A DNA stretch of 41,764 nt from a virus: the IMG/VR virus record IMGVR_UViG_3300042922_001469, positions 1 to 41,764 of that record; one strand, 5' to 3'. Both the position numbers and the translations under genes were made by a program. Shown one piece after another: positions 1 to 41,764 of this stretch. The first letter of the stretch is position 1. Every line of letters starts with the position of its first letter. The notes under the pieces were generated by a model. It saw nothing but the letters and a program-made list of their open reading frames with translations, had not been told where the DNA came from and searched no databases.

Positions 1-807
1 ATGGTTTTACCGCAGACGTTGATGGGGACAATTCTAGACGAATTGAATGTCTACTCTCGCACAGAGCAGGACCCTGACCCGTTCACTAAGAATAGGCTGC
101 GCCGCGAGATAAAAAAGCTGGCTAATGTCGACCTCGTTGGGTCGATGCTATGCGAAGCAATCCTGTATACGCTCGAAAGAAACTATGTCGGGGTTGTGTC
201 GAAGTTCAAAAGGATTTTGGAACTTTCGCCTAACGATGAAGATATGCACGAGAACTTTGCGAATTCCCTTAGCAGACTTCACAGACTAAACGAAGCTCAA
301 GTCGAATACATGAAGGCAATGCGCTTAACTCGGGTATCGGAAAGCCTGCTAAGAGAAGTGGCGAACAACGCGCAAATCACTTTCAAGCTTGACGATCTTG
401 AAGAAGCTGTTGAACTTTTCGCTAAAGCGACCGGGAAAACAGATTATTCAGGCATGCCCGAGGTTCGATCTGGCCTTAAACTAATAAATCTTTTCGATTG
501 GCACGAAATAGATTATCAAGATGCAAATAAATTTTATTCTGCGGCTGAAGTAGTCTGCATCGAACACGGAATGTCGATTCATGATGGCCAGTTCAGACAC
601 ACTGGAGCTTTTGGCGGATCTACTCTCACGTTTTATGCGGGCATCGACGCATCTGCTGATCTGATTGCAGACATGAATTTCGCGTTGTGCGACAAGATTG
701 TTGACGACGGTCTCTCCCCGCTGATGGCAGATCTGTCTTTCGTATTCGTCGCATCTGAAAAAGCGGAAGAGGTCGCCAAGGAGGAACATCATGCCTATAA
801 CGTCTGA
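1..807 (+). CDS. TPR-like protein, partner of the downstream HEPN gene
   Basis: A 268-aa protein with no recognised specific family. Residues about 60-140 are built of paired amphipathic helices with the spacing of tetratricopeptide repeats (a filament around FKRILELSPND, then LNEAQVEYMKAM and LEEAVELFAKATG), which normally bind other proteins. No signal peptide or membrane segment is visible. It overlaps the next gene by 17 bp, so the two are probably translated together. The AT-richer codon use differs from the neighbouring phage late genes and suggests an accessory cargo gene. The reading frame begins at the first base of the window, so a start further upstream cannot be excluded. TPR assignment is by eye and moderate; function is unknown. 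Confidence 0.6.
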   Translation: MVLPQTLMGTILDELNVYSRTEQDPDPFTKNRLRREIKKLANVDLVGSMLCEAILYTLERNYVGVVSKFKRILELSPNDEDMHENFANSLSRLHRLNEAQVEYMKAMRLTRVSESLLREVANNAQITFKLDDLEEAVELFAKATGKTDYSGMPEVRSGLKLINLFDWHEIDYQDANKFYSAAEVVCIEHGMSIHDGQFRHTGAFGGSTLTFYAGIDASADLIADMNFALCDKIVDDGLSPLMADLSFVFVASEKAEEVAKEEHHAYNV

Positions 808-1198
808 ATGTTTTCTTACTTGGTGCACCAATCTTTTGAAGCAGCAGGACCTTGGCGAATTTGACTATAGAACGATCGTTAGCAGATCTTATTATAGCGC
901 TTACCATGCGACCTTATCATTCGCCGAACAAACTCTTGAGCTGCCTATAAGCAACATAAAAGGCTCCACCCACCTTAAACTCTCTGAGTCTCTTGCAGAC
1001 TTTATTTGCGAAAACAAAGATAGAGAGAAAATCATTCGGAGAATTGGAGCTAGAATCAACGCGCTCCATACCCTACGCATTAGAGCCGATTACTATTTGG
1101 ACGATACATTGTCTGAAAGAGATGCAGTGGGCCTCGTGAAGAACACGACAGAATTGCTTAGCATTATAAGTTCCATCGAACGAGAACTTGCAGCATAG
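791..1198 (+). CDS. HEPN-domain protein (UPF0332-like)
   Basis: A 135-aa all-helical protein. It carries the signature R-S-Y-Y-S-A-Y-H-A around residue 30, matching the R-x-Y-Y-x-x-F-H-A core of small HEPN proteins, and fits the R-x(4-6)-H pattern of HEPN ribonucleases. A second motif near residue 95, L-R-I-R-A-D-Y, matches the conserved L-R-x-x-A-D-Y helix of the same family. The AAGGAGGAAC ribosome site inside the end of the upstream gene fixes the ATG. Many HEPN proteins are toxins paired with an antitoxin or act as RNases in phage defence. Here the partner is a TPR-like protein rather than a nucleotidyltransferase. The family call is good; toxin or defence activity is inference. Confidence 0.65.
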   Translation: MPITSECFLTWCTNLLKQQDLGEFDYRTIVSRSYYSAYHATLSFAEQTLELPISNIKGSTHLKLSESLADFICENKDREKIIRRIGARINALHTLRIRADYYLDDTLSERDAVGLVKNTTELLSIISSIERELAA

Positions 1199-1253
1199 GA
1201 GTCTAAACCTCCACTGATGTCTGATATCTGTTTTTCGTTACCGCAAGCGACGG

Positions 1254-1757
1254 TCACTGCGCCATCGTTTTTATATACGCCTGACAAGCCTGCAACGCGA
1301 TCAGTCCTCGATCACCGGTGTCGGTGATGGCGATAATTCGTTGAGCATGCGCCGGGTCAAGTCGGGCTCGTACGGTTGCATGATCCACGCCGCCGGCTCC
1401 GGAGGCTTTTGGCACGTCACAGCCACCGGCTGAATCCGCGTCGATGAGGACTGACAGCCGCAGATCAGCAGTGGCAAGGCGATCACGCAAGCGATCTTGG
1501 TCACGTTGGGCATCGCTCAATTTCCTGTAATGGGTTTGCTCACTGGCCGCCAGCTTCTGCTCGATCGCCAGCCGCTTGTCCTGCTCGGCCTTCTGCGCCT
1601 CGGCGCCGGCCGTGGCAAGTTGGTTCAGCGTCTCGCCGTTGAGCATGGCCTGCTCGGCGATCTGCCGGCCGTAGCGCCAGTCCTGAAGCTGCCAGGCGCT
1701 GCCGAAGCCGGCGAGCGCCAGCGCCAGTACTCCGACCAAACGCCACGGCACGGTCAT
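1254..1757 (-). CDS. Rz: Rz-like inner-membrane spanin subunit
   Basis: A 167-aa i-spanin. It has a short N-terminal membrane segment (about residues 6-22, LVGVLALALAGFGSAW) followed by a long charged periplasmic coiled coil rich in Q, K, E and R. With Rz1 it would span the periplasm and fuse inner and outer membranes in the last step of lysis. The start at 1757 is chosen because the ATG shares its A with the TGA of the upstream hydrolase (TGATG) and gives the membrane segment directly. A longer in-frame start at 1823 would add residues before the membrane segment. It is the last gene of the late operon and contains Rz1 in another frame. Confidence 0.85.
   Translation of the reverse strand: MTVPWRLVGVLALALAGFGSAWQLQDWRYGRQIAEQAMLNGETLNQLATAGAEAQKAEQDKRLAIEQKLAASEQTHYRKLSDAQRDQDRLRDRLATADLRLSVLIDADSAGGCDVPKASGAGGVDHATVRARLDPAHAQRIIAITDTGDRGLIALQACQAYIKTMAQ
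1301..1513 (-). CDS. Rz1: Rz1-like outer-membrane spanin lipoprotein, nested in Rz
   Basis: A 70-aa protein wholly inside Rz in a different frame, the classic lambda arrangement. Residues 1-20 form a lipoprotein signal (MPNVTKIACVIALPLLICGC) with a lipobox whose Cys is residue 20. The mature part is proline-rich (PPEPAA, PSPTP), as in Rz1 proteins. It should be lipidated and inserted in the outer membrane, pairing with Rz through their C termini. Double coding over 213 bp explains why both frames are conserved. The lipobox has Cys at -2, which is unusual but acceptable. Confidence 0.85.
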   Translation of the reverse strand: MPNVTKIACVIALPLLICGCQSSSTRIQPVAVTCQKPPEPAAWIMQPYEPDLTRRMLNELSPSPTPVIED

Positions 1758-2179
1758 CACGGCACATCCTTGAAGAAGACGTGCCCGCCCAACTTCAGCG
1801 TCTGCGTAGCCTTTGCCGCCCAAGTCGGTGACTTGATGCTGGTTGCGTAATAGTGGGTGGCGCCGCCGGTTGGGTCAGGCACCTTTCCGTCGATCACCTG
1901 GTCAGCAGCGATTCGGCACTGCGCCAGCTCGCGGAACGGGATCTGCTTCACGCCGATCAGGAATTGATAGTTTGGGTCGTTCTTGTTCCAGCAGCTGAAC
2001 TGGTACGGCTTCTGGCACACGCCCGCGTAACCTTCACCCCACCACGACTTTTCCTTTCCATCGAACACGCGGTTGCGGATCGTCCAAGCCACGGCGATTT
2101 GCCCCGCCGTTCCTTCGCCGCGCGCCTCGCCCCACAGTGTGCGTGCGAGGATGTCTCGGTCTTTCTCGGTTACTGGCAT
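1757..2179 (-). CDS. Cell-wall hydrolase (SleB-like), phage endolysin
   Basis: A 140-aa protein of the Hydrolase_2/SleB type. The N-terminal ARTLWGEARGEG motif carries the family's catalytic Glu, followed by AVAWTIRNR and the Y-Q-F-S-C-W block near residue 60, and the C-terminal GATHYYA segment. These enzymes cut the glycan strand of peptidoglycan. No signal peptide is visible, so export would need a holin. A GTG two codons earlier (2182) is possible, but the GGAG site is 7 bases from the ATG at 2179 and only 4 from the GTG. It lies between a terminator and the spanins, so hydrolase and spanins form the distal lysis unit, while the holin candidate is more than 20 kb upstream. Confidence 0.88.
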   Translation of the reverse strand: MPVTEKDRDILARTLWGEARGEGTAGQIAVAWTIRNRVFDGKEKSWWGEGYAGVCQKPYQFSCWNKNDPNYQFLIGVKQIPFRELAQCRIAADQVIDGKVPDPTGGATHYYATSIKSPTWAAKATQTLKLGGHVFFKDVP

Positions 2180-2194
2180 CACTTTTCTCCAGGC

Positions 2195-2219
2195 AAAAAA
2201 ATACCCGCGTAATTGCGGG
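2195..2219 (-). terminator. Rho-independent terminator before the lysis unit
   Basis: Read on the minus strand, CCCGC and GCGGG (2204-2208 with 2215-2219) form a 5-bp stem with a 6-base loop, followed by TA and seven T. It separates the fibre-assembly gene from the hydrolase. Late transcription must read through it, which fits Q antitermination. Confidence 0.7.
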
Positions 2220-2236
2220 CTCGGGTACAGATCAAC

Positions 2237-2512
2237 TCAACTGGGCTGGACAGGCCAAACAATGTTGTCGGGATAACCTGGCTCATCAGGTTGGCGGTTT
2301 AGCGCGACCCGGTATTTCTTCCATGCCTTGAGCAGCGCGACTTCCACTTCAGTGGCATCATCGATGTCAACGGCGTCCTGCAGCGGCGCGATAGCCTTGT
2401 CCGCAATCTCCCGACGCCGAGAGTTTTCCGCGATCACATCAGCAAGATGCTGGGCAGCAACTGCTGCTTCCTTTGCGGCTTTCGTGATCAGCTGTGACCA
2501 ATCAATATTCAT
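2237..2512 (-). CDS. Tail-fibre assembly protein
   Basis: A 91-aa protein ending in ALLKAWKKYRVALNRQ...PGYP..I.WP..P, the C-terminal signature of Caudo_TAP tail-fibre assembly chaperones, which help fold and attach fibres and are not part of the virion. The N-terminal two thirds are helical and Ala-rich. It overlaps the preceding gene by 4 bp (ATGA) at 2509-2512. Position directly after fibre genes supports the call. Confidence 0.8.
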   Translation of the reverse strand: MNIDWSQLITKAAKEAAVAAQHLADVIAENSRRREIADKAIAPLQDAVDIDDATEVEVALLKAWKKYRVALNRQPDEPGYPDNIVWPVQPS

Positions 2513-2853
2513 GCTTCCACATCTCCTTCTGATACAGCCAAAGACTCCACAGATGCCGGCAAAGGTTTAGGCAAGAACACTGGGCCGTTCCGAACATTGA
2601 ATAGCGGCGCAGGAAATGCCTGTTCAGGGCTGTAGTTGGCTGGCAGAGGAAGAATCAGCGTTAATTCCAATTCCTGTCCCGTTCTGTTCACCTGACCAAC
2701 AAACCATTCGGAATTGATGGCCGACGCAGGAAGGGTGTCGCCGTCGACCATTCTTGAAAAATCGAACGCTTCGCCATTGATGCTCAAAACGTCACCCGAC
2801 ACTGACACAGCAAGAGAGTCATCGCGGCGCTGCGGAGAAAGATTGATGTTCAT
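2509..2853 (-). CDS. Small fibre-associated protein, unknown
   Basis: A 114-aa protein starting MNINLSPQRRDD. The sequence alternates short beta-like strands (LAVSVSGDVLSING, LELTLILPLP) and ends in an acidic tail. The start at 2853 shares bases with the TAA of the fibre gene (TAATG); a longer open frame upstream overlaps the fibre gene and is not needed. Genes of this size and place in Pseudomonas phages often travel with tail-fibre genes. I recognise the arrangement but not a defined family. Confidence 0.7.
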   Translation of the reverse strand: MNINLSPQRRDDSLAVSVSGDVLSINGEAFDFSRMVDGDTLPASAINSEWFVGQVNRTGQELELTLILPLPANYSPEQAFPAPLFNVRNGPVFLPKPLPASVESLAVSEGDVEA

Positions 2854-3791
2854 TAGAACCAGCGCCCCCAGGCACGCATGATAAAAGTAGTGTCTTGCGT
2901 GTAAGAAACCACGCTGAGTATTACGAACTCGACAGCCGAGTTTGTCTGGCTGACAGCTCTGTTGACCCCCCAAATGATTTGTCCATTGGCGATAGGCATG
3001 CAGATGCTGAAGGGTGTTCCGCCCACAAACGGAGCGGGATACGTCCAGAGGCCGGTAAAACCATAGAACAGAGACCCGATTCCTGATGTAACAGCAAATG
3101 GGTTTTTCGGGATCGTCGCCTCGCAGTACATCCGTCCGTCCGCGTATTTGGTATAGCGACCGTTGCTGTTGACGCCGGTTTCGAAGATGGCGCCTGTTGG
3201 AACTCCCCCGACCTGACTCACCGGGCCAATCGCGGCGGCCCCCATAGACGTCTTGCCTGTTCCGCCCTGTGCCAATGTCAACAGTTTGGTGAGGCCGTTC
3301 AGCTCTGTGATGTCCGAGTTCTGCCCGCTTTTGGCGGCAATAAGAGTTCCTCTAGCCACCGTAGCGTTCGGGTCATCAACTATCGTTTTCATGAAATCCG
3401 AGAAGCCAAGCCCGGTAAGAGCATCCCCTGAATTACCGCCTCCAGTACCTCCCTTTTCCAACGGCAAAATGTCGTAGTTGCCTGTGGTGCCCAGCGCCGC
3501 CAGCTTATCGCCGTAGTCGTTAAGGATCGATCGCACCTGGTCAGCTAAATCTTTCTGATAACCCTGTACCGGCATGATTGAGTAGATGCCGCCGGTCGCT
3601 GTCAGGCCTTCATAGTTCGGCGTGATCGACAGAGCGGTGTTGCTCGCGATGTTGGTCACCTCGTACCAACGACCGTCAGGGCCGCGAAACCCGTCGCCGA
3701 CCCGGCTGTTGGCAATGAAAGCAGTGCCTGTGCCGGTGACCGCATTGGAATTTTGGGTGACAGAAACCGTTCCCGTCTTGTACCAGGGCAT
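2853..3791 (-). CDS. Tail fibre protein
   Basis: A 312-aa fibre. The N-terminal region (MPWYKTGTVSVTQNS...VTGTGTAF, residues 1-80) matches the baseplate-attachment part of many Pseudomonas fibre proteins. The middle contains two EKGGTG/QGGTG segments (LPLEKGGTGGG and LAQGGTGKT) typical of trimeric phage fibre shafts. The C terminus is beta-rich and ends RAWGRWF, likely the receptor-binding tip. The start at 3791 is preferred because AGGA lies 8 bases before it. The ATG at 3800 overlaps that ribosome site. Confidence 0.85.
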   Translation of the reverse strand: MPWYKTGTVSVTQNSNAVTGTGTAFIANSRVGDGFRGPDGRWYEVTNIASNTALSITPNYEGLTATGGIYSIMPVQGYQKDLADQVRSILNDYGDKLAALGTTGNYDILPLEKGGTGGGNSGDALTGLGFSDFMKTIVDDPNATVARGTLIAAKSGQNSDITELNGLTKLLTLAQGGTGKTSMGAAAIGPVSQVGGVPTGAIFETGVNSNGRYTKYADGRMYCEATIPKNPFAVTSGIGSLFYGFTGLWTYPAPFVGGTPFSICMPIANGQIIWGVNRAVSQTNSAVEFVILSVVSYTQDTTFIMRAWGRWF

Positions 3792-3812
3792 GGAATGCAT
3801 CCTATAAATGGG

Positions 3813-4493
3813 TTATGCGGCTTGTTTTGCGAACACTGCCGGCAGGAAGAAAGCGAAGGGGTTTGATGCCGCAATTGTGATGGCGTAGAGCGTTCCGTTC
3901 GGGAAGTCCCACCAGCAATAAAGATCGCGAGGGATAGCGCTTCCAGAAGTCATTGGCATGCCGAAGGTGTTCAGCAGCATGAATTCGTTTTCGGGAAAGT
4001 TGAACGGAACGCTATAGAAGATCCGCGTCAGGCCTTGAGGGGTTGTGTCGTAGCGAACATATGTCCAGTTCTGGAATGCTCTGGTAAACGTTGCGTTCGG
4101 GGTGCCGGAATCAAACAGCAGCTTGCCGGCGCCATCCCACAAGCGCATCCCGTACTGAGCGATAGGCTGAGCACCAAACGCGGCTACAAAATAACGCCCG
4201 TTCAAGCCAGCAGTGTTCACGTCGTACGCCCTTACGTAAAAGCCTGTCCAGTTACCTGCAGAGCCGAGAAGACTCATGCGGCAAAGTCCCGCCACTCCGT
4301 TGATAGTGTCCGGTCGTACGAATACAAGCGGTGGCTCTTGGGATGTGACCGGCCGCGCGAACGTGGTAACCGATCCAAGCCCAGACTCTTGGTTCGGTGC
4401 GTATCGCCCTGAAGCGATGACCATCAGTCGTGCAAACTCTGAATCCAAAGTCACGACGTTATTGTTGTTTGTGAACTGAACGCCGTAGCTCAT
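3813..4493 (-). CDS. Virion protein behind J, larger member of an MSxG pair
   Basis: A 226-aa predicted beta-rich protein beginning MSYGVQFTNNNNVVTLDSEF. Its opening resembles that of the 107-aa neighbour upstream (MSFG..., then L-D-E/S and an R before a hydrophobic strand). The two are probably related by an old duplication, with this copy extended. It starts in a TGATG overlap with that neighbour. Being between J and the tail fibre it is probably a tail-tip or fibre-adaptor component. Small phage proteins that begin MSYG are common at this place; no function is established here. Confidence 0.7.
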   Translation of the reverse strand: MSYGVQFTNNNNVVTLDSEFARLMVIASGRYAPNQESGLGSVTTFARPVTSQEPPLVFVRPDTINGVAGLCRMSLLGSAGNWTGFYVRAYDVNTAGLNGRYFVAAFGAQPIAQYGMRLWDGAGKLLFDSGTPNATFTRAFQNWTYVRYDTTPQGLTRIFYSVPFNFPENEFMLLNTFGMPMTSGSAIPRDLYCWWDFPNGTLYAITIAASNPFAFFLPAVFAKQAA

Positions 4494-4816
4494 CAGCTCC
4501 ACCTCATTACTATCAAGCGCATGGTTCCAGACGACGTGGTGCTCGCCGCGTACGTCCGGGTGTAGTTGTAGACGCGGACGACTCCGTCGAGCATCTCGGT
4601 TTCGAACTGCATCTGATTCTGCGAATAGGTACCGACCGGAATGACGATTGCCGTTCCGTTGCCAGGGCCTACGCCGGGAACGGCGAAATCCTGCGTTCCT
4701 TTGCTGGCTCCAAGCGCGAAGGTCACTTGTACTGAAAGCACGACGCGAATCGTGAATGAGTTCTCATCCAGCTGGAGCGCCCCATCGGCGCCCCATATCC
4801 TTATGCCGAAGCTCAT
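4493..4816 (-). CDS. Small virion protein behind J, shorter member of the MSxG pair
   Basis: A 107-aa protein beginning MSFGIRIWGADGALQLDENS. The sequence is beta-rich and Gly/Thr-rich without charged clusters, as in phage adaptor or tip proteins. The ATG overlaps the TGA of J (ATGA at 4813-4816), so translation is coupled to J. Function is unknown; a tail-tip role is inferred from position only. Confidence 0.7.
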   Translation of the reverse strand: MSFGIRIWGADGALQLDENSFTIRVVLSVQVTFALGASKGTQDFAVPGVGPGNGTAIVIPVGTYSQNQMQFETEMLDGVVRVYNYTRTYAASTTSSGTMRLIVMRWS

Positions 4817-7800
4817 GCGTTCAAGTTCCCCCACTGATAGCGCTTCACGCCGTTCTCGTCGAACACTTTGCCGCCGTTGTTGTTGATGACTTGGCGAGCG
4901 CCACCACCCAGCGGGCTGTTCAACTCGAAGTTACCGGCCTTGTCGATGCGCCAGCCCTGAACACCTGCGATGTAATTGTCTGACTGGATGAAGAAACCGA
5001 TCTTGGCGTTTCCGATCGAGGCGTCCTGAATGAACGCCGAATTCATGAACACCTGCCCGCCCTGCACTGCGAACGGCACCGCGATCGCACCGCCGGCAAT
5101 GGTGTTGACGATCGCGAAGCGGTCTGCGCTCACCAGGAACTGGCTCTGCAATCCGGCACCGGTGTTCTCGATGCCGAGTCCTATGCCGGCTGCGACGTAC
5201 TGCCCATTCGCCGTGACCTGCATCTTCACCGACCACATCGTGCTCAGCTTGCCGGCGGTGTCCGCATAGGCGTTCGATGTCTGCTGAATGGCTGCCGAGT
5301 TTTGCCCGACGGAAGCATTCAACTGCTCGATTTTCGTCGCAGCCGCGGACTCGTTCGTGGCCACCACCTCTTCCAGTTCGGTGATGTTCGCCGCGTTCTC
5401 TCCGATTTTTGCGTCGAAGGTTGTTATGCGCCTTGCCGTTGCCTCGTTCTCGGAGGCTCGAACCTTCGATTCAGAAGCGATTGCCGCCGTGCTGGTGTAG
5501 CTCTTGATCGCGTCCGCGAGATCGCCAGCGCCGTCATCGTCTCGGGAGGAGGCGCGAAGAGCTTCGAAGGCCGTGGCTTGAGCAGTAACGACGCCGTCGA
5601 TCTCGATGATCTCGGCGGTGTTGGTCGCCACCTGCTGGGCAAGACCGTTCGCCGTCTCCACTGTCTGCCCAACGTCGAGCCAGTAGAGCGGATTAGGCGG
5701 CGGGGTTCCAACCGGTACCGGGCCGGTGGCTTGGTAGATCCGCTTGCCCTGCACCACCAGTTCGTATTCTTCATAGGTGTCGTCCGGGTCGTAGCCTTTC
5801 AGCCCATCGAGCGCGTCGATCTGCTCCTGCAGCCCTGGGATCAGATCTATTTTGTCGACGATGTCCTGCCCGAGCTCGGTCTCTCCGATCTGCCCTTTGA
5901 TCAGTTCAAGGATAGGACCGGCGTTGGAGCTGGCCTGCCCCATCACGCCAATCCCTTCTGGGTACCACGGACCGACGTTGCCGGTACGGTCCACCAGCCG
6001 CGCCCAGAAGAAGAACGTGGCGCCCGCCAGCAGGCTTTGCATGCTGTAGTCGCTCTGCGGGTAGGCCAAATCAGCAAGCTTCGTCGCAGCTTCTCGAGAC
6101 GGCGAGGGGCCATACCAGATCTCGGTGCGCTGTGTGTCTTCTGCGCCAGCGGGGAAACCCCACTTCAGTTCAATCCCGAAGAGCAGAGATGTCGCAGTCA
6201 GGTGTGTGACCGCCGGCGGCAAGCCGGTTTTGCCCAGCAGGTCCGTCAGCACCGAGTTGGTCGGCACCGACGAGACATTCATGGCGCTGACCGCGCGAAC
6301 CCGCGCCAGATACTGTCCTGAATAGATCCCGCGAACATCGACCATCAGCTCACCGGTACGCGGAACCTTGATCCACTCTCGAGCGCCCCACCGCCATTCG
6401 ACGTCATAGCCCACCGCGCCTGGTGCGGCGTCCCATGCGATGCTCATGCTGGTGACGGCAATGCCCTGCTCAACCACCACGTTCTGGCTGATCAGCACTC
6501 GCGCCGGGGCCTCTTGTGTGCCGATCGGGATGCCACTGATTGGGCGGGTATCAACGACGGCACCGTTGTCGATGAACGGGAACTTGCTCGGCTCATGCTG
6601 GATGACCTCGAGCTGATACTGGTGCCACTCAGGACGCGTAACGTTGCGGACGTAGAACTGCATCACCTTCAGGTCGTCGAAGTCGATCACCCAGCCGCAC
6701 TCCGGCTCTGGCACTTCGCTGTAATTCGCGGCCACGGTGACGGCCCGGCCGTTGACCGAGCTGATTACCCGCGCTTCGGACTTGCCGCTGGGCAGGTTGA
6801 GGTAGAGCCTGGCGCCCGACGGAATCGTCAGATCGCGATCGAGGGTGATAACGCGTCCGGCCGCAGAAGATACTCGCCCGCCATTCGCCCGCCCCGCCAG
6901 CATCGGATCGCCAACGGAAATGATTTGGCCGGGCTTGGGAATGCCGCCATCAAGTCCCACACGAAACGTCGCGCCCCTTGTCTGCAACTGCTCGGTTACC
7001 AGCGCCCACTGGCCCGCGCGTTGCGCCTGGCCAAGAGACGTGCACCCGAACGCGTCCACGCTGAGTTCGCGAACGGAGCCGAGCTCACTCATCGCTTCGT
7101 TATCGAATACCGGCTCCTTGTCGGTTTCGAAGCCCTGCGCCGGATTGTCCCAGGACACCATTGCCGTGGTGTGGCGATCGCGCCAGCGGGTGCCGTCGTA
7201 TTTGATGGCGCCGTTGTTGAGGATCTGCGAAGGGCTGTAGCTGAACACGGGGTCGCCGGGCATATCCGCATTGACGACGATTTGGCTACCGTCCCAGTAG
7301 GCCATGCCGTGAAAAATCGAAGCCAAGTCCTGCAGCACTGCGTAGGCTTCGGCCTGCTTTTGGAAATACAGGTTGCAGGTGAAACGCGGCTCCTGCCCGC
7401 CCTTCCCGTCCGGCACCATCTGGTCGCAGTACTGCGCGATCCGGTACAGCGACCAGCGATCAACCATCGTCGCGTCGATGCGCTCACCGAGGCCGTAATA
7501 CGGATGCAGCACCAAGTCGTAGAAAACCCAGGCTGGGTTGTTGGTGTACGCCTCTTTGAAGGTACCGTCCCAGATACCGCTGCTGGTACCGGTGCCGCCA
7601 GTGGCATAGGTACGCGTGACCGGGTCATAGTTCGAAGGCACGCGCACGATGCGGCCGCGCATCAGCACGGCGATTTTTGCGATATCGCCGCCGAACTGCT
7701 GGGCGTCGTACTCAATACAGCCGACGGACGTGAGCGGGTATTCCTGATCACTGTCGACCAGTTCGGCGACAGCCTCGATGAACATGCTGTCCTGCACCAG

Positions 7801-8439
7801 CGAACTGTTGGCCTCCGGCGTCAGGCGGCGGGCGCGCAGAGTCCAGCTGGTGCCGTCCGGCAGCTCGATCCGGTGGGAGCGCTCGTATTTGGTGACGTTC
7901 TTGCGATCGACGAACGAGGTCAGCACCGTCACGTAGGGACCGTTGTCGGTTGAAACATCGATGGCGTAGTCGATCCGCACACCGTTGATGTTGCCGCTGG
8001 CGTCCTGAGATTGAAGCGTCGGCCAGCTCAGGCGCACGCGCGCGGCGTCGATCATGGAGTTGTTGATGCTGTACAGCCAAGGCGTCGACGTGCGCAGCTC
8101 TTGCCCGACGGCTATTTCATTGCTCGACTCGGTGACCCCCGCCAAGCGCTCTTGGTGAAGCTCGCCGGAGCGGAACTGCCATTTAACGCCGGGGTAATTG
8201 ATCGTCCCGTCTTGCGCCTGGATCGGCGTCCCGTCCAGCCGCACGGAGCGCAGGCCGTCGACCGGCCCAACAATCGGGCCCCAGCTCCAGATGTACACCA
8301 GCCGGGCGGTGGCCAGCGACGGAACGCTGTTGGACGCAATGCTTGGCTGCTTTGGCTTGGACTGCCCGCCTTTGCTGCCAGTGACAGAGCGTCGCTTTCT
8401 CGGCGCCGTGCGCGAAGACTTCTTTGCTGCTGCGCTCAT
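4813..8439 (-). CDS. J: Tail-tip host-specificity protein J
   Basis: A 1208-aa central tail-tip protein, the baseplate hub and host-recognition fibre of lambda-type tails. After a basic N terminus (KKSSRTAPRKRRS) comes the conserved block IVGPVDGLRSVRLDGTPI, then PHYGLGERID-like motifs (HPYYGLGERID, near residue 310). Fibronectin-III-like modules follow around residues 680-860 (YDVEWRWG...ARVRAVSA). A helical region (residues 920-1060) leads to a C-terminal straight-fibre domain of the DUF1983 type (QVTANGQYVAAGIGLGI...SADRFAIV). The ATG at 8439 has GGAGGG just upstream; an in-frame TTG at 8457 is less likely. The length is close to lambda gpJ (about 1130 aa). Confidence 0.95.
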   Translation of the reverse strand: MSAAAKKSSRTAPRKRRSVTGSKGGQSKPKQPSIASNSVPSLATARLVYIWSWGPIVGPVDGLRSVRLDGTPIQAQDGTINYPGVKWQFRSGELHQERLAGVTESSNEIAVGQELRTSTPWLYSINNSMIDAARVRLSWPTLQSQDASGNINGVRIDYAIDVSTDNGPYVTVLTSFVDRKNVTKYERSHRIELPDGTSWTLRARRLTPEANSSLVQDSMFIEAVAELVDSDQEYPLTSVGCIEYDAQQFGGDIAKIAVLMRGRIVRVPSNYDPVTRTYATGGTGTSSGIWDGTFKEAYTNNPAWVFYDLVLHPYYGLGERIDATMVDRWSLYRIAQYCDQMVPDGKGGQEPRFTCNLYFQKQAEAYAVLQDLASIFHGMAYWDGSQIVVNADMPGDPVFSYSPSQILNNGAIKYDGTRWRDRHTTAMVSWDNPAQGFETDKEPVFDNEAMSELGSVRELSVDAFGCTSLGQAQRAGQWALVTEQLQTRGATFRVGLDGGIPKPGQIISVGDPMLAGRANGGRVSSAAGRVITLDRDLTIPSGARLYLNLPSGKSEARVISSVNGRAVTVAANYSEVPEPECGWVIDFDDLKVMQFYVRNVTRPEWHQYQLEVIQHEPSKFPFIDNGAVVDTRPISGIPIGTQEAPARVLISQNVVVEQGIAVTSMSIAWDAAPGAVGYDVEWRWGAREWIKVPRTGELMVDVRGIYSGQYLARVRAVSAMNVSSVPTNSVLTDLLGKTGLPPAVTHLTATSLLFGIELKWGFPAGAEDTQRTEIWYGPSPSREAATKLADLAYPQSDYSMQSLLAGATFFFWARLVDRTGNVGPWYPEGIGVMGQASSNAGPILELIKGQIGETELGQDIVDKIDLIPGLQEQIDALDGLKGYDPDDTYEEYELVVQGKRIYQATGPVPVGTPPPNPLYWLDVGQTVETANGLAQQVATNTAEIIEIDGVVTAQATAFEALRASSRDDDGAGDLADAIKSYTSTAAIASESKVRASENEATARRITTFDAKIGENAANITELEEVVATNESAAATKIEQLNASVGQNSAAIQQTSNAYADTAGKLSTMWSVKMQVTANGQYVAAGIGLGIENTGAGLQSQFLVSADRFAIVNTIAGGAIAVPFAVQGGQVFMNSAFIQDASIGNAKIGFFIQSDNYIAGVQGWRIDKAGNFELNSPLGGGARQVINNNGGKVFDENGVKRYQWGNLNA

Positions 8440-8454
8440 GCGCCCTCCATAATG

Positions 8455-8476
8455 CAAAAACCCGCCGAAGCGGGTT
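8455..8476 (-). terminator. UUCG-loop terminator before J
   Basis: On the minus strand AACCCGC and GCGGGTT (8470-8476 with 8459-8465) form a 7-bp stem closed by a TTCG tetraloop and followed by TTT. It lies right upstream of the J ribosome site, downstream of the plus-strand insert. Confidence 0.75.
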
Positions 8477-8576
8477 GAGTGGTACTTGATGCTTGAATTA
8501 AGTGAAGTCCGAATCAGCTTTTGATTCAGCGGCCCCTTTGATATACAGGCAGACCAAGAACAGGAGCGTGGCCACC

Positions 8577-8960
8577 ATGACGGTAGAATTTTTTATCCAC
8601 CCCACTGATAAAGACGGGGAGCCACTGGCCGGCAGTGATGTTTGGGTGGTGCAAGAACTGGACTACGTACACTGCATTTGCACAAATCCAGAAACAGCAA
8701 AAGTAATGTTGGCCGGAATAAAACAGGCACATTCTGTAAAGGAAGGTTTGCGCAAGGAAAGAGAAAAAGAGGTTGTTTACTCCAAGAATAATGAGACCGT
8801 AACAACGAGATCATCCCTTGCCGAGAAAGTCGTAAAGCCCTGGAAAGGGGTAGTCAAATCCACTACGCCAATACCAAAACCCGCACAGACACCCGAAAGC
8901 CCGGCTGATGCGATGGCTAATTCGACTTCGACACAATCTTCCAAGCCAACACCGCCCTGA
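8577..8960 (+). CDS. Plus-strand accessory gene between tail genes I and J, unknown
   Basis: A 127-aa soluble protein transcribed against the late operon. Residues 1-70 look folded (MTVEFFIHPTDKDGE, DVWVVQELDYVHCICTNPE). From residue 95 the chain is Pro/Ser/Thr-rich and probably disordered, ending TPP. An in-frame ATG at 8502 exists, but AGGAG precedes the ATG at 8577. A weak promoter, TTGATT (8521) and TATACA (8542) with a 15-bp spacer, sits upstream. A single reverse gene inserted between I and J that is more AT-rich than its neighbours fits a moron, a gene phages carry for lysogeny. I do not recognise the family. Confidence 0.65.
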   Translation: MTVEFFIHPTDKDGEPLAGSDVWVVQELDYVHCICTNPETAKVMLAGIKQAHSVKEGLRKEREKEVVYSKNNETVTTRSSLAEKVVKPWKGVVKSTTPIPKPAQTPESPADAMANSTSTQSSKPTPP

Positions 8961-8978
8961 ACAAAACTGAATGACAGT

Positions 8979-9566
8979 TCAAAGAATGTCCTGGGTGTAA
9001 ATGCCCCCGGACTCAACGGCGCCGCCGATCTCACGCTCGCCGTACAACAGCGGATAAGGATTCCCCTGGGCGATCGTGGTCACCGCCGAGCCGAAGCCAT
9101 AGCTTGGATTGTTGCCGTCTTCGTTCTTGTCGGCGGTGTTGGCTTTGGTAGTCGGTGACAGCATCTGCACTACGCCGCCCAAGCCGATCGCCGCACCGGT
9201 GGCGAGTAGCCCCATGCCGAGCGCGGAGGTGGTGCCGCCGGTGAACAAGCCGGCCACGATCAGCGCCACACCCAAGATCGTTTGGAACACACCGGCCGAC
9301 TTGCTGCCCTGAATGATCGGCATGATGCGGATAACTTTCGCGCCAGCACCGCGCAAGTCGAGCTCCTCTTCGCCAATGTTTCGTTCGTCGAGGAACACGG
9401 CAAACACCAGCCCTCGCTCCTCGGCAGTACGCAGAAACTTTTCGAACCCCGGCTTCATTTGGCAGAGCGCGCTCATCGCGTCCCGGAACCCGAAGAGATC
9501 TAGCCGGTACTCGCGGCCGAAGCGCTTGCCCAGAACGCCGCCGAGTTTGATGGTCGTCATGGTCAT
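8979..9566 (-). CDS. I: Tail assembly protein I
   Basis: A 195-aa protein of the lambda tail-I family. The N terminus TIKLGGVLGKRFGREYRLDL is the ubiquitin-like part. A Gly/Ala-rich hydrophobic centre (GVFQTILGVALIVAGLFTGG and following, residues 90-140) and the C-terminal NPYPLLYGEREIGG are conserved in the family. It is needed for tail-tip assembly but is not thought to stay in the virion. The start at 9566 lies in an ATGA overlap with K. Confidence 0.9.
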   Translation of the reverse strand: MTMTTIKLGGVLGKRFGREYRLDLFGFRDAMSALCQMKPGFEKFLRTAEERGLVFAVFLDERNIGEEELDLRGAGAKVIRIMPIIQGSKSAGVFQTILGVALIVAGLFTGGTTSALGMGLLATGAAIGLGGVVQMLSPTTKANTADKNEDGNNPSYGFGSAVTTIAQGNPYPLLYGEREIGGAVESGGIYTQDIL

Positions 9567-10345
9567 GGTCGGTAGTCTCTGTGTCGCAGGATCAGTTTTA
9601 CGCGGTTGGCCATGGACCACCCGTAAACCTCTCGGCTGGAGAGCCGGCCAGGCATGTGGTGATAAATGAATGGGCCTGACCCGCCGAGCGCCGGCGCTTG
9701 CTCGCTGGCAAAGTGCGGGTTATCACCGAGATAGATGGCGGCATGGTTAGGGTGAAAACACGGTCGCCCGATCGTCGGCACCTGCAGCACCAGCATGTCG
9801 CCGCGCCGCGCCTCTTCAACTTCGTAAAAGCCTGCGGCCTTGAAGTTGTCCTCGTACAGGCTCGGCCCCTTCTCGTCTTCCCACCAAAGGTCGTGGCGTT
9901 CGAAATTCGGAAGCTGCAGCCCGCCCTCGCGCGCGTACCAGTCGCGGCAGGCACCCCAGCAGTCCAGAAGACCGTGCGAGAAATCGCGGCCCAGCAACGG
10001 CGCTTCGAAGCCCGACGGCGTGAACCATTCGAACTCACCGCCCGGCCAGCCGACAATGCCCCACGGCAGTTCGTGCAGCTCACAGCTGACCCGGTCCGCC
10101 ATGCTCGGCGTGGGCGCTTTGTCCGGGTGGCTATGGATGATGGCCAACACCTCGCCCAAGTCCTCGGCGGCAGCCTGGTCGCGCTCGTCGATCTGGAAAT
10201 TCTCCCGATCCGACTTCGCGCGATTGGTGCACGGCACGTACTGGCGACCGGTCGAGGTTTTCACCAGCAGCCCGCAAGCCTCGCCCGGGTAAGCGCGCTC
10301 CGCATGGGCGCGGATTTCGTCCTGCAGCTTTTGATTGATGCGCAT
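9563..10345 (-). CDS. K: Tail assembly protein K (JAMM plus NlpC/P60 domains)
   Basis: A 260-aa two-domain tail-tip protein. The N-terminal JAB/MPN metalloprotease-like domain has GEACGLL and the full motif H-S-H-P-x(7)-S-x-x-D around residue 70. The C-terminal NlpC/P60 domain has the catalytic Cys in LLDCWGACRDWY (about residue 129) and His in HPNHAAIYLG (about residue 200). Both active sites look intact. In lambda the equivalent acts in tail-tip assembly, and the P60 domain may open peptidoglycan during DNA entry. It is coupled to I by a 4-bp overlap. Confidence 0.93.
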   Translation of the reverse strand: MRINQKLQDEIRAHAERAYPGEACGLLVKTSTGRQYVPCTNRAKSDRENFQIDERDQAAAEDLGEVLAIIHSHPDKAPTPSMADRVSCELHELPWGIVGWPGGEFEWFTPSGFEAPLLGRDFSHGLLDCWGACRDWYAREGGLQLPNFERHDLWWEDEKGPSLYEDNFKAAGFYEVEEARRGDMLVLQVPTIGRPCFHPNHAAIYLGDNPHFASEQAPALGGSGPFIYHHMPGRLSSREVYGWSMANRVKLILRHRDYRP

Positions 10346-10348
10346 TGG

Positions 10349-11050
10349 TTACCTCGAACTTGCGATAAGGCTTGCACCCATGGAACCGCCGAAGCGACGC
10401 GTGTTGCCACGCAGCTTGCAGCTGCTCCACCACCCGCCGCACTGATCGAGCGATGGGTTGTCGGTGGGTTCGTTTTTCTTGGTGAACATCGCGGACCCCA
10501 TGTACGCGCAGGCCTCACCGCGGTAACCACCACGGCACGCCCACCGGCAAAGCTTGGTGATCTGCTGGGACGGCAACATCTGCCCTTCCATGTCTGTCGG
10601 GCTGGACATCGAGAACGTCACCGAGTCGAACGTCTCCTCGGTTTTCTGCTCGATGTACCAGATGTTTTTACGGCTCTGATTGCTCGCCGTGGGGTTGCCG
10701 TCGGGGAAGTTGGCGGCGTCCAGGTAATGGCGGAAGGTCTCGATGACGGTGAACTTCGCGCCAGCGAGGTCGCGGTACTGCAAGCACAGCGCAGTGATCG
10801 CGCCGCGCACGCCGCCAAGCTCGTTGGCGATTTGCAACGTCGGCGCCGCGGGGCGCCCGTCGCCGCGAATGTCGAAACCTTTGGCCGTGATTTGGAGCGG
10901 CGAGTAAAGCTGCCCCTGCCAGACAATGTCGCCTTCCTGTGCATGACCGTGGAACCGCCAGAGGTTCGCACCCAGGCGTGTAGCGTCGAGCTCGAACAGC
11001 CGGATCTGGTTGCCGGGCTCGAGCTTTTGAATATCGGCGTTGTAATTCAT
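10349..11050 (-). CDS. L: Minor tail protein L
   Basis: A 233-aa tail-tip protein. N-terminal NADIQKLEPGNQIRLFELD is characteristic of the lambda L family. The C-terminal third has a Cys cluster, C-R-W-A-C, GEACAY and Q-C-G-G-W-W-S-S-C, corresponding to the iron-sulphur region of lambda gpL. GGAG lies 5 bases before the ATG at 11050; an upstream extension to 11095 would cross a terminator hairpin. L, K, I and J follow in lambda order. Confidence 0.92.
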   Translation of the reverse strand: MNYNADIQKLEPGNQIRLFELDATRLGANLWRFHGHAQEGDIVWQGQLYSPLQITAKGFDIRGDGRPAAPTLQIANELGGVRGAITALCLQYRDLAGAKFTVIETFRHYLDAANFPDGNPTASNQSRKNIWYIEQKTEETFDSVTFSMSSPTDMEGQMLPSQQITKLCRWACRGGYRGEACAYMGSAMFTKKNEPTDNPSLDQCGGWWSSCKLRGNTRRFGGSMGASLIASSR

Positions 11051-11062
11051 GGGACTCCAGAA

Positions 11063-11088
11063 ACAACAAACCCCGCACGGGGCGGGGT
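11063..11088 (-). terminator. Terminator between M and L
   Basis: On the minus strand ACCCCGC and GCGGGGT (11082-11088 with 11070-11076) form a 7-bp stem with a 5-base loop, followed by the imperfect T tract TTGTTGTTT. It ends just before the L ribosome site. Confidence 0.7.
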
Positions 11089-11104
11089 CAGTCATTGCTT
11101 TCAG

Positions 11105-11449
11105 TCAGGGGGTGTAGACCTGCTTGAAGGCGAAAGTGAGAGTGAATAATCCGGGGCCAACAGAGCGGGGTTTGTATCCGTTGCATCGGTACCGCCCACG
11201 CACGCCACCTGGTGGCGTCCAGAGGAAAGACTTGTAGCCTTCATGCCGATCGAGGAACGCCCAGATCAGCGGCAGCTCCTCCCCCTGCTCCATCGAGCCG
11301 GTGTGCGTGAGATTCCAGACCTGGCTTTTCGTGTTGATGCCGATGCCGCCAGCCTGCACGTAACCGTCGCCAAACTCGTTTTCCCAAGTCCGCTGGGAGA
11401 CGTCACCGTCGGCGCCCACCTCAACATCGTAGATAAATTCCTCGGCCAT
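11105..11449 (-). CDS. M: Minor tail protein M
   Basis: A 114-aa beta-rich tail-tip protein with the family blocks FGDGYVQAGGIGINTKSQVW, LPLIWAFLDRHEGYKSFLWTPPG and the C-terminal strand FTLTFAFKQVY. It links the tape measure/tube end to L in lambda-type tails. The start shares a base with the TGA of the tape measure gene (TGATG). Confidence 0.92.
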   Translation of the reverse strand: MAEEFIYDVEVGADGDVSQRTWENEFGDGYVQAGGIGINTKSQVWNLTHTGSMEQGEELPLIWAFLDRHEGYKSFLWTPPGGVRGRYRCNGYKPRSVGPGLFTLTFAFKQVYTP

Positions 11450-14400
11450 CAGCCTCGCCTCCAGAGTCGCCCGCCTTGGCGCATCTCCCGATCAAGAAAC
11501 TGTCCCATCCGAGCTTCAAGCGCAGCTCCAATCGAATCGCCCTGCGCCTGTGCTTCCTGATTACTCATGCCTGGCTGAGCCTGAACGGTCACTGGTGCGT
11601 TGAAAATGATGGGCGCCGGCGCCGACGCGGGCGAACCACTACCCGCGCTCGAACCGGATTGCCCGACCAAAGCAGCTTTCCCGTTGCTCAGCGCTTCAAG
11701 CGTCCCTACGCCAATACGTGCCGTCGCGTCGGCATTGAACACGTATTCGCCGCGGTGAACCGGGCCGGCGATCTCGTCTCGCCGACCGTCGCCGGTGTAG
11801 CCGCCCTCCATGAAGCCAGCGCCAGCCATTGCGGTCATGCCAACGGCGGACGCGAGCGGTCCAGTAACGCTCAGGGCTGTGGCCATCGCTGCCGGAGCAG
11901 CGGCCGGGCCGATGATCGGGATTGCGGCTGTCGCGGCGTAAGCATTCAGACCTGCCTGCAACGACATGGCCGCGGCGTTCGCGCCGAGCGTGCCCGCAGC
12001 ACTTGCTTGCGTGGTTTTACCGACAAGCATTTGCACGCCCTGGTAGATCAGCCACTGCGCCGCCATGTCACCCAGCGCCTTCAGCATCGACTTCGCGAAG
12101 TTGCCGACCATATCCCCCAGCGCATCGCCGGCATCCTCGGCGCCGCTCGCCACATCGGCGAAGAAGGTGCCAAGCTCACTGGTGCCAGTGTTCAGCGCGG
12201 TCGAGGTCACATCGGCAGCGATCTGCGAATAGTCCCTGGCGGCTTCCGCGTAGTTCGCCCAAGCCTCGTTGACGCCATTCATCCAATTGGCTTGCTGCTC
12301 ATCGGTGGCCGCGTAGAAGTCCTGCTGATACTGCAATCGTTTGTCGTACTCGGCCTGCAACACCGCCGTTTCATCCTTGTACAGCTGAGGGGTGATTTCC
12401 CCACTGTTGCGCTGCTTTACCAATTCGTTGACATCAGCCGCATACTTTTGGCGCATTGCCAGGTCGGCGCGCATTCGATCACGCGCCTTGTCGCCCATGC
12501 CGGCGCCGGCGAGTTCCTGTTCGTAGCCGTCCTTTGACGTACGAGTTGTCAGCCCCTGCGCGTTCTTGAACGCGGTCAGCTTCAGGTCGTCCTCGTTGGC
12601 CTTCTTCAGCTTGTTCAGAGCATCCAGCTCTGCCGCCATGCCCATCAGCTTTTTCTTCTGCGCCTCGCTGAGCTTGCCCAGCTTTCCTTCCTGAAGTTCG
12701 AACGAAAGCTTCTGAACCTCGGTGGCGTCCTTCTGCTTGTCACCGGTGGTGTTAATCAGCTCAATTTGGCGCTTGTAGCCTTCCTCGGCAGTATCGAACG
12801 ATTTGAGCTGCTGCTTGGCGGCAGAGGTGCTCTCGGTAGCGTTCTTCCGCGCGGCTTTGGCGGCCGCATCATCAGATGCTTTCTGGGCGTCCTTCGCCGC
12901 TGCAGCTGAGCGAATTGCAACGACCATTTCCTTTGTAAGCAGACTGTTCTCGGCGATATACCGATTTGCCGCTTCCAGACTGGTCTTGTCCTGAGCCGAC
13001 GCCAGCTGCTTAAGCAACTGATCAAGATACTTTTGCCCGGCCTCGTTTGCGCCAGCCCGGGCCGCAGCATTTTCACGCTCCGCTCGAGTATTAGCGTCTG
13101 TCTCGCCGGTGAGCTCAGCCAGTGCGGTTTTCAATTGCGCAATCAGCGCGGCCTTTTCCGCTGCTGCACCGCCGCTTTCTTCCAAAGCGTCGACCATCTC
13201 GGCAGTCACACCGGGAATTTCTCGGACCTGTTCAGCTACAGCCTTCCAGTCGACAACCATTCCAGCAGACTGATCACTCGATGCCTTTTTGATGATGTCC
13301 ATTGCCGACTGAAACTCGGCAGGTAGCGGAGCGATCCCCCCCATGAAGCCGGAAGCGCCAGCGAGACCGGCATTTGTCAGACTGCTCTGAAACTCAAAAG
13401 CAATTGATCCGGCAGCCGTAGTCAGGTCGCCCTCGGCTTCCTCGATGGACGCTTTCAACTCCCTGAGCGTGACAGACTGCGTTGCCCTGTTGAGCTTGTT
13501 GAACCTCTCAACCAGCTTATCAATGGGATCGCCGAGATCACCAAGCTTCTTCTCGAGTACGCTCGTGTTGTCGCGCAGCGTGAGAAACGCAGTGGCGGCT
13601 CCAATCGCCAACACCGCGATACCCGCAGGTCCACCAAGGACTCCCATTACACCGAGAGAGGCACGACTTGCGGCAACTTGAGCTGCGGCTACAGCATTGG
13701 TTGCCCGGGTTTCCACCATTCTTGCTTCGGCGAGCTGCAGCGACATCTGCGCTTGCACGGCTGTGCCCCTCGCGGCAATTGCCTCTTTCTCTGCAAGAAA
13801 AACGGAAGTTTGTGCTTTTTGTTGGTCGGCTTGGGCCGCAAGCAGAACAGCGGCTGCTTGGGCCTTGCGCGCTACCGCATCAGCAACGGCAGCCTTGGTC
13901 GCAGAAATTGAGGCTGCTGCAGATCCAGCGAGTTGACGTAGATAACCCGCCAGAGCACCGACAGCTACAACACCAGCGATGTCCGCGAGAACTTCGAAAT
14001 TATCCCCAAGCGCGCCGATACCTTTGGCCAGTACTCCAGTGCCATCAGTGGTCTCGTTCAGCCGGCCCACGTACACCGAAAACGCGTTATTGAGGTTCTG
14101 CATTGCATCGCGCACAGCGACGCCCATGCTGTCAGCCAGCAAGCCGTTGGCGTGAGCCGATTTCTGCAATCCCTCGGTGAGGATGTCGAGTGCCAGCTTA
14201 CCTTGGGCACCCAAACTGCGAATCTCTTCTGCTGTCTTCCCGGTAGACTTAGCAATCGTATCGACCACGGTCGGCATAGCGGCGAGGATTGCCTGCCACC
14301 CATCAGCCTCCACCTTGCCGGTCTGAAGCGCTTTCGAATATGCATCAATTGCCGAGCTGGCTTTGTCCGCCGATGCAGAGTTCGTTACCAAAAGGAAACT

Positions 14401-14856
14401 GAAGCTGTCCATCACGTCCAGCGCTTGGCTGGTGCTATAACCCATCGACTTCAGGCTATCTGACGTTCGGATGTACAGCTCTTGGGCTTCAGCCAATGGC
14501 CGATAGGTACGCTTGGCCGTTTCGAGAAGGCGATCCTGTACTAGGTTGTATTCATTGACGCTGCCGGTTGCCATGCCGATCCGATCGGACATCTGGCTGA
14601 AAGAATCAGCAGTTGCAATGATTTTGCCAACCGACGCGGCACCTACCGCGATTGCCAAGGCGTTCTTGATCACGCCCGCTGCGCCTTGGGCGCTCTCTCC
14701 CGCGCGATCAAATGCTGTATCGATACGCCCCAAACTCTTGTCGATTTTGCCAGCAGACTGACCGACGGTTGAATCCGCCCGAGCCATCTCCTGACGCAAC
14801 TGCGCCGTGGTGGCCTCAATGCGAACAAGCATCCCGTGTACGTCGGTATCTGCCAT
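11449..14856 (-). CDS. H: Tape measure protein H
   Basis: A 1135-aa tail length ruler. Residues about 60-280 form the tape-measure N-terminal domain (SFSQMSDRIGM, GWQAILAAMPTVVDTIAKSTG). Long Ala-rich helices and hydrophobic segments follow (GVVAVGALAGYL and VLGGPAGIAVLAIGAATAFL), then a charged coiled coil (residues 600-870). The C terminus carries the conserved FMEGGYTGDG...GPVHRGEYVFNADA motif. It sets tail length and is injected with DNA. A GGAG site 6 bases upstream supports the ATG. At about 1.5 A per residue the helix would give a tail of roughly 160-170 nm, an estimate only. Confidence 0.95.
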   Translation of the reverse strand: MADTDVHGMLVRIEATTAQLRQEMARADSTVGQSAGKIDKSLGRIDTAFDRAGESAQGAAGVIKNALAIAVGAASVGKIIATADSFSQMSDRIGMATGSVNEYNLVQDRLLETAKRTYRPLAEAQELYIRTSDSLKSMGYSTSQALDVMDSFSFLLVTNSASADKASSAIDAYSKALQTGKVEADGWQAILAAMPTVVDTIAKSTGKTAEEIRSLGAQGKLALDILTEGLQKSAHANGLLADSMGVAVRDAMQNLNNAFSVYVGRLNETTDGTGVLAKGIGALGDNFEVLADIAGVVAVGALAGYLRQLAGSAAASISATKAAVADAVARKAQAAAVLLAAQADQQKAQTSVFLAEKEAIAARGTAVQAQMSLQLAEARMVETRATNAVAAAQVAASRASLGVMGVLGGPAGIAVLAIGAATAFLTLRDNTSVLEKKLGDLGDPIDKLVERFNKLNRATQSVTLRELKASIEEAEGDLTTAAGSIAFEFQSSLTNAGLAGASGFMGGIAPLPAEFQSAMDIIKKASSDQSAGMVVDWKAVAEQVREIPGVTAEMVDALEESGGAAAEKAALIAQLKTALAELTGETDANTRAERENAAARAGANEAGQKYLDQLLKQLASAQDKTSLEAANRYIAENSLLTKEMVVAIRSAAAAKDAQKASDDAAAKAARKNATESTSAAKQQLKSFDTAEEGYKRQIELINTTGDKQKDATEVQKLSFELQEGKLGKLSEAQKKKLMGMAAELDALNKLKKANEDDLKLTAFKNAQGLTTRTSKDGYEQELAGAGMGDKARDRMRADLAMRQKYAADVNELVKQRNSGEITPQLYKDETAVLQAEYDKRLQYQQDFYAATDEQQANWMNGVNEAWANYAEAARDYSQIAADVTSTALNTGTSELGTFFADVASGAEDAGDALGDMVGNFAKSMLKALGDMAAQWLIYQGVQMLVGKTTQASAAGTLGANAAAMSLQAGLNAYAATAAIPIIGPAAAPAAMATALSVTGPLASAVGMTAMAGAGFMEGGYTGDGRRDEIAGPVHRGEYVFNADATARIGVGTLEALSNGKAALVGQSGSSAGSGSPASAPAPIIFNAPVTVQAQPGMSNQEAQAQGDSIGAALEARMGQFLDREMRQGGRLWRRG

Positions 14857-14871
14857 GCTTTTCTCCAGGCA

Positions 14872-14895
14872 ATAAAAAACCCGCCGTCGCGGGTT
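14872..14895 (-). terminator. Terminator before the tape measure gene
   Basis: On the minus strand AACCCGC and GCGGGTT (14889-14895 with 14878-14884) pair over a GACG loop and run into TTTTTTATT. It lies directly upstream of the H ribosome site and is close in sequence to the hairpins before J and M/L. Confidence 0.78.
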
Positions 14896-14918
14896 CTATC
14901 TTGTAATTAGTTCGGAAG

Positions 14919-15176
14919 TCATCGCTGATTGGAATTCTTCCTGTTGGCTGCATCAGTGATCTTTCGGATCCGGCGTTCCTCCTTCGCCTGTAGTCTGGCT
15001 GGATCGCTCGAGCGCCTTTGCCAAACGTAGACGGCCACCAGAATGATCGCGACCGAAGTCAGCGAAAACAGAACTACGTTGCCAGCAGACAACACCAGTG
15101 CGGCAAGTCCAAGGAAAAAGCCCGGCGCCAAAGCAACGGCTATGACCAAGAGCAACAAGACAATCAGAACTTGCAT
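14919..15176 (-). CDS. Small membrane protein between tail chaperone and tape measure
   Basis: An 85-aa protein with two predicted membrane helices (residues 2-30, VLIVLLLLVIAVALAPGFFLG, and 32-55, VLFSLTSVAIILVAVYVW) and a basic cytoplasmic tail (EERRIRKITDAANRK). The start at 15176 has GGAGG 8 bases upstream; an ATG at 15191 overlaps that site. A membrane protein at this point is unusual in lambda tails. It may be a late-expressed accessory gene, for example an exclusion or lysis-control factor, but nothing in the sequence shows which. Confidence 0.7.
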   Translation of the reverse strand: MQVLIVLLLLVIAVALAPGFFLGLAALVLSAGNVVLFSLTSVAIILVAVYVWQRRSSDPARLQAKEERRIRKITDAANRKNSNQR

Positions 15177-15230
15177 CAGGTTTGCCTCCATTCAAACCGA
15201 TAGCCTATCAAATAAGCTCTTGATACCAAA

Positions 15231-15808
15231 TCATGCAGCCTGCCGCCCCGTCAGCGCCTGGCGCAACTTCGCCGCAACGGTCGATGGCTTCGGCTTCTCC
15301 TTCTTCCCGGCAGCCTTGCCGCCGAAGGGGTTGGTCATTTGCGTCCATTCGAGTTTGGCGTCCATGGCCAGGAACAGCTCCGGCATGGGCGTGCGCCAGG
15401 CCAGATCCGGCGACCAGCCGAGCCAGCCAGTGGCTACCGCATACAGCCGGTCGACGTAGCTGCCATCCTCGACAGCACTTACGCCGCCGCCGGCTTCGGC
15501 TTTCCCGGAGCGGTACCGCGCGGGTTGTACAGCGCCACCAGGTAAGCGTTGAGCTGCACAGATACTTCCAGCACGCCAGCCTGCCAGACCTGTTCGGCGA
15601 CAGCCTCTGCGGCCTCGCCCTTCAAGCCAGCGCCGCCGGCGATGATCACCGCGCACCCGTCGACGCTCAGCGCGTTGATTGCCTGGGACGCGCCGCGCAG
15701 ACCGCCGAAGTGCGCCTCGATCGCGCGAACGGCCTCAAGCGTGGGTTTCAGTGTGTAGGTCTCACCATCCAGCTCGACTTCAACGGTACCGTAGAGGGTT
15801 TTGCTCAT
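15231..15808 (-). CDS. GT: Tail assembly chaperone GT, -1 frameshift product
   Basis: A 192-aa fusion made when ribosomes slip at the heptamer G-GGA-AAG (15506-15500). The first 103 codons are those of G. The T part begins at 15500 and ends at 15231 with KPSTVAAKLRQALTGRQAA. Its recognisable sequence is YAVATGWLGWSPDLAWRTPMPELFLAMDAK. In lambda the G:GT ratio controls tail assembly, the T part binding tail tube protein and G binding the tape measure. Position between tube and tape measure genes is exact. The heptamer, frame relation and length all agree. Confidence 0.88.
15479..15808 (-). CDS. G: Tail assembly chaperone G
   Basis: A 109-aa protein (MSKTLYGTVEVELDGETYTLKP...), the unshifted chaperone. 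The body is helical, with the AVRAIEAHFGGLRGASQAINAL block seen in many siphophage tail chaperones. The C terminus PGKPKPAAA spans the slippery site, so it is probably a disordered tail selected for the RNA signal. It coats the tape measure protein during tail assembly and is absent from virions. Confidence 0.88.
   Translation of the reverse strand: MSKTLYGTVEVELDGETYTLKPTLEAVRAIEAHFGGLRGASQAINALSVDGCAVIIAGGAGLKGEAAEAVAEQVWQAGVLEVSVQLNAYLVALYNPRGTAPGKPKPAAA
15500..15506 (-). other. Programmed -1 ribosomal frameshift site
   Basis: The minus-strand heptamer GGGAAAG is in frame as G-GGA-AAG with the G reading frame: codon GGA starts at 15505, exactly 101 codons after the ATG at 15808. This is the same slippery heptamer as in lambda G/GT. 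Slippage by one base puts ribosomes in the T frame, whose codons start at 15500. Confidence 0.9.
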
Positions 15809-15828
15809 GCGTCAGATCCTTGGAAAGC

Positions 15829-15842
15829 GGGGCCGAAGCCCC
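15829..15842 (-). other. UUCG hairpin behind the tail tube gene
   Basis: On the minus strand GGGGC-TTCG-GCCCC forms a compact tetraloop hairpin just after the V stop. Only a short GCTTTCC follows, so it is more likely an RNA-stabilising or attenuating hairpin than a strong terminator. It would let the abundant tube mRNA differ in level from the chaperones. Confidence 0.55.
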
Positions 15843-15847
15843 TCAGG

Positions 15848-16348
15848 TTACGGCGCAACGGCCGCCGGGAGGATTTCGAGGATGTCGGAGTTGATGCCGA
15901 TCGTGACGTTGCGGCGAACCACGTTGTCAGCGGCGCCAGCGGCGACGGTGTTGTTCATGACCTTGCCACGCATGTAGAACGTGGTCGGCAGCACCGCTGG
16001 CGTTGCGTCGGGGTCGCCATCGTTCAGGGTGATCTTGATGTTGTAATCGCCCTTGCTGCGGTCCTTGTGCGCGGCCTTCAGCGCTGCTTGGCCGGCGTCG
16101 CCATTGTCGAGGCCTACGGTCAGGGTCATGTCGCCAGCGTCCGCGGTGCCCTTGTACTTGCGAACCCGGCCGTCGCGCAGCGAGGTGAAGGTCACCGAGC
16201 TGAAGGTGTCGCCGAACTCGCCGAGGTCTTCGATCTCGCCCACTTCGACATAGGTGTCAGCTTTGTAATCCGTTTCGGTCGTGGCGCCGGACTTGGTGCC
16301 CAGCGAGAATCGGCAGCCGGCGGCTGTGTTGAGGTTGTCATCGGCCAT
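15848..16348 (-). CDS. V: Major tail tube protein
   Basis: A 166-aa tail tube subunit. The beta-strand pattern and motifs VEVGEIEDLGEFGDTFSSVTFTSL, DAGDMTLTVGLDNGDAGQ and the C-terminal VTIGINSDIL fit the lambda V/HK97 tube family. Hexamers stack into the tail tube around the tape measure protein. It is followed by a UUCG hairpin and then the G/GT chaperones. Confidence 0.92.
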   Translation of the reverse strand: MADDNLNTAAGCRFSLGTKSGATTETDYKADTYVEVGEIEDLGEFGDTFSSVTFTSLRDGRVRKYKGTADAGDMTLTVGLDNGDAGQAALKAAHKDRSKGDYNIKITLNDGDPDATPAVLPTTFYMRGKVMNNTVAAGAADNVVRRNVTIGINSDILEILPAAVAP

Positions 16349-16402
16349 GGGTAATCCTCCAAAGGCACATTGGATAAAGCCGCGGTGCGGCCGGTGTTGG
16401 GT

Positions 16403-16789
16403 TTAATGGGTGGTGATGACGCGGACCGTGATCGATCCCTGGTACGTCACGCCGTCGGCGTCACGCTGCGCGTCCGCTTGCTCAACCCTGACCGATACTG
16501 CCCGGCCAACAGCCAGAGGCAGGCGGCGCTCGTCCAGTGCTGAAACGACTTCGCCGATGATCCGCTTTACCTCGGCCTGGCCATGGGCATCTGACCAGAC
16601 CGAAAGGTAGATCAGTCGTTGCTCGCGCTTGCGGCCCGCGATCGGGGAGGTGTTGGTCGAGATCTCACGGTCGATCGAGACATACGGCATATCAGTGTCC
16701 ATCGGCGCGCCGTCGTAGACCGGGCATGAAACTTCAGCTTCAAGCCTGGCGAATACCGCTTCCTGCAGAGCAACGGACGGATCACTCAT
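16403..16789 (-). CDS. Tail terminator/completion protein (DUF3168-like, gpU role)
   Basis: A 128-aa protein with the DUF3168-type layout: N-terminal helix LQEAVFARLEAE, the strand PYVSIDREISTNTS, then LSVWSDAHGQAEVKRIIGEVVSALDE and C-terminal strands VTYQGSITVRV. These proteins cap the tail tube and dock it to the head. It overlaps the upstream gp10-like gene by 8 bp, so the two are translationally coupled. Confidence 0.82.
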   Translation of the reverse strand: MSDPSVALQEAVFARLEAEVSCPVYDGAPMDTDMPYVSIDREISTNTSPIAGRKREQRLIYLSVWSDAHGQAEVKRIIGEVVSALDERRLPLAVGRAVSVRVEQADAQRDADGVTYQGSITVRVITTH

Positions 16790-17360
16790 TTCCCGCTCCT
16801 ATGCTGGCTTTGCGCAGCGTCCTGGATACCGCGGCGCGAATGTTGGCCAGGACGAACTCGCGGTTCACGTCCTTGGCTGGTCGCAACCATGGATGAGCCG
16901 GCCGGGCTGGAATGTCCGGATACTTGCCGTAAAACGTGGAGCCGTCAGACTTGTTCTTCGTGTCGCGGGCGCGCAATGCGTTGCGTCGGCCGGACAGCTT
17001 GGACTTGTCGCGGTTGTTGGTGTGCTCACCGCCCACGGCGTTACTGTCTGCTCGACGGTATAGCGTGCCGCTGTACCCCTTCGTCCCGTACTCCAAGAAG
17101 CGGAGGTAGAAGAAGCGCTGGGTGTCACGCTTGCCCCGGATGCCGATCTCGGCGTTCAGGCCGCTCTTGGAGACGAACACCCTCAACGCAGCGGAAGCGG
17201 CGCCGGTGTCCTTCGGGATGAGTTGCCTCATCGTAGCCAAGATCTGGTCGGCACCTTCCCGCATCACGCCGACCAGCTCGTTATCCATCGTGGCGTGGAT
17301 GTTGCGCAAGGTTTTGCGTAACTTGAAATCGCCGGACATGCGCGACCGTCGGGCGGCCAT
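16782..17360 (-). CDS. HK97 gp10-like head-tail connector protein
   Basis: A 192-aa protein of the HK97 gp10 family. The core LVGVMREGADQILATMRQLIPKDTGAASAALRVF and the RFLEYGTKGY and IPARPAHPWLRPA blocks are diagnostic. A basic insert (residues 110-145, NNRDKSKLSGRRNALRARDT) makes it longer than the usual 120-150 aa. It sits at the head-tail joint or tail terminator in HK97-type virions. AGGAG is placed well before the ATG at 17360. Confidence 0.88.
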   Translation of the reverse strand: MAARRSRMSGDFKLRKTLRNIHATMDNELVGVMREGADQILATMRQLIPKDTGAASAALRVFVSKSGLNAEIGIRGKRDTQRFFYLRFLEYGTKGYSGTLYRRADSNAVGGEHTNNRDKSKLSGRRNALRARDTKNKSDGSTFYGKYPDIPARPAHPWLRPAKDVNREFVLANIRAAVSRTLRKASIGAGNE

Positions 17361-17363
17361 GGC

Positions 17364-17531
17364 TTACTCCTTGGCCTTGGCCGGCTTATCTGCCGGAGCA
17401 GCATCAGCCACTGGCGTCACCAGCCCGCGCTGAATGAGGTCGGCGCCGAGCTTGGCGTCGACCACGAACTCTTCGCCTTTTTCCCGATCGCCAGTGGCGC
17501 CTGACAAGGCGCCCAGTGCAATAACTTTCAT
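17364..17531 (-). CDS. Small connector-region protein, 55 aa
   Basis: A 55-aa protein starting MKVIALGALSGATGDREKGE and ending in an Ala/Pro/Lys tail (APADKPAKAKE). It has a GAGGG ribosome site and fits tightly between the H_T_join and gp10-like genes (TAA, then three bases to the next ATG). The N-terminal two thirds alternate strand-turn-helix (EEFVVDAKLGADLIQRGLVTPV), as in small phage proteins in head-tail cassettes. Function is unknown. Confidence 0.75.
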   Translation of the reverse strand: MKVIALGALSGATGDREKGEEFVVDAKLGADLIQRGLVTPVADAAPADKPAKAKE

Positions 17532-17541
17532 AAATTCACCC

Positions 17542-17874
17542 TCAAGGGTTGGGGACGTTTGAGCAGAGCAGCCGGAGCATACTGTGCTCGTTGTCGATCA
17601 GCGCGGCGCCGATCAGGTAGGTGGTGGTGATTCCTTTCGCCGTGTGCACGATGCGATTTCCTGCGACGGCATCGGCTCTTGGCCGGACGCGGATCTCGGC
17701 GGTGACCACAGCCTTCAGCTGCTCGGCCACCGGCGCAATTCGCCCAGTCGGGATGGTTATCTCAGCCCACAGTTTTCCAACCTCAGTCCAGACGACACTG
17801 AAGCCGCCAGAGCCGTTCGGGGTGCGCACCTCTTTATGGATGGCGCACCGGTGACGCATCGGGCCTGCTCTCAT
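17542..17874 (-). CDS. Head-tail joining / head closure protein
   Basis: A 110-aa protein of the Phage_H_T_join/SPP1 gp16-like family. It opens MRHRCAIHKEVRTPNGSGGFSVVWTEVGKLWAEI, with the strands AVVTAEIRVRPRADAVAGNRIVH following. Such proteins seal the portal-connector channel after DNA packaging. The start is in a TGATG overlap with the gp6-like gene; MRHRC five codons in is the usual family start and remains possible. Confidence 0.88.
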   Translation of the reverse strand: MRAGPMRHRCAIHKEVRTPNGSGGFSVVWTEVGKLWAEITIPTGRIAPVAEQLKAVVTAEIRVRPRADAVAGNRIVHTAKGITTTYLIGAALIDNEHSMLRLLCSNVPNP

Positions 17875-18173
17875 CAGAAACGCTTCCTTGGCCAGAGAAG
17901 TCGGTCAACGGCCAGCGGAACAGCCGATGAGATAGTGCCGATCACCACGGCCTCGCGGTTGGCGTACCAGTGCCCAACGAGCAGCAGTACCGCCTGCTCG
18001 ACGTCCGGGGTGAACGCCATTTGCTCAGGACCGGTCGGCGCCGATTCGACGAGCTCGCGATCACAGTGCATGGCCACGTGCGCCTTTGCGGCCTCGAGGT
18101 AACCGGTGATGATCGAATCCTCATCGTCGCCGTCTACTCGCAGATGGAGCTTCACGCGTGCCAGATCGATCAT
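17874..18173 (-). CDS. HK97 gp6-like head-tail adaptor
   Basis: A 99-aa helical protein with VKLHLRVDGDDEDSIITGYLEAAKAHVAMHCDREL near the N terminus and AVLLLVGHWYANREAV in the middle, the hallmarks of the gp6/QLRG connector family. Twelve or thirteen copies form a ring beneath the portal. Its ATG directly follows the TGA of the preceding small gene. Confidence 0.9.
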   Translation of the reverse strand: MIDLARVKLHLRVDGDDEDSIITGYLEAAKAHVAMHCDRELVESAPTGPEQMAFTPDVEQAVLLLVGHWYANREAVVIGTISSAVPLAVDRLLWPRKRF

Positions 18174-18362
18174 TCAGGTTGCCTTCGCTTTCTTGACCGA
18201 GGTCGGCTTCTCTTTTGGAGCGCCACCGGCTTCGACTTCCTCGGCCAAATCCATACTGATCAAAGCCTCGGCGATGTCATCCGTTACCGGGCGCTCCTCG
18301 AATTGATCGAAGTGACCGGCGTGATAGTGCGAGAACTGACGCAGAGCGCGAATCGTCTTCAT
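18174..18362 (-). CDS. Small protein between capsid and connector genes
   Basis: A 62-aa protein (MKTIRALRQFSHYHAGHF...) with a folded N-terminal half and a Lys/Pro-rich tail (KEKPTSVKKAKAT). Small genes with an N-terminal strand, an F-x-x-G-x-x-x-x-V/I motif and a Lys-rich tail are frequent between capsid and gp6 in HK97-type phages. No clear Shine-Dalgarno sequence is seen; translation may be coupled to the capsid gene across a hairpin. Role unknown. Confidence 0.65.
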   Translation of the reverse strand: MKTIRALRQFSHYHAGHFDQFEERPVTDDIAEALISMDLAEEVEAGGAPKEKPTSVKKAKAT

Positions 18363-18371
18363 GCTGTGATG

Positions 18372-18389
18372 GGGGCAGTTACCTGCCCC
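18372..18389 (-). other. Hairpin behind the major capsid gene
   Basis: GGGGCAG and CTGCCCC form a perfect 7-bp stem over a four-base loop (GTAA on the minus strand). No T tract follows, so it is not a standard terminator. It may protect the 3' end of capsid mRNA or reduce downstream expression. Confidence 0.5.
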
Positions 18390-18399
18390 GCTCCCGTGG

Positions 18400-19563
18400 T
18401 TATGCTGCAGGGGTGAAAGTGCCTTTGATGATCGCGGTCGGACGATAGTGGGTCACCGCCAAACGTTCTTCGCACAGGATGGTCAGCATGTTCTTCACAA
18501 AGTTGTCGCGATCCTGGTTGCTGATTTCGATGGTCGCGTCCATGCGGTCCCAGATTTGCGATGCCAGGTCGAAGCCGCCGACGGTGAAGGTGCCTTGTGC
18601 CTGGGCCTTGGTCGCCACCACCGGCAGCCCCCACATGACTTTGGCCGCGAAGGCGGCCGGGCCACCGAAGATGTAGCGACCGTCGGCGTCTTTCAACAGC
18701 GCGATCGCGTGCCAATCACGCGGGTTCAAAATCAGTCCGGACGCTTCGAACTCGGACTCGCTAGTTTGGAAGATTGCATGGGCAATCTGGTCTGCGCGGG
18801 TGTCACCGGCCGCATTGAGCGCGACGTCGTAGGCGCTGGCCACTTGGTTCAAACCGATCAGGTTATCGCCGGTACCGTCACCGTTGAGCAACTGACCTTC
18901 TTCGACCAGATCCAGACCGAACAGCAGGCGACCGTTTACGTAGGACTCGAGCATCGGCGCATCGTCCATGATCTGGCGCGAGGCTTGAATCCAGTGGGCG
19001 ATGGTTTTGACGTTGGCCGTTTCCTTCGTGAAGGTCAGCTGCGACTCCGGCTTGAGCGCGCCTTCAGCCACCGGTGCGGCGCTGTTGGTGAATACGTTTT
19101 CGCGCACGTACTCGATGGCATTGGAGGTGGTCCGGCCCTGCGCCAGCAAGTCACGGATAGTGAGACGACGCAGGCCAGGCATCAGGATGCCGGCGTTCTG
19201 CTGCGGCTGGACCAGTGCGCCTGCCGAAGCAGCGCCAGCGCCCAAGGCTTTGCTGAAGCTTTTCACGTCAACCTTGCCGGACGTGGAACCGTTCCAGCCT
19301 TTTTTGAGGTCTTCGGCGGCACGTTCGGCAAACGACTTTTTGGTTTCCGGGTTGTCGAGGTTGCCGGTAGCGAGCTTCGATTCGAGATCGAACAGACGAG
19401 TGCCGGCGGTTTTCAGTTCGTCCTGGACGGTTTGCAAATCGGTCTGCAGCTTTTTGCTGATCTCGCCGGTGCTGCTGATTTCTTTCTTCTGCGCATCGAA
19501 CAGTTCGGTCATGTTCTTCTGCGCGTCTTCGATCGCCTTTTGGATTTGGGCCAATTCGGACAT
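18400..19563 (-). CDS. HK97-fold major capsid protein with delta domain
   Basis: A 387-aa coat protein that aligns by eye along its whole length with HK97 gp5. Residues 1-105 are a coiled delta (scaffold) domain. The expected protease cut is after Lys105 (SFSK/ALGAG, matching HK97 K103/S104). The crosslinking Lys of HK97 (K169) corresponds to Lys171 in ALKPES, the Asn (N356) to Asn359 in VKNML, and the catalytic Glu (E363) to Glu366 in CEER. All three are present, so covalent chainmail is expected. The protease gene ends 3 bp upstream. Confidence 0.97.
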   Translation of the reverse strand: MSELAQIQKAIEDAQKNMTELFDAQKKEISSTGEISKKLQTDLQTVQDELKTAGTRLFDLESKLATGNLDNPETKKSFAERAAEDLKKGWNGSTSGKVDVKSFSKALGAGAASAGALVQPQQNAGILMPGLRRLTIRDLLAQGRTTSNAIEYVRENVFTNSAAPVAEGALKPESQLTFTKETANVKTIAHWIQASRQIMDDAPMLESYVNGRLLFGLDLVEEGQLLNGDGTGDNLIGLNQVASAYDVALNAAGDTRADQIAHAIFQTSESEFEASGLILNPRDWHAIALLKDADGRYIFGGPAAFAAKVMWGLPVVATKAQAQGTFTVGGFDLASQIWDRMDATIEISNQDRDNFVKNMLTILCEERLAVTHYRPTAIIKGTFTPAA

Positions 19564-19566
19564 GGT

Positions 19567-20229
19567 TTATTTTCCTACAGATGGGAAGGACTTGATGCGC
19601 TGCAAGAGCGCGGTGATTTCGCCACCTTCGGAATCACTCCGAACTGCGGACTTGAACCGGGCGATGAAGCCCAGGGCTTGCGACTTCGAAAGCCCAGCCG
19701 AATCCCTCAGCCAGTGCTCTACGTCGCGAATCGTGGTGATCGATTCCATGCTCTTCATGGACTCGATAGTCGCCTGCTCATTTGCAGGGAATGTGCAGAT
19801 GCTGATCTCTCGCAGGGCCTGCACGTTGTTGAACGCACGGCCGGTGTCGATGATGGTGTAATCGTCCTTCATGACAGTGAAGCCAACCGACAGCCCTTCA
19901 ACCGTCTTGTGCTCCATGGCGGCGCGCAAGTCGTTGGATACGGAAAGGCCCGGGGTCAATTCGCCAACAACGATGAGTCCCTTGCTGTCCTCCTCCAGGC
20001 TCTGCCACTTCCCGACGGGCATCTCCCATGTCTGGTGGTTGAAGAACATCCCTACCTGTCGGCTTTGAGAGGACAAGGCCTTCTTGTAGGCGCCGGGCTT
20101 GATGATGTCGCCGTCAGAGTCGATCACATCAAAGACACTGGCGTACCCCTCGAACACCCCAACTTTGCCGTCGGAGGAAAACTTGATTTCGGTCTCGGTA
20201 AAGGCCAGAGTCTTTTGAATATTTGACAT
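19567..20229 (-). CDS. Prohead protease (HK97 gp4-like)
   Basis: A 220-aa U35-family serine protease that removes the capsid delta domain and then itself. Landmarks are FEGYASVFDVIDSDGDIIKPGAY (residues 26-50), the catalytic His in GMFFNHQTWEMPVG (about residue 64) and the catalytic Ser in VEGLSVGFTV (about residue 115). The C-terminal 60 residues are a helical tail that probably targets it to the prohead. GGAG lies 7 bases before the ATG. The portal-protease-capsid order is that of HK97. Confidence 0.95.
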   Translation of the reverse strand: MSNIQKTLAFTETEIKFSSDGKVGVFEGYASVFDVIDSDGDIIKPGAYKKALSSQSRQVGMFFNHQTWEMPVGKWQSLEEDSKGLIVVGELTPGLSVSNDLRAAMEHKTVEGLSVGFTVMKDDYTIIDTGRAFNNVQALREISICTFPANEQATIESMKSMESITTIRDVEHWLRDSAGLSKSQALGFIARFKSAVRSDSEGGEITALLQRIKSFPSVGK

Positions 20230-20242
20230 GGGGTAGCTCCAG

Positions 20243-20271
20243 AAAAACTAAACCCCGCTAGGTGCGGGGTT
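20243..20271 (-). terminator. Terminator overlapping the 3' end of the portal gene
   Basis: On the minus strand AACCCCGC and GCGGGGTT (20264-20271 with 20251-20258) form an 8-bp stem followed by TAGTTTTT. The stem codes the last residues of portal (NPAPSGV) and the portal TAG lies in the T tract. Confidence 0.72.
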
Positions 20272-21519
20272 CGTTTGGCCAAGTTGGGTAAGCGGCACGT
20301 TCTGAGACTGCCGGGTTGCGACATCACCACCAGGCAGTGGTGGCCGGTTATCAATGCGGCGTCCTTCGTTGATCGTTAGAAGCCCCGTGTCCACTTTGGT
20401 CTTCATGTAATTCGCCCGCGCAGTCGAGTCACCACTCAACAATCCGTCGCGGTTGTGCTCGGCGTGGATTCGCCCAAGGTCTGCCGGTTTGACAAGCCAT
20501 CGCAGGATGCACCCCTCCCAGATCTCGAGGTATGCGTCGAGGCTGTACTGGAGGAATCCAAGGTTCTGCTGCTCAATGCCTGATCCCCAGCTTGTGGACT
20601 TTTCAACGTCGCCCACCAGGTGCGGTGGCACGCCGAAGAAACGGGCCAACTCGCTGACCTGGAACTTGCGGGCAGCCATCGTTTCGGCGTCTTGAGGGCT
20701 CACGCCGATGGGCTGGGTCGTAAACCCGCCCTCCAAGATCCATAGGCGTTTCTTTACCGGGCCGCCGGCGATCTCCTTGAAGTTGGCCTCTGTCTGGTTG
20801 CGCTGCTCAGAGGTGAGCAACTTCCCATCGCCCGTCATGAGCAACTGAGGCGATTTCGCGCCATTGGCGTAGAAGTCGCGCTGCTGATCCTCCATCGCTA
20901 CAGCGACGCTCGCTGTCTTGGCGGCGAAGGCGATCGGCGAGAGGCCGACCAGACCGTTGAAGCCGAAGCCCTTGAGATGGAATATGTCGGCTTGCTTGAA
21001 GTCGGCGTACTCGGTATCCCTTCGGTACCGGTAAACGATTCGCTTCCCCTCAAGGCGAACGTCCATGTTCACCGACATCAAAGGCACAAGGCTGATGACA
21101 TCACCGACGCCGTTGCGCTCGATCAGGGCATACGCATTGCCGTAGTAGCAAAGCTGCATGGTCATTGCGACGCGAAAGTCGAAGGCCGTCATGAAATCGT
21201 TTGGTCGGTACTTCAACAGTCTGGCCAGCGGTTGGTCCAATCCCACCTTGGTCCGGTCCTCCCCTTTCGTTTCGAACACGTCCAATGGCATGCACGCGGT
21301 GACGCTGGAGATAAGCCGAACACAGGCGAAGACTGTAGCAATTTGCAGGGAGCGCTCGTCCGTTACAGCCGAGTCGCCGACCTGGCCTGTGGCGGATACT
21401 GGCCCCGTTTGCGATCCCTTGTCTGGAGTCGACAAGCGACCGCCGACAAAGAAGCTCGCCAAGCGCGCCCAGAATGGGCTGCGGGTGCGCAGGTCAATGC
21501 TGTAGTCGGTATCTGCCAT
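20248..21519 (-). CDS. Portal protein (HK97 gp3-like)
   Basis: A 423-aa portal of the Phage_portal HK97 type. Typical blocks include VFACVRLISSVTACMPLDV, LLKYRPNDFMTAFDFR, GNAYALIERN, FHLKGFGFNGLVGLSPIA, and RFFGVPPHLVGD...SWGSGIEQQNLGF. The Pro-rich C-terminal tail is normal for portals. A ring of 12 sits at one capsid vertex and is the DNA channel. The ATG shares bases with the TAA of the large terminase (TAATG). Confidence 0.96.
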   Translation of the reverse strand: MADTDYSIDLRTRSPFWARLASFFVGGRLSTPDKGSQTGPVSATGQVGDSAVTDERSLQIATVFACVRLISSVTACMPLDVFETKGEDRTKVGLDQPLARLLKYRPNDFMTAFDFRVAMTMQLCYYGNAYALIERNGVGDVISLVPLMSVNMDVRLEGKRIVYRYRRDTEYADFKQADIFHLKGFGFNGLVGLSPIAFAAKTASVAVAMEDQQRDFYANGAKSPQLLMTGDGKLLTSEQRNQTEANFKEIAGGPVKKRLWILEGGFTTQPIGVSPQDAETMAARKFQVSELARFFGVPPHLVGDVEKSTSWGSGIEQQNLGFLQYSLDAYLEIWEGCILRWLVKPADLGRIHAEHNRDGLLSGDSTARANYMKTKVDTGLLTINEGRRIDNRPPLPGGDVATRQSQNVPLTQLGQTNPAPSGV

Positions 21520-23306
21520 TACATGCTCATCGGTCGATTGAGGAAGTCATCAAGGTTTTGCGTCACGGTTCTTTGCTCTGCTGCACCCACGGCCATAGCC
21601 AAGGCAACTGCGCCGTCGATCCGGCCAGTTCGTTTTCGCTTCGAAAAGCATCTGTTTTCCTGAGCGTCTGCCTCCATCACGGCTGACGCGACGTTCCAGG
21701 TCAGGCATGGATTTTCCAATACCTGAATCTGCCCGGTGAGGATCAGGTCCTCCACCAGGTCAATCGAGTGGGTCATCCAGAGGTTCGACTCGCGCGCCGG
21801 CCGGAAACCTTGTCCATGGGGGACCAGGTTCAGCTCAATCCCCTGAGCCTCCAGTTCTATCTCCAGATAGGTCATGTGGTACGGGTCAAAGGCCAGCGCC
21901 TTTATGTCGTACTTCGCGGCGAGCTCGCCTAGGCGCTTAGCGACGAAGGCATAGTTGATTGCCTTCCCCGGCGGTGCGTGGATGTGTCCATCTTCAAGCC
22001 AGACGTCATACGGGACGCCATCGATCGCGGCGCGGTCGAGCATCGTGTCCTTGGGCGTCCAGAACTCAGCGATTGATTTCCCTTGTTCCGGAAAGTACAG
22101 GTTCAGCGCCGTGAGGTCGCGCTTGCCTGAAAGGTCGAGTCCCGCATAGCAGGCTTCGCCGGCCAGCTTCTCGGGGTCAAACTTCGCACAGCAAGACAAC
22201 CAGGTGTCGATATCAACCCATGGGTTTGCTGCGTCCACCCACTGACAGAAATTCAGGCGGCGGACAGTGCTCGCTTTGGCCGGCATACCCTTCGCATCGG
22301 TCACCTGCTCACGCAGATACTTCGGCTGAAATGTGTGGCCCAGCGATGGGTTGGCCTTGCCCCAGCACTTCTCATCCTTGAACGGATCGTCGCCTTTATC
22401 CAGCGAACAGATGAAGGCAAAGAAACCGTCGTTGAAGTGCCGGTGCCGCTTGGTCACACCCTTGGCACCAGCCTCGCACACGTTCACGCCGAGCTGGTGA
22501 TAGCTGTAGCAAACCGAATTACGGTCGTGCCCGCTGTTGGTGATCATCAAGATCAAAGCCTGGCGCCGGCCCTTGGTGCCCGCCCGCATGAACTCGACGG
22601 TCTTGTTGTTCTTGTGTTCGTGGACCTCGTCGATCAGAGCGCAATGCGGACGCGGACCAGACTGCCCATCGTCGGAGCTGATCGGGCGAAAGAACGATCC
22701 GGTTGCCAGGTAGGCCAAGTTCCAGACCTTCTCATCTCGGCCCGACTTCTTGATTTTCTTCATCAGCGCCGGCGACTGATCGACCATCGCCACCGCATCC
22801 CGGAACAGGATCATTGCCTGATCGCGCTTCGTTGCTGCGGCATAGACCTCAGCGCGCGGCTCGTTGTCTGAGGTCAGGCAGTAGAGCCCGATGCCTGCTG
22901 CCAGCGGCGACTTGCCAGAGCCTTTTCCCGACTCGATGTACACGGTGCGGAATCGCCGGAAGCCGTCGGGAGCCATCCAGCCAAATATCGAACCGACGAT
23001 GAACGCCTGCCAAGGCAGCAAAACGAACGGCAAACCTTCGTGCTCGCCGCCGTTGAGCTTCAGCACTGTCTTGAAATACCGGATAGCCCGGTTGGCTTTT
23101 TCGAGATCCCAGGTCAGCCCGCGCTTCGGCCCATCTTCAAGGTCTCGCAAGTGGCGACCACAGGCGTTTCGTATATCTGGACCGGCCAACACCTTGCCGG
23201 CGTAAACCTCCTGAGCCCAAGCCGTTACTGGGTCGACCGCATAGGAAACCTTCTTGACCTCAATTGAAGAACTCGTCTTCCGGGTCTTTGCTTGGAGGTT
23301 CGCCAA
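21519..23306 (-). CDS. Terminase large subunit
   Basis: A 595-aa packaging motor of the HK97/P27-associated type. The ATPase domain has Walker A ESGKGSGKSP (about residue 126) and Walker B CALIDEVHEH (about residue 223), with coupling motif LILMITNSG. The nuclease domain starts with AGLDLSGKRDLTAL (about residue 391) and includes ALAFDPYHM. The only good open-frame start is the TTG at 23306, which overlaps the small subunit by 47 bp; an ATT start nearer the small-subunit stop is the alternative. It cuts concatemers and pumps DNA through the portal. Confidence 0.95.
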   Translation of the reverse strand: MANLQAKTRKTSSSIEVKKVSYAVDPVTAWAQEVYAGKVLAGPDIRNACGRHLRDLEDGPKRGLTWDLEKANRAIRYFKTVLKLNGGEHEGLPFVLLPWQAFIVGSIFGWMAPDGFRRFRTVYIESGKGSGKSPLAAGIGLYCLTSDNEPRAEVYAAATKRDQAMILFRDAVAMVDQSPALMKKIKKSGRDEKVWNLAYLATGSFFRPISSDDGQSGPRPHCALIDEVHEHKNNKTVEFMRAGTKGRRQALILMITNSGHDRNSVCYSYHQLGVNVCEAGAKGVTKRHRHFNDGFFAFICSLDKGDDPFKDEKCWGKANPSLGHTFQPKYLREQVTDAKGMPAKASTVRRLNFCQWVDAANPWVDIDTWLSCCAKFDPEKLAGEACYAGLDLSGKRDLTALNLYFPEQGKSIAEFWTPKDTMLDRAAIDGVPYDVWLEDGHIHAPPGKAINYAFVAKRLGELAAKYDIKALAFDPYHMTYLEIELEAQGIELNLVPHGQGFRPARESNLWMTHSIDLVEDLILTGQIQVLENPCLTWNVASAVMEADAQENRCFSKRKRTGRIDGAVALAMAVGAAEQRTVTQNLDDFLNRPMSM

Positions 23307-23718
23307 TGGCCTTGACCTTGGATCGGGCGGCGGGTGTCATGCCGAAATGGGTAAGGTAAGAGAGCAGCCGGCGGTCGGCGTCAGCCGCCATCGCGACGGC
23401 CGGGTGCGCTTTTATAAGCCCGGCATCGGTCGAATAGGTATGGCCCTCTTCGGAAATAACTTTGGTCAGGCGGCGAACCTCGGCGGCGACTTCGCATAGC
23501 CGCTCAAGCGTTTGCAAATCGGCTTCAGTGAGCACGCCCATCGACGCGGCGAGCGGGCAGAATATTTTCCACACCGCCTGGCCCTCGGCCGTCATCGAGG
23601 CGGGCGCCGACTGATATGATGCGACCGCGAGCTGAGGCTCCCGCTTGTTTTCCCGACTGGCACGCAAAGTGCCGGTGACCTTTTTTTGGGTCGTCGGGGC
23701 GGGGGTTCTTCCCTTCAA
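23260..23718 (-). CDS. Terminase small subunit (P27 family)
   Basis: A 152-aa DNA-recognition subunit. The N terminus KGRTPAPTTQKKVTGTLRASRENKREPQ is the P27-family signature, followed by LPLAASM-like ICPLAASMGVLTEADLQTLERLCEVAAEVR and a C terminus TPAARSKVKAIG. The start is taken as TTG at 23718, with GGAG 8 bases upstream. A longer frame from 23829 would add about 37 residues unlike the family. The start codon follows a run of eight T on the coding strand. Confidence 0.9.
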   Translation of the reverse strand: MKGRTPAPTTQKKVTGTLRASRENKREPQLAVASYQSAPASMTAEGQAVWKIFCPLAASMGVLTEADLQTLERLCEVAAEVRRLTKVISEEGHTYSTDAGLIKAHPAVAMAADADRRLLSYLTHFGMTPAARSKVKAIGEPPSKDPEDEFFN

Positions 23719-23862
23719 AAAAAACTCTCCAATTCTGGCTTTTTGCGTAAAGAGGGTCGAGGGCGGTCCTATGTGGGGAAATCCTGAACTTTTCCCCTCC
23801 CCCCATGGGGCAGTGACGTGCCGCACCATTCCGAGGCGTCATCGCCGAGATTCATTTTCGTT
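23719..23862 (-). other. Non-coding gap between HNH and terS, candidate cos region
   Basis: No gene is seen in these 144 bases. They contain a 7-bp hairpin GGGGAAA/TTTCCCC (23775-23781 with 23791-23797) and C/G runs around 23794-23810. In HK97-type phages the cos cleavage site lies near the HNH and small terminase genes, so this is the best place to look for it. The cut positions cannot be read from sequence alone. Confidence 0.3.
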
Positions 23863-24183
23863 TCACCGCTTCGACCGATTCCAATGATGGTTAGGGTCGA
23901 TGGGCAATCCGTTCACGTCACAGCCGACCACAACACCTGACTTCTCTTCTCTCTGCTTGGCGCTGTCGTGGCAGAGCTTGCACAGGCTTTGCAGGTTCGT
24001 CCCATCGAAGAACAGAGTGACGTCGCCACGGTGCGGCTTGACGTGGTCGGCGATGATTGCGGCGACAGTCCTTCCCTGCGATGCACAACGACGACACAGC
24101 GGCTCAGCCTGAAACTGTGCCCAACGGAGCCTGTACCACTCTTTGGTCTTGTACAGGTGGTGCCACGGTGAGGTATTAGCCAC
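23863..24183 (-). CDS. HNH endonuclease next to terminase
   Basis: A 106-aa HNH nuclease. The zinc pair CRRC (about residue 39) is followed by IADHVKPHRGDVTLFFDGTNLQSLCKLCHDSAK, giving D-H, central N and the second C-x-x-C-H. The start is GTG at 24183, which shares bases with the TAG of the upstream gene (TAGTG). A longer frame to 24246 lacks support. Phages with HK97-type terminases commonly place such an HNH gene beside terS, where it is needed for cos cutting during packaging. Confidence 0.92.
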   Translation of the reverse strand: MANTSPWHHLYKTKEWYRLRWAQFQAEPLCRRCASQGRTVAAIIADHVKPHRGDVTLFFDGTNLQSLCKLCHDSAKQREEKSGVVVGCDVNGLPIDPNHHWNRSKR

Positions 24184-24410
24184 TACCAGCCCCCTGCCAT
24201 CTTGGCGCCTACCGCTACACCAATGAGGAAAACCAGCCCGACCCACAATGACCCAGCACTCGGCATCACCGGTGCGTTAGGATTGCGCAGCGGTGGCGAC
24301 GGAGGCATCAGCGACCGTCGGCAGGATTCGCACATCAGGCCGCTACCGTAGTACGGCACCGCCTCTGTCTTGATGTGATGACAACGTGCGCAATCAAAGG
24401 TGTGGCCCAT
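24183..24410 (-). CDS. Small zinc-ribbon membrane protein
   Basis: A 75-aa protein. Two Cys pairs, CARC near residue 8 and CESC near residue 28, should bind one zinc. A C-terminal hydrophobic helix (SLWVGLVFLIGVAVGAKMAGGW) would anchor it in a membrane. ATG at 24410 has GGAG 8 bases upstream. It ends in an overlap with the HNH start. Function is unknown. Confidence 0.72.
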   Translation of the reverse strand: MGHTFDCARCHHIKTEAVPYYGSGLMCESCRRSLMPPSPPLRNPNAPVMPSAGSLWVGLVFLIGVAVGAKMAGGW

Positions 24411-24412
24411 GA

Positions 24413-24589
24413 TCACGACTCCAGCGAAAGCTTGATCGAGGCAAGGATCACACCGAGAGCCGCTGCCGGTGAGGACTTGGCGATCTCGATTACCTGAGCT
24501 TCGACGCGCGCAACCTTCGCCTGTTCATCGGCAGGCATGTCACTGACCATGCCCTTGATCTGGTAATACTCGGCGCTGATGGTGCTCAT
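24413..24589 (-). CDS. Small helical protein, 58 aa
   Basis: A 58-aa protein (MSTISAEYYQIKGMVSDMP...) predicted wholly helical, ending IKLSLES. AGGA lies 9 bases before the ATG at 24589. Longer open frame to 24790 runs over the divergent plus-strand gene and is rejected. It starts back to back with that gene (about 70 bp between starts), so the two may share a control region. Function is unknown. Confidence 0.68.
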   Translation of the reverse strand: MSTISAEYYQIKGMVSDMPADEQAKVARVEAQVIEIAKSSPAAALGVILASIKLSLES

Positions 24590-24659
24590 GATTAAAGTCC
24601 TGATGAATCGGGTTTCGGCGTATGGTTGGGGGTGACACTCACTTGCAAGGAGCTCCGCA

Positions 24660-24848
24660 ATGACCGATCGAACCGATGAACAATTGATCGTCCAGGCCGC
24701 ACGTGAATGGGCTGCCCGATCTAACAAAGACGCGGAAACGGTTGTGGGCGGTGCCCAGGAAGTGATGGCGGCATTGAAGGACAAACTCACTCCGATCCAG
24801 TACGAGAACGCGTTGAGCGACTTGCTTCGTCAGTACAACAATCAGTAG
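24660..24848 (+). CDS. Plus-strand 62-aa protein within the late region
   Basis: A 62-aa acidic helical protein (MTDRTDEQLIVQAAREWAARSNKDAE..., ending LSDLLRQYNNQ). AAGGAG is 7 bases from the ATG. It points against the late genes and is divergent from the 58-aa gene and convergent with the coiled-coil membrane gene. A repeated palindrome begins 8 bp after its stop. Small reverse genes of this kind are often lysogeny-expressed cargo. Family not recognised. Confidence 0.65.
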   Translation: MTDRTDEQLIVQAAREWAARSNKDAETVVGGAQEVMAALKDKLTPIQYENALSDLLRQYNNQ

Positions 24849-24855
24849 CCGGATG

Positions 24856-24897
24856 GTGTCGCGACACAATTTGCACTCTCGCGAAACGTGTCGCGAC
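24856..24897. repeat. Palindrome GTGTCGCGACAC and partial copy
   Basis: A perfect 12-bp palindrome (24856-24867) is followed, 32 bp later start to start, by GTGTCGCGAC (24888-24897). They fill the 49-bp gap between two convergent genes. The same 12-mer recurs at 38056-38067, directly in front of excisionase. A protein-binding site is likely; the protein is unknown. Confidence 0.6.
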
Positions 24898-25236
24898 CTA
24901 TGGTGTTTGCCGCTCGACGGCTTCGTTGACTTTCTCTGCTGCCTTGCTCGCCGTGTCGGCGGCCTGAACTGCTGAGTTCGAAGCTTCCTGCACTTTCACG
25001 GCTGCATCCTGCGTCTTCTCGGCCAGGCTGTTGAGCCGAACGTCACGCTTGCCCAGCGCAGCGTCGTAAGCGGCGCGCACCTCGGCGAGCTGCTTGGTCT
25101 GTTCACTACTGGCTGACCACACGCCGGCCTGGTAACCGAGGATCAGGCCGCCGGCGAGCAGCAGCGCGGCGATCACCCAGATCTCCGCCCGACGCCACCA
25201 GCGGCGAGCAATGAATTCCATTGCACATCTGTCCAT
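24898..25236 (-). CDS. Membrane-anchored coiled-coil protein behind the holin gene
   Basis: A 112-aa protein with one N-terminal membrane helix (about residues 18-38, IWVIAALLLAGGLILGYQAGVW) and a long Ala/Glu/Lys coiled coil in the periplasm. This is i-spanin-like topology, but no nested lipoprotein frame with a lipobox is evident and a true Rz/Rz1 pair exists elsewhere. It starts in a TGATG overlap with the holin-like gene, so they work together, perhaps in holin control. Role is inferred. Confidence 0.7.
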   Translation of the reverse strand: MDRCAMEFIARRWWRRAEIWVIAALLLAGGLILGYQAGVWSASSEQTKQLAEVRAAYDAALGKRDVRLNSLAEKTQDAAVKVQEASNSAVQAADTASKAAEKVNEAVERQTP

Positions 25237-25607
25237 CAGTTCATGCCTCCCAGCTTCATTCGCAGGCGGGCAATCTCTTCGCTCTGCGTGGTTACCGTGG
25301 CGGTGAGCTGGGCGACCTGGCTCGTCAGTGCTTCGATCTTTCCTTCCATACGCCCGACCGAGGCGGCCAGGTCGTTGCGCTCTTTCGCGAACTGATCGGC
25401 ACGGGCCTCCGCTTCCTTCCGGGCGGTTCGCTCTGAGTCGAGGAGTTCATTGAGGCGGCGGACGGTGCCGATATCGGCGTTGTCCATCGCCCGGTCTGCA
25501 GCATCCTTCGAGAGGAACTTGCGCAACCAAAGGAAGGCGCCCAGCAATACGGTTCCGGTACCGCCCAGCCAGGTAGCTGTGCCTGGGCCGAGGTCAGTGG
25601 GGTCCAT
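25236..25607 (-). CDS. Holin-like protein
   Basis: A 123-aa protein with one N-terminal hydrophobic helix (residues 10-30, TATWLGGTGTVLLGAFLWLRKF) and a C-terminal coiled coil (residues 50-118, ERTARKEAEARADQFAKERND...). Pseudomonas phages often have such single-helix plus coiled-coil proteins at the head of the late operon, annotated as holins. Start at 25607 has GGAG 6 bases upstream. It directly follows a terminator, so it would be the first late gene expressed when Q is active. Holin identity is by position and topology. Confidence 0.6.
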   Translation of the reverse strand: MDPTDLGPGTATWLGGTGTVLLGAFLWLRKFLSKDAADRAMDNADIGTVRRLNELLDSERTARKEAEARADQFAKERNDLAASVGRMEGKIEALTSQVAQLTATVTTQSEEIARLRMKLGGMN

Positions 25608-25620
25608 CCGATACTCCAGA

Positions 25621-25652
25621 AACGAAAAAGGCCCGCCGATATGGCGAGCCTT
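25621..25652 (-). terminator. Terminator ahead of the holin gene
   Basis: On the minus strand a 10-bp stem (25643-25652 with 25628-25637, one G-T pair) with a 5-base loop is followed by TTTTTCG. It is the last block before the late genes and resembles the terminator at 25931-25961 including the flanking bases. Confidence 0.8.
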
Positions 25653-25930
25653 GGAATAGGTGCGAATGGCGACCCTGTCAGATCGCTGTCGTGGCGTTTC
25701 CCTCCAGTCCCCACGCTGACTGTTCCCCCTGCACGTTTCCGCCGGGCTTTGATCATTCGCATAACATGCGTGTCTTCCCACGCTGCCCGCCAGCGCCACC
25801 CCGCAAGCACAATCGAGGACTAGGGTGCGTTGGCTGCCGGTGTTCTTCTGTAACGCGTGACAAACCGGCGATACCGCGTCCAGGCCCCGCCCGAAGGCCC
25901 ACCCTGGCTATGGCTTGACGCTCACATCAA
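25653..25930 (-). other. Non-coding leader between the two late terminators
   Basis: About 280 bases without a convincing gene on either strand: open frames here lack ribosome sites and run into the terminator. The end nearest the holin terminator carries GAATAGGTGCGAATGGC (plus strand, 25654-25670), repeated in altered form at 25962. It probably is untranslated late leader or a small RNA. No clear promoter could be read. Confidence 0.45.
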
Positions 25931-25961
25931 AACGAAAAAGCCCCGGCAAATGCCGAGGCTT
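25931..25961 (-). terminator. Upstream late-region terminator
   Basis: On the minus strand AAGCCTCGGCA and TGCCGGGGCTT pair over 11 positions (one G-T) and run into TTTTTCG. It shares AACGAAAAAG at the distal edge and GAATGGGTGC at the proximal edge with the terminator 310 bp further on. Confidence 0.8.
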
Positions 25962-26130
25962 GAATGGGTGCAGATGGCCGGCGCTAATCTCCGGCTTGTT
26001 CCACTCACCACGTCGGTGGTCTCGCGCAATTCAACTGCGGGTCAGTCGTCCTGCGGTCAGCGCATCAGCCTGCGCGTTCATCTGCGCAAAACAAATAGCC
26101 CAGCACCAAGCCAGGCAGAGTCAGCCTCGA

Positions 26131-26412
26131 CTATGCGGGCCGGAATTTGTTGTTTTCGGTGTCAAGATAATCGTGGCCGATCCACGTGAGCTGAACGCCT
26201 TGTTCCATAAAATCGGACAACTTGACCGATTTCAGAAGGCCGCCGTCGATAGCTTGAAAAATAGCGTATCGAACATCCTCCTTTTCTACAGGGTGGCCCC
26301 CTGAAGTATCAAGGAACTTCTGCACCAAGAATGCGGTGCTAACGCCTTCCGAATTAGCTTCAGCTTGGACCAAATCCAGCAAATGCTTAATGTGCTTTTT
26401 ATTTCTCTTCAT
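26131..26412 (-). CDS. DUF2513-like protein
   Basis: A 93-aa protein (MKRNKKHIKHLLDLVQAEAN...). The N-terminal helix, the central V-R-Y-A-I-F-Q-A-I-D-G-G-L-L segment and the ending QLTWIGHDYLDTENN match DUF2513 proteins, which look like small winged-helix domains and occur in prophages and chromosomes. AGGAAGGT lies 7 bases before the ATG. Terminators flank it on both sides (26.5 and 25.9 kb), so it is probably a separate unit expressed in lysogens or a regulated gene of the late leader. Confidence 0.72.
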   Translation of the reverse strand: MKRNKKHIKHLLDLVQAEANSEGVSTAFLVQKFLDTSGGHPVEKEDVRYAIFQAIDGGLLKSVKLSDFMEQGVQLTWIGHDYLDTENNKFRPA

Positions 26413-26482
26413 GAGCTTGACCTTCCTGATCTACGCGACATGCGTGGCATCAAGAGTAGCAAGCAAAGTAAGAAATCGGGAC

Positions 26483-26512
26483 AAAAAAAGCCCGACTCAT
26501 TAGCCGGGCTTT
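26483..26512 (-). terminator. Terminator downstream of Q
   Basis: AAAGCCCG and CGGGCTTT (26505-26512 with 26487-26494) form an 8-bp stem with a 10-base loop and seven T on the minus strand. It ends early transcription after Q and is a natural target of Q-dependent read-through. The plus-strand T tract is short. Confidence 0.82.
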
Positions 26513-26586
26513 GTCTGTTGTGTCGCGCTTGAAAAGCTGAACACGGTGCCATGAAAACAGGTGTTTATCCGCGTGGAAAGACTTTT

Positions 26587-26976
26587 TTACGCAGCCTCGC
26601 GAACTCGTTCCAAGGCGCAGTCAACCCAGGCCACACCGGCCTTGATCACTTCCCTTGCCTTGGCCTCGCCGATGCCGGCCGCCCGGGCAATTCGCAGCGC
26701 AGGCCACTTGGCTCCGAAGTAAAGCCAGATGAAGTCGCCCATCTGCGTATCTCGATTGATCAGGCGGGCAACCGCGCCGTCGACGATCAGCGCCAAGTCA
26801 TCGGTCAGGCTGTACTCCTTGATCCCGCCATTGCACGGCGTGTTGTCTCGAATCAGGGCATACAGCGGCGACACGTAGCTCGGAACTCCCATGCCGTCCA
26901 TGCGCCAGAAGCCCCACTGCTCCAAAAGCCACTCGGTATCGCCCAGCGCCTTACCCACGTACGTTCGTTTTTTCAT
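26587..26976 (-). CDS. Q: Late antitermination protein Q
   Basis: A 129-aa protein of the Phage_antitermQ type. It begins KKRTYVGKALGDTEWLLEQWGFWRM, with SYVSPLYALIRDN and DDLALIVDGAVARL, then GDFIWLYFGAKWPALRIARAAGIGEAKAREVI, a helix-turn-helix-like segment. Q loads on RNA polymerase near the late promoter and makes it ignore the terminators at 26.5, 25.9, 25.6 kb and those between late genes. It is last in the early operon, as in lambda, with an ATGA overlap to the upstream gene. Confidence 0.85.
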   Translation of the reverse strand: MKKRTYVGKALGDTEWLLEQWGFWRMDGMGVPSYVSPLYALIRDNTPCNGGIKEYSLTDDLALIVDGAVARLINRDTQMGDFIWLYFGAKWPALRIARAAGIGEAKAREVIKAGVAWVDCALERVREAA

Positions 26977-27257
26977 GCTGCCTTCCTCGGGTTTGGCTCA
27001 TCCATGCCGAACAGCTCACGCAGCAGCTTGTCAGCGATCTTGTTTTTTGCGTTGCCTTCGGTGATCCAGCGCCGGGCGAAGTCCTCGAAGCCCAGGTTGG
27101 CGCGAGACGCGTGCCAGTCGGCAATGATGTCCATGAACGCCGCCGAGCCGATCCGGCCATTGGTCTTTTCCAGCAGCAGGCGATTGCCCTGTTTCAGGAA
27201 CTGGCACTCGACCGGGGTTAAGCTTTTGCGCGGCAATGCCGCCGTTACATTGTTCAT
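26973..27257 (-). CDS. Nin-region-like protein, unknown
   Basis: A 94-aa protein (MNNVTAALPRKSLTPVECQFLKQGNRLLLEKTN...). Predicted helical, with FMDIIADWHASRANLGFEDFARRW in the centre. It is coupled by ATGA overlaps to genes on both sides. Its location just before Q is that of the lambda nin genes, which help recombination or late control. I do not recognise a defined family. Confidence 0.7.
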   Translation of the reverse strand: MNNVTAALPRKSLTPVECQFLKQGNRLLLEKTNGRIGSAAFMDIIADWHASRANLGFEDFARRWITEGNAKNKIADKLLRELFGMDEPNPRKAA

Positions 27258-27889
27258 AGCGTGGCACTCCGGACTTCCAGATATTCGTTGTGATTGATGT
27301 TGTTTCGCGCTTGGGCGGATACAGCAAAGCTCCAGGATCGATACGCGTCCGCCGGCGAGCAGCCTATCCCGACCCAGGGCTTGTCCTTGACGAAGCACCA
27401 GTACGTGGATTGACGGCCGATGATCTTCACCTTCGGCAGGCGTCCGGTGAACCCGATCTTATGCTGAGCCAGCCAACCCTCGACGGCCGGCCAAATGATC
27501 GCTTGCTCGGCTTTGGCGAACGCCCCCTTTCCACCGGTGCTGTACACCTCAGCGAGCCCATAGTCTTGATTCGCCACCCACAGAATGAAACCGGTAGGTA
27601 CGTGCCCGAGTTCGTACCCCTTCATCTTCCAAACCCAGTCTTCCGGAAAGTCCCGGATCGAGGCGGCAATGCGCTCCGCCTCTGCGTATTTCGGCGATTG
27701 GACAAGCACCGCACCTTTCGGGAGGACGCGCGCCTTGCCCGGTTCCAGCAATGGCGTTTTTGAAACCTCGCAGTTGGTTGCTTCGTCAACGGCCGTGCGC
27801 GTTGCCTCCGGCGGGCATTGCAGCGCACTGGTGAGATTTTCAAATCTAAAGCCGGTCAATCGACGGAACATCTGTTTCAGCTCGATCAT
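27254..27889 (-). CDS. Early-operon hypothetical protein, 211 aa
   Basis: A 211-aa protein not recognised. The N-terminal 60 residues look like a linker or small domain (FRRLTGFRFENLTSALQCPP). The rest is rich in Trp and Tyr with apparent strands (DWVWKMKGYELGHVPTGFILWVANQDYGLAEVY, STYWCFVKDKPWVGIGCSPADAYRSW). It overlaps DnaB by 4 bp, so it is co-translated with the replication genes and may act in replication or nucleic-acid handling. That is inference from context. Confidence 0.7.
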   Translation of the reverse strand: MIELKQMFRRLTGFRFENLTSALQCPPEATRTAVDEATNCEVSKTPLLEPGKARVLPKGAVLVQSPKYAEAERIAASIRDFPEDWVWKMKGYELGHVPTGFILWVANQDYGLAEVYSTGGKGAFAKAEQAIIWPAVEGWLAQHKIGFTGRLPKVKIIGRQSTYWCFVKDKPWVGIGCSPADAYRSWSFAVSAQARNNINHNEYLEVRSATL

Positions 27890-29259
27890 GCCTTTTTCCC
27901 CCTGTACTGACTGGCGAACGAGCGGCCCATTTCGACCTCCTCGTTGCTCGGCTCACGGTTTCCGGCGAAGTTGACGAATCGGGCGAATTGGCCCTGCTGC
28001 TGGACGAGGCACGAACCGACTGGCGCGTGCCTGCACTTGGGCATGATCAGCTCGGTGACGCCGTTCTGGCCTTCCTCCGAATCCATGTCGCGGTGAACGA
28101 GGATGATGCAGTGGGCGTCTGCCTCGATCTGGCCGGAATCGCGCAGATCCGACGCGATCGGTTTCTTGCCCGGGCGCTTGGTTGAGTCGCGGTTGAGTTG
28201 CGCCAGCAGGATCACCGGCACCTCCAACTCCTTGGCGATGTTCACGATGCCGGTCGAGATCTTCCCCAGTTCCGAAGTGCGGTTGAACGCCTTACCGTCC
28301 GAACCAATCAGGCCGATGTAGTCGATCACCACCACATCAAGGCCGTGCGTGCGTTGCACCTGGCGAGCGATGCTGCGGATTCGCGCCACCGTCAGACCGG
28401 ACTTGTCACTGATGAACAGCGGCTTACCCGTGATCTTGCTCACCGCCGAGGTCAGTCGCGGCCAGTCGTCGTCCTGCAGCTGGCCGTCATCAAGTTTGCG
28501 GAGATCGATCCCGCCGATTGACGCCAACACACGGTTCCCCAACTCTTCCTCGGGCATTTCCAGGGAGAACACCATGCCTACACCCGCGCCGCTGCACGCG
28601 ATGTGCTGGGCGATCTGTAACCCAAGCGTGGTTTTGCCGCTCCCCGGCAGCCCGGCTACGATGGTGACGGTTTTCTTCCGCAAGCCGCGGATCAGCTTGT
28701 CGAGATCGACCAGCCCAGTTGAAAGCCCAGACTCCAGTTGCCCATTGAATTTGGCGTCGATCACGTCGATGTTGCGCTGGATTACGTCATCCAAGCGCTT
28801 GTAGTCAGGCTCGCCGGTCTGCAGGTCTCGCAGATCCGCCATTGCCTGCTGGGCGCTGGCGATGATTTCGGCGACAGGCCGATTCTCGGTTGCCAACTCC
28901 CGCACCGCGTCGGCAGCGTCCACCAAGCGGCGCAGCACGGCGCGCTCGGTCACAACCTTGGCATATGCCTTCCAGTTGGCGGTGCTGGGCGTGTTGCGCG
29001 CCAGCTCGGCGGCGTAGGCCAATGTGCGAGTTCCGCTGGGCAGGTACTCGGCGAAGTCGTGCAGCGTTACCGGGTCAACCGGGCTTCCAGCGGCATGACA
29101 GCCGATCATCGTCTGGAACAGCGCGGCATTCTCCGGATCGTGAAAGTCCGCCGCCGAGACCTGGCTGGTGATGGCGTCGAACAGCTCGCTATCCAGCAGC
29201 ATCGCCCCCAGCAAAGCGTGTTCAGCCTCATCACTGAACAGTTCGCGATATTCACTCAT
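27886..29259 (-). CDS. dnaB: Replicative DNA helicase DnaB
   Basis: A 457-aa phage DnaB homologue. The N-terminal domain (residues 5-105) has AEHALLGAMLLDSELF and FHDPENAALFQTM. The RecA-like C-terminal domain has Walker A AGLPGSGKTTLG (about residue 205), Walker B VVIDYIGLI (about residue 310), a loop QLNRDSTKRPGKKPIASDLRDSGQIEADA and arginine-rich end. Length is that of bacterial DnaB (about 460-470). With its own loader gene upstream the phage probably brings a complete helicase-loading set rather than borrowing host DnaB. Confidence 0.95.
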   Translation of the reverse strand: MSEYRELFSDEAEHALLGAMLLDSELFDAITSQVSAADFHDPENAALFQTMIGCHAAGSPVDPVTLHDFAEYLPSGTRTLAYAAELARNTPSTANWKAYAKVVTERAVLRRLVDAADAVRELATENRPVAEIIASAQQAMADLRDLQTGEPDYKRLDDVIQRNIDVIDAKFNGQLESGLSTGLVDLDKLIRGLRKKTVTIVAGLPGSGKTTLGLQIAQHIACSGAGVGMVFSLEMPEEELGNRVLASIGGIDLRKLDDGQLQDDDWPRLTSAVSKITGKPLFISDKSGLTVARIRSIARQVQRTHGLDVVVIDYIGLIGSDGKAFNRTSELGKISTGIVNIAKELEVPVILLAQLNRDSTKRPGKKPIASDLRDSGQIEADAHCIILVHRDMDSEEGQNGVTELIMPKCRHAPVGSCLVQQQGQFARFVNFAGNREPSNEEVEMGRSFASQYRGKKA

Positions 29260-30059
29260 GCGGTTGCCCTCATTGAGGCCCAGCTGAAGCCGACTGCTTG
29301 ACCACCGTTCTGACGCAGGCGATCGAGTGCGCGGTCGCCGATGAATTGGGCGAGAGCGTTGGCCGGCAGGTTGGACACCACAACAGTGGGCAGGACAAGC
29401 TGATACCGGCGATCGATGACTTCGTGGAGCAATCCCAGTTCGTATTCGCTCCCCTTCTGCGCGCCGATCTCGTCGATCACCAGTAGGTCCAGGCTCGCCA
29501 GTTCGTTGATCACATCGCGCTCGGTGTAGTCAGCGCCGCGCACCATCGCGCCCTTGGCGATGCGGATGATCTCTGCGGCCGAGACGATCAACGCCGTAGC
29601 GCTGAACTTCCGAATGACGTGCTGAACCATGGCGGAGCCCAAGTGTGTTTTTCCGCAGCCGACATTGCCAGACAGGATCAGCGATCGGCCGGCGCGGTAG
29701 TTCTCTTCGAATTGATCAACGTACGACTGACAGGTCGACAATGCGCGGACCTTTTCCGGCACCGCGCCAGTGATGAAGTTCTCCAGCGTGCACCCGGCGA
29801 ACCGCGGCGTAATGCCCGACCCGATCAGCAGTTCGTTCAGCGTCGTCGCTTTACGGCGGGCCAGCGCCTCGGTGTGTCCTTCGCTGCGTTTGTCGGCGGT
29901 GTTCATCGCCTCCCACTGACACCGCCGGCAAGCGCGCACCAGATAGGAGCCGTCGAACTGCTCAACCTCAGCGCCGTCGACCGTGCCATGCACTGGGCAC
30001 TGCGCCTCGAAGAAGCGAACATCCGGCACGCGGCTGAACTTAGAAATTGGTTTGGCCAT
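29256..30059 (-). CDS. DnaC-like helicase loader ATPase
   Basis: A 267-aa AAA+ protein of the DnaC/IstB class. The N terminus holds a Cys-rich ribbon (CPVHGTV and CRRCQW). Walker A SGNVGCGKTHLG is near residue 112 and Walker B LLVIDEIGAQ near residue 177, followed by the sensor-1-like PTVVVSNLPA and an Arg-rich C terminus. It loads the adjacent DnaB at the phage origin. The start at 30059 has GGAGGC upstream and overlaps the initiator gene by 20 bp. Confidence 0.9.
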   Translation of the reverse strand: MAKPISKFSRVPDVRFFEAQCPVHGTVDGAEVEQFDGSYLVRACRRCQWEAMNTADKRSEGHTEALARRKATTLNELLIGSGITPRFAGCTLENFITGAVPEKVRALSTCQSYVDQFEENYRAGRSLILSGNVGCGKTHLGSAMVQHVIRKFSATALIVSAAEIIRIAKGAMVRGADYTERDVINELASLDLLVIDEIGAQKGSEYELGLLHEVIDRRYQLVLPTVVVSNLPANALAQFIGDRALDRLRQNGGQAVGFSWASMRATA

Positions 30060-30843
30060 GGGGCGCCTCCGGGTACATATCGGGGGTGTGAGTCGGCAAA
30101 TTGTTGTAGGTCGAAGGCTTCCCGTTCTTCGCACCAGCACCTGGCAGCACAGAGTCGGGATAGATGTCCGACCAGCTGCTCGTGGTGGACTTATCCAGCA
30201 CGGCGTCCGGCTCGGGATGGTTGGCCAGCTTCTTGGCGATCAGCTCGCAGGCACGGAGTGTCAGAGGCGCCCGTTTGGCCTTCCGCATTTCGCAGAAGTC
30301 CGCCCACGCCTTTTCGGAAGCGTTCGCCGGTTTGGCAGTGAGCGGATCGAACTTGCCAGTCTTCCCTCGAGAGCCAGCAGACTTGTCTGCGCCTTCTTTT
30401 GGTTTATTAACGGATAGATGACGGATAGATGACGTATTGGGTGCAGCTGCTGCACCCCGTTCTGTCGTCATTTGCACCCCGTTCTGTTCTGAGCTGCACC
30501 CCGTCGCGTCTTCATCTGCACCCCGTTCGGAGCGGGGTGCATCTGGTGCACCCCGTTTTTCGATGAGGTCATACACCACCGGGCGACGGTCGTGGCGGTC
30601 GATGTATGCGGCCGCGATTGACTGGTTGCCACGGCGAATCAAGCCAGCAGACTCCAATGCATCCAGCTTGTAACGCACCGTGCGTTCGGAGAGACCGGTG
30701 TCGACCGCCAAGGTCAGGGCGGAAGGGAAGGCCCCACGCCCATCGCTGCCTGCGTAGTTGGCCAGGCAGAGCAGGACGTGCCGGCATGTGGAATCTTTGA
30801 TCTCCTGCTGTTCCAGCGCCCACACCATGGATTGGATGCTCAT
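30040..30843 (-). CDS. O-like replication initiator with HTH domain, origin inside
   Basis: A 267-aa initiator. Residues 1-95 form a helix-turn-helix domain (LLCLANYAGSDGRGAFPSALTLAVDTGLSERTVRYKLDALESAGLI). Residues 96-150 are a low-complexity linker written by the DNA iterons (repeated Ala/Gly/Glu/Arg). The C-terminal domain (KAWADFCEMRKAKRAPLT and following) would contact the helicase loader. This matches lambda O: N-terminal origin binding, origin within the gene, C-terminal helicase recruitment. It is coupled downstream to the DnaC-like gene. Confidence 0.87.
   Translation of the reverse strand: MSIQSMVWALEQQEIKDSTCRHVLLCLANYAGSDGRGAFPSALTLAVDTGLSERTVRYKLDALESAGLIRRGNQSIAAAYIDRHDRRPVVYDLIEKRGAPDAPRSERGADEDATGCSSEQNGVQMTTERGAAAAPNTSSIRHLSVNKPKEGADKSAGSRGKTGKFDPLTAKPANASEKAWADFCEMRKAKRAPLTLRACELIAKKLANHPEPDAVLDKSTTSSWSDIYPDSVLPGAGAKNGKPSTYNNLPTHTPDMYPEAPHGQTNF
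30396..30561. other. Phage replication origin: iterons plus AT-rich unwinding region
   Basis: Four direct copies of TGCACCCCGT begin at 30451, 30473, 30495 and 30517, exactly 22 bp apart. A fifth direct copy begins at 30547 and an inverted copy lies at 30531-30541. A partial inverted copy GGGTGCA is at 30439-30445. Beside them (30396-30440) is an AT-rich stretch with two tandem ACGGATAGATG units (30410-30431). Iterons next to an AT-rich block inside the initiator gene is the lambda ori plan. Confidence 0.85.
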
Positions 30844-31064
30844 AGATCCAACTCCCCCGTAACACGACGAACGAAGGCGTCGTAGGTCTCAGCCATCACC
30901 AGGCCCTGATCTTCCAGCGCTTGGCGGTAGGCCTTGGCCGATCCATACAGAACCCAGCGGTCGCGCTCTGGCAGTCCCTTGAATTGGCTGTAGCTCGGCC
31001 ACGGGCCGGCGATCACCGACACCGCACCTTGCACGGTGGATGAGATATGCGGGAGACGGTTCAT
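30840..31064 (-). CDS. Small early protein, 74 aa
   Basis: A 74-aa protein (MNRLPHISSTVQGAVSVIAGPWPSYSQF...) with a C-terminal helical half (ERDRWVLYGSAKAYRQALEDQGL, AFVRRVTGEL). ATGA overlaps join it to the initiator downstream and to the next gene upstream. No family recognised. Its constant position ahead of the initiator suggests an early regulatory or replication accessory role. Confidence 0.68.
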   Translation of the reverse strand: MNRLPHISSTVQGAVSVIAGPWPSYSQFKGLPERDRWVLYGSAKAYRQALEDQGLVMAETYDAFVRRVTGELDL

Positions 31065-31393
31065 TGCAGTGTCTCCCAGGCAGGGAGTTGAGGCGTTTCA
31101 GGCTCCAGCACCAGAACTTCAAGCTGCCTTTGCTGCACAGCCTTCTGGAGTTCGTCCGGGTTCATGCCAGTCAGTCGGCGCACCAGCACGCGCAGTGCCA
31201 ACGCCGCGTGCGCCGCCTCAAACTTGGCGTCCTGCATGCAGTACTCGATGCCCTCTTCGTCGAAAAGGATCTCTTGCACCAAGACCGCGCCGGTCCATGC
31301 CTTGTATGCGAGCTGGTCGTTCGTGAAGCGCTCCATGTACGCCTCGTCGATCACGGTAGGCTCCGTGGTCGGGTTCGATGTTTTCGCAGTCAT
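31061..31393 (-). CDS. Early-operon hypothetical protein, 110 aa
   Basis: A 110-aa mainly helical protein (MTAKTSNPTTEPTVIDEAYMERFTNDQL...). The central AWTGAVLVQEILFDEEGIEYCMQDAKFEAAHAALALRVLVRR reads as two long helices. AGAGGA lies before the ATG at 31393, which is in an ATGA overlap with the Bro-N gene. Unknown function. Confidence 0.68.
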   Translation of the reverse strand: MTAKTSNPTTEPTVIDEAYMERFTNDQLAYKAWTGAVLVQEILFDEEGIEYCMQDAKFEAAHAALALRVLVRRLTGMNPDELQKAVQQRQLEVLVLEPETPQLPAWETLQ

Positions 31394-32154
31394 ACGGAAG
31401 TCCTCTGGCGCAGCTTGAACCGGCCTTGCTGAATGTCTGGATGGGTGGCTCGCTCGGCCGTTTCGAAGGTGCACTCGGCAACGAACCGGTCGAAGCGACG
31501 GGTGATATCGGCCGTTGGCCAGATCGCGTATGGCTGGGCGCCGTCGTCGGCGTGGGCGCTACGAACCATGGCGAACGGCAGCGGCGCGCCGGGGATATCG
31601 CGCATCACGGCGTTGATCACCCAGGGTGGGATGCCATGACGCAAGTTGATTCGCTCGCGGATGGTGGTCATGGATTCGAAACCGGCCGGCCGCGAGTCGA
31701 GGTAACGGACCTGCTCTACGTTGGCCACGCGCGTCTCGATCCGCGCCAGCGCGACCTGCTGCTCCGCCTGTTGGCGTTCGACGTTGATCACCGCTTGAGC
31801 CTGCGCCAACAGTTGCTCGCCTGGCGTCATCGGTTGCTGATAACTGCCCGTCTTGCGAATGCTGGGCAATACCTCGCCCACCACCCACTCTTCGAAGGCC
31901 TCCGCCGCTGGCATCTTCGAACGCATGATCAGTCGGTAAACATCCCGCTCAGGCATGACTTTCGTCATCTGATCGCCGCCCGCGGAAGGGATGAGGATTT
32001 CCCTCACCCCCTTGCAATGCGTGCGGACAGCCTCATGAGGGTTGGAATACTCAAGCAGATCGGCGACGTCCTTGGCGACAAACCATGGCTCGCCCCGGTC
32101 ATCGGTGATCACGCGGATCTCGGCGCCGCTGAAATTGAAGGGAGTCAGGTTCAT
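31390..32154 (-). CDS. Bro-N domain antirepressor-like protein
   Basis: A 254-aa protein. Residues 1-105 are a Bro-N domain: FSGAEIRVITDDRGEPWFVAKDVADLLEYSNPHEAV, then QMTKVMPERDVYRLIMRSKMPAAEAFEEWVVGEVLPSIRKTGSY. A coiled coil follows (AQAVINVERQQAEQQVALARIETRVANVEQ) and a C-terminal domain of unclear type. Bro-N/Ant proteins of phages often bind and inactivate the prophage repressor. Its presence together with a CI that seems unable to self-cleave is suggestive. It is in the Cro-side early operon. Confidence 0.88.
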   Translation of the reverse strand: MNLTPFNFSGAEIRVITDDRGEPWFVAKDVADLLEYSNPHEAVRTHCKGVREILIPSAGGDQMTKVMPERDVYRLIMRSKMPAAEAFEEWVVGEVLPSIRKTGSYQQPMTPGEQLLAQAQAVINVERQQAEQQVALARIETRVANVEQVRYLDSRPAGFESMTTIRERINLRHGIPPWVINAVMRDIPGAPLPFAMVRSAHADDGAQPYAIWPTADITRRFDRFVAECTFETAERATHPDIQQGRFKLRQRTSV

Positions 32155-32411
32155 TGAACACCTCCCCCGACATTCTCGGACTTGGCAATGAGCGTGGCGA
32201 ACTCATCTCCACGGTTCATCAGCTCGCTGCCGATCAGTCGCAGGCCTGCCGCCAAGCCACCAACCACATAACCGTCAAGTGCCTGGTCGCACAGCTCCGG
32301 GTCATGGGCGCCCACTGTGCCGATGAACTTCGCCAGCGCATCAACGAAGTAACCGGCCTGACTCATGGCCTCTGCCTCGATCTTGAGGCGATCAACAGAA
32401 ATCGAAGTCAT
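32151..32411 (-). CDS. Small early protein, 86 aa
   Basis: An 86-aa helical protein (MTSISVDRLKIEAEAMSQAGYF...). Helices AGYFVDALAKFIGTV and VGGLAAGLRLIGSELMNRGDEFATLIAKSE are visible. Four-bp overlaps with genes on both sides show a tight translational chain. No family recognised. Confidence 0.68.
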   Translation of the reverse strand: MTSISVDRLKIEAEAMSQAGYFVDALAKFIGTVGAHDPELCDQALDGYVVGGLAAGLRLIGSELMNRGDEFATLIAKSENVGGGVQ

Positions 32412-32653
32412 GGCTGTGCCTCCGCCGATTCTGCGTCAAGCATCTGGTTCTCAAGCGTCGCGTACAGGCTGTACGTGATGAACTCAAGCGCCAACAGCAC
32501 TCCGTATTCCTCGTTCGGTGAAAGGGCACGTTGCTCGGCGGTGTCGCCCGTCCCATGGTTTTCGCGAAGCAGTTTCGCCAGGTGGTAAGCACCAAGGCCT
32601 GCCCGGTGGTTGCGCTGCGCTTCAATTACGTCGATCGATACCGGCGCGCTCAT
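32408..32653 (-). CDS. Small early protein, 81 aa
   Basis: An 81-aa protein (MSAPVSIDVIEAQRNHRAGLGAYHLAKLL...) with a second helix YGVLLALEFITYSLYATLENQMLDAE. It is joined by ATGA overlaps to neighbours. Unknown function. Confidence 0.68.
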   Translation of the reverse strand: MSAPVSIDVIEAQRNHRAGLGAYHLAKLLRENHGTGDTAEQRALSPNEEYGVLLALEFITYSLYATLENQMLDAESAEAQP

Positions 32654-32982
32654 TGGGCACCGCCTTGGCTTTTCGCATGCATCACGGCATTGGTGGTCGA
32701 GTCCACCAGAGCTTTGGAGCTCTCAATCAGAAAGCGCAAGCCGAAGATGGCGTTCGTTTCCATCCCCTCGTCAGTGAGCGCTGTCATGATTTCATCGACC
32801 GCACCGAGCAGCATCGAGGCGGAATTCAAAGCCTCCTCGCAGTCTTGCCCGGCCTGAACAGCAAGAAGAGGACGCGAGTGAATGCCGTCTGCGCTGACGC
32901 TTTGGTGGTAGAAATCCGAATGCGTGGTGAGCATCTGCTGTTGCATCCGGTCATGTCCGGTGCTATTTTTCGGGTGCGTCAT
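32650..32982 (-). CDS. DUF3077-like early protein
   Basis: A 110-aa protein. The C-terminal 65 residues (PLLAVQAGQDCEEALNSASMLLGAVDEIM...IFGLRFLIESSKALVDST) have the helical pattern of the DUF3077 group that is common in Pseudomonas genomes and prophages. GGAG is 6 bases before the ATG at 32982. An upstream start at 33015 is less likely. Function is unknown. Confidence 0.72.
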   Translation of the reverse strand: MTHPKNSTGHDRMQQQMLTTHSDFYHQSVSADGIHSRPLLAVQAGQDCEEALNSASMLLGAVDEIMTALTDEGMETNAIFGLRFLIESSKALVDSTTNAVMHAKSQGGAQ

Positions 32983-33011
32983 ATCGTTCTCCAGAACGAA
33001 GAAGTACATAA

Positions 33012-33064
33012 CCACTCGTCCTACCGAGTGGCGTGATAAGCCCGCTTCCTACAGCGGGCTTTTT
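33012..33064 (+). terminator. Two hairpins, the second a plus-strand terminator
   Basis: CCACTCG/CGAGTGG (33012-33018 with 33025-33031) is followed by AGCCCGC/GCGGGCT (33039-33045 with 33054-33060) and TTTTT (33060-33064). On the plus strand the second is a good terminator, facing transcripts antisense to the early operon. On the minus strand both hairpins would lie in early mRNA without a T tract. Confidence 0.6.
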
Positions 33065-33080
33065 GTTGCCCGGAGAAAAG

Positions 33081-33287
33081 TCAGCCGGACAGCAAAAACT
33101 TGGCGGGGGCGTTCTGGCTCATGCCGTATTCCTTTTCATTGGGCAGGCAAAAGCCAACCAGTGGAAGTCGCTCAACAGGCCCTGGCGAGGGCCTTCCTTT
33201 TTCACCCATATTGTGTAAATCCGTAAGGTACCCATGAATCGAGGGCCTCAGGAGGGGCGAGTTTTCGAGTACGCATGCGAGCGGCAT
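33081..33287 (-). CDS. Small early protein downstream of cro, 68 aa
   Basis: A 68-aa protein (MPLACVLENSPLLRPSIHGYLTDLHNMGEKGRPSPG...). The strong GGAGG site 9 bases before the ATG at 33287 supports translation. The Pro/Gly-rich body with ERLPLVGFCLPNEKEYGM is unlike a folded regulator. It holds the map position of lambda cII but has no helix-turn-helix and is not a CII homologue. Function unknown. Confidence 0.55.
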   Translation of the reverse strand: MPLACVLENSPLLRPSIHGYLTDLHNMGEKGRPSPGPVERLPLVGFCLPNEKEYGMSQNAPAKFLLSG

Positions 33288-33431
33288 TATGTGATTCCTC
33301 CGAAATTTCCTGCCTTTACCTAGGTAGTGCTTGTCCACTACCCCCGATAAGGAAAGAAAATTTCGGCATAGAGCCATTTGGCTGAAACCACACGCGATTT
33401 GGCGGTAATGACACACAAATAGCTTGGAAAA

Positions 33432-33445
33432 CCGCGCATGCGCGG
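33432..33445 (-). terminator. Possible early terminator behind cro
   Basis: The 14-bp palindrome CCGCGCATGCGCGG followed on the minus strand by TTTTCC, 37 bp after the cro stop. Stem CCGCG over CATG is short but GC-only. It is in the place of lambda tR1, so it could be a leaky early terminator. Confidence 0.4.
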
Positions 33446-33481
33446 AATAATTGACGTGGCCGCATTCCAAAACTTTCGTGC

Positions 33482-33772
33482 TCACTGGCCAGCACTGGAT
33501 AAATAAACAGCTGGTTCGCCAGACTCTTCAAGCAGCAATGAGGCGCGTATCTTTTGGCTCATGGTCGGGGCAACACGCGGATTTGAGCTGATCCGCGATG
33601 GAAAGCTCCTGGTTTCAAACGCGGTAAACCTGCCATCAGCGTGCTCGATGACAAAAACGTCGCGGCCCACGCGTAAAGCCTTGCTCAGCGCACCTTGGGT
33701 AATTCCCAAAAGAGATGCTGCCTCTGGCTGGCCGCGAGCCTTCGCGAAATCTTTCAGCTGGATATGTTTCAC
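33482..33772 (-). CDS. cro: Cro-like repressor
   Basis: A 96-aa protein. Residues 8-35, FAKARGQPEAASLLGITQGALSKALR, form the helix-turn-helix typical of lambda-type Cro. The long C-terminal part (residues 60-96) is less conserved and probably flexible. Start is GTG at 33772 with GGAG 7 bases upstream; the frame extends to an ATG at 33823, but that would begin over the promoter -10. It is first in the early operon and divergent from cI, with shared operators. It turns off cI and later early transcription. Confidence 0.88.
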   Translation of the reverse strand: MKHIQLKDFAKARGQPEAASLLGITQGALSKALRVGRDVFVIEHADGRFTAFETRSFPSRISSNPRVAPTMSQKIRASLLLEESGEPAVYLSSAGQ

Positions 33773-33801
33773 AGCAAATCTCCAAACAGAACTTTGCCAA
33801 A

Positions 33802-33830
33802 ATAGTACCTTTGGCATTTTCACAAAGCAA
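33802..33830 (-). promoter_or_regulatory. Early promoter PR for the cro operon
   Basis: Minus strand: -35 TTGCTT (33830-33825), 17-bp spacer, -10 TACTAT (33807-33802). One operator covers the -10 and another touches the -35, so repressor binding would block it. Confidence 0.75.
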
Positions 33831-33866
33831 TACCTTTGGCATTTGTTAAACTATTACCGATGGGAA
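33805..33866. promoter_or_regulatory. Operator cluster of three 13-bp sites between cro and cI
   Basis: GTACCTTTGGCAT (33805-33817), ATACCTTTGGCAT (33830-33842) and TTACCGATGGGAA (33854-33866), spaced 25 and 24 bp. The best palindromic form, TTACCTTTGGTAA, occurs behind cI. The three-site plan parallels lambda OR1-OR3. The third site is the most diverged and lies between the cI -35 and -10. Confidence 0.8.
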
Positions 33867-33879
33867 TATTATCGACCGA
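33843..33879 (+). promoter_or_regulatory. cI maintenance promoter, leaderless start
   Basis: Plus strand: -35 TTGTTA (33843-33848), 18-bp spacer, -10 TATTAT (33867-33872), then six bases to the ATG at 33879. Transcription would begin at or next to the A of the start codon and no ribosome site is present, as for lambda cI from PRM. Confidence 0.65.
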
Positions 33880-34655
33880 TGAAAAAACCATTACCTGCTG
33901 ACCGCAAAGAAGAATGCCTACGTTTGAAGGCAATTTTCACAGCCAAAAAGAAACAGCTGAAGCTGACTCAGGAAAAACTGGCTGAGCAACTCGGCATCAA
34001 CCAAAGCTCTGTCTCACACTATCTGAACGGTGTGAATCCGCTGAACACCGAGATCGCGGCTGCATTCGCCAAAATTTTGGATGTGCCGGTTTCGGACTTC
34101 AGTCCGCGCTTAGCGGCGATCATAGAGATGGTCGCGTCGTCGCGCGTCACCGCAGACTCGTTTCGAACAACCTGGGCTAAAGCCGCTCGCATCATTGATG
34201 CCCCGCCACGCGAGCAATATGTCCTGATACCGCAGTATTTAGACGATAACTCTTTTGTTCCGAACGTGAACGACGAACATCGCGGACTAACTGAAGGCAT
34301 GGTGTTCAGGCGCGGCTGGCTCCAAGAAATGGGGGTTTCGTTTAGCAGTCTCAACATCGTCTACGCCGGCGACGACAGTATGGCCCCCCATATTTTGTCC
34401 GGCGACGTGGTCATGATTGACACGTACAAGCCGGCCCTAAAGGATGGCGAGGTCTATCTCGTCCGCATGCCTGACGGTAGGACTAGCGTCAGGCGGGTAG
34501 CGCAGCAAATTTCCGGAAACTGGACGCTCAGATGCGACAACCAGGACAAGCAGCTATTCCCCGACGAAGTTATCCCGAGTTCAGCAGCCGGCGATCTCCC
34601 ATTGATTGGAAGAGTGGTATGGCGCGGGGGGAGCGTGAGGGTATCCAGACCTTAG
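33879..34655 (+). CDS. cI: CI-like prophage repressor (HTH plus S24 peptidase-like domain)
   Basis: A 258-aa repressor. The helix-turn-helix lies at residues 29-52 (LTQEKLAEQLGINQSSVSHYLNG). The C-terminal domain has the LexA/S24 layout with the nucleophile Ser167 in GDDSMAPHILSGDVVMIDT. The general-base Lys expected in the strand after DGRTSV is Arg205 (SVRRVAQQ). No Ala-Gly dipeptide is present in the hinge (residues 75-140), where self-cleaving repressors are cut. It may therefore be unable to self-cleave under RecA. It maintains lysogeny through the operators on both sides. Confidence 0.9.
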   Translation: MKKPLPADRKEECLRLKAIFTAKKKQLKLTQEKLAEQLGINQSSVSHYLNGVNPLNTEIAAAFAKILDVPVSDFSPRLAAIIEMVASSRVTADSFRTTWAKAARIIDAPPREQYVLIPQYLDDNSFVPNVNDEHRGLTEGMVFRRGWLQEMGVSFSSLNIVYAGDDSMAPHILSGDVVMIDTYKPALKDGEVYLVRMPDGRTSVRRVAQQISGNWTLRCDNQDKQLFPDEVIPSSAAGDLPLIGRVVWRGGSVRVSRP

Positions 34656-34659
34656 TCAC

Positions 34660-34690
34660 AAAAAGCCGCCGCTGTGAGCGGTTTTTTTTT
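34660..34690 (+). terminator. Terminator of cI
   Basis: GCCGC...GCGGT stem extended by A-T pairs around an 8-base loop, followed by ten T (34681-34690 region), 5 bp after the cI stop. Confidence 0.82.
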
Positions 34691-34708
34691 GGCCAACAAA
34701 AAACAATA

Positions 34709-34749
34709 TTGCCAAAGGTATTTACTAAAATAATTACCTTTGGTAATTT
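34709..34749 (+). promoter_or_regulatory. Second early promoter (PL-like) with two operators
   Basis: Operators TTGCCAAAGGTAT (34709-34721, inverse orientation) and TTACCTTTGGTAA (34734-34746, perfect half-sites), 25 bp apart. A promoter TTTACT (34721-34726), 17-bp spacer, TAATTT (34744-34749) is overlapped by both; TTGCCA/TAATTA with a 16-bp spacer is an alternative. It would drive the LuxR-type gene through integrase and is repressed by the same proteins as PR. Confidence 0.75.
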
Positions 34750-34782
34750 TACTCCATCGCATCTAGCATGGAGCCTCACGAA

Positions 34783-35163
34783 ATGACTACCAGCACTCTC
34801 ACCGCCGGTAACTGGCAGGGCAACCTCAAGATGGGCCTGGCTCCTCGCGAGCTTGAAGCCACCCTGTGGGCTGCTGCCGATATGACGGTGAAGCAAATTG
34901 GTCGTGCAATGGGTATCAGTCCAGCCACCGCTGAAAAACGTCTTGAAAGCGCCCGCTTCAAGCTTGGTGTCAAAACGATGCGCGGCCTCGTGATGGAGGC
35001 ATTCAAGCGTCAGATCATCGCGCCCCTCGTCGTCCTGCTGTGCATGGTGATGGTCGCCCAGCAAGCTAACACCGAACAGTTCGGGCGCATCCGCCGCCCA
35101 AGTGAGCGTCGTGCAGAAGTGCGCCTGACCGTCCGCCGAGCAGAGGCATGCGCAATCGCTTGA
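34783..35163 (+). CDS. LuxR-type HTH protein with C-terminal hydrophobic helix
   Basis: A 126-aa protein. Residues 18-75 are a GerE/LuxR-type DNA-binding domain (LAPRELEATLWAAADMTVKQIGRAMGISPATAEKRLESARFKLGV). No receiver or autoinducer domain is present. A hydrophobic stretch (IIAPLVVLLCMVMVAQQ, about residues 80-98) may anchor it in the membrane, followed by an Arg-rich tail. GGAG is 9 bases before the ATG at 34783. It is first in the operator-controlled left arm, so it is an early regulator; targets are unknown. Confidence 0.8.
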   Translation: MTTSTLTAGNWQGNLKMGLAPRELEATLWAAADMTVKQIGRAMGISPATAEKRLESARFKLGVKTMRGLVMEAFKRQIIAPLVVLLCMVMVAQQANTEQFGRIRRPSERRAEVRLTVRRAEACAIA

Positions 35164-35495
35164 TCAGCGGCGAGCTCATTTGCGGAGAGGGTTGTCCGGT
35201 GCGCAAGCACAACGTGGCACGGCCAGGTACGGCGCGGCTGGGCTCGGCAAGGCTGGGTAACGCAAGGGCTGTTTACAGCGGTCTGCCCCTTCTACGAGGG
35301 GGCTTTCCGGTGGCAATAGTCACTTATGGCGGGGCGAGGCCTGGTGCGGCTAGGTTGGGCGAGCTGGGGTATGGCATGGGCTGCTGGTCAGCGTACTGGG
35401 TTTTCTTTCGAGAACTCAGTGCGGTGCGAAAGCATCTCACGGCACGGCGAGGCAAGGCGGGGTCCGGCGTGGCTCGGCGTGGCTTGGCAAGGGCG
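35164..35495 (+). repeat. Three-unit repeat, each unit ending in eleven GGCNN pentamers
   Basis: Pentamer arrays occupy 35216-35270, 35328-35382 and 35441-35495. Each has exactly eleven 5-bp steps of the form GGCNN (a few GGT or GCT variants), and the starts are 112 and 113 bp apart. Each array is preceded by a 50-58 bp linker ending in a C-GGTG-C/G-G-x-AA-type motif. The second linker has the stem GCCCC/GGGGC, the third a 10-bp imperfect stem over TTTC. An open frame crosses all of it (35148-35540) and reads as ARLGx pentapeptides because 3 and 5 give a 15-bp period; I regard this as a by-product. Nothing else is coded here. Confidence 0.85.
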
Positions 35496-35511
35496 GTAAG
35501 CCGCAGCGAGG

Positions 35512-35570
35512 TCACTGGCGCTCATCCAGTGACAACCTGAAAGCCGCTTCGCTGAGGCTGCTTTCAGGTT
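35512..35570 (+). other. Two stable hairpins in the leader of the next gene
   Basis: TCACTGG/CCAGTGA (35512-35518 with 35526-35532) and the perfect 11-bp stem AACCTGAAAGC/GCTTTCAGGTT (35534-35544 with 35560-35570). No T tract follows the second, so this is not a simple terminator. They lie 75 bp before the ATG of the 188-aa gene and may control its mRNA. Confidence 0.7.
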
Positions 35571-35644
35571 CACCAGATCGCATATCACCGTGCAGGGCAT
35601 AGGGCTCATAGGCACACGAGCGATCCGCACAGAGAGGCATCATC

Positions 35645-36211
35645 ATGCAAGTCATCAAAGTGAAAATCGTCGGAACTCGGCCCTTGCTTCAGCATGCGGA
35701 CGTCTTCGCGGACCCGCTCAATAAATTGACCAAAGCGCACAAGCAGCTGACGGCAAAACGCAAAAAGTCGGATGAGGATCACGAGCTGATTGCTCGTAGC
35801 GAATGGCGTGGTGGGCTTTACTTCGATGACGATATCGGCCCGTTCTTGCCTGGCGTGAACATCGAATCCGCCTTGGTCGCTGGCGGCAAACTGTCGAAGC
35901 TCGGCTCACAGCTCAAGCGCTCGGTCGAGATCATGGACACCCGGTGCCCACTGATTTATGAGGGTCCACGCACCGTTGAGGGTCTGTGGGATTCCGCATT
36001 CTACGATGCACGCTCGGTCAAAGTCGGTACCGCCCGGATCACTCGATATCGCCCACTGTTTCGCGAATGGTCGACAACCTGCGAGATCGCGTTTGATCAG
36101 GAATCGATTGACCGCGCCCAGGTCTTGAAATGTCTGGAAGACGCCGGCCAATACTGCGGCGTCGGCGATTACCGCCCGAAGTTTGGCCGCTTCACCGTAG
36201 AGGTGTTGTGA
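35645..36211 (+). CDS. Left-arm early protein, 188 aa
   Basis: A 188-aa protein (MQVIKVKIVGTRPLLQHADVF...), beta-rich with GGLYFDDDIGPFLPGVNIESALVAGGKLSKLG and a conserved-looking end GQYCGVGDYRPKFGRFTVEVL. AGAGG precedes the ATG by 7 bases. I do not recognise a family with known function. Phages carry similar proteins with a G-x-G-D-x-R-P-x-x-G-R-F end in early regions. It is translationally coupled to the next gene (TGATG). Confidence 0.72.
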   Translation: MQVIKVKIVGTRPLLQHADVFADPLNKLTKAHKQLTAKRKKSDEDHELIARSEWRGGLYFDDDIGPFLPGVNIESALVAGGKLSKLGSQLKRSVEIMDTRCPLIYEGPRTVEGLWDSAFYDARSVKVGTARITRYRPLFREWSTTCEIAFDQESIDRAQVLKCLEDAGQYCGVGDYRPKFGRFTVEVL

Positions 36212-36690
36212 TGAGTATCGTCCCTCTGAAACCGAATACCTGGAGCTTGGACAAGGCTCTGGAGCTGTTCTTCGCCGACAATTTCGCCGACGGCCAACTG
36301 ATCAGCCATGCCTGGCTGGAATGGGCGCTGAATTTGCCTAAGCCGAAGACAGCTCAGGAGATGGTCAACTGCCAGTTCGTGATCCTTGATCGCGTCGAGC
36401 AATTCAAATCCGCCCTGCTCACTCAGCATCAGATTTTTGTGGTTTCTGTGCGTGGTCAAGGTTATCGAATTGTTCCGCCGTCTGATCAGGCATTCATCGC
36501 TGTAGACACTGCAATGCGCGGCGTGCGCCGGGAGTTCAGCAAGTGCCAGGAAGTGATGAAGAACACGCGATTTGCCGAGCTGGATGCTGATCAGGCGAAG
36601 CGACACACCGACGCTCAGGTGAAAGTCTCAGCACTTACCGGGATGGTAGGCAAGGCAAAGCGGGAAGTGTTCAGCCTGTTCAAGGCATAA
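36211..36690 (+). CDS. Left-arm early protein with wing-like RGQGYR motif, 159 aa
   Basis: A 159-aa protein (MSIVPLKPNTWSLDKALELFFADN...). Residues 45-85, VILDRVEQFKSALLTQHQIFVVSVRGQGYRIVPP, resemble the last helix and wing of winged-helix DNA-binding domains, in which an R-G-x-G-Y-R hairpin is typical. The C-terminal part is a long basic helix. It overlaps its neighbour and probably works with it. DNA binding is inferred only from the motif. Confidence 0.68.
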   Translation: MSIVPLKPNTWSLDKALELFFADNFADGQLISHAWLEWALNLPKPKTAQEMVNCQFVILDRVEQFKSALLTQHQIFVVSVRGQGYRIVPPSDQAFIAVDTAMRGVRREFSKCQEVMKNTRFAELDADQAKRHTDAQVKVSALTGMVGKAKREVFSLFKA

Positions 36691-36771
36691 CTCCCGACAA
36701 GTAACAAACCAACTTTAATTGATTGCCAAGTTACTCGGCGGGCTACCGGCTTGCCTGGAGAAAGTGAAGCC

Positions 36772-37065
36772 ATGAAAAGAAGTCTGAATATCATCCCGGC
36801 ACTTCCGGCGATGCTTCTGATGATCGCTGGGATCGCCGGCGCCGATCAGCGACAAGTGATGATCGATGTTCAACATGACTCAAGCCGTAAGGTCACTTGC
36901 TGGATCACCCCGCAAGGCGGCATCAGTTGCTTGCCAGATAGTTCGCTCCCACAGAACGGCACTGCCGAGCGTGAGGCAGGCCGGGCGTCTCAGGCCAGTT
37001 CAGTGACTGAGAAAGGGATTTCGGTGGCCACTCCGCTCCCACAGGATGAGAGGTTCAATCTATGA
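36772..37065 (+). CDS. Small secreted protein
   Basis: A 97-aa protein with a clear signal peptide (MKRSLNIIPALPAMLLMIAGIAGA, likely cut near residue 24). The mature part has two Cys (TCWITPQGGISCLP) that could form a disulphide, then a disordered Ser/Thr/Glu-rich tail. A periplasmic product from an early phage operon is unusual; exclusion of other phages is one possibility. GGAG lies 11 bases from the ATG at 36772. Not recognised. Confidence 0.7.
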   Translation: MKRSLNIIPALPAMLLMIAGIAGADQRQVMIDVQHDSSRKVTCWITPQGGISCLPDSSLPQNGTAEREAGRASQASSVTEKGISVATPLPQDERFNL

Positions 37066-37268
37066 ACAGCCCGAACAGTTTCCTGGAACGCGACCGTGAG
37101 AGCGTCACTGCTGGTAACGAGTTTGCAAGCTTGGGCGCCCGCCTCGTTCGTTTCGGCCAGGCCCTTCAAGAGCCCAGCACCACAGTCAGCGAGCTGGCCA
37201 AGTTGGCTGGCGCCTGCGGGATCTCGCTCAAGCTGCGCGCGGTAGGTGAATCGGGAGAGGGTAAATGA
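37062..37268 (+). CDS. Small left-arm protein, 68 aa
   Basis: A 68-aa protein (MNSPNSFLERDRESVTAGNEF...), helical, overlapping the genes on both sides by 4 bp. No family recognised. The overlaps place it in one translational unit with the secreted protein and the DUF1566-like protein. Confidence 0.65.
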   Translation: MNSPNSFLERDRESVTAGNEFASLGARLVRFGQALQEPSTTVSELAKLAGACGISLKLRAVGESGEGK

Positions 37269-38002
37269 CCAAGCATCTGGCAATTTCCCCAGCGGCACTG
37301 CCCGCAATCGGCCAGCCATTCGCCGGCGGCTTCTTCGCTGGACGCCTGTTCTTTGGTGGCGCTGAGCACGCTCTCATCGATGCCGGCCGAGAGTTCGAGC
37401 GGCCCGCCCAGTGGTGGGATCGGTCAGGCCCGCGATTGAATGTTCGAGGCAGCAAGTCCTACCACGACGGCTTGGCCAACACCCGGGCCATGGCCGAGGC
37501 CGGGAGCACAATCGCACAGAAGGTGCTGACCATGTCGATCCGTGGTCACCGGGGCTGGCACATCCCGGCTATCGAGGAGCTGCAGGTGATGCGAGCCAAC
37601 CTGCTGCAGCTCGAGCCGTGGGGCAGGCACTGGCCTGCCGATGGTGCGGGCGGGCCAGCTCAGGCATTCGCATTGCGCGAATACTGGTCGAGCACGCAGA
37701 AGTCATCCGCCAGCAGCGCCTGGTGTCTACACATGCTTCCTTGGTGCACTCCTGACACGAACTGGACGAGCAAAGAAAAGGCAGTTCGGCCGGTGCGCAC
37801 GCTGCAAATCAAGGCCGGCGCCTTCGTGCACGCGCCATCGACAGACGCGCCAACAGCAGACACGGATCTGCGCGGGCTTTCCAACTCGGCGGCGGTGGCC
37901 AGCGTGATCGAGCGATTCGTGAACGAGGACGCTGGCAAATTCTACGGGCGCACCGATGCGCTGGTGGCAGAGCTGGCAGCAATTGTAGGAGCTGGCGCAT
38001 GA
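37265..38002 (+). CDS. DUF1566-like (Lcl C-terminal-like) protein
   Basis: A 245-aa protein. Residues 90-180 show the DUF1566/Lcl pattern: RGHRGWHIPAIEELQVM, then REYWSSTQ...AWCLHM and KEKAVRPVRTLQI. The fold belongs to a C-lectin-like/sulfatase-modifying-like group and often sits on surface proteins. Here it has no signal peptide; N-terminal residues 14-32 are Gly/Phe-rich. Similar genes recur in Pseudomonas prophage left arms. Function is unknown. Confidence 0.75.
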   Translation: MTKHLAISPAALPAIGQPFAGGFFAGRLFFGGAEHALIDAGREFERPAQWWDRSGPRLNVRGSKSYHDGLANTRAMAEAGSTIAQKVLTMSIRGHRGWHIPAIEELQVMRANLLQLEPWGRHWPADGAGGPAQAFALREYWSSTQKSSASSAWCLHMLPWCTPDTNWTSKEKAVRPVRTLQIKAGAFVHAPSTDAPTADTDLRGLSNSAAVASVIERFVNEDAGKFYGRTDALVAELAAIVGAGA

Positions 38003-38054
38003 GCGGCCTGGGGAATTGGAACAACATGGCGACACGAATCGCGAATGATGGAAA

Positions 38055-38068
38055 CGTGTCGCGACACG
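38055..38068. promoter_or_regulatory. Palindrome CGTGTCGCGACACG before excisionase
   Basis: A perfect 14-bp palindrome ending one base before an ATG (38069) and 15 bp before the likely excisionase start. Its 12-bp core is identical to that at 24856-24867. It is a candidate operator for excisionase/integrase control. Confidence 0.55.
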
Positions 38069-38083
38069 ATGAGCGGTGAAGCT

Positions 38084-38359
38084 ATGCGCTACGTGACCGT
38101 CAGGAAATTTGCCAGCGAGTCTGGCTACACAGAAGACGCGATCCGCTCAAAGATCCGTGACGGGATCTGGCGGCTCGGTGAGATATGGATCAAAGCGCCG
38201 GACGGCCGGACGCTTCTCGACATAGAAGGATATGAGTCATGGGTAGAGGCGGGCGGGGAGTTCGGGCAGTCTCCGATTCGAGCATCGAAATCACGTTCAT
38301 GTATCGGGGCGTCCGGTGCCGCGAGCGGATCACGCTCAAGCCCACCGCCACTAATCTGA
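38084..38359 (+). CDS. xis: Excisionase
   Basis: A 91-aa protein. Residues 1-48, MRYVTVRKFASESGYTEDAIRSKIRDGIW...KAPDGRTLLDIEGYESW, match small winged-helix excisionases of the AlpA/Xis type. The C-terminal 30 residues are Ser/Arg-rich and arise where the frame overlaps integrase by 121 bp. An in-frame ATG at 38069 right after the palindrome is possible. It should direct integrase towards excision on induction. Confidence 0.85.
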   Translation: MRYVTVRKFASESGYTEDAIRSKIRDGIWRLGEIWIKAPDGRTLLDIEGYESWVEAGGEFGQSPIRASKSRSCIGASGAASGSRSSPPPLI

Positions 38360-39435
38360 AGAAAGCCGAACAGCACAAGGCTGCGATCGAGCACGCGATT
38401 TCGATCGGCACCTTCGACTATTCGGTGACGTTTCCTGGCTCGGCCCGGGCGGCGAGGTTCGCGCCCGAGGCCTCGCGCGAAACCATGAACGGCTTTTTGA
38501 CCAGGTGGCTCGAGGCGAAGAAGAAGCACGTCGCGAGCAGCACGTTCGATGGTTATCGAAAGCTGGTCACCCTCCGCCTGATCCCTGCCCTGGGAGACAC
38601 CATGCTCGTGGACCTGAAGCGGAAGGCAGTGAGGGACTGGCTGGACACACTGGACGTGGGCAACAAGACTCTCAGCAATATCCAGAGCTGTCTGCGCTCC
38701 GCTCTAAACGATGCGACTGAGGAGGAACTGATCGAGCAGAACCCACTGGCGGGTTGGACTTATACGCGCAAGGCAGCTCCGCCAAAGGAGGATGACGTCG
38801 ATCCGTTCAGTCCCGAGGAGCAGCAGGCTGTGCTGGGTGCCCTCACCGGCCAGGCGCGCAACATGATGCAGTTCGCCTTGTGGACTGGCCTGCGCACCAG
38901 TGAGCTCGTTGCGCTGGACTGGGGCGACATCGATTGGTTGCGGGAAGAGGTCATGGTGAGTCGTGCAATGACCCAGGCTGGAAAAGGGAAGGCCGAGGCA
39001 ACCAAGACCGCAGCAGGTAAACGCAGCGTGAAACTGCTCCGCCCTGCGATGGAAGCGCTCAAGGCGCAAAAGGCGCACACATTCCTCGCAGATGCCGAGG
39101 TGTTTCAGAACCCGCGCACACTTGTACGCTGGGCGGGTGACGGACCGATACGCAAGACGATGTGGGTGCCGGCGATGAAGAAAGCTGGCGTACGGTACCG
39201 ACGGCCGTACCAGACTCGCCATACCTACGCCTCGATGATGCTGTCGGCTGGTGAGCATCCGATGTGGGTCGCCAAGCAAATGGGGCACTCCAATTGGACT
39301 ATGATCGCAAGGGTATATGGACGATGGATGCCTTCTGCTGATGCGGAAGCTGGAAGCCGTGCCGAACAAATGTGGGTGACGGAGGATGCGCAGGCCAATG
39401 AAGAAACCAACGGAAGGATATTGCATTTATCTTGA
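38239..39435 (+). CDS. int: Phage integrase (tyrosine recombinase)
   Basis: A 398-aa site-specific recombinase. The N-terminal arm-type binding domain (residues 10-75) has VRCRERITLKPTATNLKKAEQHK. A core-binding domain follows (FLTRWLEAKKKHVASSTFDGYRK). The catalytic domain has Arg in TGLRTSELVALDW, the H-x-x-R box TRHTYASMM, and Tyr in GHSNWTMIARVYGRWMP. AAGGA precedes the ATG at 38239. It should recombine attP with ssrA; attR lies 860 bp downstream. Confidence 0.95.
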   Translation: MGRGGRGVRAVSDSSIEITFMYRGVRCRERITLKPTATNLKKAEQHKAAIEHAISIGTFDYSVTFPGSARAARFAPEASRETMNGFLTRWLEAKKKHVASSTFDGYRKLVTLRLIPALGDTMLVDLKRKAVRDWLDTLDVGNKTLSNIQSCLRSALNDATEEELIEQNPLAGWTYTRKAAPPKEDDVDPFSPEEQQAVLGALTGQARNMMQFALWTGLRTSELVALDWGDIDWLREEVMVSRAMTQAGKGKAEATKTAAGKRSVKLLRPAMEALKAQKAHTFLADAEVFQNPRTLVRWAGDGPIRKTMWVPAMKKAGVRYRRPYQTRHTYASMMLSAGEHPMWVAKQMGHSNWTMIARVYGRWMPSADAEAGSRAEQMWVTEDAQANEETNGRILHLS

Positions 39436-40246
39436 TGCAATTAGTTCTGATCTTAGCCTCGAGCACATAATTCCAAAATCGTTGGGAGGTCTCGATGATT
39501 TCTCGATCTTGGCGGACAAGAAGTTCAATAACAGTACCGCTTCAACAATCGATGCGGGCTTGGCAAACGACTTCTTGATGCTGTTCGATAGAGACAGACA
39601 GAAAGCAGCAGGTCATTCAGGCACGCACCCGGAACCACGCGTTAAGAAAGCGACTTTAGAGGACGGCACGCCAGTTCAAGTTACCTTCGCTGCATCAGGT
39701 TTGAGAATTTACAACTTACGTGAGCGCAGGTACTTAACTGACCAAGAAAGATCCGGTCGAACAATCAGCCTAGAGGGGGTCACCATTCATCTAGACGCTG
39801 ACCTGAAGTTCGTTGCGAAGGTCGGATTAGCTGCCGGTTTTTTTGCATACGGAGACCTGTTCCGTGAGCAAGTCCAGCATTCGGAACTGAGAAAAATCGT
39901 TAATGCTGAGCATTTAAATCAGATTACCCCTGACGTGCGCGTGCACTGTCGCTTTCCCTCCGAGCAGGAACTTGAAAGCGAGACTCTCCAGATTCTCAAG
40001 TTGGCCACCGAAAGTGTCGAGTGTTCCAGCGTCTTGTTGATGCCGGGGAAAGGCTGCTTTGGTATAGCTGTAGGAGTTCTTGGAAATTTCATGGGAATGA
40101 TAAACGTGAAGGCAGACATCGCGGGCTTTCCAAATACAGGCGCGTATGACGCGGGTCATTGCATCTACTTGCAGAATGGCCGGATGTATCGAAATTCGCT
40201 GCGCCATGTGTTCAAGAAGCTCGCCGACCACCTCGATTCGAAATGA
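39398..40246 (+). CDS. HNH-like accessory protein between integrase and attR
   Basis: A 282-aa protein. The N-terminal part SLEHIIPKSLGG (about residues 20-31) and a following FNNS match the H-I-I-P-K-S-L-G-G core of HNH endonucleases, but the zinc Cys pairs common in this subgroup are missing (only CIYL). The remaining 230 residues are unfamiliar, with beta-rich segments and a C terminus MYRNSLRHVFKKLADHLDSK. It overlaps the end of int by 38 bp and is AT-richer than it. A gene at the edge of the prophage is typical for lysogenic cargo such as anti-phage defence. Nuclease activity is uncertain. Confidence 0.65.
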   Translation: MKKPTEGYCIYLDAISSDLSLEHIIPKSLGGLDDFSILADKKFNNSTASTIDAGLANDFLMLFDRDRQKAAGHSGTHPEPRVKKATLEDGTPVQVTFAASGLRIYNLRERRYLTDQERSGRTISLEGVTIHLDADLKFVAKVGLAAGFFAYGDLFREQVQHSELRKIVNAEHLNQITPDVRVHCRFPSEQELESETLQILKLATESVECSSVLLMPGKGCFGIAVGVLGNFMGMINVKADIAGFPNTGAYDAGHCIYLQNGRMYRNSLRHVFKKLADHLDSK

Positions 40247-40294
40247 CAGCAAAATGTCAGCATCAGCGCTGAAAGCCTTGCACTGTAAGCCCAA

Positions 40295-40325
40295 GACGGG
40301 GGTTCAAATCCCCCCGGCTCCACCA
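40295..40325 (+). other. attR core: copy of the 3' end of ssrA (tmRNA)
   Basis: The 31 bases contain the T arm GGGGGTTCAAATCCCCC and end CGGCTCCACCA. I recall this as the 3' end of Pseudomonas tmRNA. Sequence further upstream (GCACTGTAAGCCCAA) does not continue as tmRNA and no 5' acceptor strand is found, so this is the fragment left by integration. The intact ssrA should be at the other prophage end, left of the window. Confidence 0.75.
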
Positions 40326-40336
40326 CTTCATCATCT

Positions 40337-40362
40337 AAAGACGTCCACGGACGTCTTTTTTT
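40337..40362 (+). terminator. Terminator behind the ssrA fragment
   Basis: AAAGACGTCC/GGACGTCTTT (40337-40346 with 40349-40358) forms a 10-bp stem followed by TTTT, seven T in all. GTCCACGGACGTC inside it recurs at 40405-40417, 62 bp on. It is probably the original ssrA terminator or that of the neighbouring island. Confidence 0.8.
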
Positions 40363-40436
40363 GTGCCTTAAACCCAGCAAAACAGGGCCTTCAGCGCCAT
40401 CAGTGTCCACGGACGTCCCAGAACAGCCACGCTTTA

Positions 40437-40507
40437 TGGCATTCCAAATGGCATTCCAAGCCCAACAGTGCTAATTTTTGGAATGCCAACCCAATCCTGG
40501 AATGCCA
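40437..40507. repeat. Four copies of an 11-mer at the second integrase promoter
   Basis: TGGCATTCCAA at 40437-40447 and 40449-40459, its inverse TTGGAATGCCA at 40478-40488, and CTGGAATGCCA at 40497-40507. Two direct copies face two inverted copies across an 18-bp centre, and the last runs up to the ATG. They are likely arm-type sites for the integrase or an operator for its expression. Confidence 0.7.
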
Positions 40508-41764
40508 ATGTGCGCACAAGCGACTCGCCTCTCTGAGCTCAAAATCAAATCTGCCAAGCCCTCTGAAAAGGACTACGTCCTGTTCGACGGCGGCGGGCTT
40601 CAAATGCGAGTGAGAAGTAATGGCTCCAAGCTATGGAACTTCAACTATCGACATCCCGTGACGAAGAAGCGGATCAACATGGGCCTAGGTACCTTCCCTG
40701 AAGTCTCGCTAGCGCTGGCACGAAAGGGCTCCATTGCAGCGAGGGAAATACTTGCCCAAGGCCTCGACCCCAAAGAAACCCGAGATGCAGTGCTGCAAGC
40801 AAAGCAAGCTGAAACTGAGCACACATTTCAGAATGTCGCCACGTCCTGGTATGAACTGAAGAAGGATGCAGTGACACCAGCTTATGCAGAGGACATTTGG
40901 CGCTCATTGACGTTGCACATTTTTCCGGATTTGGGCACCACACCGATCTCAGCCATCAGCGCACCACACGTCATCAACCTGCTTCGGCCACTCGAAACCA
41001 AAGGCAGTCTTGAAACAGTTAAACGTCTATCACAGCGACTCAACGAGATCATGACCTACGGGGTCAACTCTGGACTGATTCACGCAAACCCGCTTAGTGG
41101 AATTCGATCCGTTTTCAAGAAACCGAAAAAGAAGAATATGGCTGCGCTTGCTCCCGATGAGCTGAAAGAACTCATGGTAGCAATTGCCAATGCCAGTATA
41201 AAAAGGACTACGCGCTGCCTTATCGAATGGCAGCTCAACACCATGACCCGCCCAGCAGAGGCAGCCACCACCCGCTGGGCGGACATCGACTTCGAGAAGA
41301 AGATCTGGACGATTCCTGCTGAGCGCATGAAGAAACGTCTTATACATATCGTGCCGCTCACAGATCAAGCACTGGCACTGCTGGAGGCAATCAAACCCTA
41401 CAGCGGACACAGAGAGTATGTATTTCCTGCAGACCGGGACCCTCGGACCCATTGCAACAGCCAGACCGCCAACATGGCGCTAAAGCGCATGGGCTTCGAA
41501 GGTCGGCTGGTAAGCCATGGCATGCGTTCAATGGCTAGCACCATTCTCAACGAACACGGCTGGGATCCTGAAATGATCGAGGTTGCACTTGCCCACGTCG
41601 ATAAAAACGAGGTTCGCAGCGCCTATAACCGGGCGGAATACATCGAGCGCAGGCGTCCAATGATGAAGTGGTGGAGCGAACACATCCAAGAAGCAGCTAC
41701 CGGCAATCTTTCGATCTCGGCCATCCAGAACAACCGAGACACGAAGGTCGTCTCAATACGCTAA
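40508..41764 (+). CDS. P4-type integrase of a neighbouring element
   Basis: A 418-aa tyrosine recombinase. The N-terminal DUF4102 arm domain (LSELKIKSAKPSEKDYVLFDGGGLQMRV) identifies the P4/CP4 island type. Catalytic residues are Arg in NTMTRPAEAATTRW, His and Arg in VSHGMRSMASTILNEHG, and Tyr in HVDKNEVRSAYNRAEYIERRR. It starts 182 bp after attR and ends with the window. ATG at 40502 is an alternative start. It belongs to an island next to the prophage, not to the prophage itself. Confidence 0.92.
   Translation: MCAQATRLSELKIKSAKPSEKDYVLFDGGGLQMRVRSNGSKLWNFNYRHPVTKKRINMGLGTFPEVSLALARKGSIAAREILAQGLDPKETRDAVLQAKQAETEHTFQNVATSWYELKKDAVTPAYAEDIWRSLTLHIFPDLGTTPISAISAPHVINLLRPLETKGSLETVKRLSQRLNEIMTYGVNSGLIHANPLSGIRSVFKKPKKKNMAALAPDELKELMVAIANASIKRTTRCLIEWQLNTMTRPAEAATTRWADIDFEKKIWTIPAERMKKRLIHIVPLTDQALALLEAIKPYSGHREYVFPADRDPRTHCNSQTANMALKRMGFEGRLVSHGMRSMASTILNEHGWDPEMIEVALAHVDKNEVRSAYNRAEYIERRRPMMKWWSEHIQEAATGNLSISAIQNNRDTKVVSIR

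Follow-up and report, generated by a model that had tools for sequence, protein, structure and literature searches.

A repeat block upstream of vipr in a Pseudomonas-type temperate phage very probably encodes three VIPR guide RNAs aimed at rival prophages

The window, that is, the whole stretch of DNA analysed, comprises the 41,764 bases of an IMG/VR virus record and has a gene order of the Pseudomonas temperate phage type. Around the repeat block the order is cI, a gene coding a LuxR-type helix-turn-helix protein, the block itself, phrog_4652 and phrog_5926, with the excisionase and integrase genes further along. The replication-initiation-like gene contains a 22-bp tandem repeat (3.6 copies, window 30450–30528). 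The features relevant to the description below are the following.

33879..34655, plus strand: cI repressor gene of the prophage itself, diverged at the site that guide 1 targets in rivals.
34712..34743, no strand assigned: operator-like dyad, an inverted TACCTTTGG pair, ahead of the LuxR-vrRNA-vipr-vap run.
34768..35163, plus strand: LuxR-type helix-turn-helix gene, phrog_3282, upstream of the block and not specific to VIPR.
35164..35213, plus strand: leader ahead of array 1, tail-like (CAGCGG-hairpin-CCGGTGCGCAAGCAC); an element also present ahead of the first array in loci L124, L125, L127 and others.
35214..35265, plus strand: guide tract of candidate vrRNA 1, GT and ten GGY-NN steps (AC CA AC GC TG TC AA TG AA AA).
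35266..35325, plus strand: tail of candidate vrRNA 1, three helices, with covariation over 50 tails.
35326..35377, plus strand: guide tract of candidate vrRNA 2, AT and ten steps (GG GA CT GC TA TG GA GG AT AT).
35378..35438, plus strand: tail of candidate vrRNA 2, sharing the fold of the vrRNA 1 tail.
35439..35490, plus strand: guide tract of candidate vrRNA 3, AC and ten steps (AC GA AA GG CC GT TC GT TT AA).
35491..35575, plus strand: terminal tail of candidate vrRNA 3 (GGGCGGTAAGCCGC) and two large hairpins; relatives have an equivalent GGGCGGTAATCCGC and two hairpins.
35645..36211, plus strand: vipr, phrog_4652, coding a RAMP-type protein of 188 aa (phmmer, profile and Foldseek searches).
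36208..36690, plus strand: probable vap, phrog_5926, coding about 160 aa with a predicted winged helix and a helical region; adjoins vipr.

The arrays begin at 35216, 35328 and 35441 and are spaced by 112 and 113 bp, as an earlier note made from the letters alone had reported. They outscore all other GGCNN runs on the two strands of the window (14, 10 and 18), and in 60 order-2 Markov simulations of the window the score never exceeded 8. The earlier note described exactly eleven GGCNN pentamers in each unit. The 5-base repeat is correct, but the repeated motif is GGY rather than GGC (GGC/GGT/other steps are 7/2/1 in array 1, 6/3/1 in array 2 and 9/1/0 in array 3) and each array has ten GGY-NN steps, the pentamer counted as the eleventh (GGGCT or GGGCG) being the start of the structured tail. 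Over 81 distinct units of the family the number of steps is 10 in 29, 11 in 20, 12 in 15 and 9 in 7, with a full range of 7–16. The equal number in the three arrays of the window is therefore a chance event within a narrow range. Perfect GGY is found in 85% of the family steps and about 15% deviate; the 5-base phase and the GGY identity are what stays fixed in the family. Equal array length had been read as selection on the phase, and variable, out-of-phase counts in related phages had been named in advance as the observation that would overturn this reading. The phase is indeed selected and holds in the relatives while the other bases vary, whereas a fixed number of steps does not survive the comparison.

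The product of vipr is homologous over residues 1–188 to PDB entry 36pp_D, ‘SUSP1 Vipr protein’ (phmmer, E=4.2e-53), which is its sole match among all solved structures, and a profile search against SUSP1 Vipr gave E=8.6e-58. It was this PDB match that pointed to VIPR. VIPR, described in a 2026 preprint (April 2026; PMC13142463), combines a RAMP-type protein, Vipr, with vrRNAs that carry 9–16 YNNGG repeats and a structured tail, and whose NN dinucleotides read DNA with a one-base skip (PMC13142463). Foldseek searches with the predicted Vipr model (AlphaFold, low confidence, pLDDT 66) have Csm3/Cas7 as top matches, which lends ancillary support. The vipr product is thus the RAMP homologue expected at a VIPR locus. 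Pfam searches returned no match for vipr or vap. The vap gene lies directly 3’ of vipr in 27 loci. Its product is modelled with pLDDT 89, and the best viral fold match is with a protein from Escherichia phage adrianh, a phage that also encodes a Vipr homologue. Vap proteins of type II systems are predicted to bind DNA; here the winged-helix match in the PDB is weak (E=0.15) and at most hints that the vap product may do so. In locus L145 the vipr frame (4001–4565) is frameshifted and contains stops when read straight, which may reflect a broken system or a sequencing error.

Arrays and vipr are linked in both directions of search. With the Vipr protein as sole query, 22 viral contigs were retrieved, and in these the pentamer arrays are found immediately 5’ of vipr. 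Conversely, 77 of the 120 viral stretches retrieved by the GGCNN x7 pattern alone (L002–L121) have a Vipr homologue at E<=1e-3; the corresponding counts are 0/120 with the DNA reversed and 1/49 among control loci, that one being VIPR phage L134. By itself, this DNA pattern detects VIPR loci efficiently. The other 43 stretches, where Vipr is absent at this threshold, may be truncated, hold distant VIPR types or be chance matches. The number of units varies from 1 to 8 per locus. In a distant relative, L144, a single array precedes vipr and two others lie over 1 kb downstream (3854, 5077 and 5173), an arrangement that differs from the Pseudomonas loci. The earlier note had placed the arrays next to a LuxR-type gene. 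This context is non-specific, as phrog_3282 also adjoins cI in L156 and L158, prophages of a similar kind in which no arrays were seen.

The linkers between the arrays and the two hairpins after the last one, both proposed from the letters alone, are real. Fifty distinct linkers could be aligned and share a tail of three helices formed by GCTG/CAGC, a long middle stem and GGTG/CACC. The bases pair in 95.6% of the cells of this alignment, and the covariation asked for by the earlier note is strong: the score is 0.506 against 0.199 in shuffled alignments, cells changed on both sides number 153 against 54, and compensatory change is found in 9 of the 10 middle-stem pairs. Sliding the structure by one base makes the pairing collapse. 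The conserved structured 3’ tail that characterises VIPR is present at this locus. The last unit of each locus has a different tail, GGGCGGTAATCCGC in most cases, followed by two hairpins, which accounts for the two large hairpins seen in the window. The tail-like leader ahead of array 1 may take part in processing. A search of the block against Rfam returned no family.

The decoding rule was examined by comparing 77 vrRNAs of the family with the DNA of the retrieved loci and genomes, arrays being masked and the NN pairs being read with one or another number of skipped bases. With a skip of one base, 5 guides have a site with <=1 mismatch and 12 have one with <=2, compared to 0.0 and 0.6 for order-shuffled guides. 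Skips of 0, 2 and 3 bases gave 3, 0 and 2 guides with <=2 mismatches, without a clear excess. The skip-1 targets across the family include cI, the early gene hit by guide 2 of the window, vipr, the LuxR-type gene and a csrA-like gene of related prophages, these names being based in part on reading of the sequence. Both the rule and the target classes agree with those reported for VIPR (PMC13142463) and were obtained independently. Certain VIPR prophages have guides that fit vipr genes of others: the L130 guide at 3801 fits vipr of L127–L129 and the L131 guide at 3806 fits that of L134, in both cases codon-phased and with 1–2 mismatches.

Reading guide 1 of the window from the dinucleotide that precedes the first GGC through step eight (GTxACxCAxACxGCxTGxTCxAAxTG) gives nine dinucleotides, for which viral contigs contain 16 exact matches against about 1 expected by chance; the matches of any one guide, being homologous copies of a single gene, do not count as independent events. 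All 16 lie at a single site of the cI gene, antisense, at GVQFDQAVCVT of the S24 region (the family was assigned on L156), and the dinucleotides fall on codon positions 1–2. The tenth dinucleotide of the guide is AA, and AC is found in all 16 targets, giving 19/20. The register of the guide ends was examined as well. Read as steps 1–9, without the upstream dinucleotide, guide 1 has no exact match in viral contigs; with up to 2 mismatches this reading gave six matches in 399 Pseudomonas genomes, close to three in the reversed control, and was set aside. The cI matches appear when the upstream dinucleotide is added and the tenth is dropped. Across the family, the dinucleotide preceding the first GGY fits targets in part, while the last one before GGGC is AA in 55 of the 81 units and rarely fits them. 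The last dinucleotide of the tract seems to be part of the tail and not of the guide.

Guide 2 (GGxGAxCTxGCxTAxTGxGAxGGxAT) has 7 exact matches in viral contigs, against a chance expectation of 1–2, and all 7 are in one small gene after cro, phrog_14643, at MGELAYCDGM, in the sense direction. The full 20/20 site is present in 1 of the 399 Pseudomonas genomes. Every target of guides 1 and 2 is codon-phased, so that the skipped base is the wobble position; bases vary at 9 of 9 skip positions for guide 1 and at 7 of 10 for guide 2, as synonymous sites do. No exact match was found for guide 3. Its best coding matches (18/20) are in a small gene, phrog_7732, beside the replication gene of Pseudomonas prophages, and in some genomes and contigs this site is 2–3 kb from the guide 2 site. 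Nine genome matches have <=2 mismatches. Four of them lie in the phrog_7732 gene; the rest, including a non-coding palindrome-like ACCGAAAA...TTTTCGGT, were left uncounted. An eight-dinucleotide pattern of guide 3 gave four matches in unrelated contexts, below the 15–31 expected by chance, and was likewise not counted. The matched sequences thus point to the cI, phrog_14643 and phrog_7732 genes of Pseudomonas prophages as the likely targets, less firmly for guide 3. Among these prophages is G401/L134, in which the sites of guides 1 and 2 each match at 19/20 and which has a VIPR locus of its own in the same gene order. Within the window, sites for its own guides never exceed 15/20, and its CI reads EMGVSFSSLNIVYAGDDSM at the place where rivals have NQGVQFDQAVCVTVHGxSM.

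These matches bear on the other readings of the block. It could act in cis as the leader RNA of the early operon, serving antitermination or mRNA control, in which the pentamers are a track for protein binding. Such a leader would suit a block that is strongly structured (z = -4.0), stands 5’ of vipr in the same orientation and has a regulator gene in its operon. However, the NN dinucleotides differ fully between units and yet, once decoded, fit genes of rival phages far above chance, which a cis element does not need; the variation in unit number from locus to locus also speaks against it, and this reading is very improbable. Of the functions offered by the earlier note, RNA acting with a phage protein was right, the protein being Vipr and the RNA its guide, while antitermination, mRNA control and DNA bending find no support. 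Slightly less probable still is a repeat devoid of guide function, prone to slippage or recombination or forming a half-turn-periodic binding track on the DNA. Five bp comes close to half a turn of the helix, and a comparison of relatives shows units duplicated as modules. The units, however, are not slippage products of each other, their variable bases spell out matches to genes of rivals that are in phase with the codons, and the folded tail covaries as RNA. That the frame 35148–35540 codes for a repetitive protein is hardly credible, its 130 codons being open by chance in the window because GGY pentamers are stop-poor by composition, while it has no family match in PHROGs or Pfam and most relatives have stops in all three frames across the arrays, in line with the earlier view of the block as non-coding.

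The preferred reading, to which a probability of about 0.94 can be given, is that the block encodes three VIPR vrRNAs that are read by Vipr and whose guides aim at genes of rival Pseudomonas prophages. Its computed basis is the homology and fold of Vipr, the two-way linkage, the covariation of the tails, the skip-one rule and the codon-phased targets; transcription, processing, assembly of the complex and repression are steps that we infer. Most likely, a single transcript from the promoter region ahead of 34768 would carry the vrRNAs together with the LuxR-type gene, vipr and vap. By analogy with the described systems (PMC13142463), the transcript would be processed at the tails and then assembled with Vipr. 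The protein would line the tract with one subunit per repeat, held by GGY, and each NN pair would read two bases of the double-stranded DNA target, one base being skipped between pairs. Guide 1 would direct the complex to the antisense strand of cI in rival Pseudomonas prophages, guide 2 to the small early gene after cro and guide 3, probably, to the small regulator gene immediately ahead of the replication gene. Binding would repress these three genes of the rival and so interfere with competing prophages. The TACCTTTGG half-site of the dyad is also found twice between cro and cI, at 33806 and 33831 (window 33806–33839). These half-sites are probably operators common to the lysis-lysogeny switch and the VIPR operon, and their sequence suggests that CI or Cro may control the latter.

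All sequence-testable defining features of VIPR are present at the locus, save that support for DNA binding by the vap product is weak; in particular, its three ten-step arrays lie within the 9–16 GGY/NN repeats of such systems. The earlier note knew of no named element of this form, a fair statement when no tools are at hand, and a literature search on pentanucleotide GGC repeats in phages found nothing useful; the element does have a name, the vrRNA of VIPR (PMC13142463). The window has in common with the type II VIPR of Escherichia phage SUSP1 and of a Pseudomonas fulva prophage (PMC13142463; PDB 36pp) the full-length Vipr homology, the tandem GGY/NN repeats, the structured 3’ tail, several vrRNAs beside vipr and a small adjacent gene, probably vap. 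The wobble skip is likewise shared, as are targets in Pseudomonas prophages, mostly lysis-lysogeny regulators and some of them in VIPR phages. Unlike SUSP1, whose sequence is divergent and which has one vrRNA upstream and three downstream of vipr, the window has its three vrRNAs all upstream. The likeness to the RAMP proteins of class 1 CRISPR-Cas (Csm3/Cas7) lies in the predicted fold and in periodic binding along a guide RNA. However, the window has neither CRISPR repeats nor cas genes, the neighbours of vipr being cI, the LuxR-type gene, xis and int and the repeats being pentamers, and the guide information is carried by dinucleotides, not by a contiguous spacer. TIGR-Tas (PMC12045711) resembles VIPR in its phage-encoded tandem RNA array and guide-binding protein, but the Tas proteins are presented as a separate family, discovered by mining that started from a Cas9 guide-interaction domain and not RAMP-like.

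VIPR has been proposed to be older than CRISPR. In the P. fulva clade its targets are in resident Pseudomonas prophages (PMC13142463). In experiments of the same paper, guides to cI induced a resident lambda prophage and guides to cro blocked infection. The window locus is an independent check of VIPR from raw sequence, in which the array-protein link, the tail fold and the one-base-skip code recur. Added here are three guides with their likely natural targets, the covariation test of the tails and the evidence on the register of the guide ends. The concrete natural targets make a testable case of phage guide RNAs directed against the genetic switch of relatives. Tentatively, and with less than even odds, the three guides might form a coordinated kit against heteroimmune sister prophages that hits cI, the first early gene after cro and the pre-replication regulator, VIPR being switched together with the phage’s own lysis-lysogeny switch through the shared operator half-sites. 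Such a kit, if true, would extend immunity past the reach of the phage’s own repressor, also against other VIPR phages.
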